Source: Acidobacteriota bacterium
Lineage (GTDB): Bacteria > Acidobacteriota > Terriglobia > Bryobacterales > Bryobacteraceae
Direction of reading: 5' to 3'
NCBI GenBank assembly: GCA_016871155.1
Contig: VFZO01000001.1
Span: 32,834-96,833, forward strand
Length of the DNA: 64,000 bases
Positions 1 to 64,000 of the stretch are shown in pieces. Each line of letters begins with the position of its first letter. The first letter of the stretch is position 1. The notes under the pieces are model-generated. The model searched no databases, had not been told where the DNA came from, and worked only from the letters and a program-made list of their open reading frames with translations. The position numbers and the translations under genes were made by a program.

Positions 1-1
1 G

Positions 2-403
2 GCGAATCCAATCTGGCGCTCCGCCGGGGCCGAGGCGCTGGCGATTTTTCATGGTGCCCAAATCTACGTTTCTCCGGCGTGGTACCCGTCGAAGGCTGCC
101 GACCCGCGCGTGGTCCCCACGTGGAACTACATCGCCGTTCATGCGTACGGACCCCTGCGCGTGGTGGAAAATCGCGACGCGCTGCTGGGGATTGTTACAA
201 GGATGACCGAGACTTTCGAAGCCCCGCGCTCCGAGCCGTGGCGCGTCTCCGACGCGCCCGCAAGCTACATCGACGGTCTGTTGAACGCGATTGCCGGCAT
301 CGAGATCCCCATCTCCCGCCTGGAAGGCAAATGGAAAGCCAGCCAAAACCGGACGGAGGAGGACCGGGAGGCGGTTCTGAGGCGCTGGAACATCTCCCCC
401 TAG
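2..403 (+). CDS. FMN-binding negative transcriptional regulator (PaiB-like), 5' truncated by window edge
   Basis: Frame open from base 2: [31 protein letters not shown]...[15 protein letters not shown], typical of the PaiB/FMN_bind_2 family; continues into ORF 110..403. Confidence 0.85.
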
Positions 404-1023
404 GGGAGTTCTTTGATTCGCAAGTTCCGAAACTCGGCGTAGGCTTGGTGGCCGAGCAGCGCGATATGACCGGCTTTCCTGGCCAGGCCTGGATGCTTCT
501 TCAGAACGGCGGGCTCGCGCACCTGATCGAGATCCGCGTCGAGGATCACGACGCCATTCAACGTAATGGTCACGCGCCGCCCGTCGGCGCGGATCTCCTG
601 CTCATTCCATTCGCCCGGCTGCTTTAGAAATCCGGACCTGGGCGGCCAAACGTCGTAAATCGCGCCGTGATACTGCTCCGGCCTCAGCTTCATGGTCTTG
701 TACTTCGGGCCGCTCTGGTCCAGAATCTGGATCTCCATCCCCAGCGTGGACGTATGCCCGTCGCGCGGCGCGCGAATGCCGATGCCGTTGTTGGAATCGG
801 CTTCCAACTTGAACTCAAACCGAAACGCGAAGTTGGCGTATTCCTTTTCCGTCATCAGCTTCTGTCCGCCGTCCAAAGGACAGACGATCGAGCCGTCCTT
901 CACCAGAAAGCCCGGACCCTGCTTGTTGACGATGAACCAGCCGTCCAGCGATTTGCCGTCGAACACTGGGCGGAACCCGTCTTCGGCCAGCAGCGGCATC
1001 GCGGCCAGCAGCAGCAGCCTCAT
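400..1023 (-). CDS. DUF1080 (3-keto-disaccharide hydrolase-like) secreted protein
   Basis: Signal peptide, then [16 protein letters not shown]...[12 protein letters not shown]...[22 protein letters not shown]1080 signature. Confidence 0.85.
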
Positions 1024-2033
1024 AGATCGAAGCCGTGCTGTTTACGGTGGTGGGGACCGTCGTAGTTCTTGGCCGACTTGAACAACTCATGGCGTCCATC
1101 GCTCGCCTCGCTCCGGACTTTCGAAAGCAGCGTCTCTTTCTCAGCGGCGGTCATCGGTTTGAAGGAGCGCGCCAGCGCGATGTCCTCCTTCAACTGCGCC
1201 ATCGTCGTGATTCCCATCACCTGCGAAGCGATCGGAAGGCTTAGGCAGTATCGATAGCAGTCCGTGGCCGAAAGACCGAACTTTTCGATCAACCGTCCCT
1301 GCGGATGTCCGCCGGCCAGTCCCTTCATGCCGATCACGCCCACACTTTTGCGCAGGCAAACGGGCACGACTTCCTGCTGAAAACTGCGGTAGTAGCGATC
1401 CAGAACGTTGATGGGCATCTGCGCGGAATCCCAGTCGTGCGGTTTGCCCAACATCTTCAAGTGAATCCGGGGATCTTTGTGTCCGGTGAAGCCAATGAAA
1501 CGGACCTTGCCCGCCTTCCTGGCCTCCAAAGCCGCCTTCAAGCCGCCCTTTTCGAAGACCCAGTCCGGGTCGTTGTCGTAGACCATTTCGTGGAACTGCC
1601 ATAGGTCGAGATAGTCCGTCTGCATGCGGCGCAGCGAATCGTCGAGGTTCTTCATCGACCCGGCGTAGTCGCGCTCGCAATTCTTGGTCATCAAGAAGAC
1701 CTTCTTACGCCGTCCATCCGATTTCAGAGCCTCGCCCATCACTTCTTCGGAGTGCCCGTCGTGATAGTCCCAGGCGTTGTCGAAAAAGGTCAACCCCTCG
1801 TCGATGGCCGCGTGCATGATGCGGATCGCCTCGTTGTTGTCCTTCACCGCGCCGATGTGCCAGCCGCCCAGGCAGGCGATGGATACGCGCTGGCCCGTGC
1901 GGCCCAGAACGCGTGTGGGCAGCCCGGTCGCCGATGCGGAAGAGGTTTGCGCCAGGACTTCGTCGGCTAACGCCGCGGCCGATAGGGCGGCGCCCGTGAG
2001 GACGCCACGGCGGGAAACGTTCGGTTCAGACAT
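1020..2033 (-). CDS. Aldo/keto reductase with Tat-like leader
   Basis: [26 protein letters not shown] leader, then [20 protein letters not shown]...[11 protein letters not shown]...LDLWQFHE. Start trimmed from the ORF-track start at 2240. Confidence 0.88.
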
Positions 2034-2059
2034 ACCGAACGTTATATCCGATTCCAGCG

Positions 2060-2665
2060 CTACTGTACAGCCACCGTCACCTGCATGCGGTCCGTCGCGC
2101 CGTCGCCGGCCGTGGCCGTCAGTATGTATGTTGTTGTCTTGTCCGGCCGCACCACGAAGCACTGGTTCGCGCCTGTGGTGAGTCCGGCGGAGGCCGCCGG
2201 CGAGACTGAAACCGAAAGGGCTCCTTCGGTGGAGTAGCAAAGCTGCACCGGAGCGCCCGGCGCCGCCGAGCGGCCCACAACATTGAAATTCTTAATGAGC
2301 TCGCGCCCTGGGGCGGCGGGCGCCGGCAGCGCGCTGGATTTTCCGATCGTCACACGGAACGTCTCACTCACGGTGCCGCCGGGTCCTGTTGCGGTGAGCG
2401 TATAGACCGTATTCTCCACCGGTTTGTGGCCCACGCAGCGATTCAGCGTCGGGCGCAGATCGGTGTCTTCGGCTGGCTTCATGGTCACGTGGCTGGCATT
2501 CTCGGTGCCATAGCAAAGCGTCAGGACCTCGCCCCTTGCGACGGTCGCCGCGTTGCCGTAAAAGTGGGTGATCTTCGGGGGGGGCGGCGCCTTTTTCGGC
2601 GCCGGCGTTTCGGGCTTGGAGCCGCAGGCGCAAAGCGCTATCAGGATCGGGAATAAGCGGCGCAT
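2060..2665 (-). CDS. Putative lipoprotein with Ig-like repeats
   Basis: MRRLFPILIALCACGSKPETP lipobox-like N-terminus; two similar segments (FYGNAATVARGEVLTLCYGTENASHV / FNVVGRSAAPGAPVQLCYSTEGALSV). Confidence 0.7.
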   Translation of the reverse strand: MRRLFPILIALCACGSKPETPAPKKAPPPPKITHFYGNAATVARGEVLTLCYGTENASHVTMKPAEDTDLRPTLNRCVGHKPVENTVYTLTATGPGGTVSETFRVTIGKSSALPAPAAPGRELIKNFNVVGRSAAPGAPVQLCYSTEGALSVSVSPAASAGLTTGANQCFVVRPDKTTTYILTATAGDGATDRMQVTVAVQ

Positions 2666-2715
2666 CCGTTCTTCGATTTTCGCATGGGGAGGTAGATTGG
2701 ATATGATTTGGGGCT

Positions 2716-3120
2716 ATGAGAATTCTTCTTGTTGTTATCGCACTGTCCGCCGCCGCGTTCGCGCAGAGCGGAGACGAAGCCGCGGTGAAAGCCGCTCACG
2801 AAGCGTTTGTGAACGCGGCCAAGGCCGGCGATGCCGCCGCGCTGGGCAAGCTGTTCGCGGACGACCTGCAGTACAGCCACTCCAACACCTCGCTCGAGAA
2901 CAAGGCCCAGGCCATCGCCGCTCTGGTAAAGGGCAAAAGCAACTTTGAAGTCCACGAGCAGAAAATCAAGGTCATGGGCAAGGCCGCTACGATCCGCGCC
3001 AGGGTGACCGCCCACAACGCCACCGCCGATATTCCGCTCACCATTCTTCTGGTGTGGGTCAAGAACGGCAAGCAGTGGCAGTTGACGGAGCGCCAAACCA
3101 CCCGCCTGCCCGCCAAGTAG
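2716..3120 (+). CDS. Secreted SnoaL/DUF4440 (NTF2-like) protein
   Basis: Signal peptide, then VKAAHEAFVNAAKAGDAAALGKLFADDLQYSHSN, NTF2-like fold pattern. Confidence 0.8.
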   Translation: MRILLVVIALSAAAFAQSGDEAAVKAAHEAFVNAAKAGDAAALGKLFADDLQYSHSNTSLENKAQAIAALVKGKSNFEVHEQKIKVMGKAATIRARVTAHNATADIPLTILLVWVKNGKQWQLTERQTTRLPAK

Positions 3121-3121
3121 C

Positions 3122-3970
3122 ATGTTTGCGCCGCTGTTGATCGCGCAAGCCCTCTTCACCGCAACGCCCTTCACGCCGGAACACAGTTTCACCTCCGCCG
3201 TTGAAGGGCCGGCGGTTGACCGCGCCGGCAACGTGTACGCCGTTTCTTTCGCCCGGACGCCGACCATCGGAAGGGTGTCGCCGGACGGCAAAGCCGAAGT
3301 GTTCGTCGAAATGCCGAACGGAAGCCTGGGAAACGGCATCCGCTTCTCCCACGACTATTCGCGGATGTTCGTGGCCGACCACACCAACCACAACATTTTG
3401 GAGATTGACCCCGTCACGCGCGCCATTCGCGTCTTCGCCCATGAGCCGAAGATGAATCAGCCGAATGATGTGGCCATCGGTCCGGACGGCACACTCTGGG
3501 CCTCCGACCCCTCCTGGAAACTCGGGACCGGCCAGGTTTGGCGCATCGGCCGCGACGGTAAGGTCATGCGCGCCGCCGAGGGCATGGGCACCACCAACGG
3601 CATCGATGTGAGCCCGAACGGAAGGTACCTCTACGTAAACGAAAGCGTGCAGCGCAAAGTTTGGCGATTCCGGATCGCGAAGGACGGCACCTTGAGCGAA
3701 AAGACCCTGCTGATCGAATTCCCGGACTTCGGCATGGACGGTATGAAGGTGGACCGCAAGGGCAACCTCTACATCACGCGCCATGGCAAAGGAACGGTGG
3801 CGGTCGTCTCGCCGAAAGGCAAAGTGCTGCGGGAAGTCGATGTGCTTGGAAAATTTCCAACCAACATCACCTTCGGCGGGCCGGACGGCAAGACCTGCTA
3901 CGTAACCGAGGTCGAAAAGGGCCGCCTGGTGCGTTTCCGCGCGGCGATCGCCGGGCGGCCTAACGGCTGA
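3122..3970 (+). CDS. SMP-30/gluconolactonase-like beta-propeller protein
   Basis: FTSAVEGPAVDRAGNVYAV...GNGIRFSHDYSRMFVADHTNH...QPNDVAIGPDGTLWASDP; starts 1 nt after the previous stop. Confidence 0.85.
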   Translation: MFAPLLIAQALFTATPFTPEHSFTSAVEGPAVDRAGNVYAVSFARTPTIGRVSPDGKAEVFVEMPNGSLGNGIRFSHDYSRMFVADHTNHNILEIDPVTRAIRVFAHEPKMNQPNDVAIGPDGTLWASDPSWKLGTGQVWRIGRDGKVMRAAEGMGTTNGIDVSPNGRYLYVNESVQRKVWRFRIAKDGTLSEKTLLIEFPDFGMDGMKVDRKGNLYITRHGKGTVAVVSPKGKVLREVDVLGKFPTNITFGGPDGKTCYVTEVEKGRLVRFRAAIAGRPNG

Positions 3971-6509
3971 TCCGCAGCGAAAACCGGAACGTCCGGCCCT
4001 CGTTGAGCGTGTTGGTGATCACGCCGAAGTTGGGATCCGTCAGCGACACGCCCGGCTCGGCGAACTGCGGCGTGTTCGACAGATTGATGGACTCAGCCCG
4101 AAACGTAACGGACCAATCTTGTTTTACGGGCCACTGCCCGGTGAGTCCGGCATTCCAGTTCCGGATCGACGCGCGGCGCAAAACGTGGCGGCCCAGGTTG
4201 CCGCGCGGCTGGCCCGGCCGGATGAACGCGAACGCTTCGCGCGGCATCTGCCGCCGGGATTGGTCCGGGTGCGAAATCGTACGGCCCAGCACGGCCGGGT
4301 CCACGAGATTCGGCCGGTCGCCGCTAACGCCGTCGACGTTTCCGAAGCCCGGCGCGTCGGACCCGGTGTTGACGTTGAAAGGGGTTCCGGACTTCAGCAG
4401 CAGGACCGAATCGATTCGCCAACGGCCCATCCAGCGCTGCCGCGCGCGCGGCAATTCGTAATCCGCCTTGGCCAGCAGCGCGTGCGGCGAATCGAAACGG
4501 CTCACGCTGCGCAAGTCGCCGGCAACGTCGAACTCGCCCTGGCTTCGGTAGCGGAAGGAGTCGACGTCGTGGGCCGTGTTCGTATAGTCGCCGCCCAGAT
4601 CGATCGCCTTGCTTAGCCAGTAGGACGTCTCCATCGAGATACCGTGAAACGATTTCGCGGTCAGGGTGGTGCGAAACGCGTCGAAGTAGCCGCGCGACGA
4701 ATTCATCACGCGGCGGATCTCGCCCACATTCTGCATCGTGCGGCGCGCGTCCACCGTCGCGGTTGTCAGCGGAAGGTCCGCCTTCGGATGCGCCCGGTTC
4801 AGATACCAGTGGTTCAGGACCTTCAACGAACGGCTGCCGGCGTAGGCGAGCTGCCAAAACCAATTGCGGGCGGGTTCCAGCTCCCACACGAGGTGATACT
4901 GCTGCGAGTACGGGCTGACCAGGTTCGGCTGATAGCCGTAAAAGACGGACTGTCGCGGCGGGTTGGAGCGAACGTCGTAGCCGCCGTTCAGAATGCGGAG
5001 CATGTCCGGGTCCTGAATCACCGACTTCGCATTGTTCGGCGGATTGAAGCGAACCTGCTGAAACGTCACCGGGAACACTTCGCCATAGTGAAAACCGTAT
5101 CCCAGCCGCCACACGCCCAGGCGGCGTGGCATCTTGTAGGCCAGGCCCAACGACGGCCCCAAGTTGTTCGAATCGGAATAGTACGGAACGCGGTCGATGT
5201 TGTTCACCTCCACTGGGCGCGAGATGGGCCGGTACCCGAGCGTCCCATTGACGGTCAGCCGCAGCGTGGCTGTCCACCGGACGGCCCCGTAGAACCAGTT
5301 GTCCCAATTGCGATAGCCGCGGTGCAGTTCCCCTTGCGCAATCCAGAATGTGGAGGGCAGGCCCAGGCGCATGTTTGTGATCGTGTTGTTGCCGTAGTTA
5401 TTGAAGAAGGCCATGGCGTTGACGTGCGCGTCGGACTCGCGTCCATTCATTTGGCGGCGCAGCAATTCGAAGCCGGCCTTCCATTGCACGCGGCCCGCCG
5501 TGCGGGAGATCTGAAACGCCGGCTTCCAGAGGTTTTGCGCCCGGTCGATGGGCACCGCGTTATTATCGCTGATCGCGCGCAGCAGCCCGCTGGTAAAGAT
5601 CTGGTAGCCGATCGCCTCGTTCTCCAGCACAATCAGCGACCGCGTGCGGTCGAAGCGCAGCGCTCCTACGGTTACTGTACGCGGCGACCATACGCGCCGC
5701 CACTGCAAGCCCGCTTGATGCGACATCGTCGTAGTGTCCGGGTTCTGTCCCTGCACCAACTGGAACGCCTTCACCCGCGCGGCCACGTGGCTATAGTTCG
5801 CGATCACCGTATCGCGGCTCGCCACCGATTGATCCAGCCGCAAATTCGCAGAGTCATTATCCACCCGCTGCGGTGCGTTCGTATTCAGCATGCGCGCGTC
5901 GATATCCGTACGGTTTGGAAGTGTGGCGGGATAAGCGTTCAGCAGCCGTTCGACGAATGCGCGCACCTGCGGGTGCGTTGCTAACGGCGTCCGCTCGTCC
6001 GGCGCCGGCACTTGCACATTACCGTTCACGATGCCGCGGATCTGTTGGCGCGACCCGTCGATCGACAGCCGCGCTCCGCGCCACAGCCGGCCGGTGACCG
6101 CGGCATTCACGTTGTTCTCGCGCGCGGGCAGCACGCCGCCAACCTGGAAAAACGCACGCGCGGTGAACAGGCTGTTCAGATGCATCCAATTCAGGTGCCC
6201 ATGCCAATCGGCCGCGCCGGTCCTTGGCGCCAGAAGAATGGGCACGCTCGGCGAGGTGCCGAACTCCGAACCGTAGTAGTTGCGCTCCGCCTGGAACTCC
6301 GTAGTGATAGTCGGCGTCACGCCCAGGCGCTGATTGATTTCCTTCAACGCGTTGTTGTCGATCAAATTGAACTGGACGTTTTCGTTTCGGCGGCTTTCGC
6401 CGGCGTTCGCATCGGTTTGGCCCAGTAAGTTCAGGTCCGTGCGCTTCTGCGGTTGCTGGCACAACGCCGCGGCCGCGAACGCTAGCGGAACGAGTCTATG
6501 CATTCCCAA
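3960..6509 (-). CDS. TonB-dependent receptor-like outer membrane protein
   Basis: 849 aa, signal peptide, long beta-barrel-type C-terminus (FNVNTGSDAPGFGNVDGVSGDRPNLV...FRFSLRISR); lacks an obvious carboxypeptidase-regulatory N-domain. Confidence 0.75.
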   Translation of the reverse strand: MGMHRLVPLAFAAAALCQQPQKRTDLNLLGQTDANAGESRRNENVQFNLIDNNALKEINQRLGVTPTITTEFQAERNYYGSEFGTSPSVPILLAPRTGAADWHGHLNWMHLNSLFTARAFFQVGGVLPARENNVNAAVTGRLWRGARLSIDGSRQQIRGIVNGNVQVPAPDERTPLATHPQVRAFVERLLNAYPATLPNRTDIDARMLNTNAPQRVDNDSANLRLDQSVASRDTVIANYSHVAARVKAFQLVQGQNPDTTTMSHQAGLQWRRVWSPRTVTVGALRFDRTRSLIVLENEAIGYQIFTSGLLRAISDNNAVPIDRAQNLWKPAFQISRTAGRVQWKAGFELLRRQMNGRESDAHVNAMAFFNNYGNNTITNMRLGLPSTFWIAQGELHRGYRNWDNWFYGAVRWTATLRLTVNGTLGYRPISRPVEVNNIDRVPYYSDSNNLGPSLGLAYKMPRRLGVWRLGYGFHYGEVFPVTFQQVRFNPPNNAKSVIQDPDMLRILNGGYDVRSNPPRQSVFYGYQPNLVSPYSQQYHLVWELEPARNWFWQLAYAGSRSLKVLNHWYLNRAHPKADLPLTTATVDARRTMQNVGEIRRVMNSSRGYFDAFRTTLTAKSFHGISMETSYWLSKAIDLGGDYTNTAHDVDSFRYRSQGEFDVAGDLRSVSRFDSPHALLAKADYELPRARQRWMGRWRIDSVLLLKSGTPFNVNTGSDAPGFGNVDGVSGDRPNLVDPAVLGRTISHPDQSRRQMPREAFAFIRPGQPRGNLGRHVLRRASIRNWNAGLTGQWPVKQDWSVTFRAESINLSNTPQFAEPGVSLTDPNFGVITNTLNEGRTFRFSLRISR

Positions 6510-6682
6510 TCTTTAGGATCGCACGCAGCCCCTCCCGGATTTGTCAATTGGCCGCCGCGGTGGCGATATCGCCAATCCAACCCGCTGCGATCAGGGCACC
6601 ATCACGGTGGACGTGCGCGCCGGTCTCAAATACCATGGCTTCAGAGCGGTTCGCCCGGCGCGCCGCTCCGGAGGATCAGACT

Positions 6683-7093
6683 GTGGCGATACCCGTACGC
6701 GGCTTGACGCCGCTCCTGCAGGTCTACGACATGCCCGCATCGGTGCGGTTCTACCGGGACTTGCTCGGCTTTGAGATCGTGGAGCACTCCCCGACGCTCG
6801 ACAACGGTTCGTTCCATTGGGCGCTGTTGCGCCTGGGCGGTGCGGAGTTGATGCTGAACACCGCGTACGAATTCGATTCCGAACGGCCCGTGCCGGCGGA
6901 CCCGGCCCGCCTGGCCGCGCACGGCGATACTTGCATCTATCTCGGCTGTCCGGATGTCGACGCTGCGTTCGAGGAGATCACTGCGAAGGGCTGGCCGGCC
7001 GGTCCGCCCGCTATCGCGCCTTATGGAATGAAGCAGCTTTATTTGAAAGACCCGGATGGGTACGGTATTTGCCTGCAGTGGCCGGTGGAATAG
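6683..7093 (+). CDS. VOC-family (glyoxalase/bleomycin-resistance-like) protein
   Basis: GTG start at 6683 preceded by GGAGG at 6670; (M)AIPVRGLTPLLQVYDMPASVRFYRDLLGFEIV...KQLYLKDPDGYGICLQW. Confidence 0.82.
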   Translation: MAIPVRGLTPLLQVYDMPASVRFYRDLLGFEIVEHSPTLDNGSFHWALLRLGGAELMLNTAYEFDSERPVPADPARLAAHGDTCIYLGCPDVDAAFEEITAKGWPAGPPAIAPYGMKQLYLKDPDGYGICLQWPVE

Positions 7094-7103
7094 CCCCTGC
7101 CCC

Positions 7104-9593
7104 TCAGGCCATACAAACCGCCCGCAGCCTGTCCTCCAGCACGAACTGCTCGTTCTCGGTAAGCTTTCGGCCATTCCGCGTCAGGTAGAACACATCCAGC
7201 GCTTTGTGCGCCTCCGTGTCGATCAGTACCACCTCGACATTGAAGCCGCTCTCCGCGAATACGCTGGCGAAGTCGTACAGCAGGCCAATGCGATCCTCGG
7301 CGATCACCTCGACAAGAGTGGCATGGAGGGACGCCTCGCCATCGAAGTAGATCGACGGCCGCAACCGCTCCGCCGCGCCCTTCGGTGTCGCCGGACGCAT
7401 GCGGCGTTCCAGCATCTGGCGCACATCCAGCGTGCCCATCGCGGCCTTCTCCACTGTGGAGCGCAGGCGGTCCACCTCGCTCGGGTTCAGTTCCAACGTC
7501 CGGCCTGGATCGGCGAACGTAAAGGAATCGAGCACTTCGTTCTTTGAGTTGGAGAACGCCTCAGCCTTCACGATGTCCATTCCAAACCCGCTCAACGCGC
7601 CCACGATCGACGCGAACAAGCGAGGCCGGTCCAGCGTGATCACCGTTAGTTTCCAAACGCCACCGCGCCGCACCAGTTCGACTCCGGCTCCGCCATTGCG
7701 CGCCTGCTCTTCCAGCTTCAGATGAGCGGCGATTTCGTCCTTATCGTGCGTGCGAAGGTAGCGGCTGGGGAAGCCCTCCAGAAAGTCGCTCTCAGGCGCG
7801 CCGTCCGCGGCGTGAATGCGGTCGGTGTCCAATTCGCGCGTCAGTTCACGCATGCCGATCGAATAGACCCGCCACAACTGATCCAGGCGCCACGGCGTCA
7901 TCGCCGTTGGATTCACTCCGCTGATATCGGCATAGGTCATCAACGCCAGATAGCGGAGATTCTCGACCGTGCCGGCCTTGGCGGCCAGGTCCTTCGCCGT
8001 CGACGGTTCGTCCAGATCGCGGCCGTTCATGATCGACGAGAGCACCAGATGCTGCTCCACCAGGAAACGCACGAAGCCGCGCTCCTCCTCCGGCATCTGG
8101 ATCCGCTGCATGATCGTTTCCCCGAGGCGGGCCGACTCCTGCGCGTGCGTTGGGCCGTCTATGGACTTGCCGATGTCGTGCAGCAGAATTGCGAACACCA
8201 GCAGCGGGACCGACTCCACCTCCGTCAGCAGCTCCGAGAACCGCCGCCGCGCCGCGTCTTTGTTGTTCCGCAGTTCCAGCAGACTCTCCGCAACGATCAG
8301 CGTGTGTTCGTCGACCGTGTAGCGGTGATAAAAGTCGCGAATCACGAAGCCTTCGATCATCCGCCACTCCGGCATAACGGCGCCCAGCAGGCCCGTGTCG
8401 TGCAGGATGCGAAGCGCCTGCATGGCGTGCGGCAGCGAAAAAATCTCTCGCAAATGGTTCCAAAGCGGCCGCTCCGCCGCGAAGAAGGTCTCGATGGCGG
8501 GTAGCGCGCGCTCGATGCGGCGCTCGGTGTCGGCGGCTGGCGGCAGACCGTGGCGGGCCGTGAATCGAACCACCCGCAGCGCCAACTCCGGATCGCTTTC
8601 CAGCGACTGCGGATTGCGCAGCAGCAGCCGTTCCTTGCTGACTGAAATTTCGGAGGTCGAAAGGCGCGTGCGCCATTCCCGGAACTGCGTGAAGAGGCCG
8701 CTGGGTATCGCCGTTTCCGTTACGTCGATGGCCTGCCGGGCCGCGCGATGGATGCGGCGCGCGGACAGGAAGTACTGGCGCATCCACTTTTCGACCGGGA
8801 GCGGACCGCCGGCAAAAGGCTGCTTGACGATCTCTTCCTGCGCGTCGAACTGCAAAACGTTCTGATCGCGCCCCGCGGTGAAGTGAAGGTAGCAGCGTAT
8901 GGCGTACAGAAACTCGATCTCCCGCGCCAACTCGGAGAGCCAGTCTGGAAGCTCGCGGGCCGGGTCGTTGAGCTTCGCCAGCCAGCCAATCACATGCAGG
9001 TCACGCAGACCGCCCGGAGCCTCCTTTATGTTCGGCTCCAGGTGATACACCGTGTTCTGAAACTTCTCGTGGCGATCGCGGGTCTGGCGGACCAGTCCCT
9101 TGATGAGTGCCTGGCGTTCGGCGGCGATGAACTTGGGAAGGCGCACGGCCAGTTTCTGGTAGAGTCCCGAGTCGCCGCACAGGAATCTCTGATCCAGCAG
9201 GCTGATCGACAACTCCAGATTGCCGGTATGCAGTTGGCAGCACTCTTCGACCGTGTGGACCGAGTGGCTCAGACGCAGACCGCCGTCCCAGCCTTTCCGC
9301 AAAAACGTGGAAAGGGCATCGCGGGCCTTTTCGTCCTGCGACGCCTTATCCACAAGTAAAAGGATGTCTATGTCGGAATGAGGAAAAAGTTCGGAACGGC
9401 CGAAACCGCCGACGGCGGCCACGGCCATTCCCTTGGAAAACACGGGGGCAAGATGCTTCTCGAACGACTCCCGGATGAGTTCATCGACGGAAGCGGATCT
9501 CTCCGGAAGAATGGCGACGGGGTTTCCGCCAGAGAAAAACCGTTCCCGCAAGTCCGGGAGCGGCCCGCTAGAGGGCGGCTTCTCCGCGCTCAT
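7104..9593 (-). CDS. glnD: [Protein-PII] uridylyltransferase/uridylyl-removing enzyme
   Basis: Nucleotidyltransferase motif GGFGRSELFPHSDIDILLL, HD domain LLHDIGKS, C-terminal ACT-like segments; adjacent to glnB and amtB. Confidence 0.93.
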   Translation of the reverse strand: MSAEKPPSSGPLPDLRERFFSGGNPVAILPERSASVDELIRESFEKHLAPVFSKGMAVAAVGGFGRSELFPHSDIDILLLVDKASQDEKARDALSTFLRKGWDGGLRLSHSVHTVEECCQLHTGNLELSISLLDQRFLCGDSGLYQKLAVRLPKFIAAERQALIKGLVRQTRDRHEKFQNTVYHLEPNIKEAPGGLRDLHVIGWLAKLNDPARELPDWLSELAREIEFLYAIRCYLHFTAGRDQNVLQFDAQEEIVKQPFAGGPLPVEKWMRQYFLSARRIHRAARQAIDVTETAIPSGLFTQFREWRTRLSTSEISVSKERLLLRNPQSLESDPELALRVVRFTARHGLPPAADTERRIERALPAIETFFAAERPLWNHLREIFSLPHAMQALRILHDTGLLGAVMPEWRMIEGFVIRDFYHRYTVDEHTLIVAESLLELRNNKDAARRRFSELLTEVESVPLLVFAILLHDIGKSIDGPTHAQESARLGETIMQRIQMPEEERGFVRFLVEQHLVLSSIMNGRDLDEPSTAKDLAAKAGTVENLRYLALMTYADISGVNPTAMTPWRLDQLWRVYSIGMRELTRELDTDRIHAADGAPESDFLEGFPSRYLRTHDKDEIAAHLKLEEQARNGGAGVELVRRGGVWKLTVITLDRPRLFASIVGALSGFGMDIVKAEAFSNSKNEVLDSFTFADPGRTLELNPSEVDRLRSTVEKAAMGTLDVRQMLERRMRPATPKGAAERLRPSIYFDGEASLHATLVEVIAEDRIGLLYDFASVFAESGFNVEVVLIDTEAHKALDVFYLTRNGRKLTENEQFVLEDRLRAVCMA

Positions 9594-9906
9594 CGTTACG
9601 GATTCGGATCGCGTCGGCCACGTCGTAGACAAAGATCTTTCCGTCGCCGATCTTTCCTGTCTTTGCCGCGGCAGCTACAGCGCGAACCACCTCGTCGGCG
9701 CGCGCGGAGGCAACCACCATTTCCACTTTCACTTTCGGGAGAAGGTCCACCTGGTATTCTTGGCCCCGGTAGACTTCCTTGTGCCCTTTCTGGCGGCCAT
9801 GGCCGCGCACTTCGGAAACCGTCATGCCGTCGACGCCAATGGCCTTGAGCGCTTCCTTCACTTCTTCCAGCTTAAAGGGCTGAATCACTGCTTCGATTTT
9901 TTTCAT
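9568..9906 (-). CDS. glnB: Nitrogen regulatory protein P-II
   Basis: MKKIEAVIQPFKLEEVKEALKAIGVDGMTVSEVRGHGRQKGHKEVYRGQEYQVDLLPKVKVEMVV, classic PII with T-loop Tyr. Confidence 0.96.
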   Translation of the reverse strand: MKKIEAVIQPFKLEEVKEALKAIGVDGMTVSEVRGHGRQKGHKEVYRGQEYQVDLLPKVKVEMVVASARADEVVRAVAAAAKTGKIGDGKIFVYDVADAIRIRNDERGEAAL

Positions 9907-9930
9907 TGTTCGTTCTCCGTGGTTCCCAGC

Positions 9931-11316
9931 CTACGCTTCCAGGTTATAGCCTTCTTCGCCGTGTTGCGAAAGATCGAGGCCTTCGGTCTCTTCTTCCGGT
10001 GACAAGTTGAGCCCGCCCGTGACCGCGGAGACGGCCTTCAGCAGTAGAAATGTCGCGACGCCGGCGATCACCCAGGCGATGCCAACGCCGATCAACTGAT
10101 TCACGACCTGACCGCCATTGCCCTCCAACAGACCGACAGGGAGAGCGTTGCCCGCCGCGTCCTTGAACGGCGCGTTGATATCTTTCGTCGCAAAGACGCC
10201 TGTCAGAATGGCGCCAAGCGTGCCGCCCGCGCCATGCACGCCGAACGCGTCGAGCGAGTCGTCATAGCCCAGCATGTGCTTCACCTTCACCACCATGTAG
10301 AAGCAGAAGATACCGGCGAGGAAGCCGATCATCAGCGCCGGCATCGGCTTCACAAAGCCCGCGCCCGGTGTGATGGCCACCAACCCGGCGACCGCGCCCG
10401 AAATTCCGCCCAGCACCGACGGCTTACCATGCATCATCCACTCCGCCGCCAACCAGCCCAGGGCCGCTGCCGCCGCGCCGAAGTGCGTCGCGACGAACGC
10501 CGAAGTGGCCAGGCTGCCGGAACCGAGCGCCGATCCGGCGTTAAAGCCAAACCAGCCGACCCACAGCAGGCAAGCGCCGATAAAGCTCAGCACCAGAGAG
10601 TGCGGCTTCATCGGTTCATTGGGATACCCTTTGCGCTTCCCCATCACCAGGGCGCAGACCAGCGCCGAGACGCCCGAACTGATGTGCACAACGGTGCCGC
10701 CCGCAAAATCCAAACACGGAATCTTGCCGCCCAGGAATGCGTTCAACAGGCCGCCGTTGCCCCAAACCATGTGAGCGAGCGGGAAGTAGACGACGATTGA
10801 CCAGAGAATCGTAAAAAGCACCATCGCGCTGAATTTCATCCGTTCCGCGAATGCGCCCGTGATCAGCGCCGGTGTGATAATCGCGAACATCATCTGGAAG
10901 GTCATGAACGTCTGATGCGGAATCGTTGCCGCATAGGTCGTGTTGGGATCGGCTCCCACACCCTCTAGGAAGGCATAGCGAAAATCCCCTAGGAAAGAAC
11001 TGCCATCCGCGAAGCTCAAGCTATAGCCGATTAATGCCCAGAGAACGGTTGCGATGGCCATGAGAATAAAACTCTGCATCATCGTCCCGAGCACATTTTT
11101 CTTGCGGACCAGGCCTCCGTAAAACAGGGCGAGGCCGGGGCCCGTCATCATCAACACCAAGGCGCAGCTTACGAGCATCCAGGCGTTATCCGCGTTCATC
11201 TGGGCGGATTTGATTCCAGCTTCCAGTGCGGCTGACGGGCTGGGCGTGGCGGCCTGCGAGAACACCTGAACAGCACCGGCCAGCGATAACGACAACATCG
11301 AAAATAACCGTTTCAT
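9931..11316 (-). CDS. amtB: Ammonium transporter
   Basis: MKRLFSML signal, NADNAWMLVSCALVLMMTGPGLALFYGGLVRKKNVL, DFAGGTVVHISSG; start trimmed to ATG at 11316. Confidence 0.95.
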   Translation of the reverse strand: MKRLFSMLSLSLAGAVQVFSQAATPSPSAALEAGIKSAQMNADNAWMLVSCALVLMMTGPGLALFYGGLVRKKNVLGTMMQSFILMAIATVLWALIGYSLSFADGSSFLGDFRYAFLEGVGADPNTTYAATIPHQTFMTFQMMFAIITPALITGAFAERMKFSAMVLFTILWSIVVYFPLAHMVWGNGGLLNAFLGGKIPCLDFAGGTVVHISSGVSALVCALVMGKRKGYPNEPMKPHSLVLSFIGACLLWVGWFGFNAGSALGSGSLATSAFVATHFGAAAAALGWLAAEWMMHGKPSVLGGISGAVAGLVAITPGAGFVKPMPALMIGFLAGIFCFYMVVKVKHMLGYDDSLDAFGVHGAGGTLGAILTGVFATKDINAPFKDAAGNALPVGLLEGNGGQVVNQLIGVGIAWVIAGVATFLLLKAVSAVTGGLNLSPEEETEGLDLSQHGEEGYNLEA

Positions 11317-11574
11317 GACTCTCCTCTTGGGACATCTCGCGACAGGGCGGTGCATGCGCTACTTGGCGTGTGATTTTCATCATCCCCGCTTGCGCCCGAA
11401 AGCGGAAGTCAAACTTTCCTATCCATCCGATTCGATTTTTCTATTGGTTCCGCCGCTATCGGACCGATTGAAATTATTGATTGGATCTCCCGGTGAGACG
11501 GCCCGTATAGTGCAGAAAGGGCCCCGTCGATCCCCACACGAATCTCACATTCCCAGTCTTGGAGAAACAGGTAG

Positions 11575-12696
11575 ATGACACTCTCGAGGTTGTTCATAAG
11601 AACAACACTTCCACTCACCCTTGCTGCCACATCTTTCGCACAAACGGACTCGCAAGCCCCGGCGCCTGCCCCCTCGGTATGGTCGGCCGGAGCGATCAAT
11701 TTCAGCGGTCTGATCGACGGCTACTACAGCTTTAACTCGAACCACCCAGCCAGCCGCGCCAACAACTTGCGAAATTTCGAAGTCAAGGCCAACCAGTTCT
11801 CGCTGAACATGGCGAAATTGACACTGGACCACGATCCAGACCCGGTCGGCTTCAAGCTTGACCTGGGCTTTGGCCGCGCCTGGGAGATCTTCCACGCCAC
11901 CGACCCGGCCGGCACCGACGTAGTGCGCTACATTCCACAGGCGTATGTCAGCCTGAAGCCCAAGAACATGGGCGGCTTGCAGATCGACTTCGGCAAGTTC
12001 TATACCTCGGCCGGCGCCGAATTAACGGAAAACAACCTCACTTGGAGCTACGGCCGCGGCTACCTCTACACCAATGGCCCTTACTATCACTTCGGCACCC
12101 GGATCACAAAGCCTCTTCACGAGACCTTCGCCGTCGGCCTGCAGATTGTCAACGGCTGGAACAACGTCGAGGACAACAATTCCGGCAAGACGTTCGGATT
12201 CACGACCGCGTATACGCCGAAAAGCAAGAAGTTCGCCTGGTTCAACAACTACTACGTCGGGCCGGAGAAAAACAACACGAATGAGGGTAAGCGCAATTTC
12301 TACGATACGGTGATCAACCTGAATCCGTCCGATAAGGCGAACTTCTACTTCAACCTGGACATTGGCAACGAGAAGAAGGCCCTGGATCCCAAAACCGATG
12401 CGAGTTGGGTGGCGTTCGGCATGGCCGGCCGCTTTGCCGCGAACGACAAGTGGGCGTTTTCGCCGCGTTATGAAATCTACGACGACAAGGACGGGTTCAT
12501 CACCGCGCAGAAACAGACGCTGCACTCCTTCACTCTCACAGGCGAATACAAATGGCAGCAGGGCTTGCTGGCGCGGTTGGAATACCGCCATGACCGCTCG
12601 AACAAGCCGTTTTACGATCGCGGCAACGAGCTGGCCTCGGCCAAGACCCAGAACACTTTAACTCTCGGTATCGTCGCCTTCTTCGGACCGAAGTAA
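11575..12696 (+). CDS. Outer membrane beta-barrel porin (bbp2/OmpL-like)
   Basis: Signal peptide, then FSGLIDGYYSFNSNHPASRANNLRNFEVKANQFSLNMAKLTLDHDPDPVGFKLDLGFG; barrel-like alternation to C-terminus. Confidence 0.82.
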   Translation: MTLSRLFIRTTLPLTLAATSFAQTDSQAPAPAPSVWSAGAINFSGLIDGYYSFNSNHPASRANNLRNFEVKANQFSLNMAKLTLDHDPDPVGFKLDLGFGRAWEIFHATDPAGTDVVRYIPQAYVSLKPKNMGGLQIDFGKFYTSAGAELTENNLTWSYGRGYLYTNGPYYHFGTRITKPLHETFAVGLQIVNGWNNVEDNNSGKTFGFTTAYTPKSKKFAWFNNYYVGPEKNNTNEGKRNFYDTVINLNPSDKANFYFNLDIGNEKKALDPKTDASWVAFGMAGRFAANDKWAFSPRYEIYDDKDGFITAQKQTLHSFTLTGEYKWQQGLLARLEYRHDRSNKPFYDRGNELASAKTQNTLTLGIVAFFGPK

Positions 12697-12719
12697 GACA
12701 GAGTTCCGTTGGTTGGATT

Positions 12720-12757
12720 CCCCGCCGGGCGGTCACGTTCCCGGCGGGGCTTTTTTT
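12720..12757 (+). terminator. Rho-independent terminator downstream of the porin gene
   Basis: Perfect 10-bp stem CCCCGCCGGG (12720-12729) / CCCGGCGGGG (12740-12749), 10-nt loop, then C and T7 (12751-12757). Confidence 0.92.
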
Positions 12758-13736
12758 ATGGCCGATTCGGACGGAGGGTCCCAACGCCAATCTGGCCGTT
12801 CAGGTTTTCGGCAGGTTCCGGTTTGTCGCCGCCGCCAAAATAGACCCGCACCGTCCCGTCCGGCTGCGGCTGCACATGCGGATCGCAGACCACCCGCGAG
12901 TACCACGAGCCGTCCGGGCCAACGTCCATAACCGGCTGATTCGGAACGCGGCTCCAATGGACGCCGTCGGTCGAAACGGCCAGTCCGGTGCGCCGCCACT
13001 CCCGGCGGTCCCGGCCCGTGTAGAGCATCCACCATTTGCCGAACTGGTCCCACACGGCGGGTTCGCCCAGGCCGGTTTCGTCGAACGAGCCGGGCTCGCC
13101 AAGCTCCAGGATCGGGTTTTTCCGGTACTTGACCCAAGTCCGCCCCTGGTCGACCGAGTACGCCAGCCCCAGCCGCTGCCGCCGGGCCCGATCCTGGCCC
13201 AGAAAGTACAAATAGAGCTTTCCATCGCTGTGTACTATGTATGGATCTCCCACGCCCCGTTCATCCCAAGCGCCCCGCGGCCCGGGTTCCAGCACCGGCG
13301 CCGCTGCCCGCTCCTGGCGGCCTGCGTCCAGCCGGCCAATCTTCGGAATCGGCGCCCCGGCCTGGTAAAAGAAGATCGACCCGTGGCTGGCGCCGTTAGC
13401 AGCGATGTAGCTGCCCTCCCAGGTGCCGGCCAGCGGTTCAATCAGGATTGCCGGGGACTTTTCGAAACGCATTCCGTCGCTCGTCCGGGCGGTGCCGGTG
13501 CGCCACACCTTGCCGTCCCAGCCGGAATACGAGAAACCTGACAGAGGGTCCCAGGAAGGGTTTAGCGCGTCCACCGAGTCAAACGAGCCCGGCGGGCCCC
13601 GCCGGATCACCGGTTCCGGGTGGGGGTCCCAGCTCCAGACGGCCTCCCGGAGCTCTCCCTTTGGCGCGGGAAGGCGGAAATCCTCGTACCGCCCGCACCC
13701 GGCAAGCAGCAGAATCAGCGCGGTGGCCACCCTCAT
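12756..13736 (-). CDS. Putative lipoprotein glycosidase-like beta-propeller (GH43/GH32-type fold)
   Basis: Lipobox-like LLLAGCGRYED; repeated G.PGSFDE.G.GDP / RGAWDERGVGDPYIVHSDGKLYLYFLGQD blades typical of GH43/32-like propellers. Confidence 0.65.
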   Translation of the reverse strand: MRVATALILLLAGCGRYEDFRLPAPKGELREAVWSWDPHPEPVIRRGPPGSFDSVDALNPSWDPLSGFSYSGWDGKVWRTGTARTSDGMRFEKSPAILIEPLAGTWEGSYIAANGASHGSIFFYQAGAPIPKIGRLDAGRQERAAAPVLEPGPRGAWDERGVGDPYIVHSDGKLYLYFLGQDRARRQRLGLAYSVDQGRTWVKYRKNPILELGEPGSFDETGLGEPAVWDQFGKWWMLYTGRDRREWRRTGLAVSTDGVHWSRVPNQPVMDVGPDGSWYSRVVCDPHVQPQPDGTVRVYFGGGDKPEPAENLNGQIGVGTLRPNRP

Positions 13737-14893
13737 AGGGGTACGCGAATTTTGATGGTGGACCCATCGCCGGGGCGGGAGTCCAGAAGCATCTCGCCGC
13801 CAAGCTGCCGCACGCGGGAGCGAATGGTCACCGGGCCGCGCCGAAGCAGGTCCAACTCTTCCAACGCATAGGCGCCGCTGAAGGCGTAGCCTTTGCCGTT
13901 GTCCTCGATCGAAAGCTCAAACATGTCTTTATCTTTGCCTACACCGACTACCACGCGCCTGGCGCCGGCGTGTTTGCGGACATTATGCAGCGCTTCCCGG
14001 CAGATTTGCGTGATTTCGGTGGCGATCACATTCGAGGTGTTCACGCGCGTCGTGCCGCCGACAAACGTTGCTTCCACGTTCGAGTCCCGGCTAAACTGCT
14101 CCACCAGCTTCTTAATCGATGGGACCAGCCCGGCGCCGTCGATCTCCGGCGGGCGCATAGCGCGGACGAACAGCCGGATCTCCTCGGTCTGGTCCTTGAC
14201 GAGCTTCTGGACCTCTTCCAACTCAGCGATGCCCTTACCAAAGTCCCGGTCGAACATCTTCCGGACCACCTGCAGGCGGACCTGGAACCCGACGAAGCAC
14301 TGCAGCGGCCCGTCGTGAAAGTCGTGGGCGATGCGTTGGCGTTCAGCCTCGCGGGCGTGCTCGGCTTCGGACCGGAACATGGTGGCCTGCTTGGCCGACG
14401 CCCGGAGCCGCTCCTGCAACGCCTGCCGCTGCAGCGCCATGACCGTAACGGCGGTTCCGGACAGCAGGACCGTGGGCGACAGCACCAGGATTTCGGCGGG
14501 CCGGGCCAGGAAGAAGAACGCAGTTGTGGCCAGCACGACGACGAAGATCTCCCGCGGCGTGTGCAGAATGGCAGCCGACATCAATATGTAGAGGTAAAAC
14601 AGCGACGTGATGCCGGTGGCGTATTCGAACGGCAGCGCACTGCAAATCAGGAAGAAGACCGTGTCGATCAGCAGGCTCAACAGCATATAGCCGCGCTTTT
14701 CGAGGGAACGTCCGAAGACGGCGGCGAGCGCATAAACGGCAAACCCGACCCATACCCAGGCCGTGTTCCGCACCGACAAGGTGGTTGCGCCAAACGCCAA
14801 AACGCTGCAGAGGGTCCCAAGAACGGCCCGGAACACGGCCAGTGAGAACTGCCAGTGCGGGATCGGAGCCGGGACGGCGTCTTGTGAGGTCAT
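13733..14893 (-). CDS. NarL-type sensor histidine kinase (HisKA_3)
   Basis: Multiple TM segments; H-box ERQRIAHDFHDGPLQCFVGFQ; HATPase EITQICREALHNVRKHAGARRV...IEDNGKGYAF. Start trimmed to MTSQDAV. Confidence 0.87.
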   Translation of the reverse strand: MTSQDAVPAPIPHWQFSLAVFRAVLGTLCSVLAFGATTLSVRNTAWVWVGFAVYALAAVFGRSLEKRGYMLLSLLIDTVFFLICSALPFEYATGITSLFYLYILMSAAILHTPREIFVVVLATTAFFFLARPAEILVLSPTVLLSGTAVTVMALQRQALQERLRASAKQATMFRSEAEHAREAERQRIAHDFHDGPLQCFVGFQVRLQVVRKMFDRDFGKGIAELEEVQKLVKDQTEEIRLFVRAMRPPEIDGAGLVPSIKKLVEQFSRDSNVEATFVGGTTRVNTSNVIATEITQICREALHNVRKHAGARRVVVGVGKDKDMFELSIEDNGKGYAFSGAYALEELDLLRRGPVTIRSRVRQLGGEMLLDSRPGDGSTIKIRVPL

Positions 14894-15030
14894 CGCTACC
14901 GTATTATCGGTCGAATTCGCGATGTTCTGCACTTTTGCGCGCCTCGGGAACTTTTCCGCGCCGCAGACGTCCAATTAGCCAGCAGGACACGCAACTCGAA
15001 TGTGGTAGCGTGAAAATTGTGAAGACGGGA

Positions 15031-15720
15031 ATGCGCACTATGGCCGAACAGCTGATTACAGTGCGGTTGGACGAAACCCTCCAGGCGGGGGACGCGGCGG
15101 CGCCATCCGATGCGCTGCTGATCGAGCGGCTCAAAGCGTGTGAGGAAGAGGCCTACGAGACCCTCTTGGCGCGATTCCAACAGCCAATTTATAACCTTGT
15201 CTACCGGTTGATGAACGATCCGGCCGATACGAGCGATGTGGTCCAGGAGGTCTTCCTAAAGGTCTTCCGCTCGATCGACCACTTCCGCGGGCAAAGCACG
15301 CTGAAGACCTGGATCTACCGCATCGCCATCAACGAAGCCTACAATCACCGCCGGTGGTTCAGCCGGCACAAAAGACAGGAGGTCGCGCTCGAAACGGAAG
15401 AGGAGGCAACCCGTCCGTGGCTCGAGTCGATTTCCGATCCCGCTCGTGATCCGTACGAGCTCGCCCTGAATTTGGAGCGGCATCGGCTCATCGAACAGGC
15501 CCTCCGCGAGATCAATTCCGATTTTCGCGCGGCCGTCATCCTCCGCGATTTGGAAGATATGAGTTACGACGAGATCGCCGAAGTGTTGGAGATTTCGCTC
15601 GGAACCGTCAAATCGCGCATCCTGCGTGGCCGCGACTCACTTCGCCGTGTGCTCGCAACGCAGATGGACCCCAAAACCGCCGAGAGCACTCTTGGGTTCC
15701 TGCAAGGAGCAGTGAAGTGA
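15031..15720 (+). CDS. ECF-family RNA polymerase sigma factor
   Basis: YETLLARFQQPIYNLVYRLMNDPADTSDVVQEVFLKVFRSIDHFRGQSTLKTWIYRIAINEAYNHRRW...EISLGTVKSRILRGRDSLRRVL; start chosen at MRTMAEQ. Confidence 0.93.
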   Translation: MRTMAEQLITVRLDETLQAGDAAAPSDALLIERLKACEEEAYETLLARFQQPIYNLVYRLMNDPADTSDVVQEVFLKVFRSIDHFRGQSTLKTWIYRIAINEAYNHRRWFSRHKRQEVALETEEEATRPWLESISDPARDPYELALNLERHRLIEQALREINSDFRAAVILRDLEDMSYDEIAEVLEISLGTVKSRILRGRDSLRRVLATQMDPKTAESTLGFLQGAVK

Positions 15721-16421
15721 TGAAATCGATCGATTGCCGAACGTTCGCCACGTGGTGCGAGGATTTGGAAGATCGGGAACTGGATCCGGTAATGAAGAGC
15801 GCGCTGGAGGCGCACCGGGCCGATTGCCCGCACTGCGCCGAGGTTGCGCTCCTCACGCAACGGCAGCGCCGGGCGGTGCACTCGCTGCCCCGCCGTAACG
15901 TACCATTGGACCTGGCCGTGGGCCTTCGCGTCGTGGCTTCCAAGGAGTTGGCGCGCCGCCGGGCGCACCGGGACTTCGCCGATCGCGTCGGCGGCTGGCG
16001 TGCGTCGTTCGCCGGTTGGATGCGCGAAATGTGGCGTCCGTTTGGCGTTCCCATGGCCGGCGGCCTCGCCTCGGCCTGTGTGCTGTTCAGCGCTCTAATG
16101 CCGAATTTCGCGCCGCAGGCCGGCACGATTGAGGATGTTCCCGCTGCGTGGTTCCAACAGGCGGAGGTCGGCGCGCTGTCGCCGTTCGGCGTCAACCTGG
16201 ATCAGATTACTCTGGACGTCCGGATCGACTCGACGGGCCGCGTGATCGACTACGAAGTGCCTGCCGGCGAAAACGCCTGGACAAAGAACGCGGCGACCCG
16301 CCGAACAGTGGAAAACAACCTGATCTTTATGCAGTTCGAACCGGCCAAGTTCTTTGGGCAGCCGGCGGGCGATAAGGTGCGGATCACCATTCGCCGCAGC
16401 CAGGTGGACGTAAAGGGTTAA
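15717..16421 (+). CDS. Zinc-finger anti-sigma factor with TM helix and TonB-like C-terminal segment
   Basis: HRADCPHC (ZAS HxxxCxxC) motif, TM MAGGLASACVLFSALM, overlaps the sigma stop by 4 nt; C-term LDVRIDSTGRVIDYEVP...RTVENNLIFMQFEPAKFFGQPAGDKVRITIRRS. Confidence 0.8.
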   Translation: MMKSIDCRTFATWCEDLEDRELDPVMKSALEAHRADCPHCAEVALLTQRQRRAVHSLPRRNVPLDLAVGLRVVASKELARRRAHRDFADRVGGWRASFAGWMREMWRPFGVPMAGGLASACVLFSALMPNFAPQAGTIEDVPAAWFQQAEVGALSPFGVNLDQITLDVRIDSTGRVIDYEVPAGENAWTKNAATRRTVENNLIFMQFEPAKFFGQPAGDKVRITIRRSQVDVKG

Positions 16422-16422
16422 G

Positions 16423-17166
16423 CTGGGCGAACGCTTCGGGCAGCATTTTCTCCGCAGTTCCGCGGTTCTGGAGCGGATCGCGTCGGATGTCTGCGCCGGC
16501 GGTCCGGACACGATCATCGAGATCGGACCGGGCCAGGGTGCGCTCACTGCGTATTTGCTGGATAGCGGGGCGCACGTGCATGCCATCGAAGTCGACCCCC
16601 GCATGGTGGAGGCGTTGGGACGCCGCTTTCCGTCGCACCCGAAGCTGACAGTTCATCAAGGGGATGTCCTGGCCACCGATCTCGCCCAATGGGGGCCGGC
16701 CGCGCTGGCTGGCAATTTGCCCTACTACATTACCTCCCCGATTTTGGACCGGATCTTCGCGGCCGCCCCCGCTCTGCGTTGCGCGACGCTGCTCATCCAG
16801 AAGGAGGTCGCCAGCCGGCTGATCGCCGAGCCCGGGACCCGGGACTACGGTTACCTTTCGGTCACCACCCAGACGCGCGCGCGTGTGTCCCTGCTGATGG
16901 CCGTGCCGCCCGGCGCTTTTCACCCGCCGCCCAAGGTCGATTCCGCCGTGGTTCATCTGGAAATCCTGACGGAAGGTCCCAACCCGGACTTCCTCCGGTT
17001 CGCGGGCCTCGCCTTTGCCCATAAGCGAAAGACTCTGCGGAATAATTTGCGGAGCCACTATCCGGAACTGCCGTGGGACGCTCTTCCGCAGCGCGGCCAG
17101 CGCGCCGAGCAACTCTCAATCCCCGAACTGCGCGCTCTGTGGGAGCAGGCCGGCGGGCTATCCTGA
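16423..17166 (+). CDS. rsmA: 16S rRNA dimethyladenosine transferase (KsgA); likely CTG start
   Basis: Frame upstream of the ORF-track ATG (16555) encodes LGERFGQHFLRSSAVLERIAS...TIIEIGPGQGALTAYL, the conserved KsgA N-terminus and SAM motif; downstream ALAGNLPYYITSPIL motif. Confidence 0.88.
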   Translation: MGERFGQHFLRSSAVLERIASDVCAGGPDTIIEIGPGQGALTAYLLDSGAHVHAIEVDPRMVEALGRRFPSHPKLTVHQGDVLATDLAQWGPAALAGNLPYYITSPILDRIFAAAPALRCATLLIQKEVASRLIAEPGTRDYGYLSVTTQTRARVSLLMAVPPGAFHPPPKVDSAVVHLEILTEGPNPDFLRFAGLAFAHKRKTLRNNLRSHYPELPWDALPQRGQRAEQLSIPELRALWEQAGGLS

Positions 17167-17175
17167 GAGAGCGAC

Positions 17176-18678
17176 ATGACTCTGCTCGGAATTGGCGGCC
17201 TGGGCCGCAACGCAGCGGTGGCCGCCTCCAAGGACGGTGTCCTGGTGGCGGCGATCGAACAACTGAAGTTAGCGCGCGGCGGTTCGCCGGGACCCCTGCC
17301 GCTGGAGGCGATTGACTCCTGTCTGCAATTCGCGGGCACGCGGCGGGACTCTGTGGATGTGGTGGCGGTGGCCCGTCCTTTCCCGTCGGAGGCGGAACTC
17401 CACCTGGCATTGCGGACGGCATTCCCGAAGGCCAGGATCGTCGTCGCCGACCATCACATGGCCCATGCAGCGGCGGCTTACTACCTTTCGCCCTACGAAT
17501 CGGCCACGGTGCTGACGCTCGATAATCAGGGCGATTTCTGCTGCGGAGCGCGGTGGCGGGCCGAAGGCAACACGCTGCGGATCGAGCGCGAATCGTACTA
17601 TCCGGACTCGGTAGGGGCGCTGTATTCGCAAGTCACCTCGCAGCTCGGATTTCAAGGCGGCGGCGATGAGCAAAAAGTGCAGTGGCTTTCCGCCGGCGGG
17701 ACGCCGAAGCATGCCGAGCTGTTCGCGAAGATTCTGCCGGTGGAGGGCGACTGGTATGGGCGTCGGCGTTTGGGCTCCTATCCTATGCTCGACGGCGCCA
17801 ACCGGGCCGACGTGGCGGCGTCCATTCAAAAAGCCGTGGAAGACCTGGCCGCGCACGTTGCGGGGCAAGGCGTGAACTTGTGCCTTGGCGGCGGGCTGTT
17901 TCTGAATGCGCTGCTGGTCGCGTCGTTAGAGCGCTCCGGGCGATTCCAAAACGTCTTCGTGCAACCCGCCGCCGGAAACGCCGGAACGGCGTTTGGCGCG
18001 CTCTGCGCCGCCTGGCACCAGACGCTAGGGCAGACGCGCCGTATGCCGGCCGGCAATCTCTGTCTGGGCCCGGAGTTTCAGAACGAGGAGATCAAACGGG
18101 TTTTTGAGAACTGTAAGCTGCGGTTTCAAACGCTGCTGACAACCGATGCGATTCTCGACACGACGATCGATCAACTCCGCCGCGACCGCATTGTCGCCTG
18201 GATGCAGGGCCGCATGGAGTTTGGCCCGCGGGCGCTGGGGAATCGCAGCATCCTCGCCAGTCCGGTGAACCCGTACTCGACCGAAAACCTCAACGTCTTT
18301 ATCAAGCACCGCGAGCCCTATCGAAAGTTCGCCGCGTCGGTCCCGGCCGAACTGGCGGGCGAGTATTTCGAAGTCGGTCCGAACGCCCGCTACCTGGCCA
18401 CGGTGGGCCGCGTGCGCGACGCCTACCTGGACCGGTTCGCCTCGGCCGTCCTGGGCGACGGACTGGTGCGCGTGCATACCGTCTCGGAATCCGACCATCC
18501 GCTCTACTGGCGGCTGCTGCACAAAGCGGCGGGCGCTTTCGGAATGCCGGTTCTTTTCAACACCAGCTTCAATCTGTTCGGCGACCCGCTCGTCTGCACG
18601 CCCAGGGACGCTGTCCGCAGCTTTTATTCGGCCGGAATCGACGCGCTGGTCGCCGGACACTTCTTCGTTGAAAAGTAA
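17176..18678 (+). CDS. Carbamoyltransferase (NodU/CmcH family)
   Basis: VADHHMAHAAAAYYLSPYESATVLTLDNQGD and RMEFGPRALGNRSILASP motifs. Confidence 0.9.
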   Translation: MTLLGIGGLGRNAAVAASKDGVLVAAIEQLKLARGGSPGPLPLEAIDSCLQFAGTRRDSVDVVAVARPFPSEAELHLALRTAFPKARIVVADHHMAHAAAAYYLSPYESATVLTLDNQGDFCCGARWRAEGNTLRIERESYYPDSVGALYSQVTSQLGFQGGGDEQKVQWLSAGGTPKHAELFAKILPVEGDWYGRRRLGSYPMLDGANRADVAASIQKAVEDLAAHVAGQGVNLCLGGGLFLNALLVASLERSGRFQNVFVQPAAGNAGTAFGALCAAWHQTLGQTRRMPAGNLCLGPEFQNEEIKRVFENCKLRFQTLLTTDAILDTTIDQLRRDRIVAWMQGRMEFGPRALGNRSILASPVNPYSTENLNVFIKHREPYRKFAASVPAELAGEYFEVGPNARYLATVGRVRDAYLDRFASAVLGDGLVRVHTVSESDHPLYWRLLHKAAGAFGMPVLFNTSFNLFGDPLVCTPRDAVRSFYSAGIDALVAGHFFVEK

Positions 18679-18690
18679 TCCTTGAATCAA

Positions 18691-18716
18691 AGAACTTCTT
18701 GACGAGAAGTACTTTT
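18691..18716 (+). terminator. Possible weak intrinsic terminator after the carbamoyltransferase
   Basis: AGAACTTCT-tgacg-AGAAGTACT (one mismatch) followed by a short T run. Confidence 0.35.
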
Positions 18717-18733
18717 AGTCGTAAAGTTACAGT

Positions 18734-19546
18734 ATGACGGTCAGCCGCAGACTCTTTGCCGGGCAGCTTCTCGCGGCGGGCTCCACGGCCTTGTACGGAC
18801 GATATGTCGAGCCGCTCTGGTTCGACCTGACGTTCACGCGGATCCGCCTTCCTGGCGCGCCGGTGCGGCGCATCCTGCACATCTCCGACCTGCACGTGGG
18901 CGACGGAACGCCCGCGGCGGCACTCACGCAGGCAGTCGTGATGGGTCTTGCCACGCGCCCGGATGTGATCTGCCTGACCGGCGACTTTGTTTCCTCGACT
19001 ATCGGTTTCGATACACCCGCTCTGCGGCGGATCCTGCGCTTGTGCGCGGATACGGCGCCGTCGCTTGCAGTCATGGGCAATCACGACGGCGGCGCCTGGC
19101 TCCGCCGGCACGGCGCGCACGGCACCTCTCGAATCATCCGGGACCTGGTGCAGGAATCCGGCGTGGAGGTGCTGCACAATGCGTCGACGGCTGTGGCCGG
19201 CCTCCGCTTCACCGGCGTGGCCGACCTGTGGTCCGGCGAGTTCCGGCCGGAGCAGGCCTTCTTTCCGGATCGGGGTCCGAACATCCTGCTTTGTCACAAC
19301 CCTGACGGGAAGGACCGGCTGCGCGGCTATCCGTGGGACCTGATGCTCAGCGGCCACACGCATGGCGGCCAAGTAAGGCTGGGACTGGTGCCCGCCGTCT
19401 GGGCACCAGTACGTGACCGGCGATATCTGGCCGGACTCCATGAGTGGGAGGGGCGCCAGTTGTTTATCACCCGAGGCGCGGGTTCACCGAAACATTTGCG
19501 TTTCGGCTGCCGCCCGGAGGTCTCGGTGTTGGAGATTGCGGGTTAG
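18734..19546 (+). CDS. Metallophosphoesterase (YaeI-like)
   Basis: ILHISDLHVGDG...VICLTGDFVSS...AVMGNHDGG...LMLSGHTHGGQVRLG metallophosphoesterase motifs. Confidence 0.92.
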   Translation: MTVSRRLFAGQLLAAGSTALYGRYVEPLWFDLTFTRIRLPGAPVRRILHISDLHVGDGTPAAALTQAVVMGLATRPDVICLTGDFVSSTIGFDTPALRRILRLCADTAPSLAVMGNHDGGAWLRRHGAHGTSRIIRDLVQESGVEVLHNASTAVAGLRFTGVADLWSGEFRPEQAFFPDRGPNILLCHNPDGKDRLRGYPWDLMLSGHTHGGQVRLGLVPAVWAPVRDRRYLAGLHEWEGRQLFITRGAGSPKHLRFGCRPEVSVLEIAG

Positions 19547-19564
19547 AATTGGCTGACAGGACTT

Positions 19565-20869
19565 ATGCGCCTAACCCACATTCCGCTATTCACTTTGTTT
19601 GGAGCCGTTCTTTTCTCAGCCGCCGCGCCATCGCCGACTTTTCATCGGGACGTTGAGCCCATTTTCCAGCGGAAGTGCCAGAGTTGCCATCGGCCCGGCG
19701 AGGCTGCGCCGTTCGCATTGTTGACGTACGACGAAACCAAGCCCTGGGCCAAGGCGATACGCCAGGCGGTAAGCCAACGCAAGATGCCGCCGTGGCACGC
19801 CGACCCTCACGTGGGCAAATTTTCGAATGACCGTTCTTTGACCGACGAGGAATCCAAGACCGTGATCGCCTGGGTTGACGGGGGTGCGCCTCGCGGCGAC
19901 GCCAAACAGGCGCCGAAGGCCTTGGCGTGGCCGCAGGGTTGGACGATCGGGAAACCGGACGCGACTTTCGAAATGCCGGACTTTGAGGTGCCGGCAACGG
20001 GAATTCTCGATTATCAATGGGTCAAGATCCCGACGGGCTTTACCGAAGACAAGTGGGTCCAGGCCGTCGAGTGCCGTCCGGGTGACGCGGCCCGCCAGGT
20101 TGTCCATCACGTCGTAGCGGTGTGGCGGCGGCCGGATTCGCCTTGGATGAAGGATCTTGCGCCGGGAACCTTCGTTTCGAAAGGGCCAGGTGCGGGTGAA
20201 TTAGGCATGTCCGACGGCCTTCTTGCCGACTACGTTCCAGGGATGCCCGGTCTCATATTCCCAGCGGGAAAGGCCATGCTACTGCCGGCCGGCGCCGATA
20301 TCCTGTTGCAAATTCACTACACTCCGGCGGGCAAGGCGGTTAAGGATCGCTCCAAGGTCGCACTGGTATTTGCCAAGGAGCCGCCGGCCGAGTCCGTCTT
20401 GAATCTGGTTGTCGCCAATGGCAGGATTCGGATTCCGCCCGGCGATCCAAATTACCGCCTGGATGCCTCGGTGACGTTTAACACACCGGTCAAGCTTCTC
20501 GCGATTAACCCGCATATGCATCTTCGAGGCAAGGCGTTTGCAGTGCAGGCCACGCTTCCGGACAAGACGACGCAGCGATTGCTCCACGTGCCGAAGTACG
20601 ATTTCAACTGGCAGACGACGTACGAGACCGGCGAGTTGCACTTCCCCGAGGGCACCCGGCTGGAGGCCTCGGCCTGGTTCGATAACTCGCCGAACAATCC
20701 ATGGAATCCAGATCCGAAAGCCGAAGTCACGTTCGGTGATCAGACAACGGACGAGATGATGGTGATGTTTACCCACATTGCCATTCCGCGCACCTTTGAC
20801 AGGAGGAAGTTATTGCGCCGTGCGGCGGATTCCTACGACCGGCCGACCGCACCGGTACCCGCGCCTTAG
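19565..20869 (+). CDS. Secreted cytochrome c / copper type II ascorbate-dependent monooxygenase-like protein
   Basis: FQRKCQSCHRPGEAAPF (CxxCH), QRKMPPWHADP, and C-terminal INPHMHLRGKAF as in Cu-monooxygenase-like proteins. Confidence 0.75.
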   Translation: MRLTHIPLFTLFGAVLFSAAAPSPTFHRDVEPIFQRKCQSCHRPGEAAPFALLTYDETKPWAKAIRQAVSQRKMPPWHADPHVGKFSNDRSLTDEESKTVIAWVDGGAPRGDAKQAPKALAWPQGWTIGKPDATFEMPDFEVPATGILDYQWVKIPTGFTEDKWVQAVECRPGDAARQVVHHVVAVWRRPDSPWMKDLAPGTFVSKGPGAGELGMSDGLLADYVPGMPGLIFPAGKAMLLPAGADILLQIHYTPAGKAVKDRSKVALVFAKEPPAESVLNLVVANGRIRIPPGDPNYRLDASVTFNTPVKLLAINPHMHLRGKAFAVQATLPDKTTQRLLHVPKYDFNWQTTYETGELHFPEGTRLEASAWFDNSPNNPWNPDPKAEVTFGDQTTDEMMVMFTHIAIPRTFDRRKLLRRAADSYDRPTAPVPAP

Positions 20870-20933
20870 GGACGCCAAAATCGCGAGGCCTGTGTGGGAC
20901 GGCGCGGCCAAGGCCGCCGGCCTAAGCTCTAAC

Positions 20934-22352
20934 CTACCTGACGTTGGCCATCTCGGCGCTGTAGCCGAACAGGTGTTTGTCCCGGATGCGCTCGGCGACT
21001 GCCGGGGGCACATAACGTTCCCAGGATTTGTCGCCGGTCTGAATCCGGTACAGAATCTCGGCGGGCATTACGGGCAGGTCCTCGGCGTCAAACGCCGGGA
21101 GCGCGAAGATGCGCTTGTTTTCGAGCAAGTGGCCGTACAGGTGGCGCAGATGGGGCTCGACCTCGAGTTGGTCCGCCATTCGCGGGGCGTTCGCGACGGC
21201 ATCCCACATCGGATAGGCGTATAGATCGGTGTCGCCGCGCAGGACCAGGGCCAGCCCTTCCAAAATCCCGCCCGGGAGTTCCTTGTAGTACTGCTCCTGA
21301 AAAACGCTTCGCAACGTGCCCAGGCCCATCACGTAGCCGACGGGCAGTTTCGTATAGCGCCGCAGGTACGGCGTCAGATGATACGACGTAGAAAAATTGG
21401 AGATCATCACCGGGTGGCCCAATGCGCCGAGCAAGTCGACGCGGGCGAGAAAGTCGGCGTGGTCCAGTTCATCCTCGGACATGAGATTTTTCAAGCTCAT
21501 CTCCATGAGCACGGCAAGCTTGCTTTCGTCCACTCCCTTTTCGGCGATCATCCGCTCACCGGCGCAGTACAGCATATCGAGCGTGACGTTGGTCACAGGG
21601 CGGAAGCGCCCGCGTTGCAGCAGCACCGGACGGCCGAAGAGAACCTCCGCAGGCTCGATCGCCTCCCCTTGCGCGGTAAACAAAGCCGCATCGGTCAGCC
21701 CCTGTGCCACCAATTGCAGACTCATCAGGCGATTATCGACACCGGCGAAGGCGGGTCCGGAGAACTTGATCATGTCCACTTCGATGCGAACGCGGCTAAG
21801 GCCGTCCATCAACGAGGCGATCAACTCCTCGGGCTTCTCGTTCAAGTAAAACGCACCGTAGATGAGGTTCACGCCCAGGATTCCGATCACCTCCTGCTCG
21901 CGCAGCGTAACCGGATCGAAGGGGCGCACGTGGATCAGAATCTCCGACGGTTCGGCGCGCGGTGCATTTTGAAAACGAATCCCGAGCCAGCCGTGGCCGG
22001 TGCCCGGCTGCGACCGCCGGTTGGTCGCGACCGTATCGGCGAAGGCGAAAAACTTCGTCTTCTCGCCGCGGGCTTCATCCAGACGTTCCTGTAACAACCG
22101 GTACTCATGATTCAGCATCGCCTGCAGCCGCTGCCGGCTGACATAGCGCTGCGAGGGCCCGTAGATGGCGTCGGACACCACCATGTCGTAGGCCGACATC
22201 GCTTTGGCTACGGTGCCGGAGGACCGCCCGCTGCGAAAGAACCAGGCGACCACTTCCTGCGCCGCGCCAATCTCGGCGAAAGCGCCGTAGGTGGTCGGGT
22301 CCTGATTCAAATAGGCGGCTTTTTCGTGTGTGCTGATGACTTCCCTGTCCAT
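20934..22352 (-). CDS. Conserved protein of unknown function (472 aa)
   Basis: Long ORF with good coding character and no competing frame; MDREVISTHEKAAYLNQDPTTYGAFAEIGAAQEVVAWFFRSGRSSGTVAKAMSAYD...; no motif I can assign. Confidence 0.75.
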   Translation of the reverse strand: MDREVISTHEKAAYLNQDPTTYGAFAEIGAAQEVVAWFFRSGRSSGTVAKAMSAYDMVVSDAIYGPSQRYVSRQRLQAMLNHEYRLLQERLDEARGEKTKFFAFADTVATNRRSQPGTGHGWLGIRFQNAPRAEPSEILIHVRPFDPVTLREQEVIGILGVNLIYGAFYLNEKPEELIASLMDGLSRVRIEVDMIKFSGPAFAGVDNRLMSLQLVAQGLTDAALFTAQGEAIEPAEVLFGRPVLLQRGRFRPVTNVTLDMLYCAGERMIAEKGVDESKLAVLMEMSLKNLMSEDELDHADFLARVDLLGALGHPVMISNFSTSYHLTPYLRRYTKLPVGYVMGLGTLRSVFQEQYYKELPGGILEGLALVLRGDTDLYAYPMWDAVANAPRMADQLEVEPHLRHLYGHLLENKRIFALPAFDAEDLPVMPAEILYRIQTGDKSWERYVPPAVAERIRDKHLFGYSAEMANVR

Positions 22353-22408
22353 ACGACTATCTACCTATTGTCTCTATCGGCAGGCGCTTCGGGTTGTATT
22401 CATTTTCT

Positions 22409-23440
22409 TCACGTTAATCCGCACGGCGAATTGCCTCCCAAATCGCCCCGCCCACCGGTACCGAAACCAGCCAGAGTACCGTGACCCCGCCCACCACCAG
22501 CCAGCGCGCCCCCCCCGGTGGCGCTGCCGACTGCGAATATGGCGATCGCCTGCACCACGCCGTCCGGCATCAAGACACCCGACGTAAACCGCCAAGCCTT
22601 CTGCGGGATCCAGGTTGTCACCGAACGGTACCGGCCGGTCACCAGCGCCGCCAGGCCGGTAGCGGCGCCGGCGGCCGCATCCAACGGGAGCGTCAGCAGC
22701 AGCACCAGCGCCAGGAACGCCAGATCCTTGGCTAGCAGCACGCGCCAGCCGCGAATAGGGAAAAGAGAATACCGATCGGCGCCCGCGCCATCGATCGAGA
22801 GCATCAACTGGGTCTGCGTACTGAGGGCCAAGGTCACCATGGCCGCCAGCATCGGCCGCGCGTTCGCATCCAGCGGCGGACCGAGAAATCCATACGCACC
22901 GGCGGTCGCGGCCAGCGCGAGCGCGAAGTACAGGTCCATCGTCCGCGCGGTGGTCCGCCAATGCAGCCGCACAATGGCGCCCATGGCCCCTGGCGGCCGG
23001 GGAATTTGCCGGAGCAATGCCCCGCCGCCCACGCGCCCCGCCGCCCGCCCGGCCCTGGACAGAAGGGCCACGCCGGCCAGCGCCCCCAGCATTCCGGCAG
23101 CGCCTTGCCAGCCGCTCCAATACAACCCCAACGCGCCCAGCCACACGAACGGGCTGGCCAACCAGGCGGCGGCGCGGATCAGGCTCCATTCGGCCCCGGC
23201 GAGCGGCCAAAGCAGCCTTCGTTCCGGCGGCGCCTTTGCCAGAGGGTCCGTCGCCATCGGGAAGAGTACGACGGCCGCCAGCAGCAGCGCCAGGAAGTAG
23301 CCGCTTTCCGGCTGTTGGAACAGCAGCAACAGGAAGAGGCTGAAGTTCTGGCCCGTGATCGATGCGTAGCCCTTCACCTCGCGCGAGGCCGCCACCCAGA
23401 TGGCCCGGAGGACGGCGATTACCGGCCCTGGTCGAACCAT
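22409..23440 (-). CDS. ABC transporter permease, C-terminus apparently frameshifted at a G8 tract
   Basis: MVRPGPVIAVLRAIWVAASREVKGYASITG; multiple TM helices; directly downstream of an ATP-binding subunit. C-terminus after the G8 run loses hydrophobic character. Confidence 0.75.
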   Translation of the reverse strand: MVRPGPVIAVLRAIWVAASREVKGYASITGQNFSLFLLLLFQQPESGYFLALLLAAVVLFPMATDPLAKAPPERRLLWPLAGAEWSLIRAAAWLASPFVWLGALGLYWSGWQGAAGMLGALAGVALLSRAGRAAGRVGGGALLRQIPRPPGAMGAIVRLHWRTTARTMDLYFALALAATAGAYGFLGPPLDANARPMLAAMVTLALSTQTQLMLSIDGAGADRYSLFPIRGWRVLLAKDLAFLALVLLLTLPLDAAAGAATGLAALVTGRYRSVTTWIPQKAWRFTSGVLMPDGVVQAIAIFAVGSATGGGALAGGGRGHGTLAGFGTGGRGDLGGNSPCGLT

Positions 23441-24129
23441 TCGAAGCCCTCCGCCTCCACTGCCTCGAAGTACTGGGATTCGACCGGGCCGGGCAGGTCG
23501 CGGATGGGGGAATCGAGCACGATACGGCCGCCGCGCAGGATCAAAATCTGATCGGCCACGCAGTCCACCAACGAAAGAATGTGCGAAGTCAGAAAGATCG
23601 TGACGCCGCGCGCGGCCAAGGCGCGCAGCGCGCCCCGGAGGGTCTGCGTCGTAACGGGATCCAGCCCCTCGAACGGTTCGTCCAGAAACAGAACCTTCGG
23701 GTTCGTCAGCAGCGCCATAGCCAAGGCGGTCTTCTTCCGCATTCCGTACGAACACTGATTAATAAACGTATCCCGCGCTTCCAGCAGGCCCAACCGCCGG
23801 AGCAGCGGCTCAGAGTGACCGGGCGTCTCGTGCACGGCCGCCGTTAGGTCCAAATGCTCTTGAATCGTAAGGCCATCGAACAACGCCATGTTCTCCGGCA
23901 GGACGCCGGACACCGCGCGCGCCTCCCGCGTTCCGATGGGCAAGCCGGCGACGGTAGCGTTGCCTGCGGTGGGCGGCAGCAGCCCGGTCAGCATCTTCAC
24001 GAGCGTCGATTTCCCCGCGCCGTTTGGCCCCAAAAGCGCGCACACCGAGCCGCTAGCTGTTTGGAATGTGGCCGAGTCCACGGCGTTGAATTCTCCGAAC
24101 CGCTTCGTAAGTCCATCGCAAACGATCAT
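23419..24129 (-). CDS. ABC transporter ATP-binding protein
   Basis: Walker A GPNGAGKSTLVK, signature-region YGMRKKTALAMALL, Walker B VLFLDEPFEGLD. Confidence 0.93.
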   Translation of the reverse strand: MIVCDGLTKRFGEFNAVDSATFQTASGSVCALLGPNGAGKSTLVKMLTGLLPPTAGNATVAGLPIGTREARAVSGVLPENMALFDGLTIQEHLDLTAAVHETPGHSEPLLRRLGLLEARDTFINQCSYGMRKKTALAMALLTNPKVLFLDEPFEGLDPVTTQTLRGALRALAARGVTIFLTSHILSLVDCVADQILILRGGRIVLDSPIRDLPGPVESQYFEAVEAEGFEWFDQGR

Positions 24130-24161
24130 GAATCCAGTATGATTGCCTCACAAGGGCTCCC

Positions 24162-27100
24162 ATGAAAACGTCTTTCTGGCCGCTGCTGGCGGCGTGCGCT
24201 TTACTCGGCCAGGATACCGGTGTGCTGACCGGCACGGTGACGGATTCGACCGGCGCGGTGGTCGTGGGCGCGCAGGTGGTGGCGACGAATACGTCGACGA
24301 ACTTCGAGTCGACGGGCGAGTCGAATGGGGAAGGGTTGTATCGCATCCCGTTTCTGCGCCCTGGGACTTATCGGGTCCGGATCACGGCGGCCGGCTTCAA
24401 AACGTTTTTGCGCGAGAATGCAGAACTGCGATTGGGCGCCACGCTGCCGGTCAACGGCGTGATGGAACTTGGCGCGGTTTCGGACTCGGTGCAGGTCACA
24501 GCGGAGTCGCCGTTGCTTGAGACCGAAACGTCCACCACCGGCACCGTCGTTACCGGCGAGTTTTTCCAACGAATGCCGCTCTTCCAACGGCACTCCCGGT
24601 CCCTGCTGTACCTCACGCCCGGCGTGAACGTCAGCGGATTGGGCTATGGAGGTTCGCTCGGCGGTTTCTCCATCAATGGCGGCGCCACCGGAAATATTGG
24701 TTATTTCGAGGACGGCATGTATGGCGTGCAGCCTAGCGGCAACAATACAACCGACACGATTCTCAGCACGATTGAAGAGGCGAAGGTCATCACCACCGTC
24801 CCGCCGGCCGAATACGGCCACTCCGCGGGCGGCGCCATCGTTATCGTCAAGAAGAGCGGCACCAACCTTCCGCACGGCGGCGGCGGAATCCTCTTCCGCG
24901 AGGGGCCCATGCAGCACCGCCGGTTCATGCAGGCGGCCCGCTTTGAGCAGACCGGCAACAGCCTCCACTTCTACCAGCCCGACTTCAATCTGAGCGGTCC
25001 CGTTGTCATTCCGAAACTCTACAACGGGCGGAACAAGACCTTTTTCATGTTCGCCGGCCAATACCTGATGGAGCGCCAGGGCGAGCAGATTTCGTGGAGC
25101 GTCCCAACGCCGGAAGAACTCGCCGGTGACTTCCGCTTCGGCGGCCGGCCCGGCGTCAATCCGATCTACGATGCGCGCTCCACTGCGGTGAACAACGGCA
25201 TTTGGTCGCGGACGCCCTTTCCAGGCAACGTGATTCCACGCGCGCAGTGGGACCCGGTGGCCACCCGGTTCCTCGGCGAAAAGGTTTGGGAGGTTCCCAA
25301 CCTGCCTGGGACGCCAACGGCGACCGGCATTACCGGAAACCTGCAACTACCACGCCAGAAAACCGTGGATTGGTCCAACTACAGCCTCCGCATGGATCAA
25401 CAGTTTGCCAGCCGGTTCAAGATGTTCTTCAACTGGAGCTACAACACACGCACCGCGTTCACTCCGAATCTCGATGTGGTCAATCTCCTTTACAACACGT
25501 CGCAGCGGATTTCCCGCGATGCGCAGACCACGTCCGGCATTGGCGCCACCTACACGCTGACGCCTACCACGATCAGCGAGACGCGCATCAATTACTACCG
25601 CTTCCGCAACGATGCCGCCTGGCCCGGATTCGGCTCCGACTTCGGCAAACTGCTGGGCATTCCCAACATCGGCGCGGGCAGCATGCCCGTGGTCACCGGC
25701 ATCCCCAACGTTGCCAATCCGAGCTTGAACGTGGAGGAGACGATCAACTTCCGGGAGGACGTCAGCAAGCTCTCCGGCAAGCACGCCTTCAAGTTCGGCG
25801 CCGATATCATGCGGCTGCGGCGGAACAACTATACGCGGGACAACAACGCGGGAACGTTTAACCTGGCCTCCACGGCGGGGTTGAATCCGAACGGCTCCGG
25901 CATTCCCAACACCGGCGGGAATGCGCTCAGCCAGTTGATGGTGGGCGCCGTCTCCAGCTACACCATTACGTCCAACCTTTTGAGCAATCTGCCGCGCAAC
26001 TGGATTCAATCGTTCTACGCACAGGACGACTGGAAGATCCTGCCCACGCTCACGCTCAACATCGGCGTTCGCTATCAGGTGCAGAGCACGCAGAACAACA
26101 AGTACGGGCAGATTTCGAGCTTCGATCCGCTGGGCGCCGATAACGTCGTAGCCGGCGGGCGTGGTGTCATCACGCACCCCAAGAGGGTACACAAGAAGGA
26201 CTGGAATAATTTCCAGCCCCGCGTTGGCCTGGCCTGGACACTGCCGCGCCGTTTTGTGTTGCGAACGGGGTTTGCGGTGTCCACGGTGGATGAGCGGCTA
26301 CCGGTGGCGCCCTCGGAAGAGTACGGTGCCGTGACCTCGCGCATCGACACACCGAACGGCGACTTCCGGCCCCGCTTCCAACTGAGCCAGGGCCCGCTGG
26401 CCTCCCTGCTGCTGCGGCCCGCGCAGCGCGCCGACGGCACCATCCCGTTTGCCGGGACGAATTTCGGCGGGCGCGGCGCTACGTGGGTGGATCCGAATCG
26501 CGTCTCGCCCTACACCATGAGTTGGAACTTCGGCCTGCAGCACAGCTTCGCGTCCAATTATCTGGTGGAAGTGTCCTACACGGCGAACGCTTCGGTGAAC
26601 GGATTCGAGAACCGCGAAATCAACGGTCTTTCCTACGATTGGGCGAACAACCTGCGTCTAACCGATCCGGCGCAGTTCAGCGCGTTTCAGTCCAACACCC
26701 AGATCTTCCGGCCGTTCCCGAACTTTGGCGGAATTCAATTCCGAACCAACGGCGCACGCTCGAACTACCACGCCGGGACCGTGAAAATTGACAAGCGCAT
26801 ATCGAACGGCCTGTCGTTCCTGACGTTCTACACCTACTCCAAGGTAATCGACTCCTCAAGTTCCAACAACCTTCTGCCGCGCTCCATGGATCGCGCCGAG
26901 GCGGCCAACAACCGGACCCACCAATACACCGGCAGTATGACGTACGAGCTGCCGTTCGGCAGAGGGCGCAAATGGCTCAACTCCAACGGCTGGACCAACG
27001 CCGTCTTCGGCGGATTCGACGTCGTATACCTGTACCGGATCTCGAGCGGCGATTCGCTGACCTTCACTTTCGCCGGCAGCCCGGTTCAATACATGCCCGG

Positions 27101-27539
27101 CGTCGTAGCCACTCGCGCCGGCCGGCCCAACTCGACGGGTGACCGCGCCCGGTTGCGGGACAACTGGCAGGACATCGGCACCAACCGCTTTGTCCAGGCG
27201 GCGCAAAACACGCTGATCGAGTCGATGAACTACTTCTCCTACCCGGCCGCCTTCACAATGGGCAACGTGGGCCGGAACACGTTCGACCGGCAGCGCTTCA
27301 TCGATTCCCAGTTCTCCGCCTCCAAGAAGTGGAATGTCCGCGAACGTTACACGACCGAGTTCCGCTTCGACTTCCAGAATCCGCTCAAGTGGTTTAACTT
27401 GTCGGCGCCCAACACGGTCGTGAATTTCACGAACCCGGCGGCATTCGGCAAGGTTTCCACGTCGACCTCCGACGAGGGCACGACGGCAAACGCCGGCGGC
27501 CAGGGGCTGATGAATATTACTTTGTCGTTCCGGTTTTGA
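24162..27539 (+). CDS. Oar-like TonB-dependent receptor with carboxypeptidase-regulatory domain
   Basis: Signal peptide, TGVLTGTVTDSTGAVVVGAQVVATNTSTNFEST domain, 1125 aa, C-terminal NITLSFRF. Confidence 0.9.
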   Translation: MKTSFWPLLAACALLGQDTGVLTGTVTDSTGAVVVGAQVVATNTSTNFESTGESNGEGLYRIPFLRPGTYRVRITAAGFKTFLRENAELRLGATLPVNGVMELGAVSDSVQVTAESPLLETETSTTGTVVTGEFFQRMPLFQRHSRSLLYLTPGVNVSGLGYGGSLGGFSINGGATGNIGYFEDGMYGVQPSGNNTTDTILSTIEEAKVITTVPPAEYGHSAGGAIVIVKKSGTNLPHGGGGILFREGPMQHRRFMQAARFEQTGNSLHFYQPDFNLSGPVVIPKLYNGRNKTFFMFAGQYLMERQGEQISWSVPTPEELAGDFRFGGRPGVNPIYDARSTAVNNGIWSRTPFPGNVIPRAQWDPVATRFLGEKVWEVPNLPGTPTATGITGNLQLPRQKTVDWSNYSLRMDQQFASRFKMFFNWSYNTRTAFTPNLDVVNLLYNTSQRISRDAQTTSGIGATYTLTPTTISETRINYYRFRNDAAWPGFGSDFGKLLGIPNIGAGSMPVVTGIPNVANPSLNVEETINFREDVSKLSGKHAFKFGADIMRLRRNNYTRDNNAGTFNLASTAGLNPNGSGIPNTGGNALSQLMVGAVSSYTITSNLLSNLPRNWIQSFYAQDDWKILPTLTLNIGVRYQVQSTQNNKYGQISSFDPLGADNVVAGGRGVITHPKRVHKKDWNNFQPRVGLAWTLPRRFVLRTGFAVSTVDERLPVAPSEEYGAVTSRIDTPNGDFRPRFQLSQGPLASLLLRPAQRADGTIPFAGTNFGGRGATWVDPNRVSPYTMSWNFGLQHSFASNYLVEVSYTANASVNGFENREINGLSYDWANNLRLTDPAQFSAFQSNTQIFRPFPNFGGIQFRTNGARSNYHAGTVKIDKRISNGLSFLTFYTYSKVIDSSSSNNLLPRSMDRAEAANNRTHQYTGSMTYELPFGRGRKWLNSNGWTNAVFGGFDVVYLYRISSGDSLTFTFAGSPVQYMPGVVATRAGRPNSTGDRARLRDNWQDIGTNRFVQAAQNTLIESMNYFSYPAAFTMGNVGRNTFDRQRFIDSQFSASKKWNVRERYTTEFRFDFQNPLKWFNLSAPNTVVNFTNPAAFGKVSTSTSDEGTTANAGGQGLMNITLSFRF

Positions 27540-27651
27540 GGCGGCTTCATCCGGTTTCGGAATGAAAGTTGCCGCTGAGTTGCGAGGGAAACGCGTGGCC
27601 GCGATTGTACGCAACCTGACGCGGGATTGACCACGGCGTTTTGACGCCGCG

Positions 27652-28395
27652 CTACGGCTGATACACAACGCCGCGAGGCCCGAACAGGCCCAGGTCGTGC
27701 GCCACGCCTCGAACAAACGCCCCGATCCGGGACGCCACCCATCGGACCGCCGTCCAGATTTTGGCGAGAGCGAATCGGTACACGCGGAAATACTGTTGCG
27801 CCACTTTAAATACGCCCACCGAAAGCGCCGCCAGCACCAGGCCGAGGCAAAGGAGAATCAAGCCCTGGTCGGCTTCGGTGAGATGCGCGAGAGCTTCCGA
27901 AACGTCGGTCTTCAGGCGGATGTTGCTCAGCGTGGCCGCCAGTTCCCACAGGTCCGGCCGGTAGATGCGGGTCAGGCCGAGAATCACCAGCGTCGAGCCG
28001 GCGGTCAGCAGGCCCGCGCTGGCGGCAAAGAGCCCGGCCAAAATGCCTGTGAGCGCCGCCACCAGATAGGCGGTCGCGCCGGTCAGCGCCGCGGTGAGCG
28101 GGAGTCCAAAGATCGTTCCGAACAACATGCCCAGCACGCGTATGGGAAGACGCAGTTTTGTCTCCCGCGCGGCGACGGGCGTCCGGCCGGCGGCGAGTTC
28201 GGCTGGCTCGCCGAGATTTCGCAACACCTGCAGCATTCGCGCGGGTCCGTCGTCTCCGGGCGTCTGCCGGTATGCGTCCCGAATATGGGAATCCAACTCG
28301 CGAATGAATTCGTTCCGCTCCGCCAAGGGCAGGCCGGTGAGCCGCACCCGTACCCGGTCCAAATAGTCATTCACCAGCAATCCGTTTGTGTCCAT
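27652..28395 (-). CDS. HAAS-domain (DUF1700-like) membrane protein
   Basis: VNDYLDRVRVRLTGLPLAERNEFIRELDSHIRDAYRQ, followed by TM helices; immediately downstream of a PadR regulator. Start trimmed to MDTNGLL. Confidence 0.78.
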   Translation of the reverse strand: MDTNGLLVNDYLDRVRVRLTGLPLAERNEFIRELDSHIRDAYRQTPGDDGPARMLQVLRNLGEPAELAAGRTPVAARETKLRLPIRVLGMLFGTIFGLPLTAALTGATAYLVAALTGILAGLFAASAGLLTAGSTLVILGLTRIYRPDLWELAATLSNIRLKTDVSEALAHLTEADQGLILLCLGLVLAALSVGVFKVAQQYFRVYRFALAKIWTAVRWVASRIGAFVRGVAHDLGLFGPRGVVYQP

Positions 28396-28399
28396 GGTG

Positions 28400-28789
28400 T
28401 TATTGCGCCTTTCTGATTGGAAGTCCCACGAGTTGCGGTCCGGCTGTCTCCGCCGCCGCATCGCGAATGAGCAACGCCAGATGGTTGAACTCGCCGCGAA
28501 GCTCTTCAAACAGCGCCTGGCCGTCGCCGGTGAGAGTGTAATATTTGCGCGGCGGCCCGTGTTCGGACTCTACCCATTCCGACGCAACCAGGCCGTCGCG
28601 ATCCAGACGCGCGAGGATCGGGTATATCGTCCCCTCCTTCAGCGGAGGGCCTTCGCCCGTCGAAAGCGCCTTGATTAATGAGTAGCCGTAATGGCGGGTC
28701 CGGTAAAGCGCCGCCATGGCGGCCAGTTCCAGCAGGCCCTTTCGGATCTGGACCACTCGGCGGTCCTTGTTTTCTTCGGTATACGCCAC
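28400..28789 (-). CDS. PadR-family transcriptional regulator
   Basis: RKGLLELAAMAALYRTRHYGYSLIKALSTGEGPPLKEGTIYPILARLDRDGLVASEWVESEHGPPRKYYTLTGDG. Confidence 0.93.
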   Translation of the reverse strand: MAYTEENKDRRVVQIRKGLLELAAMAALYRTRHYGYSLIKALSTGEGPPLKEGTIYPILARLDRDGLVASEWVESEHGPPRKYYTLTGDGQALFEELRGEFNHLALLIRDAAAETAGPQLVGLPIRKAQ

Positions 28790-28838
28790 TCAGAGCAGTA
28801 TACGTTACTTCTATGTACTATGTTCCGATGAATAGCAT

Positions 28839-30224
28839 TTATTTCTTCCCGAACGCGTACAACGCCTGCGCCGTGCGCAGATACAGCGTATCGTCCGCGA
28901 TGGCCGGGGTGGCGTAGATCGGCTCGTCGAAGTCGTTGACAGACAAAGTTTCCCAGTCCTCGCCCGCCCTTAGAACCGCCGTCTTGCCTTTTTCGCTGCA
29001 CAGGAAGATCTTGCCGTCGGCGGCCACCGGCGAAGCGTAGTAGCCGTCGATGGCGCCTTGCACACGGGCGGTTTTCTTGATTTCGCCGGTTTTGGCCGAC
29101 ATCGCCGTGACGATGCCACCGGTTTTCACGGTATACAGGACGCCATCCAGAACGAGGGGCGACGGCACCTCCGGCACCATTCGCTGATGCTTCCAGACGA
29201 CGTGCGTGTCCGTCAGGTCGCCGCGCGCGTCGCCAGGCCGGACGGCCATGGTCACGTTGTTCGCCTCCCGGCGTGCCCGGTAGAAGCCCCATTCGCGGCG
29301 ATCCAGGCCGCCGTCTTTGTCCAAGTCGATGGCCGTCCAGCTGCCGCCGTGCCTCCAAGGTTCGGGTAACTCGGCGCTCTGCAGCTTTCCGTCCTTGTTG
29401 GCGTCGGCCGTGGCCGCGGCCTCCTCGAAGGCCGGGATCGGTTTAGCCTGGCCCGGATCGGCGCCAGGCGCCCAGCCGGTGGCGTAAATCGTATCGCCCT
29501 CGGCGACGGCCGAGGCCTTGATCTGCCAGGAAAGGCCGCGCACCGACCACCGCTCCCGGCCGGTCGCCACGTCGTAAGCGGCCAGAAGATAGGAGCCGGG
29601 GACTATGATCTGATCCCGGTACAGTGTCGCGGTGGCGAACCCGTGCACGACCGCTGGCCGGACCGTGCGCCACAGCTCACGGCCGGTATTCTTGTTCAAG
29701 GCCAGCAGATACGACTCCGAATCCTGATCGCACAGCAGAATCAGCGTCTCGCCGGCCAGGATCGGCGAGGCCGCCATACCGTGCAGATTGACGAAGGGTC
29801 CCAAGGGGACGCGCCAGCGCTCATCGCCGTCCGGACCGTAGGAGACCAGGCCGAATTCGCTGAAGAAGGCGTAGACGTTGGATCCGTCGGTGACCGGCGT
29901 GGGGCTGGCGGCGTTGTTCAGTTTGTGGCGGGCATCGGTCCTCGCCGGCTGCAGCGGACGCCGCCACAGCACCTTGCCCGACGCGCGGTCCAGCTTCATC
30001 GTCAGAAGCCGGTTGTTCTCGTACCCCGTCAGGAACAGCGCGTCGCGCGTCAGCACAGGGGACGAACTCCCCGCGGGAACCTCCACCCGCCAGCGGACGT
30101 TCTTGCTGGGGCCGATCTCCGCCGGCAGCGCCTGCGACACCGCGACACCCGAACCATTCGGGCCCCGGAACGAGGGCCACTCGGCTCCGGAGCAGACGCT
30201 CATTAGAATCCACGCGATGCGCAT
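28839..30224 (-). CDS. Secreted PQQ-like (BamB-type) beta-propeller with internal EF-hands
   Basis: WPSFRGPNGSGVAVSQALP, propeller repeats, and EF-hand loops DANKDGKLQSAE and DLDKDGGLDRRE. Confidence 0.85.
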   Translation of the reverse strand: MRIAWILMSVCSGAEWPSFRGPNGSGVAVSQALPAEIGPSKNVRWRVEVPAGSSSPVLTRDALFLTGYENNRLLTMKLDRASGKVLWRRPLQPARTDARHKLNNAASPTPVTDGSNVYAFFSEFGLVSYGPDGDERWRVPLGPFVNLHGMAASPILAGETLILLCDQDSESYLLALNKNTGRELWRTVRPAVVHGFATATLYRDQIIVPGSYLLAAYDVATGRERWSVRGLSWQIKASAVAEGDTIYATGWAPGADPGQAKPIPAFEEAAATADANKDGKLQSAELPEPWRHGGSWTAIDLDKDGGLDRREWGFYRARREANNVTMAVRPGDARGDLTDTHVVWKHQRMVPEVPSPLVLDGVLYTVKTGGIVTAMSAKTGEIKKTARVQGAIDGYYASPVAADGKIFLCSEKGKTAVLRAGEDWETLSVNDFDEPIYATPAIADDTLYLRTAQALYAFGKK

Positions 30225-30289
30225 CGCTGAAATTGTATCCTGCGCGGAGCGGAGAAATGGTGCATGCTGGGAGACAAGAAGGAGTCTTT

Positions 30290-33200
30290 ATGAAAGCAGT
30301 TCTCTCTACCGCGCTTTTCAGCGCGTTCTCCGTCGTTGCACAAATCCGCTCCGGCACGATTGTCGGCAAAGTGACCGACCCAACGGGCGCCCCCGCGCCC
30401 GGTGTTGAGATCGTCGTCCGGGAGATCAACACGAACTCGAATTTCACCGTCACCACGCCGGACTCGGGCGAGTATGTGGCGCCGTATCTTCAATTCGGCA
30501 ACTACGAAGTGACGGCCCGCAAGGCCGGATTCAAGACCGCCTCGCGCAAAGGGATTGCGCTGACAACGGCGCAGACGGCGCGCGTAGATATCGCGCTGGA
30601 GGTGGGCGCCGTGGAGACGTCAGTCTCCGTTACCGCCTCCGCTGTCGAGTTGCAGAGCGAATCCAGCCGCGTGACCAATGCCATCTCCGAGCAGGTGATC
30701 AAATCGATTCCGAACATCAACAACAACCCGCTCAACTACGCGGTGCTCCAACAGGGCGTTGTAGCCCGCGCGGCGATGAACGATACGCAGTCGGCCCAGA
30801 GTTTTGGGATCGGCACGGAAGGGCGGCGGACGTTCTCTAATTTCCAGGTGAACGGCGGCCAGGCGTTCGGCAACGATGTCCAACTCGATGGCGTGTCGAT
30901 CCAGGCGTCGGCGTGGAACGAGGTGGCGGTGATGCCGAACACCGAAGGCGTGCAGGAGGTGAAAACGACCATCAACAATATGTCCGCCGAGTACGGGCGC
31001 AGCCAGGGCACGGTGATCATAACGACCAAGAGCGGTACGAATCAGTTTCATGGTTCCGGCCAGTTCCGGCTCCGCAACGAGGCGTTGAACGCCAACCGTT
31101 TCGAGAACAACGCCAACCAGCCGTTCGTCCCCCGGCTGCCCTTCAAGCAGCAGGGCTACTCGGCGACGCTTGGCGGGCCCGTGATGCTGCCGAAGATTTA
31201 CAACGGCAAAGACAAGACCTTTTTCTTCGCAAGCTACGAGGGTTTCCGGTTCAACCAGGCGCTGGACTACTTCCGCTCCGTACCCACCGCGCTGGAGCGG
31301 CGTGGCGATTTCTCCCAGTCCGTAACGCAGGTGGGCGCGAGCTTCGTGCCGGTGCAGGTGTTCGATCCATTCAATGTCACGCCGGTTGCGGGTGTCACCG
31401 GCCAGTGGCGCCGGAACGCCTTTCCGAACAACGTGATTCCGGCCAGCCGCATCAACCAGGGCTTTGCCCGGCTGGTGAACGAATTCCCAGCACCGAACCG
31501 GACGCCGGACGATCCGCGAAATGTCAACAACTTCTATAACCGCATGACCCGCAAGTTTGAGCGCAACGCCATCAATACCCGCGTGGACCACCGGATGGCG
31601 AAGCACTCGCTTTATGGCACGTTCGGTTCCAACCTCGGCAGCATCGACTCGCCGAACGGCTGGGGCTCGAACACGCGGGCTTTCACCACCCAGGGCGGCT
31701 TTATCGGGGCGGTGAACGGGGACCGGAACTACTACGGTTCGATCGGCGATACGTGGCTGATCAACCCCACGACGGTGGCCGATTTTCGCGTAGGATTGAC
31801 TCGCGTGGCCGCCGAGAACCGGTCGGCTACCTACGACGATATGGACTACACCGCGCTGGGGGTACCCAGTTCGTTCCTGGGCGCGCCCGGGCTGCAGGGC
31901 GCCTTTCCGGAATGGAATCAGGGCGGCGGCGGCTTCAGCGTGGTTTCCGGTCTAAATGGCACAGGCTACCTTGCCAAGATCGAACGCCAGACGAACTGGA
32001 ATCTCGTGGGATCGTTGACCAAGACCACTGGCAAATGGACTCACAAGTGGGGCGGCGAGTTCCGCAATTATCTTTCGAACTACTCCGACGCGCGCGGCAA
32101 GTTCTGGTTCCGCTCGGCCAATGCGTTCACCACCGGTAACATCATCCAGGCGCAAGGGCAGACCGTCAACGCCGTCACGGGCGAACAGTCCGGTTCACCC
32201 ATCGCCAGCGCGTTGCTGGGCGCGGGCGATATCCAGGCCGGCGAGAACGCCGTGCTGCTGGCGCTATCGGCGAAGTACGGCGCCTTCTACAGCCAAAGCG
32301 ACTGGCGCGTCAACTCCCGCCTGACCGTGAACCTCGGCGTTCGATACGACCTGCAGCAGGCGCCGTCGGAACGCTATAACCGGATTTCGAGCTTTAGCTA
32401 TCGCGGACAGAACCCGTTCGGCACCCAGGGCAACTTCATGTTCCCCGGTTTCGACGGGTTGGGCCGAAGCCTGTACCGGATGCCCCGCGATAACTGGGGA
32501 CCCCGCACCGGACTAGCCTATCGCGTGACCGATTCGTGGGTTATCCGGTCCGGTTTCGGAGTCACCTACACGCCTTCGAACACCGGCTACTTCGGCGGCC
32601 CCTACTACTTTGGCGCGCAGAATTTCGTCGACCGCACCAACGATCCCCTGGCGGCGCAGTATGGCGCCAGTCCGGCCGGTTCGCTGGTGGCGCCCTACAA
32701 CCGCGTGACGCAGATGATTCCGGCCATCGGTTCCAACCGCCGCGCGGCCCAGTACTACGGCGACGGCAACAACGAGCCGCGGTTCAACTACGACAACATG
32801 GAAAACGGCAAGATCATGCAGTGGAATCTGTTCGTGGAGCGGAAGATCGCCCGCGACTGGCTGGCGCAAATCGGCTACTCCGGCGCGCGCGGATATCACC
32901 TGCAACTCGGCCGCTGGAATGTGAACAACGACCAGGATCTGCCGGACGCTCTGCTGCAACAGTGGCGCGACTCCTACATCGCCAACAACGGCACCAACCC
33001 GGCCAACCAACTGGTCACCAATCCCTTCCAGCCGGCCGGCGGCCAGCGGGTTCCGTTCAACGGCGTGTTCGGCAATCCCACGGTGCCGCGCCGCAATACC
33101 TCGCTGCAATACACGCTGCATCCGAACAACCTGCTGGGAGCGCCGCAGGGTTATTACACGTACAGCGCGCTGATGGCGCAGTTGCAGAAGAACTTTTCAA

Positions 33201-34054
33201 ACGGATTACTGTTCTCCGCGCACTACACCTGGTCCCGCACGATTGAGGCCTGGTTCGGTGAAGCGCAGGGCAACAATTATGCGGAGAATGCCGGCACGGC
33301 GTCCGGAACGCTGGACCGGCGGAACCTTTCGAACAGCTACACGATTTCGCCGAACGACATCCCGCACCGGCTTGTGGCGACCTGGGTGTGGACGCCGCCC
33401 GCACCGTTCCAGAATGGCGTGCTGAAGGGCGCATTGAGTGGCTGGAACGTGGGCGGTACTTTCATCGCCCAGTCCGGACAACCGCAGCAGGGTTTCGGCG
33501 GCGCGACCGGGTCCCTTACTGGTCTCGGAGACCGCGTCTCCGGTGTGCAAGTCGAGGTCCCGAAGGAACTGCAACGCTGGTATACGGGAGCCACCCCGGC
33601 GGCACGAACCGTTTCGCTGCCAAGCGGACGGCAGGTCGTCGTGTGCCGCTACTGTTTCCTGAAGTACAGCTCCGACGCCTTCACCGGCCGCACCGTAAAC
33701 CTGCCCAACGGAACGATCGCGCCGGACGTCTATTGGTTTGGCACGTCGGCGAACCGCTACGGCGACATCCGGGGCAACGGCCGCTGGAACGTCAACATGA
33801 GCTTGCAAAAGCAGTTCGCCGTTCGAGAAAAGCTGCAGTTCCAGGTCTCCGCGGAAGCTTCGAATCTGTTCAACAATACCCAGTTCCGGCCGGTGATGAA
33901 CACCGGCCTGGGCGGGACCTTCACGAATGTGACGGCCGCGCAGCGCGCTCAGGGCATTCGCCCCGGCATGATCCAGAACGATAACTTCGGCACTTGGGGC
34001 ATGGGAACGTTCGACCCGCGGCAGATCGAACTGCGGCTGCGGTTGTTTTTCTGA
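30290..34054 (+). CDS. Oar-like TonB-dependent receptor with carboxypeptidase-regulatory domain
   Basis: MKAVLSTALFSAFSVVAQIRSGTIVGKVTDPTGAPAPGVEIVVREINTNS; about 1250 aa; C-terminal IELRLRLFF. Start trimmed to ATG at 30290. Confidence 0.9.
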   Translation: MKAVLSTALFSAFSVVAQIRSGTIVGKVTDPTGAPAPGVEIVVREINTNSNFTVTTPDSGEYVAPYLQFGNYEVTARKAGFKTASRKGIALTTAQTARVDIALEVGAVETSVSVTASAVELQSESSRVTNAISEQVIKSIPNINNNPLNYAVLQQGVVARAAMNDTQSAQSFGIGTEGRRTFSNFQVNGGQAFGNDVQLDGVSIQASAWNEVAVMPNTEGVQEVKTTINNMSAEYGRSQGTVIITTKSGTNQFHGSGQFRLRNEALNANRFENNANQPFVPRLPFKQQGYSATLGGPVMLPKIYNGKDKTFFFASYEGFRFNQALDYFRSVPTALERRGDFSQSVTQVGASFVPVQVFDPFNVTPVAGVTGQWRRNAFPNNVIPASRINQGFARLVNEFPAPNRTPDDPRNVNNFYNRMTRKFERNAINTRVDHRMAKHSLYGTFGSNLGSIDSPNGWGSNTRAFTTQGGFIGAVNGDRNYYGSIGDTWLINPTTVADFRVGLTRVAAENRSATYDDMDYTALGVPSSFLGAPGLQGAFPEWNQGGGGFSVVSGLNGTGYLAKIERQTNWNLVGSLTKTTGKWTHKWGGEFRNYLSNYSDARGKFWFRSANAFTTGNIIQAQGQTVNAVTGEQSGSPIASALLGAGDIQAGENAVLLALSAKYGAFYSQSDWRVNSRLTVNLGVRYDLQQAPSERYNRISSFSYRGQNPFGTQGNFMFPGFDGLGRSLYRMPRDNWGPRTGLAYRVTDSWVIRSGFGVTYTPSNTGYFGGPYYFGAQNFVDRTNDPLAAQYGASPAGSLVAPYNRVTQMIPAIGSNRRAAQYYGDGNNEPRFNYDNMENGKIMQWNLFVERKIARDWLAQIGYSGARGYHLQLGRWNVNNDQDLPDALLQQWRDSYIANNGTNPANQLVTNPFQPAGGQRVPFNGVFGNPTVPRRNTSLQYTLHPNNLLGAPQGYYTYSALMAQLQKNFSNGLLFSAHYTWSRTIEAWFGEAQGNNYAENAGTASGTLDRRNLSNSYTISPNDIPHRLVATWVWTPPAPFQNGVLKGALSGWNVGGTFIAQSGQPQQGFGGATGSLTGLGDRVSGVQVEVPKELQRWYTGATPAARTVSLPSGRQVVVCRYCFLKYSSDAFTGRTVNLPNGTIAPDVYWFGTSANRYGDIRGNGRWNVNMSLQKQFAVREKLQFQVSAEASNLFNNTQFRPVMNTGLGGTFTNVTAAQRAQGIRPGMIQNDNFGTWGMGTFDPRQIELRLRLFF

Positions 34055-34063
34055 TTCCCCGCG

Positions 34064-35455
34064 TTAATCAGGACGGGCGGCGCGCCAGCCTGCATCCAGG
34101 ATGGCCGCCATGCGCGCCTTCAGCGCGGCGTGCTTCGGATCTGCCGAGAGGTTGGTGAACTCGCGCGGGTCTGTTGCGTGGTCGAAGAGCTCTTCGCCTG
34201 GATACGGCCCGTCCCAGCGGATGTAGCGGTGACGGTCCGTTACCACGGCGCGGCCCACGATCTTCTCCTCCGGCGTGTACATCTGGGTGAAAGCCGCCTT
34301 CTTCCAGCGGCGCGACGGGTTGTGCAGCAGTGGCGTCATACTCTGGCCCTCCAGACGATCCGGAGCCCGCAGGCCGCCGAGTTCGGCGACTGTCGGATAG
34401 ATGTCGACGAACTCCACCAGGGCCTTCGACGCCTTGCCGTTTCCGCGCATTCCGGGCGCGCTGACAATGAGCGGAGCGCGCGCGGACTCTTCGAACAGAC
34501 TGCGCTTGTGCCAGCGGTGATGCTCGCCGAGATGCCAGCCATGATCGCCCCAGAAGACAACCGCTGTTTTCCGGCGCTGGTTCGTCTTGTCCAGGTGATC
34601 CAGCACGCGGCCCAACTGCCAGTCCATGTACGAGATGCAGGCGTAGTAGGCGCGAATGGCCTCGCGGCGTTCCGTCTCATTCATGCCCATGTCGTTGGCG
34701 CGTGTATTGATTGCGATCTCGCTGGCGCGGGGAATGTCGTCGCGATCGTTCGCCGGATTGTACGGAGCAGGAATCTTGTCCAGCGGGTAGAGGTCAAAAA
34801 AGCGGGACGGCGCCACGCCTGGCAGATGCGGACGGAGGTAGCCCAGTCCGATGAACCACGGCTGCCCGGCGGTCTTATCGATCGTCTCCAAAGCGAGTTC
34901 GGTGGCGCGATCGTCGGCCTGGTCCTTGCCGTCTCCGGCGAACGAGATCACCTGCCAGCCTTTGCCTAACGTTTTGCGGTCCCCAGCCGTGCGCTGCTCG
35001 GCGCCCTTTGGGCTGACCGCCAAATCCCAGGACTGCTCGTCGTCGAAGTTGTTCGTCCCAACGCCGGCCGGAACGTCCATGTGGTACATCTTGCCCGCGC
35101 GCACGCTCCGCCAGCCGTTGTTCCGGAAGAGTTGGGGTAACGTGACGACGTCCGGAACGCGGTCGCGAATCGCAATCTGGTTCGCCAGAATAGTCGTGGT
35201 ATCGGGCCTCAGGCCGCTCAACAAAGAAGTGCGGCTTGGGCCGCAGAGCGGGAACTGGCAGTACGCCCTGTCGAAACGGACCCCGGATCGGGCCAGTTTG
35301 TCGATGTTGGGCGTCTTGACCAAAGGATGCCCGTAGCAGCCGAGCGAGTTATTCAGGTCGTCCGAGGCGACGAACAACACGTTGAGCCGTTCCGGGGCGG
35401 TTTTTTGAGCGAGTAGCAGGGCCGGAGCCCCAAAGACCGCCCGGCGCGTCAACAC
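34064..35455 (-). CDS. Sulfatase (FGE-dependent, Cys-type)
   Basis: LNVLFVASDDLNNSLGCYG, sulfatase signature LCGPSRTSLLSGLRP (CxPSR), Tat-like TRRAVFGAPALLLA leader. Confidence 0.93.
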   Translation of the reverse strand: MLTRRAVFGAPALLLAQKTAPERLNVLFVASDDLNNSLGCYGHPLVKTPNIDKLARSGVRFDRAYCQFPLCGPSRTSLLSGLRPDTTTILANQIAIRDRVPDVVTLPQLFRNNGWRSVRAGKMYHMDVPAGVGTNNFDDEQSWDLAVSPKGAEQRTAGDRKTLGKGWQVISFAGDGKDQADDRATELALETIDKTAGQPWFIGLGYLRPHLPGVAPSRFFDLYPLDKIPAPYNPANDRDDIPRASEIAINTRANDMGMNETERREAIRAYYACISYMDWQLGRVLDHLDKTNQRRKTAVVFWGDHGWHLGEHHRWHKRSLFEESARAPLIVSAPGMRGNGKASKALVEFVDIYPTVAELGGLRAPDRLEGQSMTPLLHNPSRRWKKAAFTQMYTPEEKIVGRAVVTDRHRYIRWDGPYPGEELFDHATDPREFTNLSADPKHAALKARMAAILDAGWRAARPD

Positions 35456-35457
35456 GC

Positions 35458-35778
35458 CTATTTGCGTACGAACTCGTGTCGCTCGAGCGTCGCGGCGACG
35501 GCGAATGGATACCGCACCGGGTCGCTGGCACGAGATTCCGTACGGACGACCTTACCCATGCAGCGCAGGCGCAAGGCCGGTTCTTCCGTACCATTCGGCA
35601 GAGTGACGAGATATTCAATGGACGAGCCTTCTGGGAGGCCTTTTTCCGATGTGAATAAAACGCCACATGAGCTCATGTTTTTCGTCTCGCCTACCTGCGG
35701 CAGGGAATCGGTTCCCGCGCGCAGGAGTTCGATGGGGAGCTTAAGATCAAATCGTTGGTTTCTTCTTTGCTCGGTCAC
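35458..35778 (-). CDS. PilZ-domain protein
   Basis: MTEQRRNQRFDLKLPIELL...GETKNMSSCGVLF (RxxxR...(D/N)xSxxG-like motif). Confidence 0.82.
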   Translation of the reverse strand: MTEQRRNQRFDLKLPIELLRAGTDSLPQVGETKNMSSCGVLFTSEKGLPEGSSIEYLVTLPNGTEEPALRLRCMGKVVRTESRASDPVRYPFAVAATLERHEFVRK

Positions 35779-35876
35779 GTTACAACAAGACTAATGCGAA
35801 TCGCCTAGAACGGTCAATAGACCTAGTCCCAATTCTTTAATACCGAAGTTCTAGTACTAGATCGTCTGAGACGGCG

Positions 35877-36857
35877 TCAGATGTCCCTGACGCACCGAAA
35901 GGTGATATTGGTCGTCGCAGAGTCGGGGGTGTTCTTCGTCCGCGCCGCCACGCGGTATCGATTGCAGTAGCTTTTGTGGCACAAATAGGACCCACCGCGC
36001 ATCGACTTCTGGGTGCCGGTGGCCGGGCCGACCGGATTGATCCGGGTCGTATTGGTATGCCAGAAGGGGTCGAACCAATCGGCGCACCACTCCCAGGCGT
36101 TTCCCACTAAGCTATAGATTCCATAGCCATTTGCCGGAAACGAATGAACGGGAGCCGGGGCTGTGAACCCGTCCTCCCCCAAATCGGTGTCCGGAAATTC
36201 GCCCTGCCAGATGTTGCACATGTGGACACCGTTTGGCGTGAGTTCGTTGCCCCAAGGATAGGTGGCCTGCTCCAGACCCCCGCGAGCGGCGTACTCCCAC
36301 TCAGCCTCGGAAGGCAGGCGTTTGCCCGCCCATTCGGCATAGGCGTTCGCGTCGTTCCACGAAACGTGTGTTACGGGTGTATCCAAACGGTGACTGATCG
36401 ACGAATCCGGCCCCTCGGGATGCGCCCAGTCCGCGCCCGGCACCTTGCACCACCACGGCACCGCCAGAACCGTGTCTTCCACAAGATTCTTGTAGCGTTC
36501 CGGCTCAATGTGGCCCTGGAAGACGAACGACCAGCCAAACCGCTCCGACTCCGTTTTGTAGCCGGTCGCATGGCGAAATTCCATGAATTGAGAATTCGTA
36601 ATCGAACCGGAATCAATGTAAAACGGGTCGACATGGGTCTCCCGGATTGGACCCTCGCCGTCGGCCGGAAAGCCCTCCCGGTCCTCGGTCCCCATCAGGA
36701 ACTTTCCGCCGTCCAGCCTCACCATCCCCTCCGTGGAACCCGCCCGGACGATTCGCCGCTCGGCGGCGCGTTTTTGCGACTCCACCAAATCCTCGGCCCG
36801 GGACTTGCTGGGGACACAGCAGGGGTTGATTCCGGTGATGCGGAACGGGTTACTCAT
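35877..36857 (-). CDS. Formylglycine-generating enzyme (SUMF1 family) with catalytic Cys pair
   Basis: GGKFLMGTEDREGFPADGEGP...RLPSEAEWEYAARGG...RGGSYLCHKSYCNRYRVAARTKNTPDSATTNITFRC; retains the CxxxxC active-site segment. Confidence 0.93.
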   Translation of the reverse strand: MSNPFRITGINPCCVPSKSRAEDLVESQKRAAERRIVRAGSTEGMVRLDGGKFLMGTEDREGFPADGEGPIRETHVDPFYIDSGSITNSQFMEFRHATGYKTESERFGWSFVFQGHIEPERYKNLVEDTVLAVPWWCKVPGADWAHPEGPDSSISHRLDTPVTHVSWNDANAYAEWAGKRLPSEAEWEYAARGGLEQATYPWGNELTPNGVHMCNIWQGEFPDTDLGEDGFTAPAPVHSFPANGYGIYSLVGNAWEWCADWFDPFWHTNTTRINPVGPATGTQKSMRGGSYLCHKSYCNRYRVAARTKNTPDSATTNITFRCVRDI

Positions 36858-37729
36858 GCCGGCTGTTTGGCCGTCTTTACGGTCGCCTTGGCGCGCAGCG
36901 CATCGACGAAATCCTCCAGCGCCTTCTCCTGCTTACCGCGTCCGATCTCGGCTTCGATCTGCTCTTTCACTTCGTCCAACGTGCGGGTGCCTTCGGCGCG
37001 CTTCTCGTGAACGAGCGCGATATGCCAGCCGAACATGGTCCGGAATATATCGCTGCGTTCGCCCGGCTTCATCTTGAAGACGATCTCTTCGAACTCCTCG
37101 ACCATCTCACCGGCCGGAAACCATCCGAGATTGCCGCCTTGGCCGGCGCAGTCGGAGTACTTGTCGGCGATTTCGTTAAACGGCGCGCCGCCGAGAATCT
37201 CCTGTTCGGCCTTCTTGATCTCTTCCAGCGCCGCGTTTTCGTCGGCGCCTTCTCCGACATTCTTGACCACATGGGAGGCCCACACCATCGGCGGCGTCTT
37301 AAAGGCTTCCCGATTCTGCTTGTAGAACTCAGTCAGCTCCTTCTTGCTCGCCTTCGGGGCCTTCTCTTGCACAGCGCGGATTAATCGTTCCACACGAATC
37401 TGGGCTTCGATGTCCTTACGGGCGGCGTCCTTGTCGACGCCAGCACGCGTGGTCCCGGCTTCGCAGTCCTCCACGCCGCCCGCGGGCGGGAACATCGCGG
37501 TCAGCCGTTCGTCGATCTCTTCGGCCGGAACCGGCGTTGCATCCTTCATCGCCTCCTGCCGGAGCAAGACCCGTTCGATCACGTTCTCGCGCGACCACTC
37601 CCGGAGCTGCATCTCCTTTTCGATAGGGTCCATGTCCTGAACCATCTCTTCGTAGCGGGGGCGCATGGAGGCCGCCTCCTGGCGGATGACCGCGTCGTCT
37701 ACGTACTCACCGTTGATTAGCAAACCCAT
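36854..37729 (-). CDS. Parvulin-type peptidylprolyl isomerase, apparently cytoplasmic
   Basis: SurA/PpiC-like ASHVVKNVGEG...APFNEIADKYSDCAGQGGNLGWFPAGEMVEEFEEIVFKMKPGERSDIFRTMFGWHIALVHEKR; no signal peptide at N-term MGLLINGEYVDD. Confidence 0.88.
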   Translation of the reverse strand: MGLLINGEYVDDAVIRQEAASMRPRYEEMVQDMDPIEKEMQLREWSRENVIERVLLRQEAMKDATPVPAEEIDERLTAMFPPAGGVEDCEAGTTRAGVDKDAARKDIEAQIRVERLIRAVQEKAPKASKKELTEFYKQNREAFKTPPMVWASHVVKNVGEGADENAALEEIKKAEQEILGGAPFNEIADKYSDCAGQGGNLGWFPAGEMVEEFEEIVFKMKPGERSDIFRTMFGWHIALVHEKRAEGTRTLDEVKEQIEAEIGRGKQEKALEDFVDALRAKATVKTAKQPA

Positions 37730-37743
37730 TGGAACTCGAAACC

Positions 37744-39129
37744 CTATTGTATAGACTGGCGGCGGGCGATCGCCGTCAGCTCCTTCACCACGCCGCCAAG
37801 TCCGGTGTCGTCGATGCGGTTGATGAACTCGCCGGGATCATTGGAAAGGTCGAACAGCTCGCTGCGCCCCCAGTCCAGGTAATTCAGCTTCCAGCGGTCC
37901 GTCCGCACCATCAGAATCGGCCCTTTGCCGACGTACCGGTCGTCCTTCGTGAAAACGTTACGGCAGAACCAATACTCCGAGTAGGCGAACTCCCGGGGGG
38001 TGTAGCGGCGGCCCCGCAAAAGCGCGGCGAAGCTCCGGCCGTGCAGGCCTTTCACCGCGCCGAGCCCGCAAAGCTCGGTCAGCGCCGGGAACAGGTCGAT
38101 CTGCTCGATGATCTCCGTGCGGCGGCCGCTGGCGCCGCCAGGCATGCTGATCAGCAGCGGCACGCCGACCGACTCTTCGAACATGTTGTGCTTGGTCCAC
38201 ATGCGATGGGCGCCGGCCATCTCACCGTGATCGGACGTATATACCACTACCGTGTTCTTATCCAGGCCCAGTTCGCGCAGCGCATCGTGGACGCGGCCGA
38301 CGTTCGCATCCATTTGGCTGACGTTGCCATAGTAGCCGGCGAGCGAGCGGCGGGCGGCTTCGTCGGACTGCCGATACCAGCCGCGCTCCATGGCCCGGAT
38401 GCGGTGCCCTTCGAATCCGGACTCCAGATCGTCCGGCGGCCGGCGGGGCAACTCCAACCGGTCCGGTTGATACATGTCAAAGTACCGTTTCATTGGCCGA
38501 AACGGCGTATGCGGCTGGACGAACGACGCCCATAGGCAGAACGGCTTGTTCCTGTTCTGGTGAAGGAACTCGACGGCGCGATCGGCGAACCAGTTGTCTT
38601 CAAAATAACGGGCAGGCAGGTCCAGGCCGGCGCCGTCGATTCCGCCTGCGTCGCCGGACGCTTCGCGGAACCGCTTCCGGTCCTCCGCGCTGAGCGTGTG
38701 ATGGAACGAGCCTTCGTTCAAGCGGTGGGCGAACCCGTGGCGGCGAGTTTCGTCCACGAAGTGCATTTTGCCGATCGCCCCGGTGGAGTAGCCGCGTTCG
38801 GCGAAGAAGTGCCCGATCGTCGGAATTTCGGCGGGAAGCGGATCCTGGAGGATTTTTGCCCCATGTTTGTGGGCGTAGAGGCCCGTTATCAGCGATCCGC
38901 GCGACGGCACGCAGACCGGTGATGGGCAGTAGGCCGATGTGAAGCGAACGGCCCGCGCGGCCAACGCGTCGATGTTCGGCGTGCGCACCGCGGCGTGGCC
39001 GTAGCAGCCGGAGGCCGCCCGCTGATGCTGGTCCGACATCAGGAACAAAAGGTTGTACCGCGGTTCGCCCCGCCGGCTGGCGGGTACAGCCCCGGCCTGC
39101 AAAATTTCGCGTCGGGACGGTTGTGCCAT
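37744..39129 (-). CDS. Sulfatase (FGE-dependent, Cys-type)
   Basis: YNLLFLMSDQHQRAASGCYG, signature VCVPSRGSLITG; Tat-like SRREILQAG leader. Confidence 0.93.
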   Translation of the reverse strand: MAQPSRREILQAGAVPASRRGEPRYNLLFLMSDQHQRAASGCYGHAAVRTPNIDALAARAVRFTSAYCPSPVCVPSRGSLITGLYAHKHGAKILQDPLPAEIPTIGHFFAERGYSTGAIGKMHFVDETRRHGFAHRLNEGSFHHTLSAEDRKRFREASGDAGGIDGAGLDLPARYFEDNWFADRAVEFLHQNRNKPFCLWASFVQPHTPFRPMKRYFDMYQPDRLELPRRPPDDLESGFEGHRIRAMERGWYRQSDEAARRSLAGYYGNVSQMDANVGRVHDALRELGLDKNTVVVYTSDHGEMAGAHRMWTKHNMFEESVGVPLLISMPGGASGRRTEIIEQIDLFPALTELCGLGAVKGLHGRSFAALLRGRRYTPREFAYSEYWFCRNVFTKDDRYVGKGPILMVRTDRWKLNYLDWGRSELFDLSNDPGEFINRIDDTGLGGVVKELTAIARRQSIQ

Positions 39130-39154
39130 GTCTTTTGCATGTTACAACGGGCAT

Positions 39155-41893
39155 ATGAGGATTCATTCCGCCCTTACCCTGGGCGTTCTGGCCACGGCCG
39201 CAGCCTTCACCCAGCCGGCGGCAAAAAAAATCGAAATCGACATTCCCTACCAGAAGTTCGTTCTTCCGAACGGCCTGCGCGTGATCGTCCATGAGGATCG
39301 CAAGGCGCCCATCGTCGCCGTGAACCTCTGGTATCACGTCGGCTCCAAGAACGAGAAGTCCGGCAAGTCCGGCTTCGCCCACCTGTTTGAACACGTCATG
39401 TTCAACGGGTCGAAGCACTTCAACGATGATTATTTCCAGGCGCTGGAGCGGCTGGGCGCCACGGACCTGAACGGTACGACCAATAACGATCGCACCAACT
39501 ATTTCCAGAACGTGCCGGTGCCGGCGCTGGACCAGGTGCTGTTCCTGGAGTCCGACCGCATGGGCCACCTGCTTGAAGTGCTGGATCTCAAAAAGCTCGA
39601 CGAGCAGCGCGGCGTGGTGCAGAACGAGAAGCGCCAGGGCGAGAACGCACCGTACGGATTGGCCTACGAGATCGTCACAAAAGCTATGTACCCGCAGGAG
39701 CATCCCTACTCATGGACCGTCATCGGCTCCATGGAGGATCTGAACGCCGCGACGTTGAAGGATGTGCAGGAGTGGTTCAAAACCTATTACGGCGCGGCGA
39801 ATACGGTGCTGGTGATCGCCGGCGATATCGACGCAAAAACGGCGAAGGAGAAGGTGGAGAAGTACTTCGGCTGGATTCCGCCGGGACCGCCGCCGGTGAG
39901 GCATCGCGAATGGATCGCCAAACTGGACGGCGCCAAGCGCCAAGTAGCCTACGACCAGGTGCCCCAGGCGCGGGTGATGAAGGTCTGGAACGTGCCTCAG
40001 AACTACACCTATGACTCGGAGATGCTGGACATCGCCGCCTCCGCGCTGGGCGGAGGGCGGACATCCCGGCTCTATAGGCGGCTGATACAGAAAGATCAGC
40101 TCGCCAGCGCTGTGCAGGTGGACAACGACAAGAACGAAATCGGCGGGAACTTCATGATCACCGTGACGGCGCGTCCCGGCGTTTCGTTGACGAAACTGGA
40201 AGCGGCGCTGGACGAAGAGGTCAAGGCCTTCCTGCACACCGGACCCACCGAAGCCGAGTTGCGCCAGATCAAGACGCGCACCTTGGCGGGCTTCCTGAAT
40301 GGCATCGAACGGATCGGCGGCTTTGGCGGCAAGTCCGACGTGCTGGCGAGCTGCGAAGTGTATACGGGGGATCCGGGCTGCTACAAAAAGTCGATCGAGA
40401 TCACCGAAAAGGCCACCTGGAACGAAGTGAAGCGTGTCGCCAACCAGTGGTTGGACGACGGAGTCTATACGCTGGAGATCCATCCCAAGCCCAGGCTGAA
40501 GGAGTTTTCGAAGGACATCGACCGGTCGGCGCTGCCGGCCGCGGGCGGCGCGCCAGCGCTGCGAGTGCCGCCGATGCAGAAGACGACCCTTTCGAACGGT
40601 CTTCGCGTGGTGCTCAGTGAGCGCCATGAGACGCCCACCCTGTCCATGGCGATGCAGTTCGACGCCGGGTATGCGGCCGATCAGTTCTTCCAGCCCGGCA
40701 CCGCCTCTCTGTTGAACAAGATGATGCTCGAAGGCACGACGAAGCGGACCGGGCCGGAGATCGCCGAACGCAACGCCGAACTCGGTTCGGCGATTCAGGC
40801 GTTTTCGAACCTCGATATGTCGTCGGTCAATCTGTCGGCCCTGAAGATGAACCTGGATGAGTCGCTGGATCTTTACGCCGACGTCATTCGCAACCCCGCC
40901 TTCCCGCCGGCCGATTTCGAAAGGCTGAAGAAGCTGCAGTCCGACGGCATCCAGCGCGAAAAGTCCGAACCGAACTCCATGGCGATGCGCGTGTTTCCCG
41001 GTCTCATTTACGGCAAAGGCCACGCCTATTCGAATCCGTTCACGGGCAGCGGCACGGAGGCGTCGGTCAAGCAGATTGTCCGCGAAACGCTCACCAAGTT
41101 CCACGGAACGTTTTACCGGCCGAACAATGCCGTGCTGCATATCGTTGGCGATACGACGCTGGATGAGATGAAGCCGAAGCTCGAGAAGCTGTTCGGCGAC
41201 TGGACGCGTGCCGATGTGCCGAAGAAGAATCTGGCGCAAGTGCAGCACCGCGAGAAATCGACGGTGTACATCATCGACAAACCGGGCGCGATCCAATCGG
41301 TGATCATGGCGGGCCACGTGGCGCCTCCATCGAACAATCCGGACGAAGCCGCGATTGACGTGTTGAACGCCGCCTTCGGCGGCGCGTTCACTTCGCGCTT
41401 GAACATGAACCTGCGCGAGGACAAGCACTGGAGTTATGGCGCGTTCACAACCTTCGTCGACGCCCGCGGGCAAAGGCCGTTCCTAGCCATGTCGCCGGTG
41501 CAATCGGACAAGACCAAGGAGTCGCTCGCCGAAGTGATCAAGGAGTTCCGGGACATAATTCGCGACAAGCCGATTACCGAGGAAGAGTTGCAAAAAACGC
41601 AGGCTTCGTTGACGCGCTCGCTCGCCGGGCAACGGGAGACGAAGGGCGGCGTGTTGGGCGATCAACTGATGATCAACCGCCTGGGGCTGGCCGACGATTA
41701 CTTCACCACCTACGCGCAACGGGTGAATTCACTTAAACGCGCCGACATCAACGCCATCGCCGAGAAGGTCTTGCGGCCGGAGAAGTTGATTTGGGTCGTG
41801 GTGGGTGACCGGGCCCAGATCGAAAAGGGAATCCGCGAGTTGAACCTGGGCGAAGTGACGCTGCTCGACGCCGACGGTAACGCAGTGAACTAG
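39155..41893 (+). CDS. M16-family zinc metallopeptidase (two fused domains)
   Basis: Inverted zinc motif HLFEHVMFNGSKHF (HxxEH); second domain TLSNGLRVVLSERHETPTLSMAMQFDAG lacks it. Start trimmed to ATG at 39155 with signal peptide. Confidence 0.92.
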   Translation: MRIHSALTLGVLATAAAFTQPAAKKIEIDIPYQKFVLPNGLRVIVHEDRKAPIVAVNLWYHVGSKNEKSGKSGFAHLFEHVMFNGSKHFNDDYFQALERLGATDLNGTTNNDRTNYFQNVPVPALDQVLFLESDRMGHLLEVLDLKKLDEQRGVVQNEKRQGENAPYGLAYEIVTKAMYPQEHPYSWTVIGSMEDLNAATLKDVQEWFKTYYGAANTVLVIAGDIDAKTAKEKVEKYFGWIPPGPPPVRHREWIAKLDGAKRQVAYDQVPQARVMKVWNVPQNYTYDSEMLDIAASALGGGRTSRLYRRLIQKDQLASAVQVDNDKNEIGGNFMITVTARPGVSLTKLEAALDEEVKAFLHTGPTEAELRQIKTRTLAGFLNGIERIGGFGGKSDVLASCEVYTGDPGCYKKSIEITEKATWNEVKRVANQWLDDGVYTLEIHPKPRLKEFSKDIDRSALPAAGGAPALRVPPMQKTTLSNGLRVVLSERHETPTLSMAMQFDAGYAADQFFQPGTASLLNKMMLEGTTKRTGPEIAERNAELGSAIQAFSNLDMSSVNLSALKMNLDESLDLYADVIRNPAFPPADFERLKKLQSDGIQREKSEPNSMAMRVFPGLIYGKGHAYSNPFTGSGTEASVKQIVRETLTKFHGTFYRPNNAVLHIVGDTTLDEMKPKLEKLFGDWTRADVPKKNLAQVQHREKSTVYIIDKPGAIQSVIMAGHVAPPSNNPDEAAIDVLNAAFGGAFTSRLNMNLREDKHWSYGAFTTFVDARGQRPFLAMSPVQSDKTKESLAEVIKEFRDIIRDKPITEEELQKTQASLTRSLAGQRETKGGVLGDQLMINRLGLADDYFTTYAQRVNSLKRADINAIAEKVLRPEKLIWVVVGDRAQIEKGIRELNLGEVTLLDADGNAVN

Positions 41894-42516
41894 CGGAGTT
41901 GAACGAAAAAGCCGAACTCCACCTTGCCGAACGTTTCCTTGAACTGGCCGCCGGGCTTGTAGGCCTTGGCCTCCGCCCGGACGCCTACTCGCTGGTTGAT
42001 GTAGTACCGCAGGCCTCCGCCGAAGTTCACCGCAGGGTCGGTGGAGGCGGCCGCGGTGAACGGCACCTGAATCCCCTCGACGTTGACGTTGAATTGACGC
42101 GACGGAGCGTGAATCATACCCACGCCGAAAACGGCATATGGAACGATGGGAAACTCCCGAATCGGCATCCGGATGTGCACGCCGCCGTGAAAATCGGTCA
42201 GCGGGATGTTGTAGTTGATGTTGACTGGCTGGCTCAGGCCGGGAATCGTGCGGCTTTGCTTGCGGCCGATGCCCGGAAAATAGCTGAATTCGCCATAGGG
42301 CAGAATCCATTTGTTGGCCGCATAGGTCACGTTGGCGCCGCCCATCCAGCGAAACTCGTCGATGCCATAGCTGGCGCCGACAAATCCTCCGACTTCGAAG
42401 CTGCCCGAGCGCACCACCGACCGGCTCTGCGCCATCAAGCCCATGCCCGCCCAAAGGATGATTCCGCACACGTGGAATGTCTTCATCTTTTTGTTCCTCA
42501 ATATCTTATGAGCCAC
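41890..42516 (-). CDS. Outer membrane beta-barrel protein
   Basis: Signal peptide, GSFEVGGFVGASYGIDEFRWMGGANVTYAANKWILPYGEFSYFPG; ends VEFGFFVQLR. Confidence 0.75.
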   Translation of the reverse strand: MAHKILRNKKMKTFHVCGIILWAGMGLMAQSRSVVRSGSFEVGGFVGASYGIDEFRWMGGANVTYAANKWILPYGEFSYFPGIGRKQSRTIPGLSQPVNINYNIPLTDFHGGVHIRMPIREFPIVPYAVFGVGMIHAPSRQFNVNVEGIQVPFTAAASTDPAVNFGGGLRYYINQRVGVRAEAKAYKPGGQFKETFGKVEFGFFVQLR

Positions 42517-42701
42517 TGCCGTTACTAGAATGGTAAGGGAGCCTGGGCCTGCCTGACAAGGCGGCCTCAGTCAACAACGCGGAAAAAACCGGCCGAGCGC
42601 CTCACGAGAAGACGGCTTTTCCGCGATCAGCCGGCGGTGCGATTCTCGATTCGGCCGGTTGCGCGTGACGTTTCCGGGTGTTCTCCTGCGTCTCCAGCCG
42701 T

Positions 42702-42723
42702 CCGATTCGATCAACCGAATCGG
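42702..42723. repeat. Perfect inverted repeat CCGATTCG-N6-CGAATCGG upstream of the Ser/Thr kinase gene
   Basis: Read directly: CCGATTCG (42702-42709) ATCAAC CGAATCGG (42716-42723). Confidence 0.8.
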
Positions 42724-42949
42724 GGCACGAACCGTCGGTTCAATCGGTTCCCGCTATCCGGCCACTGGAGACTGCGCACCGAAAACTGAAGTGAATCGGC
42801 CGGGGAAGCGCCAACGGGTTGAACAATTGGCGCTCACAACGTGGGACGAAGCTCGAAAAAAATCCGGGTTCCCGGTAGCGGTATCATGAACGAGTCCCTG
42901 TGAAGTTTTCCGTACGAATCGCTATGCGCCACGGCTGGTTCCCCGGCCC

Positions 42950-45900
42950 ATGGCGGAGGTGTGCGTAGTGGAGCGGATCGGGAAATACGTTATCCAAGGC
43001 GAAATCGGACGGGGCGGATTCGGGCGGGTTTACAAGGCGCTGGATCCCACCGTGGGCCGCGTGGTGGCCATCAAAGTCCTGCTGCCGGACGCGACGGACG
43101 GCGACATGCTGACCCGTTTCAAGATGGAAGCGACGACGGCCGGCAACCTGCATCATCCGAATCTGGTGACGATCCACGAATTTGGCGAGGAGCAGGGGAA
43201 CCAGTTTTTGGTGATGGAGTATCTGGAAGGCCTCGACCTCCAGCAGATTCTGAAAGAGCACCGGCCAATGCCGCTGCTGGATAAGATCGAGATTCTGCGA
43301 CAGGTGGCCGCCGGCCTGGCCTGCGCCCACGAAGGCGGTGTGATCCATCGCGACGTGAAGCCGTCCAATATCATGGTCCTGCGCGAGGGCACCGTAAAGG
43401 TAATGGATTTCGGCATCGCGCGCCTGGCGCGAGCCGACACCACCCGGTTCACCAAAGCCGGGTTCCTGATCGGAACCCTAAACTACATGAGCCCGGAGCA
43501 GTTTCGCGAGGCCGATGTCGATCAACTCTGCGACATCTGGGCCTTTGGCGCCATCTGCTACGAATTCGTCACGGGCCGGTTCCCGTTTGAGGGTTCGTCG
43601 CCGCCGGCGATCCTCTACAACATTACGACCGTCGACCCGCCCGCGCCATCGGCGCTGGTACCGGAGTGTCCCGAGTCGCTCAGCCAGATGATTATGAAGA
43701 CGCTGGCCAAAGACCGCGATCTTCGTTATCAAAGCCTGAGCGAGTTCCAATTGGACCTTGGGCCGATATTGATGGAAATGCGCCGTCAGCGGGCGGCGTC
43801 GCTGTTGCCGGATGCGCGGCGGCTGTTTGAGGAGCAGAAAGGCGAAGAGGCGCAGCGCGTGGTCCGGCGTGTTCTGGATCTCGACCCGCTCAATACCGAA
43901 GCCAGGCAACTGCGCGAACGGATCCAGAAGTTGGCGCAGCAACAGGCCATCGTCCCCAAAGTCACGGCGATGCGCAAGACCGGACAGGAAGCGCTTTCGC
44001 AGGGCCGCTACGCCGAGGCCATTCAGCAGTTCGAGAACGCGCTGCGGCTGGACTCGGCCAACACCGAGATCCGCAACCTGCTCGATACGGCGCGCGGTTC
44101 GGTGGACAAGTACAAGAAGGCGCAAGAGGCGGCGGAAGCGGCCGCCAAGCTGGCCGACCAGCGCGACTTCACCGGCGCGCACGAGCTGGTAAAGCAGGCC
44201 ATCGCTATCGATCCCACCAACGTGCGGGCGCGCGAAGTGATGACTCGCGTGCAGCATGCCTTCGACTCGCAGGAGCGCCGCCGCGAGGTGGACGAAACCC
44301 TGCAACAGGCCTCCGCGCTAGTGGCGGCCGGCTCGTTTGACGAAGCCATTGCCCTGTTGACCGGCGCGAAACAGCGGCTGCGGGAGCCCACCGATGTTGT
44401 CGAAGCGCTCGCTAAGGCCGAGGCGGCCAGGAAAGAGAAACTGGAGCGCGACCGCCGTCAGAGAGCCTTGGCCGAAGCCGCCGAACTGCTGAAGCAGGAG
44501 CGCGTGGACCAGGCTGAGAAAGTCTTGCAGCCCGTCCGCAAGGAGTCCCCGGACGAACCCGGACTCGCGGAGATGCTGGCCAGATGCGCCGACGTTCGCA
44601 AGGCCATTGAGCGGCGGGAGGCGATTCAAAAAGTCGTCGACCGGGTTCGTCTGTTCCAGCAGGACGGGGAACTGGATCGTGCGCTGAACCTGGTGGAACG
44701 GGCGCTGGAGGAGTTCAAGGGCGATTCGTCCTTGACCGGCCTGCGCGACGAGAGCGTGCAATTGATTCGCCAGCGCGACGACCGCCGGGCGATCGACGAA
44801 ACCCTGCGCGCCGCGAGCGACTTGCGGGCCGCCGGAAAGACCGATGAGGCGCTGGCGCGGCTGCGGGAGGCCGCCCAGCGGTTTGGTAAGGTACCGGCGC
44901 TGGAGGCGCTGACGAAAGAGCTTTCGGCCGATCTCCAGGCCAAGGAGAACCGCCGCGCGCTGGAGACAGCGCTGCAGTCCGTCCGGGAGTTACGGGCCAA
45001 GGGAGACCTGGCGGGCGCATCGGCGCGAATTCAGGCGTTGCGGGCGCAGTACGGCGATTCGGCGGCGTTGCAGGACCTGGAGCGCGAGATCGAGGCCGAG
45101 CAAGGGTTGCGCAAGAAACGGGACGTAGTGGCCGGCACGGCCGCCGAGGCCCGCAAGCGGATCGCCGAGTCGCAGTGGGAGTCGGCCCAGGTGCTGCTGC
45201 GCGGCGCGCTGACGCAGTATCCGAACGAGCCGGAGTTGCAGTCGTTGCTCGACGGAATCGACCGCGGACTCCACGAACAGCAGGCGCGCAAGGAGAAGGA
45301 AGAGGCGCAAAGAAAGGCGCGAGTATTGGAGGGACAAGGCAAGGACGCCGAGGCGTTGGCCGTGCTGGACGCCGCCTTGGCCGTTCACGCCGGCGATCCG
45401 GAGTTGTTCTCCGCTCGGGCTGCGCTGGCCATGCGCGCCGCCGGACGGCAACGGGCGGGCGATCTGTCGGCGCGGCTGGCGCGGATCGCGCAGGAGATCG
45501 ACCGCGGCCGGTTCGATGTCGCGCGGCAGGATCTGGAATCGGCGCGCGAGCAGTTTGGCGAAACCGTCGAGATTCAGCGTCTCTTGGAAGAATTAAACGT
45601 GAAGCGGGCGCTGGCGGACCAGGAGGCGTTCGCGAAGTCGATCGAGCAGTTGATCGAAAAGGGCGCGATCGCCGAAGCCAAACAGCGGCTCCAGCAGGCG
45701 TTGGCTGCCAATCCGCGCGATGCCCGGCTGATCCGTTTGCAGCAGGCGATGGAGGCCGAGGCGACGTTTTTCGAATCGTTGCAAGGCATCGAACAACATC
45801 TGAATAACCGGCGGTTGGAACTGGCCGAAACCGCACTGCGCTCGGCGGGCGCGATGAAGCCTGATCACCCGGACATCAAGCGGCTGACGCAACGGCTGAG

Positions 45901-47353
45901 TAAGGAGCGCGAGAAGGCAGCGTCCGAACGTGCCGGCCAGTTGAAGAAAGCGCAGGAGTGGATTCGAAAGAACAGCTTCGACGAAGCCAATGCCGCTCTG
46001 CGTGGACTCATCGACCTGAATCCCAAGGACGGGGAAGCGATTCAGGCGCTGGATGCACTGAACACGGCGCGGTCGGCGTTCCTAAAGCGACAGAACTACT
46101 CGACGCGCATCGCCGATCTGGAAGTGAAGAAGCGCGCGAACAATCCGCAGCAGGTGAAGGACGGCGCGGGCGTGTTGCTCGCCGAATTTCCAGGTGATCC
46201 GCAGGCGCAGGCCCTGCTCTCGTGGGCGGACAAACGGCTGATCGAAATCGGCGCTCCTAAGCCGCCGCAGGGAATCGCGGGTTGGAAGGTGGCGGTGGGC
46301 GGCGTGCTGGCGGTGGCGCTGGCGGCTGGCGGGTACATTGCCTTCAAGCCGAAGGAAGAAGCCGCTTCCTGGAACATCTCCACCAACAAGATGGCTTTCA
46401 CCTGGAAGATGGGCGAGAGCCTGCCGGATCCTAAATTAATCGCGCTTTCCAGCGCGCGCGGCGTAGTCACTGTGAAGGCCGCGTCCGCCGCGCCGTGGCT
46501 GAATGTGGATCCGGGCCAGGCAACCACGCCGGGCCAATTGAACGTGGCGATCGCTCCGGCGGCCCTGGGCCCCGGCGACCACCGGACGCAGGTGAAGATC
46601 GAAGCGGCGGGCGCCGAGCCGGCCGTACGAATGGTCGACGTGTCATTGAAAATCGTGGGCCGCGCCGCGCCGCCGGAACGTCCGGACGCCAGCAGTTTAC
46701 GGGCGGAGCCCAGCCTGCTCACCTTCGATGTCCGGCAGGGAACGGCGGCGCCGGAGACTCATACCTTCCGGCTGGAAGGCCGCGGCGTAACGCGCGCCAA
46801 TCTGACCGCGCGGGCGCGGGGCACGTGGCTCAGCGTTAGCCCCGGAACCACCTCGCTACCGGCCACCATCACGGTGCAGGTGGCGCCCGCCGGCCTGACG
46901 CCGGGTTCGTTTCAAGGTGAAATTGTCGTGAGCGGTGACGGAGCGAGTGAGCGCGTCAACGTGTCGCTGCGCGTTCGCGACGCCGAACGGCCGGTGGTGA
47001 CTCCACCGCCTCCACCGCCGGCGGAGACGAAGAAACAGAACGTGGAGCCGCCGGCGAAGAAGGAGGCGCCGGTCCCGGCCGGCACCTACGCCGGACCGCG
47101 CCGCGGCACCATGACGTGGGTGGGCGAACTGCCCCCCGGTCAAAAGTTGACGATCAGCCGCGAGGGCGCGTCAACGGGTACGATCAACCGGAATTTCCCC
47201 GGAGATGTGGCGATCCGTATTGAGCCCGGCACGCCGGGCATCGCGGTGGAATCGGAGCCGTCCGAAGCGAATCGCTACTCGCGTGCGGTGCTGGTGAACA
47301 ACTCCGGCGCGCCGGTCTCGTTAATCCAAATCCGCTGGTTCGTGCGGGACTAA
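42950..47353 (+). CDS. Transmembrane Ser/Thr protein kinase with long helical (TPR-like) region and BACON-like C-terminal repeats
   Basis: YVIQGEIGRGGFGRVYKALD, VVAIKVL, VIHRDVKPSNIMVL, VMDFGIARL; hundreds of residues of helical repeats; TM GWKVAVGGVLAVALAAGGYIAF; repeats APWLNVDPGQATTPGQLNVAIAPAALGPGDHRTQVKI and TWLSVSPGTTSLPATITVQVAPAGLTPGSFQGEIVV. Confidence 0.92.
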   Translation: MAEVCVVERIGKYVIQGEIGRGGFGRVYKALDPTVGRVVAIKVLLPDATDGDMLTRFKMEATTAGNLHHPNLVTIHEFGEEQGNQFLVMEYLEGLDLQQILKEHRPMPLLDKIEILRQVAAGLACAHEGGVIHRDVKPSNIMVLREGTVKVMDFGIARLARADTTRFTKAGFLIGTLNYMSPEQFREADVDQLCDIWAFGAICYEFVTGRFPFEGSSPPAILYNITTVDPPAPSALVPECPESLSQMIMKTLAKDRDLRYQSLSEFQLDLGPILMEMRRQRAASLLPDARRLFEEQKGEEAQRVVRRVLDLDPLNTEARQLRERIQKLAQQQAIVPKVTAMRKTGQEALSQGRYAEAIQQFENALRLDSANTEIRNLLDTARGSVDKYKKAQEAAEAAAKLADQRDFTGAHELVKQAIAIDPTNVRAREVMTRVQHAFDSQERRREVDETLQQASALVAAGSFDEAIALLTGAKQRLREPTDVVEALAKAEAARKEKLERDRRQRALAEAAELLKQERVDQAEKVLQPVRKESPDEPGLAEMLARCADVRKAIERREAIQKVVDRVRLFQQDGELDRALNLVERALEEFKGDSSLTGLRDESVQLIRQRDDRRAIDETLRAASDLRAAGKTDEALARLREAAQRFGKVPALEALTKELSADLQAKENRRALETALQSVRELRAKGDLAGASARIQALRAQYGDSAALQDLEREIEAEQGLRKKRDVVAGTAAEARKRIAESQWESAQVLLRGALTQYPNEPELQSLLDGIDRGLHEQQARKEKEEAQRKARVLEGQGKDAEALAVLDAALAVHAGDPELFSARAALAMRAAGRQRAGDLSARLARIAQEIDRGRFDVARQDLESAREQFGETVEIQRLLEELNVKRALADQEAFAKSIEQLIEKGAIAEAKQRLQQALAANPRDARLIRLQQAMEAEATFFESLQGIEQHLNNRRLELAETALRSAGAMKPDHPDIKRLTQRLSKEREKAASERAGQLKKAQEWIRKNSFDEANAALRGLIDLNPKDGEAIQALDALNTARSAFLKRQNYSTRIADLEVKKRANNPQQVKDGAGVLLAEFPGDPQAQALLSWADKRLIEIGAPKPPQGIAGWKVAVGGVLAVALAAGGYIAFKPKEEAASWNISTNKMAFTWKMGESLPDPKLIALSSARGVVTVKAASAAPWLNVDPGQATTPGQLNVAIAPAALGPGDHRTQVKIEAAGAEPAVRMVDVSLKIVGRAAPPERPDASSLRAEPSLLTFDVRQGTAAPETHTFRLEGRGVTRANLTARARGTWLSVSPGTTSLPATITVQVAPAGLTPGSFQGEIVVSGDGASERVNVSLRVRDAERPVVTPPPPPPAETKKQNVEPPAKKEAPVPAGTYAGPRRGTMTWVGELPPGQKLTISREGASTGTINRNFPGDVAIRIEPGTPGIAVESEPSEANRYSRAVLVNNSGAPVSLIQIRWFVRD

Positions 47354-47367
47354 TATAAAATCGGCGT

Positions 47368-48915
47368 ATGCGCGTTTTCCTCGCGGCCGCGGTGTTGTCG
47401 CTGGTGGGCCTGTCCGCTCCGGCCCAGACGCGGCGAGCCTTTCTGCTGATTAATTCCGAGTATCGGACCTTGGCGCCGCACGCGGTGAACGGCGACGCCG
47501 TGGAAAAGCTGAAGGGCGCGTTGCAGGCGGCTAAGTTCCAGTTGGAAGAGGTTCGCAACGTCACACAGGCGGACTTCGCGAAGACAGTGCAGCCCCGGCT
47601 GCTCAGCGCAGTTCAGCCGGGCGACATCGTGCTGTTCTACTACTACGGCTACGCGTTGCAGTCCGAGGGCGACAATTTCATGGTTCCGGTCGATTTCGAT
47701 CCGAAGCGCGCAGATCCGGTGCCTTTCCTGGCGACCTCGCTGACGGGCTGGTTCCAGCTTCTGGACGAGAAGAAGGCCAGTGTCAAGATGATCCTCATCG
47801 ACGCGCCTGCGCAACCGGGCGAACTGTTGGCTAAGGCCAGCGGCGCCGGGTTGGCCGCGCCAGAGTTGTCAGATCTGGGAGAGATCGCCTTCCTGTCGGC
47901 CTCCGCCCTGAACGCAGTCCCGGCCGCGCTGGACGCCACGCAGCGCGGCGTGTTCGCCACCCAGGTTGCGGAGTTGATCCGCAAGCCTGGCACCACCCTG
48001 CTGGAACTGCTGGCCGGCGCGCAGAGCGGTGTGGCCGGCGCGACGGCCGGCAAAATGAATCCTTTTCTGAACACGCTGGTGCGCACGCCCTTCCGCTTCA
48101 CCGACCCGCCTCCACCGCCGCCTGTGAAGGAAGCGCCGCCGGCCAAGCCCGTCGACACGTTCATTAGCAAGGACCGGGTAAATTCCAAGGACCGCCAGCC
48201 CTATGTGCACATTCCGGCCGGCTCGTTTCAGATGGGCTGCGTGCCAAGCGACACCAAGTGCGAGGAACACGAAAAGCCGCGCCACGCCGTGACCTTGACG
48301 AAGGCGTTCTGGATGGGTGAGACGGAGGTGACCGTGGAGGCGTACAAGCGGTTTCTGGAGCTGACCGACCCCAAGAAGAAGCTGCCGCGCGCGCCGGTGG
48401 AGCACGAAGGCTGGCGCACGACGAACCTGCCCATGCCCGCCTTTTCTTACGATGAGGCCGCCGCGTTCTGCAAATGGGCGGGCGGACGTCTTCCCACTGA
48501 GGCCGAATGGGAGTACGCCGCGCGCGCCGGCAAGGACGGCGAAATTGTGCCCCTCAGTGCCGAGAACGCGAGGGAGAAAGCGAACTTCAGCGGCAGAAAA
48601 GGCAACGACCGGTTCGAGTATGTCGCCGGCGTCAAGCAGTTCGACCCCAATGCGTACGGCCTGTTCGACATGTTCGGCAACCTGTGGGAGTTGACCTCGG
48701 ACTACTACGACAAAGGCTACTACGCGCAATCGCCCAAGGCGGATCCGAAGGGTCCCGCGGCCGGCAAGGAACGCGTGTCGCGCGGCGGCAGTTGGGACTC
48801 GGACCCTGCACAACACCTCCGCATCTCATTCCGCATCCGCGGCAACGGCGGCAATATCGTCGGCTGGCGCTGCGTCATCGAAGACTCGGAAGAAAATAGA
48901 AAGCTACTGCGATAA
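47368..48915 (+). CDS. Secreted caspase-like (C14, catalytically degenerate) + SUMF1/FGE-like domain protein
   Basis: Signal peptide; caspase-fold segment IVLFYYYGYALQSEGDNFMVPVDFDP and MILIDAPAQ; SUMF1 segment YVHIPAGSFQMGCVPSDTKC...RLPTEAEWEYAARAG...RVSRGGSWDSDPAQHLRISFRIRGNGGNIVGWRC. Confidence 0.85.
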   Translation: MRVFLAAAVLSLVGLSAPAQTRRAFLLINSEYRTLAPHAVNGDAVEKLKGALQAAKFQLEEVRNVTQADFAKTVQPRLLSAVQPGDIVLFYYYGYALQSEGDNFMVPVDFDPKRADPVPFLATSLTGWFQLLDEKKASVKMILIDAPAQPGELLAKASGAGLAAPELSDLGEIAFLSASALNAVPAALDATQRGVFATQVAELIRKPGTTLLELLAGAQSGVAGATAGKMNPFLNTLVRTPFRFTDPPPPPPVKEAPPAKPVDTFISKDRVNSKDRQPYVHIPAGSFQMGCVPSDTKCEEHEKPRHAVTLTKAFWMGETEVTVEAYKRFLELTDPKKKLPRAPVEHEGWRTTNLPMPAFSYDEAAAFCKWAGGRLPTEAEWEYAARAGKDGEIVPLSAENAREKANFSGRKGNDRFEYVAGVKQFDPNAYGLFDMFGNLWELTSDYYDKGYYAQSPKADPKGPAAGKERVSRGGSWDSDPAQHLRISFRIRGNGGNIVGWRCVIEDSEENRKLLR

Positions 48916-49967
48916 TGACCTCTTTTCGAATCGCCGTCCTTCCAGGGGACGGCATTGGCCCAGACGTTACGGCGGAGGGCGTGAAGGCGCTGCGCGCCGT
49001 GGAACAGGCGATTCCCTCGTTGCGATTTCAATGCGACGAATTCGGCGTGGGCGCCGGCGAGTTTCTGCGTAGCGGCAATCCCCTTCCAGACGCCACGTTT
49101 GAAAAATGCAAGAGCTACGACGCCATTCTGCTCGGCGCGATGGGCCTTCCCGGCGTCCGCTGGCCCGACGGCAAGGAGATGACGCCGCAGATCGACCTGC
49201 GCGAACGGCTGGATCTCTACTGCGGCCTGCGGCCCATCAAGACCTACCATCCAAACGATACGCCACTGAAAAGCGATAAACCCATCGACTTCGTGCTGAT
49301 CCGAGAGAGCACCGAGGGGCTGTTCGCGGCCCGGCACGGAAGCGCCGACCTGAACGGCGACGCGGCGATGGACACTATGAAGATCACACGGCACGGCTCC
49401 GTGCGGCTGTTTCATTCCGCGTTCCGGTTGGCCCGGAAGCGGCGCAAGAAAGTCACGCTGGTCGACAAAGCCAACGTGCTGCCCTCCATGGCCTATTTCC
49501 GGACAATCTTTCAGGATGTCGCGCGCGAGTATCCGGACGTGGAGACCGAAGCAGTGTATGTCGACGCGGCCTCCCTGTTTCTCGTGCGAAGGCCCTGGGA
49601 CTTCGACGTGATGGTGACCGAGAACATGTTCGGCGATATTCTCTCGGATCTGGCGGCCGGACTGGTGGGCGGCATGGGCATGGCTCCCTCCGGCGACCTG
49701 GGCGATCAGTATGCGGTGTTCCAGCCTTCGCATGGAACCGCTCCGGATATCGCCGGTATGGGAATCGCCAATCCGGTGGCGATGATTCTATCGGTGGCGA
49801 TGATGCTGGATTGGCTCCCCGGAGACGGCGCTCATCGCGGCGGCGAGATTTTGCACCGCGCGGTCGCCGAGGTGCTGGCCGATCCGTCGAAGCGAACGCC
49901 GGATGTGGGCGGGCAAATGAAGACGCACGAGTTGGGAAGCTTGATCGCGGCCGCGGTGCGGCCATGA
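48915..49967 (+). CDS. Isocitrate/isopropylmalate dehydrogenase family protein
   Basis: [21 protein letters not shown]...[14 protein letters not shown]...[31 protein letters not shown]. Confidence 0.92.
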
Positions 49968-50713
49968 TCGGCGGTTTTCGCGTCTTCGACACGCACACGC
50001 ACATCGGCCGCGCCCGGCACTCCGGCCGCGTGTGTACGGCCGAAGAGTTGCTGCGGCACATGGACGCGCAGGGCGTTGAGCGGTCCCTGCTGATCCCCTT
50101 TCCGGTGGTGGACGATTATGTCCGGGAGCACGACGAGATCGGCGCGGCCGTGCGCCAATGGCCGGACCGTTTCGCCGGCGCGGCCTGCATCTATCCGTTT
50201 GTGCCGGAGGCCGGTTTCGCGGCCGAAGTGAAACGTTGCCGGGAGACCTATGGCTTTCGCGGTTTGAAGCTGCAACCCATGTATCAGCCGCTCAACCCGC
50301 TTTCGGCGCGCAGCGATTTCTTCTTTCAGGCCGCACTCGAAAACGGTTTGACGGTCGTGGCGCATACCGGCACCGGCATCCCGTTTTCGTTGCCGTCGCT
50401 ATTCATTGCCGCGGCGCGAAGGTTTCCGGAAGTGCCGATCGTGTTGGGTCACGCAGGCAGCTCCGTCTACATGTTGGAATGCGCCGTGGCGGCTCAGGTG
50501 TGCCCGAATATCTATATCGAACTGAGTTCGCTGATGCCGCACCACATTCAGGATCTTATGCACTACGTGCCGGCCGGCCGGCTTATGGCGGGCAGCGACC
50601 TGCCGGAGAGCATCGCGACCGAATTGGGCAAGATTTTGACGCTGCCGGTTCCGGACGCCGTAAAGCAAACAATCCTGTGGGATACGGGCGCGAAACTATT
50701 CGGCGCTCCCTAG
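49964..50713 (+). CDS. Amidohydrolase-family (TIM-barrel) protein
   Basis: FRVFDTHTHIGRA...GFRGLKLQPMYQPLNP...VLGHAGSSVYM...RLMAGSDLPES; ATGA overlap with the preceding gene. Confidence 0.87.
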   Translation: MIGGFRVFDTHTHIGRARHSGRVCTAEELLRHMDAQGVERSLLIPFPVVDDYVREHDEIGAAVRQWPDRFAGAACIYPFVPEAGFAAEVKRCRETYGFRGLKLQPMYQPLNPLSARSDFFFQAALENGLTVVAHTGTGIPFSLPSLFIAAARRFPEVPIVLGHAGSSVYMLECAVAAQVCPNIYIELSSLMPHHIQDLMHYVPAGRLMAGSDLPESIATELGKILTLPVPDAVKQTILWDTGAKLFGAP

Positions 50714-50729
50714 TATTACAATACGGCCC

Positions 50730-51260
50730 ATGATGACTCGTTTGGCGTTCTGCCTGCTGACGCTGCCCCTGTGGGCGCAATTTGAGGAGGGTCCCGGCGA
50801 TGTGCCGTACGTGCCGACGCCTCCCGAAGTGCTGGCGGAGATGATGAAACTGGCGCAGATCAGGCCCGGAGATGTAATCTACGACCTAGGCTGCGGCGAC
50901 GGGCGTATTGTGATCGAAGCGATCAAAAAGCATGGCGCGGCGCGCGGCGTGGGAATAGACATCAACCCGGAGCGCATCAAGGAAGCCAACGCCAACGCCG
51001 CCAAGGAAGGCGTATCCGGTAAGGCCAAATTCGTAGAGCAGGATCTTTTCAAGTCCGATTTCCGCGAGGCATCGGTTGTGACCCTGTACCTGCTGCCGGA
51101 GGTGAATCTGCGGCTCCGGCCCATTTTGCTGGAGCAATTGAAGCCGGGCACACGCATCGTCTCCCATCAGTTCGACATGGGCGACTGGAAACCGGAAAAG
51201 ACGGTTGAGATCGGCTGGCGGCGGGTCCATGTGTGGACCGTGCCTGCGAAGAAGAGGTAG
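50730..51260 (+). CDS. Class I SAM-dependent methyltransferase with apparent signal peptide
   Basis: MMTRLAFCLLTLPLWAQ leader; VIYDLGCGDGRIVIEAIKKHGAARGVGIDINPERI. Confidence 0.87.
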   Translation: MMTRLAFCLLTLPLWAQFEEGPGDVPYVPTPPEVLAEMMKLAQIRPGDVIYDLGCGDGRIVIEAIKKHGAARGVGIDINPERIKEANANAAKEGVSGKAKFVEQDLFKSDFREASVVTLYLLPEVNLRLRPILLEQLKPGTRIVSHQFDMGDWKPEKTVEIGWRRVHVWTVPAKKR

Positions 51261-51342
51261 CTTCACCCGTGCGCCGCGCCTCGGGGTGGAAAGGTGTGGC
51301 ACAATGGTCTTTTACCAGTTCTTCCAAGGAGCACTTCTCGCA

Positions 51343-51603
51343 ATGGCTTATGTGATCGCTGAACCCTGCATCGGGACAAAGGATACGGCGTGTGTCGACG
51401 CATGCCCCGTAGATTGTATCCACCCGAAAAAGGACGATCCCAAATTCGAGACGGAAGAGCTGCTGAACATCGACCCGGTGGAATGCATCGACTGCGGAGC
51501 CTGCGTTCCGGTTTGCCCGGTTTCGGCGATTTTCGCCATCGACGATCTGCCCGAAAAATGGCAGGAATTCGCCCCGCGCAACGCCGCCTATTTCGGTAAG
51601 TAG
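51343..51603 (+). CDS. 7Fe/8Fe ferredoxin
   Basis: MAYVIAEPCIGTKDTACVDACPVDCIHPKKDDPKF...VECIDCGACVPVCPVSAIF; start trimmed to ATG at 51343. Confidence 0.94.
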   Translation: MAYVIAEPCIGTKDTACVDACPVDCIHPKKDDPKFETEELLNIDPVECIDCGACVPVCPVSAIFAIDDLPEKWQEFAPRNAAYFGK

Positions 51604-51974
51604 TAGACAGCGCTACAGTTATCTGTCTCCCAGACTTCCACGCGGTCGACCGTGACGGCGAACTCTGGCTGCATTCCGGGAACGGACTTTCCCAGCTCTT
51701 CGCATAGGTAACGTGCCACATTTTCGGCGGATGGATTCGTGCGGTCGAACGGCTCCACCTCGTTAAGAAACCGATGGTCGAGCCGGCCGGTCAGCCGCGC
51801 GATCTCCTTTTGCAGCGGCACGAAGTCGATGAGCATTCCCATGGAATCGACTTGCGGCCCGGTGATGGTTATCTTCGCGCGCCAGTTGTGGCCGTGGATG
51901 GGCTCGGTCTTACCGTAATAGTTGCGCAAGGCGTGCGCGGCGGGGAACATCGTCGATACGTTGACTTCGAACAA
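51588..51974 (-). CDS. 6-pyruvoyltetrahydropterin synthase family protein (PTPS-III-like)
   Basis: FEVNVSTMFPAAHALRNYYGKTEPIHGHNWRAKITITG...GMLIDFVPLQKEI...LDHRFLNEVEPF...PSAENVARYL. Confidence 0.92.
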   Translation of the reverse strand: MFEVNVSTMFPAAHALRNYYGKTEPIHGHNWRAKITITGPQVDSMGMLIDFVPLQKEIARLTGRLDHRFLNEVEPFDRTNPSAENVARYLCEELGKSVPGMQPEFAVTVDRVEVWETDNCSAVYYLPK

Positions 51975-53903
51975 TCAGTCTCTCCAGAAACGTTCCAACT
52001 CGCCGTAGCGGGTGGCGAACGCGTAGTCGGGCAGGCTATCGAAAAAAATCTGACCATAGCGCTGCTTCGTAATGCGATGGTCGAGCAGCGCCAGAATGCC
52101 GCGGTCGGTCCGGCTGCGGATAAGGCGGCCGAAGCCTTGCTTCAGGGCGATGGCGGCCTGTGGAATCTGGTATTCGCGGAAGGGCTCGCCCCCCTCGCGC
52201 TTGATCGCCTCGGTTCGGGCGGCCACGACGGGGTCGCTGGGCACGGCGAACGGGAGTTTGTCGATGATGACGCAACTCAACTGGTCGCCCTGGACGTCCA
52301 CGCCTTGCCAAAAGGAGCTTGTGGCGAACAGGACGGCGTTCTTCGTTCGCTTGAACTCTTCCAGCAGCGCGTTGCGGGGGCCGGTGCCCTGCAACAGCAC
52401 GGGATAGTCGATCTCAAAGGACACGCGATCGTGCAGCGCGCGCATGGACTGGTAGCTTGTGCACAGCACGAAGGCGCGGCCCTCGCTCAGCTCGAGCAGC
52501 TTGACGATCTCATCGGCGGCGGCCTTCGTGAAAGCGGGGTCGCGCGGTTCCGGCAGATGCTGCGGCACGTAGAGCATGGCCTGGCTTTGATAGTCGAACG
52601 GGCTGGTGACGATCAGCGACCGCGGCGTGTGGACGCCCAGGCGCTTCACCACGTAATCGAAGCCGCCGCCCACCGAGAGCGTGGCGGAGGTCATGATGGC
52701 GACCGGTACGCGATCGAAGAGCTTCTCGCCCAGCAGTTGCGAAACGTTGATGGGCGTAGCCTGCAGAAAGACGCCGCGGCCGCGCCGCTCAATCCAGTAG
52801 ACGAACTCCTCGGACTCGCTCTCCATGTACGTTTTGAGCGTGTCGCAGAGTTCGCGGGCGCGGCCGAAAAGCGGCATGATCTCGTCGACCGATTCGCGGA
52901 TCATTTGCAGGTGTACGCCGGTCATCTCCAGCGCCGAGAGCAGGTCCTGATACTCGTCCGCGTACTCCTCGGCGAAAGCGTGGCGGTTCTGAAACCCCTT
53001 GCGGCCCTCCTCGCGGGGGAAACAGGCGAAAAATTTTTCCACGCCGTCCTGCAGACTCACCAGAACGCGATCGAGATCGGCGGAGCCCAGACTCTTCCGG
53101 CGAGTGACGGCCACGATGTCGCGCCGAAGATCGTCGATCACGTGATTGGAGACCGAGAGTCCGAAGTACTGGCCGGCCACATCCTCGATCTCGTGCGCCT
53201 CGTCGAATACAACCGCTTCGTAGTCGGGGATGATCTGCGCGTACTCGCCCTCCTTTACCGCCAGGTCGGCGAAAAAGAGGTGATGGTTGACGATGATGAT
53301 GTCGGATTCCATCGCCTTGCGCTGCATCTGCGTGATGAAACAGCGGTCGAATTGCGCACACTTCTGGCCCGTGCAGAGGTCGCGGCGGGCGTCGACTTTC
53401 GCCCAGGCGGTGGAGTTTTCCGGCAGCGTCTTGATCTCGGCGCGATCGCCGGTCTCGGTCGTCTTCTCCCACTCGCGAATAATCTGGAAGTCGGCCACCT
53501 CCTCCATGCCGGTAAGGACCGGCTCGCGCTCGGCGTCGTAGATGCGCTGGCGGCAGGCGTAGTTATTCCGGCCCTTCATGTAGCAGACCCGCAGGGGTGT
53601 GGCGAAGTGCTGTTGCAGGAACGGAACGTCCTTAAAGAAGAGCTGCTCCTGCAGGTTCTTCGTCCCCGTGGAGACGACCACGCGCTTGCCCGACAGGAAC
53701 GCGGGGATGAGGTACGCCAGCGATTTCCCCGTGCCGGTGCCCGCTTCCACAAGCAGATGACGGCGCTCCTCCAGAGCTTTTTCAACGGCCTCCGCCATAT
53801 CAAGCTGGCCGGGGCGGAACTCATAGTTCGGGTGCCACTCCGACAGGGTGCCGTTCCGCCCGAAAAAACCTCGAGCGGTGACGGACGTGGTTCGTTGCGC
53901 CAT
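51975..53903 (-). CDS. DinG/XPD-family ATP-dependent helicase with likely 4Fe-4S domain
   Basis: HLLVEAGTGTGKSLAYLIPAFL, DEAH box VVFDEAHEIEDVA, Cys set NNYACRQ / CTGQKCAQFDRC, helicase C motif GFGRLIRSRTDRG. Confidence 0.93.
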   Translation of the reverse strand: MAQRTTSVTARGFFGRNGTLSEWHPNYEFRPGQLDMAEAVEKALEERRHLLVEAGTGTGKSLAYLIPAFLSGKRVVVSTGTKNLQEQLFFKDVPFLQQHFATPLRVCYMKGRNNYACRQRIYDAEREPVLTGMEEVADFQIIREWEKTTETGDRAEIKTLPENSTAWAKVDARRDLCTGQKCAQFDRCFITQMQRKAMESDIIIVNHHLFFADLAVKEGEYAQIIPDYEAVVFDEAHEIEDVAGQYFGLSVSNHVIDDLRRDIVAVTRRKSLGSADLDRVLVSLQDGVEKFFACFPREEGRKGFQNRHAFAEEYADEYQDLLSALEMTGVHLQMIRESVDEIMPLFGRARELCDTLKTYMESESEEFVYWIERRGRGVFLQATPINVSQLLGEKLFDRVPVAIMTSATLSVGGGFDYVVKRLGVHTPRSLIVTSPFDYQSQAMLYVPQHLPEPRDPAFTKAAADEIVKLLELSEGRAFVLCTSYQSMRALHDRVSFEIDYPVLLQGTGPRNALLEEFKRTKNAVLFATSSFWQGVDVQGDQLSCVIIDKLPFAVPSDPVVAARTEAIKREGGEPFREYQIPQAAIALKQGFGRLIRSRTDRGILALLDHRITKQRYGQIFFDSLPDYAFATRYGELERFWRD

Positions 53904-53923
53904 CCAGATTCTAGTTTAGATCG

Positions 53924-54082
53924 TCAATTCGAATCGTCGTGATTCACCATATTTGTGATTTCGGCGTGGCGGACGCCATAGTAGCGCTTCAGCAGCCGCT
54001 CGAGTTCAGTGGCGATTTTTTGGGGGCGTTCCGACGCGTCGATTTCCAGTTCGACCTTGAAAAAGATATCCAAGCGCTGCAT
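53924..54082 (-). CDS. Small protein of unknown function (52 aa), absent from the supplied ORF track
   Basis: Hand translation: MQRLDIFFKVELEIDASERPQKIATELERLLKRYYGVRHAEITNMVNHDDSN*; sits in the gap between the helicase and the TlpA-like gene. Confidence 0.6.
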   Translation of the reverse strand: MQRLDIFFKVELEIDASERPQKIATELERLLKRYYGVRHAEITNMVNHDDSN

Positions 54083-54091
54083 AAATCGATT

Positions 54092-54997
54092 CTACCGGGC
54101 GTACTTGTCCAGGACCGGCCGCAGTTCCGCAGCGGTCATCTTTCCCGGATGGTACATGCGGACGATTCCCTTGGCGTCCAGCAGAACAAGCGTGGGCGTG
54201 GAGCTGACGCCATATGCCCGAAAATTCTCCTCGCTGACAGGCATCGGCAAATCGCTCATCCAGGCGTAACGGTCCTTTTGAACCGTCGCGATATACGGCG
54301 TCTCCTTTTCGGGAGTTGCGTCGTCGCCGTTGGCGGCATAGCCATACCGCTGCGTCGGTGCGATCATCGCCAGCCCGGGGTAGTCCTTGCGCAACGCTTC
54401 GAGAACCGGCCCCTGTTCCTTACAATCCGAGCACCAATGAGCCCAAAGAAATAGGAGAGCCGGCTTCCCTTTGAAGTCCGCAAGCGACTTCATCCGCACG
54501 TCGCCCAAAAACAGGTTGGTCTCAAGCTTTGGCGCTTTCTTTCCCTCCAGGCTGAGCAGGTGCAGGTTCTTCTGAATGCGCGCGCGCATGGAGGTGTCCC
54601 TCCATCGCTTCAGTTCGGTTTTGAGAAAGTCGACCCCTTCGGCGAGCCGGCCCGTGTTCGCCATGGCGTGTCCAGTGACTTCGATCGACGCCCCCAGGGC
54701 CAGCGGCAGGCTCTTCTCGTCGTCGATCTTCCGGGACTTGAGCATGTCCAGACACAGCACCCGGGTTTCGTTGGCGCTCCGTTCGGCCTGTGCCCACTGC
54801 TTGGTGGCGTGCGCGCCACGGCCGATCCAGGAATGGGCCAGCAGCAGATCGGGCGTCCAGGCGCCATTGCCTCTTGCCGCGTCCAGGTGCTTTCGGGCAC
54901 CTGCCAGATCGCCGGCCGACGTGAACTTTCGGACCTCGGTTACAATCGGCTGCGCCGGCAATGCGGCGGCCGCAAGTACGAACCAAGCGATCTTCAT
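54092..54997 (-). CDS. TlpA-like thioredoxin-fold protein
   Basis: Signal peptide; LLFLWAHWCSDCKEQGPVLEALRKDYPGLAMI (CxxC), GVSSTPTLVLLDAKGIVRMYHPG. Confidence 0.9.
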   Translation of the reverse strand: MKIAWFVLAAAALPAQPIVTEVRKFTSAGDLAGARKHLDAARGNGAWTPDLLLAHSWIGRGAHATKQWAQAERSANETRVLCLDMLKSRKIDDEKSLPLALGASIEVTGHAMANTGRLAEGVDFLKTELKRWRDTSMRARIQKNLHLLSLEGKKAPKLETNLFLGDVRMKSLADFKGKPALLFLWAHWCSDCKEQGPVLEALRKDYPGLAMIAPTQRYGYAANGDDATPEKETPYIATVQKDRYAWMSDLPMPVSEENFRAYGVSSTPTLVLLDAKGIVRMYHPGKMTAAELRPVLDKYAR

Positions 54998-55016
54998 AGT
55001 GCTTTTGATTTTAGCG

Positions 55017-55187
55017 CTATGCCTTGTTCTTCAGGCGCGTGACCATCTGCTCCACCTCGTCGGCGAGTTCTTTCACCTTTGAGGTGGCCTCCACAACATA
55101 CGGCTCGGCCTCGGCCGCAGCGACCGCAGCGAGCTTGCGCATGGCGGCCAGCGCTTCGGCGGCGGCGTCTCTCAATTCCTGGCTCAT
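55017..55187 (-). CDS. Small helical protein of unknown function
   Basis: MSQELRDAAAEALAAMRKLAAVAAAEAEPYVVEATSKVKELADEVEQMVTRLKNKA; start choice uncertain (the ORF track starts at 55244). Confidence 0.55.
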   Translation of the reverse strand: MSQELRDAAAEALAAMRKLAAVAAAEAEPYVVEATSKVKELADEVEQMVTRLKNKA

Positions 55188-55232
55188 GCCCCACTCTACT
55201 GCAACTTCGATACGATATCCAAAGGCGTACTC

Positions 55233-58202
55233 ATGTTCCGGCAATTCCTGGTGTTACTCAGCCCGGCGCTCGTCGCGCAGCCGGTGGATTTTCTGCGCGA
55301 TATTCAGCCGGTCTTCCAGCGGCACTGCGACGGCTGCCACGGCGCGAAGATGCAGTTGGGGCTGTTGCGTCTGGACGCCAGGCAGGCGGCCGCCAAGGCG
55401 ATTCACGCGGGCGATGCGGCGAAAAGCACCCTCTACCAGCGGGTGGCCGGCACGTCGGACCAGGCCCGGATGCCCATGGGCGCCAAGCCTCTGGCCGCCG
55501 CGCAAATCGCGCTCATCAAGAAGTGGATCGACGAAGGGGCGCACTGGCCGGAGGCGGCGTCTGCCCGGGATGCGCAGGTGCAAAAGCATTGGGCGTTCGT
55601 CGCGCCCGTGAAAGCCCCGCTGCCGAAAACGAAGGACGCGGCGTGGGCGCGCCGGCCGGTCGACGCGTTCGTGCTCGCAAAGTTGGAGTCGGAGAAGCTC
55701 ACGCCTTCGAAGGAAGCGGACCGCGTCACGCTGCTCCGCCGGTTGCATTTGGACTTGACCGGCCTGCCGCCCGAGCCAAAGGAGATCGACGCGTTTGCCG
55801 CCAACCGTTCGCCGAATGCCTACGAAAAGCAGGTGGACCGCCTTTTGGCCTCCAAGCACTACGGGGAGCGCTGGGCGCGCCACTGGCTGGACGCCGCCCG
55901 CTATGCCGACTCCGATGGCTACGAAAAGGACAAGTCCCGCGACGTCTGGTTCTGGCGGGATTGGGTGATCCAATCTCTCAACGCCGACATGCCGTACAAC
56001 CAGTTCGTAGTGGAGCAGATTGCCGGCGATCTGCTGCCCGGAGCGACCCAGGACCAAAAAGTCGCGACCGGTTTTCTCCGCAACTCGATGATTAACGAGG
56101 AGGGCGGCATCGATCCCGAGCAGTTCCGAATGGAAGCGATGTTCGACCGCATGGACGCCATCGGCAAGTCGGTTCTCGGCATTACGATTCAGTGCGCCCA
56201 GTGCCACAACCACCGGTACGATCCGCTGACGCAGGAGGAGTACTACAAGATCTTCGCGTTCCTCAACAATTCGCATGAAGGGGCCGCCGTCGTCTACACG
56301 CCGGAGGCCACACGGCAGCGGTCCGAAATCTTTCGCCGTATTCGCGAGATCGAGGCCGATGTGCGGCACAAGGATCCGAACTGGCGATCGAAACTCGCCG
56401 CTTGGGAAGCGTCGATGCAGACCCATCTACCAAAGTGGGAGCCGCTCCGCCCGGACATCGACGATATCTCCACCGGCGGACAGAAACACCGGCAGATGGA
56501 AGACGGTTCCGTCCTGGCCGGCGGATACGCGCCCACCAAGTTCAGCACCCAGTTCACGCTGCGAACCAAGATGCGCAACATTCGCGCGATCCGGCTGGAA
56601 CTGCTGAACGATCCGAACCTGCCGCGCGGCGGGCCGGGCCGGTCCTTGCTCGGTACCGCCGCGCTGACTGAGTTCGCGGTCAAGGCAAGCGCCGATGGAA
56701 AGAACTCGAAGACAGTGCGGATCAAGCGGGCCACCGCGGACGTGAACCCGCCGGAGGCACAGTTGGCGGGCTCCTATTGGGACAAGACCGGACGCAGGCG
56801 CGTGACCGGGCCGGTGAGCTACGCAATCGACGGCTCGGACGAAACGGCGTGGGGCACCGACAATGGGCCCGGCCGGCGCAACCAGCCCCGCAACGCTGTA
56901 TTCGAGCTCGCCGAGCCCATCGACTTTCCCGGCGGAACGGTCCTCGAAGTGTTCCTGACGCAGCGTCACGGCGGCTGGAACAGCGACGACAACATGAACC
57001 ACAATCTCGGCCGGTTTCGCCTTTCGATTACCGATGCCAGGAACGCCGAAGCCGATCCCGTGCCGCCGGCGATTCGCACGCTTATCGGCAAGCAAAACCG
57101 TTCCGAAGCGGAGACCAATGCGGTGTTCAGCTTCTGGCAACAGTCGAACCCGGAGATCGAAGCGCAATGGGCGCGGCATCCGGAAGGCACAACACAGCTT
57201 GTGTTGGAGGAGCGCGCCGAGCTGCGCGAGACAAACCTGCTGATGCGCGGCGACTTTCTGAAGCCCGGAAAAGCCGTGCAACCCGGCGCGCCCGCGTTCC
57301 TTCACGCCATCCCCGAAGGCGCCCCGGTGAACCGGCTGACGTTTGCGCGTTGGCTTGTGGACCGCAACTCGCCGACCACGGCGCGCGCCATTGTGAACCG
57401 CGTCTGGCAGGCCTACTTCGGAACCGGCATCGTCGGGACAAGCGAGGACCTGGGACGCCAGAGTGAAGCGCCCAGCCACAAGGAACTGCTGGACTATCTG
57501 GCGGTCGACCTGATGGACAACGGGTGGAGCTTGAAGAAGCTGCACCGTGCCATTGTCACGAGCAACACGTACAAACAGTCTTCAAACGTCACGCCGGAGC
57601 TGGCCGCGAAGGACCCATACAACCGGCTTCTGGCGCGCGCGCCGCGGCTCCGCGTGGAAGGCGAGATTGTCCGCGACATCGCGTTATCCGCGAGCGGCCT
57701 GTTGAACGCGAAGGTCGGCGGGCCGAGCGTGTATCCGCCCGCACCCGATTTCCTCTTCCAGCCGCCTACCAGCTACGGGCCCAAGAACTGGCACGAAGAG
57801 AAGGGGGCGGACCGCTATCGCCGCGCGCTCTACACCTTCCGGTTCCGCAGCGTGCCGTATCCAATGCTGCAAGCCTTTGACGCGCCAAACGGAGACATGA
57901 GCTGTGTACGCCGCCCGCGCAGCAATACCCCGCTGCAAGCGTTGACCACTCTGAACGAGCCGCTGTTCTTCGAAGCGGCGCAGGCGCTGGCCGCCAAGAC
58001 CCTGGCCGAGGGCGGCGCCAGCGACGATTCCCGTCTGCGGTTCGCCTTCCGCCGCGTGCTGGGCCGCGCGCCCGCGCAGAATGAGAAAGACGCGTTGCTG
58101 ACGCTGTTGTCGAAACAGGCGGGCAAGCAGGACTTACGCGGCGCATGGACCACCATCAGCCGCGTGCTGCTAAACCTCGACGAAGCCATCACCAAGGAGT
58201 AA
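55233..58202 (+). CDS. PSCyt1/DUF1549/DUF1553 protein (planctomycete-type cytochrome c domain)
   Basis: DIQPVFQRHCDGCHGAKMQLGLLRLD, RPVDAFVLAKLESEKLTPSKEADRVTLLRRLHLDLTGLPP, RWLVDRNSPTTARAIVNRVWQAYFGTGIV. Confidence 0.93.
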   Translation: MFRQFLVLLSPALVAQPVDFLRDIQPVFQRHCDGCHGAKMQLGLLRLDARQAAAKAIHAGDAAKSTLYQRVAGTSDQARMPMGAKPLAAAQIALIKKWIDEGAHWPEAASARDAQVQKHWAFVAPVKAPLPKTKDAAWARRPVDAFVLAKLESEKLTPSKEADRVTLLRRLHLDLTGLPPEPKEIDAFAANRSPNAYEKQVDRLLASKHYGERWARHWLDAARYADSDGYEKDKSRDVWFWRDWVIQSLNADMPYNQFVVEQIAGDLLPGATQDQKVATGFLRNSMINEEGGIDPEQFRMEAMFDRMDAIGKSVLGITIQCAQCHNHRYDPLTQEEYYKIFAFLNNSHEGAAVVYTPEATRQRSEIFRRIREIEADVRHKDPNWRSKLAAWEASMQTHLPKWEPLRPDIDDISTGGQKHRQMEDGSVLAGGYAPTKFSTQFTLRTKMRNIRAIRLELLNDPNLPRGGPGRSLLGTAALTEFAVKASADGKNSKTVRIKRATADVNPPEAQLAGSYWDKTGRRRVTGPVSYAIDGSDETAWGTDNGPGRRNQPRNAVFELAEPIDFPGGTVLEVFLTQRHGGWNSDDNMNHNLGRFRLSITDARNAEADPVPPAIRTLIGKQNRSEAETNAVFSFWQQSNPEIEAQWARHPEGTTQLVLEERAELRETNLLMRGDFLKPGKAVQPGAPAFLHAIPEGAPVNRLTFARWLVDRNSPTTARAIVNRVWQAYFGTGIVGTSEDLGRQSEAPSHKELLDYLAVDLMDNGWSLKKLHRAIVTSNTYKQSSNVTPELAAKDPYNRLLARAPRLRVEGEIVRDIALSASGLLNAKVGGPSVYPPAPDFLFQPPTSYGPKNWHEEKGADRYRRALYTFRFRSVPYPMLQAFDAPNGDMSCVRRPRSNTPLQALTTLNEPLFFEAAQALAAKTLAEGGASDDSRLRFAFRRVLGRAPAQNEKDALLTLLSKQAGKQDLRGAWTTISRVLLNLDEAITKE

Positions 58203-59573
<1,371 letters not shown>

Positions 59574-59585
59574 GGCCACCACTCT

Positions 59586-59972
59586 TTACGCCTTGGGCTT
59601 GTACGCGATGCAGTCGATTTCCACCTTGATCACGGGGTTGGCAAACTTCACTTCCACCGTGGTCCGGGCCGGCTTGTTGTCGCCAAACACGCCGGCATAC
59701 ACCGCGTTCATCGCCCCAAAGTCGTTCCCGTCCTTCAGAAACACGGAGCACTTGACGACGTCGGCAATCGATGCGCCCGCCGCCTGCAGAATCAACGCGA
59801 TGTTGTTCAGCACAAGACGCGTCTCGTGCTCAATCGTGCCGTAGCTGAACTCGTTCGTTATGGGGTCGATCGGCACTTGTCCGGAGACATATATGAAGTC
59901 GCCCGCGCGCACCGCGTGGGAATACGGACCACGCGGCGCCACGGCGCCTGGAAAGTGATAGCGTTCCAGCAT
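59586..59972 (-). CDS. RidA family (YjgF/YER057c/UK114) protein
   Basis: GAVAPRGPYSHAVRAGDFIYVSGQVPIDP...TRLVLNNIALILQAAGASIADVVKCSVFLKD...ARTTVEVKFA. Confidence 0.93.
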   Translation of the reverse strand: MLERYHFPGAVAPRGPYSHAVRAGDFIYVSGQVPIDPITNEFSYGTIEHETRLVLNNIALILQAAGASIADVVKCSVFLKDGNDFGAMNAVYAGVFGDNKPARTTVEVKFANPVIKVEIDCIAYKPKA

Positions 59973-59976
59973 ATTT

Positions 59977-61320
59977 CTACTCCACCTGTTTGCGCGCGCG
60001 CGGGCGCCGGACGCCGGACGCCGATGCGCCCGCCGCTTTCTTGGCCGCCGCTGGTGCCCGTTTGCGGGTCGCCGTCTTTTTGCGAACCTCGCCTTCCAGC
60101 TCTTCGATCACGGCAGCCTGCTCCGGTTCCTCGGCAGCCGCGGCCTCAACGCTCGGCGCCGGTTCGGGAGCCTCGAGCGGCTCGGGTGCGGCCGCCTGCG
60201 CCTCTGGCCGCGATTCGGCGGCCGGCTCGGGATCGGCCGGCGGATAGGTGATCAGGCCTCGCACTGCGTCGGCCTCGACACGCACCACGAAGTTGTCCTG
60301 CGCGAACGTCAGAAATTCCGGAAACGTCTGGAACCCGTACTTCTGCACATCGAAGTTCGCGTGGATCTTGTTCATCCAGCCGGATAGATCCTCGGACGAC
60401 GCGCCGTCTTCCAGATCGAGCCGGTAGATGTCCACCACTTGCCGCAGCGCGGCCAGCGCCTCTTCCTTCTTCGGCGCGGGAGTGGCGTCGGCGGCTTGCT
60501 GCTTCACCTCAATCGTCTTCCGACCCTCGGGACCCGTGGTGGCCAGATACCCGCTGGTTTCGAGCTTGTCGATAAAGTCGCTGAAAGCGCCCGTGCCGTA
60601 GGCGCGTTCGTTGAAGCTGGGATCCAGTTGCAGCATCGTGCTCTTCAACAGGCCGAGCTGCGGCTGCACGCCGCGGCGGCGCAGTGTCGCCAGTGCCCGT
60701 TCCAGCAGCGGCAGAGCGTGCGTCAACTCCAGAGGAGCCGACCGGCGGTAGTCCCGGCCGCCGCCATGACGGCGGTCGCCGCCGGAGGACTGCTGCGGCT
60801 GGCGCTGGGAGGAGGATTGCTGCTGCGCCTGCTGTTGCTGCGGGTACTTGGCGTCGTCGAGCAACGACTCATACGAGACGAATTCGTGGCAGTTCTGCTG
60901 CAGAATGGTCGACGTGAAAGCTTTGCCGCCGACGATATAGATAATTTTGCCGTAGGCCTTCAGCTTGTTGACCAGCGGGATGAAGTCGCTGTCGCCCGAA
61001 ATGATCGCGAACGCATTGACGTTTTTGTGGGTAAAGGCCATCTCGAGTGCGTCGAGGGCCAGGTTGATATCGGCGCCGTTCTTGTCGCCGCGCGGCGATG
61101 GCAGCCGCTGGACCATTTGGACGGCGTTTTCGGCCATCTGGCGTACGGCGCCTTCCTGGCGGGACCAGTTCGCGTACGCGAACTTGGCCACAATGTCGCC
61201 GCGCTCCTTGAGCGCTTCCAAACAGAGCGAAACGGCGAACTCTCGCCGCAACGTGCTCTTCACGCCGATCTCGATGTTGTCGTAGTCCACGAAAACAGCG
61301 ATATTCTGTCTTTCCTGCAT
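59977..61320 (-). CDS. NYN-domain (LabA/DUF88) RNase-like protein with OST-HTH/LOTUS-like domain(s) and basic C-terminal tail
   Basis: IAVFVDYDNIEIG...NGADINLALDALEMAFTHKNVNAFAIISGDSDFIPLVNKLKAYGKIIYIVG (NYN acidic residues); Q-rich linker; LGLLKSTMLQLDPSFNERAYGTGAFSDFIDKLETSGYLA (OST-HTH-like); tail KKTATRKRAPAAAKKAAGASASGVRRPRARKQVE. Confidence 0.88.
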   Translation of the reverse strand: MQERQNIAVFVDYDNIEIGVKSTLRREFAVSLCLEALKERGDIVAKFAYANWSRQEGAVRQMAENAVQMVQRLPSPRGDKNGADINLALDALEMAFTHKNVNAFAIISGDSDFIPLVNKLKAYGKIIYIVGGKAFTSTILQQNCHEFVSYESLLDDAKYPQQQQAQQQSSSQRQPQQSSGGDRRHGGGRDYRRSAPLELTHALPLLERALATLRRRGVQPQLGLLKSTMLQLDPSFNERAYGTGAFSDFIDKLETSGYLATTGPEGRKTIEVKQQAADATPAPKKEEALAALRQVVDIYRLDLEDGASSEDLSGWMNKIHANFDVQKYGFQTFPEFLTFAQDNFVVRVEADAVRGLITYPPADPEPAAESRPEAQAAAPEPLEAPEPAPSVEAAAAEEPEQAAVIEELEGEVRKKTATRKRAPAAAKKAAGASASGVRRPRARKQVE

Positions 61321-61344
61321 TAGACTCCCCTTGGTGCGACGGAC

Positions 61345-61743
61345 TTACGCGGGCCTGGCGGCGGAGCGAACGAACGTCACGATTTCTTCGAGCGATGAGC
61401 CGGGCGAAAATACAGCGGCTACGCCTTGGGCTTTCAACTCGCGGGCGTCGTCATCGGGAATGATTCCCCCTACGACGACTGCCACATCCTCCATTTCCTG
61501 CTGGCGGAGGAGCTCCATGACACGCGGAACGATAGCCATGTGCGCTCCGGAAAGAATCGAGAGGCCGATCACCTGGACATCTTCTTGCAGCGCGGCATTG
61601 ACAATCATTTCTGGTGTCTGCCGGAGGCCGGTGTAAATGACCTCCATCCCCGCGTCGCGAAGAGCCCGGGCGATTACCTTGGCGCCGCGATCGTGACCAT
61701 CAAGGCCCGGCTTGGCGACAAGTACCCGGATTCGACTCTCCAT
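61345..61743 (-). CDS. Stand-alone cobalamin-binding domain protein (methylmalonyl-CoA mutase C-terminal type)
   Basis: [64 protein letters not shown]; DxHxxG motif. Confidence 0.93.
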
Positions 61744-61776
61744 CCGCTAGAGCAAGTGTATCGCACTCTCGGACCT

Positions 61777-62673
61777 CTAGTTCTGCCAGGCGAACTTCTG
61801 CACGCGCCAGTTCTTGATCTCGGCGGCCCCGAGGTTGCCGGTCGAGTCGACGGCGATGTGATGAATGAAGTCGAAACGGCCGGGAATCTTGCCGAACTGC
61901 CCGTAGGTGCCAAGCACCTGGCCCTCCAGATTCACCTTTAACACCCGGTTCGCATAACCGTCGGCGACGAACAGCGTCGAGTCCTTCGCGTTGAACGCCA
62001 GGCCCCACGGTGAACCGACGTTGGTCCACTTCGTCAGAAACTTGCCGTCGGGCGAGAAGATCTGCACGCGCTTGTTCTCCCGGTCCGCGACGTAGATCCG
62101 GCCGCGCGCGTCGAGCGTCACGTCGTGAACGCTGTCGAATTCGCCGTCGCCGGTTCCCTTTTTTCCGCCGATCTGCATGACGAACTCCCCGTTCTTGTTG
62201 TACTTTACGACGCGGGAATTCACATAGCCGTCGGAGACCCAGAAATCGCCGTTCGGTTCAAAGGCCACGGCCGTCGGGCGGTTAAAGGCGTAAGGAGTGG
62301 TGTTGTCGCCGGGAGCGTTGCCGGCGTTGCCGAGGTGCATCAGAATCCGGCCATCGCGCGAGAACTTTTTCACGTTGTGGCCGAACACGTCCACAGCCCA
62401 GATATTGCCGTCCGGGTCGACTTTGATGCCGTGCGAGGCGGCGATAGGCAACCCCTCCCAAGCGTCGAGCAGCTTGCCCGTCCTATCGAACTTCATGATC
62501 TGCGACTTGCCGCGGTGAAACACCCAGACGTTATCGTCCCTGTCGACGCTGACGCCGGAGCATTCGCCGATGTACATGCCCTTCGGCAGCTTCACCCAAT
62601 CCGAAACCAGTTGAATGGGCAACGTAGGCTGCGCGTAGAGCGCGGCGGAGATCGAGAGAATGACGAGCTTCAT
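61777..62673 (-). CDS. Secreted NHL-repeat/6-bladed beta-propeller protein
   Basis: Signal peptide; repeated GIKVDPDGNIWAVDVFGHNVKKFSRDG, DVTLDARGRIYVADRENKRVQIFSPDGKFL. Confidence 0.88.
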   Translation of the reverse strand: MKLVILSISAALYAQPTLPIQLVSDWVKLPKGMYIGECSGVSVDRDDNVWVFHRGKSQIMKFDRTGKLLDAWEGLPIAASHGIKVDPDGNIWAVDVFGHNVKKFSRDGRILMHLGNAGNAPGDNTTPYAFNRPTAVAFEPNGDFWVSDGYVNSRVVKYNKNGEFVMQIGGKKGTGDGEFDSVHDVTLDARGRIYVADRENKRVQIFSPDGKFLTKWTNVGSPWGLAFNAKDSTLFVADGYANRVLKVNLEGQVLGTYGQFGKIPGRFDFIHHIAVDSTGNLGAAEIKNWRVQKFAWQN

Positions 62674-62722
62674 TTGTCGTCAATTGTATACACTTCGCGG
62701 GAGCGTTGTTGCGCGCGGCGAT

Positions 62723-63181
62723 TTACCCTCCCGCCGATGCGGAGCGGGCTTGGAGCCGTGGCGGAAGCCCGCAGCTACTGCGGCGAATCAGTACGGCGCG
62801 CCGGATTCTTTCGAAGCCCCTGCCGTCTCGGACTGCGCATTCGGTAAGCCGCACAACCACCCACCCTTGGCGCCTCAGGTGCCGGGAAACGCTTTGGTCC
62901 CTTCGCCGGTTCGATTCGATTTTTTGACGCCAGAACTCCGCATTCGACTTTGGAAGCGCTTTGCAGGGGCACCCGTGCCAGAAGCATCCATCCACGAACA
63001 CCGCGACCTTAATCGACGGCCATGCGAAGTCGGGGCGGCCTTTCACCGGCCAGTGTTTTCGGTAACCCTTCAATCCGTTCTCCCATAGCCACCTGCCCAC
63101 CACGCGTTCCGTCGATTTGTTTTCCCGGCTTCGCACCGAAGCCATGATCGCCGAGCGAACCTCCGGGGATACGTGGTCCAT
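62723..63181 (-). CDS. vsr: Very short patch repair endonuclease (Vsr)
   Basis: MDHVSPEVRSAIMASVRSRENKSTERVVGRWLWENGLKGYRKHWPVKGRPDFAWPSIKVAVFVDGCFWHGCPC; start trimmed to ATG at 63181. Confidence 0.93.
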   Translation of the reverse strand: MDHVSPEVRSAIMASVRSRENKSTERVVGRWLWENGLKGYRKHWPVKGRPDFAWPSIKVAVFVDGCFWHGCPCKALPKSNAEFWRQKIESNRRRDQSVSRHLRRQGWVVVRLTECAVRDGRGFERIRRAVLIRRSSCGLPPRLQARSASAGG

Positions 63182-63183
63182 GG

Positions 63184-63969
63184 CTAGGGCGCTCCATGGT
63201 CGCGATTGTCGTCCGGTCCGATCTCTCTGGCCGGGACGAGTTGATAGTGACGCTCCTCCACGACTCTTATCGCGCCCTCCGCCTCCACGAGTTCGAAAAG
63301 GGCGATCACTCCGTTCGGTAGAAACTGGGCGGAAACCGGCCGGCACACCAGGTGCGGAAATTTCTCCGCACAACAGGCGATGTCTTGCTTCGTCTGGGTC
63401 GCCCCTAGTTTGTCCGTCCCGCCCTTGGCTTGAACTGGGATCACGAACTGGCGGCCGGTCTTGTTCACGCCGACATAAAGCTCGTCGACCTCAATCTGTC
63501 CAAGACCCTTGACCGTGGTTCGAAGATGATTTTGGAGCGAGTATGCCGCCACGCCGAGAAAGATGTCGATCAGCCGGTTGTATCGCACCTTTGCGAGCAA
63601 CGCCTGCTCGTCGCCGAGTGAGTGTGCCGTGATGATCTCCGGCGTGGCGTCCGGAATCTTGATCGCCATGAGCTCGCTCCGGGGAATGATTCGGTTAATC
63701 GCGTTCAGGGTGAATCTATATTTCGCCTTGCCAGCGAGTTCGATGGTCCACTCCTCACCTGGCGGAGCCGTCTTAAGGACCTCGACCGGAAGGGCCACCC
63801 GGAATCGAAACGAATAGAGGATATCTCCGGGATTGCTCGGCAACTCTATACCGAGACGTCCAGCCGTCTTTACAAGTTCTTCTCTTGAGAATTCGAAGCT
63901 CCGAACCCACATTTCCGTTTTGAGCCGCGCGTGCGAATCTCCCGGATGCTCGTCCGCATCAATATCCAT
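63184..63969 (-). CDS. Putative type II restriction endonuclease (PD-(D/E)xK-like)
   Basis: GLGQIEVDELYVGVNKTGRQFVIPVQAKGGTDKLGATQTKQD (acidic residues followed by QAK); ends 2 nt before the vsr start. Confidence 0.65.
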   Translation of the reverse strand: MDIDADEHPGDSHARLKTEMWVRSFEFSREELVKTAGRLGIELPSNPGDILYSFRFRVALPVEVLKTAPPGEEWTIELAGKAKYRFTLNAINRIIPRSELMAIKIPDATPEIITAHSLGDEQALLAKVRYNRLIDIFLGVAAYSLQNHLRTTVKGLGQIEVDELYVGVNKTGRQFVIPVQAKGGTDKLGATQTKQDIACCAEKFPHLVCRPVSAQFLPNGVIALFELVEAEGAIRVVEERHYQLVPAREIGPDDNRDHGAP

Positions 63970-64000
63970 AGGGGTTTGAAGGCAGCGAAGACCCCTGCGG

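Follow-up and report, generated by a model that had tools for sequence, protein, structure and literature searches.

The locus examined here raises the question of what a bacterium would do with a protein that joins a putative NYN nuclease to two OST-HTH/LOTUS-like modules and a basic tail. The gene lies in a window of 64,000 nucleotides, the whole stretch of acidobacterial DNA that was analysed. In the list of open reading frames of the window it is complete, running over 59977..61320 on the minus strand from an ATG start and encoding 447 amino acids. Direct reading of the sequence revealed a probable Shine-Dalgarno element, AAGGGGAG, on the same strand at 61325..61332, 4 nt 5' of the ATG. 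All motifs quoted in the preliminary description were found in the 447-residue translation (DYDN at residues 12-15, NGAD at 81-84 and SGDSDF at 108-113), as were the Q-rich linker, the two repeat segments, the A/P/E-rich linker and the basic tail. Based on the ORF list, Pfam and a genome search, the whole frame was annotated as an NYN-LOTUS-LOTUS protein. It was present in 55 of the 61 related genomes searched, among them all other members of the genus in that set, and this is far beyond chance. The open reading frame is genuine, and the observation that drew attention to it is confirmed.

The N-terminal domain (residues 6-150, 60871..61305, minus strand) was assigned to the NYN (LabA/DUF88) nucleases by Pfam, with an E-value of 1.4e-30, above the curated cut-off, and by Foldseek and alignment. 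Residues D12, D14, E17, D84, D90, D110 and D112 were invariant across 23 orthologues of 48-83% identity, in an alignment that numbers from residue 2. AlphaFold2, run with 23 orthologues, gave a well-predicted NYN fold and two winged helices, with disorder at residues 159-191 and from about residue 364 to the C-terminus. When this model was compared to the PDB with Foldseek, the top match was 2QIP (9.7e-9), followed by the NYN domains of human and mouse MARF1 (from 9.4e-6); the LOTUS domains of TDRD7 and TDRD5 and the bacterial structures 2KPM and 2KZV appeared at lower ranks. Identity to solved NYN domains amounted to 17-23%, and the aspartates of 2QIP fell at D12, D84, D110 and D112. The earlier assignment of an NYN/LabA domain with retained acidic residues is thus borne out by the Pfam match, by the six invariant aspartates, which are active-site candidates and four of which align with aspartates of the nuclease 2QIP, and by a predicted NYN/PIN fold like that of 2QIP. 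The proposed resemblance to MARF1 likewise finds support in Pfam, in profile comparison and in the predicted structure.

The pocket of human MARF1 consists of D358, D426, D427 and D452; its NYN domain cuts single-stranded RNA, this aspartate cluster is required for cleavage, and mutation of D426/D427 strongly lowers activity (PMC6294520). Mn2+-dependent cleavage of single-stranded RNA is documented for an NYN protein associated with CRISPR in bacteria (PMC11346440). Where MARF1 has two adjacent aspartates (426/427), the acidobacterial protein has a single one, D84 in NGAD, and for this reason we rate the predicted arrangement of the invariant aspartates into a metal site as likely and not higher. 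The same apparent lack of an aspartate at one MARF1 active-site position might be taken to indicate that NYN activity was lost and that the protein binds RNA, or acts as a scaffold, without catalysis. However, invariance of six aspartates and of much of the NYN domain would be unusual for a dead enzyme, and we consider this loss quite improbable.

The NYN domain is followed by a Q/G/R-rich linker (approximately residues 159-191, 60748..60846, minus strand), which is disordered, with pLDDT below 50, and variable in length in the alignment. Of the two repeats behind it, the second one (residues 285-359, 60244..60468, minus strand) was directly recognized: an OST-HTH/LOTUS match at residues 290-347 had a Pfam E-value of 1.4e-8, above the curated cut-off, and a winged helix was predicted. 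The first repeat (residues 194-274, 60499..60741, minus strand), with its near-invariant QLGLLKSTM.QLD..F.E..YG, reached only E=0.088 for OST-HTH in the window protein alone. In 22 of the 23 orthologues, it matched OST-HTH at E<=1, with a best value of 9.6e-6, and comparison of the profiles of repeats 1 and 2 yielded an hhalign probability of 94.6% (P=7e-8). Furthermore, the OST-HTH domains that Pfam detects in other members of the phylum (for example G240:C85 and G187:C7) line up with the half of the profile that represents the first repeat. On these sequence grounds, orthologues and profile comparison confirm the first repeat as an OST-HTH/LOTUS domain, so that both modules of the preliminary description stand.

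Modelled alone, the first LOTUS domain gave a confident winged helix (mean pLDDT 88.6), for which Foldseek was non-specific: generic winged helices scored best (E ~0.01), with 2KPM and TDRD7 lower. The isolated domain was no closer to LOTUS structures than to the DNA-binding winged helices of SAMD1, KAT6A and Fur. This likeness would suit a nucleoid-associated protein, in which the winged helices bind DNA and an H1-like tail tethers the nuclease to it, with nascent transcripts or R-loops as its targets; the K/R/A/P-rich composition of the tail, shared by many DNA-binding tails, fits the same idea. Against it, the winged helices belong by sequence to OST-HTH, a family known or predicted to bind RNA (PMC2848206; PMC10226599), basic tails have affinity for RNA no less than for DNA, and Pfam contained no linker-histone or nucleoid-protein family that matched. 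Overall, we find a nucleoid role unlikely.

The tail itself consists of two disordered parts, recognized by composition and predicted structure: an acidic A/P/E-rich linker (residues 365-412, 60085..60228, minus strand) and a basic stretch rich in K, R, A and P (residues 413-447, 59980..60084, minus strand). Among 77 complete orthologues, the last 40 residues contained in the median 32.5% K+R and 5% D+E, and the preceding 60 residues 5% K+R and 23% D+E. In 74 of the 77 (96%), an acidic 60-residue stretch preceded a final segment of 40 residues whose net charge was +8 or more, and the charge was kept while the tail sequence changed freely. The same acidic-then-basic tail was seen in most members tested from other families of the phylum, and a long tail of this type was missing from five short single-LOTUS relatives in the phylum (L033-L037). 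None of the 79 neighbour gene clusters conserved in two or more loci showed such a tail, so that base composition does not simply account for it. In one locus of another family (L137), the C-terminus was acidic instead of basic, in a longer open frame of 758 aa that possibly contains a frameshift. Many orthologues (L054, L060 and L118, for instance) carry a short conserved motif, QPxVEGQPTIFEPNPPPPKPKK, ahead of the basic tail; it is absent from the window protein and may be a peptide docking motif.

The preliminary description had called this tail histone-H1-like and suggested tethering to RNA or the nucleoid. The tail is real and its charge conserved, and the comparison with H1 holds for composition and goes no further: the window protein matched no linker-histone family in Pfam up to E=1, and no globular H1 domain, HC-type domain or tail homology was found in Pfam that would place it with linker histone H1 or the bacterial H1-like proteins. 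Homology to histone H1 was therefore rejected, the likeness being compositional only, and nucleoid tethering is without direct support. The conserved, unstructured, positively charged tail is nevertheless the one less usual feature of the protein.

How is the gene inherited? The contig scan confirmed at least 480 relatives, and the best 80 of these at least 480 were kept as loci. These best 80 were nearly all labelled as Acidobacteriota (Bryobacterales, Bryobacteraceae and relatives), with one labelled Acidimicrobiia. Of 200 genomes from the class, 90 had a match to a profile of the LOTUS pair, as did 59 of 247 from the phylum; some of the families in the class, f8 among them, gave none. Within the genus, the NYN domains are over 90% identical. 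Among the matches listed from plasmid and phage records, only the NYN domain was covered, at low identity. Such a distribution is that of a chromosomal gene passed on mostly by vertical descent. The source genome also contains, on contig C82 (L002), a second, partial NYN match in an open frame of 308 aa.

The immediate neighbours are metabolic. Upstream, 24 nt before the NYN-LOTUS start codon, lies the small (B12-binding) subunit of a split acyl-CoA mutase (61345..61743; TIGR00640, E=2e-53), and downstream, 4 nt after the stop codon, a RidA/Rid-family hydrolase (59586..59972; TIGR00004, E=9e-35). All three are on the minus strand and, given the gaps of 24 and 4 nt, are probably cotranscribed. 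Within the bacterial family, counted on whole ORFs over 80 loci (L038-L117), the mutase small subunit adjoins in 55 and RidA in 57; a stricter count for RidA gave 41/75, lower because some alignments end with the NYN domain. A cluster of the methylmalonyl-CoA mutase large subunit recurs in 22 loci of the bacterial family. The RidA family is also named endoribonuclease L-PSP. A functional link of the nuclease to RidA and the mutase subunit was rejected, since in more distant families of the phylum adjacency was found in 0/18 and 0/16 cases, respectively; inherited synteny or a metabolic operon is the most likely explanation of the linkage. Inspection of ten wider regions, nine of them outside the bacterial family, revealed varying neighbours and no common RNA-related one. 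This is in keeping with a statement published in 2010, according to which bacterial NYN-OST-HTH genes are not consistently linked to other known systems of RNA processing (PMC2848206). As the neighbours are metabolic and not RNA-processing, gene context does not point to RNA decay. On the plus strand, at 55233-59573 of the window, a gene for a PSCyt1/PSCyt2/PSD1 (DUF1549/DUF1553) protein stands immediately before a DUF1501 gene. Pairs of this kind are known from planctomycetes and some acidobacteria.

Near the end of the window (62723-63969, minus strand), the genes for a Vsr-type mismatch endonuclease (PF03852, E=2.9e-18) and for a type II restriction enzyme (PADLOC REase_II, E=2e-109) overlap, possibly as part of a restriction-modification island with its methyltransferase beyond the window. 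This pair lies about 1.4 kb from the NYN-LOTUS gene, and weak PADLOC matches to NYN-containing models (LabA-like 3.2e-7, HEC-09 7.9e-4) might likewise hint at a defence or conflict nuclease, of a LabA-like anti-phage or toxin type. However, the model matches are partial, the gene is near-universal in the bacterial family with the high NYN identity noted above, its metabolic neighbours are kept in most loci, restriction genes occur in only 1 of the 80 related loci, and the listed plasmid and phage matches cover the NYN domain alone. On conservation and neighbourhood, a defence system was rejected, and we hold this role to be extremely improbable.

We are thus fairly confident that the protein is an acidobacterial member of the DUF88/LK-nuclease proteins with two OST-HTH domains, encoded on the chromosome, and that it would work alone as a metal-dependent endoribonuclease of single-stranded RNA, with the LOTUS domains as its guide. 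A stand-alone housekeeping role is the most likely one for this predicted enzyme. RNA would be cut by the NYN domain, and the choice and retention of the substrate, probably an RNA that is G-rich or structured, would fall to the pair of LOTUS winged helices. LOTUS domains reportedly bind G-rich RNA, a finding said to be that of Ding et al. in 2020. The analysis establishes the domains, the predicted fold, the invariance of the acidic residues, the conservation of the protein and the charge of its tail, and catalysis and RNA preference are extrapolated from relatives; the literature searched contained no assays of close relatives. The disordered acidic-then-basic tail might add non-specific RNA affinity or keep the enzyme in a ribonucleoprotein assembly. 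These are the simplest ideas, and the role of the tail, like any physiological target, is speculative. It is doubtful, if conceivable, that we are dealing with a phylum-specific bacterial LOTUS ribonuclease whose conserved tail drives RNA granules to form, as a counterpart of the eukaryotic LOTUS proteins by which germ granules and P-body-linked decay are organised.

LOTUS domains are familiar mainly from the germ granules of animals. They are probably bacterial in origin (PMC2848206), and no bacterial NYN-LOTUS protein with a tested function was found in the literature searched. The window protein is a typical representative of a family already described. With its high conservation and its conserved charged tail, such an acidobacterial protein would be a suitable model for the function of the ancestral NYN-LOTUS enzyme.

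The blocks of charge in the tail presumably resemble those in the C-terminus of RNase E. Alpha-proteobacterial RNase E, which forms BR-bodies, is an endoribonuclease tied to condensates via its disordered C-terminus (PMC10412687). This is an analogy only, and the catalytic domains are unrelated. With MARF1/Limkain b1, the protein has in common the NYN endoribonuclease fold and LOTUS domains, but it does not belong to that orthologue group, as Pfam detected no RRM and it has two LOTUS domains versus eight in human. Closer in layout are Arabidopsis DNE1 and MNU1/MNU2, which likewise combine NYN with two LOTUS domains (PMC10226599; PMC9181182). In DNE1, NYN-dependent cleavage of mRNA leaves fragments, and G-rich motifs lie close to the cut sites (PMC10226599); MNU1/2 belong to plant mitochondria (PMC9181182). 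These proteins differ in being eukaryotic and in having decapping or mitochondrial partners, and MNU additionally contains OHA and putative WW domains. The preliminary description, which likened the NYN-LOTUS combination to eukaryotic regulators, was misleading in this respect: almost all bacterial OST-HTH proteins consist of a DUF88/NYN domain plus one or two OST-HTH domains, the stereotypic layout of the family (Anantharaman, Zhang and Aravind 2010, PMC2848206). The acidobacterial protein shows the sequence characteristics of this family, with an N-terminal NYN domain, two C-terminal OST-HTH domains and the conserved acidic residues. As for the bacterial DUF88/LK-nuclease and OST-HTH proteins (PDB 2QIP for the nuclease, 2KPM for OST-HTH), it is widespread and without linkage to known RNA systems. 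It is a member of this described bacterial family, of a type with representatives in animals and plants too, and hence not a bacterial borrowing of MARF1; to the family layout it adds linkers that are long and disordered and, at the C-terminus, the conserved acidic-then-basic tail.
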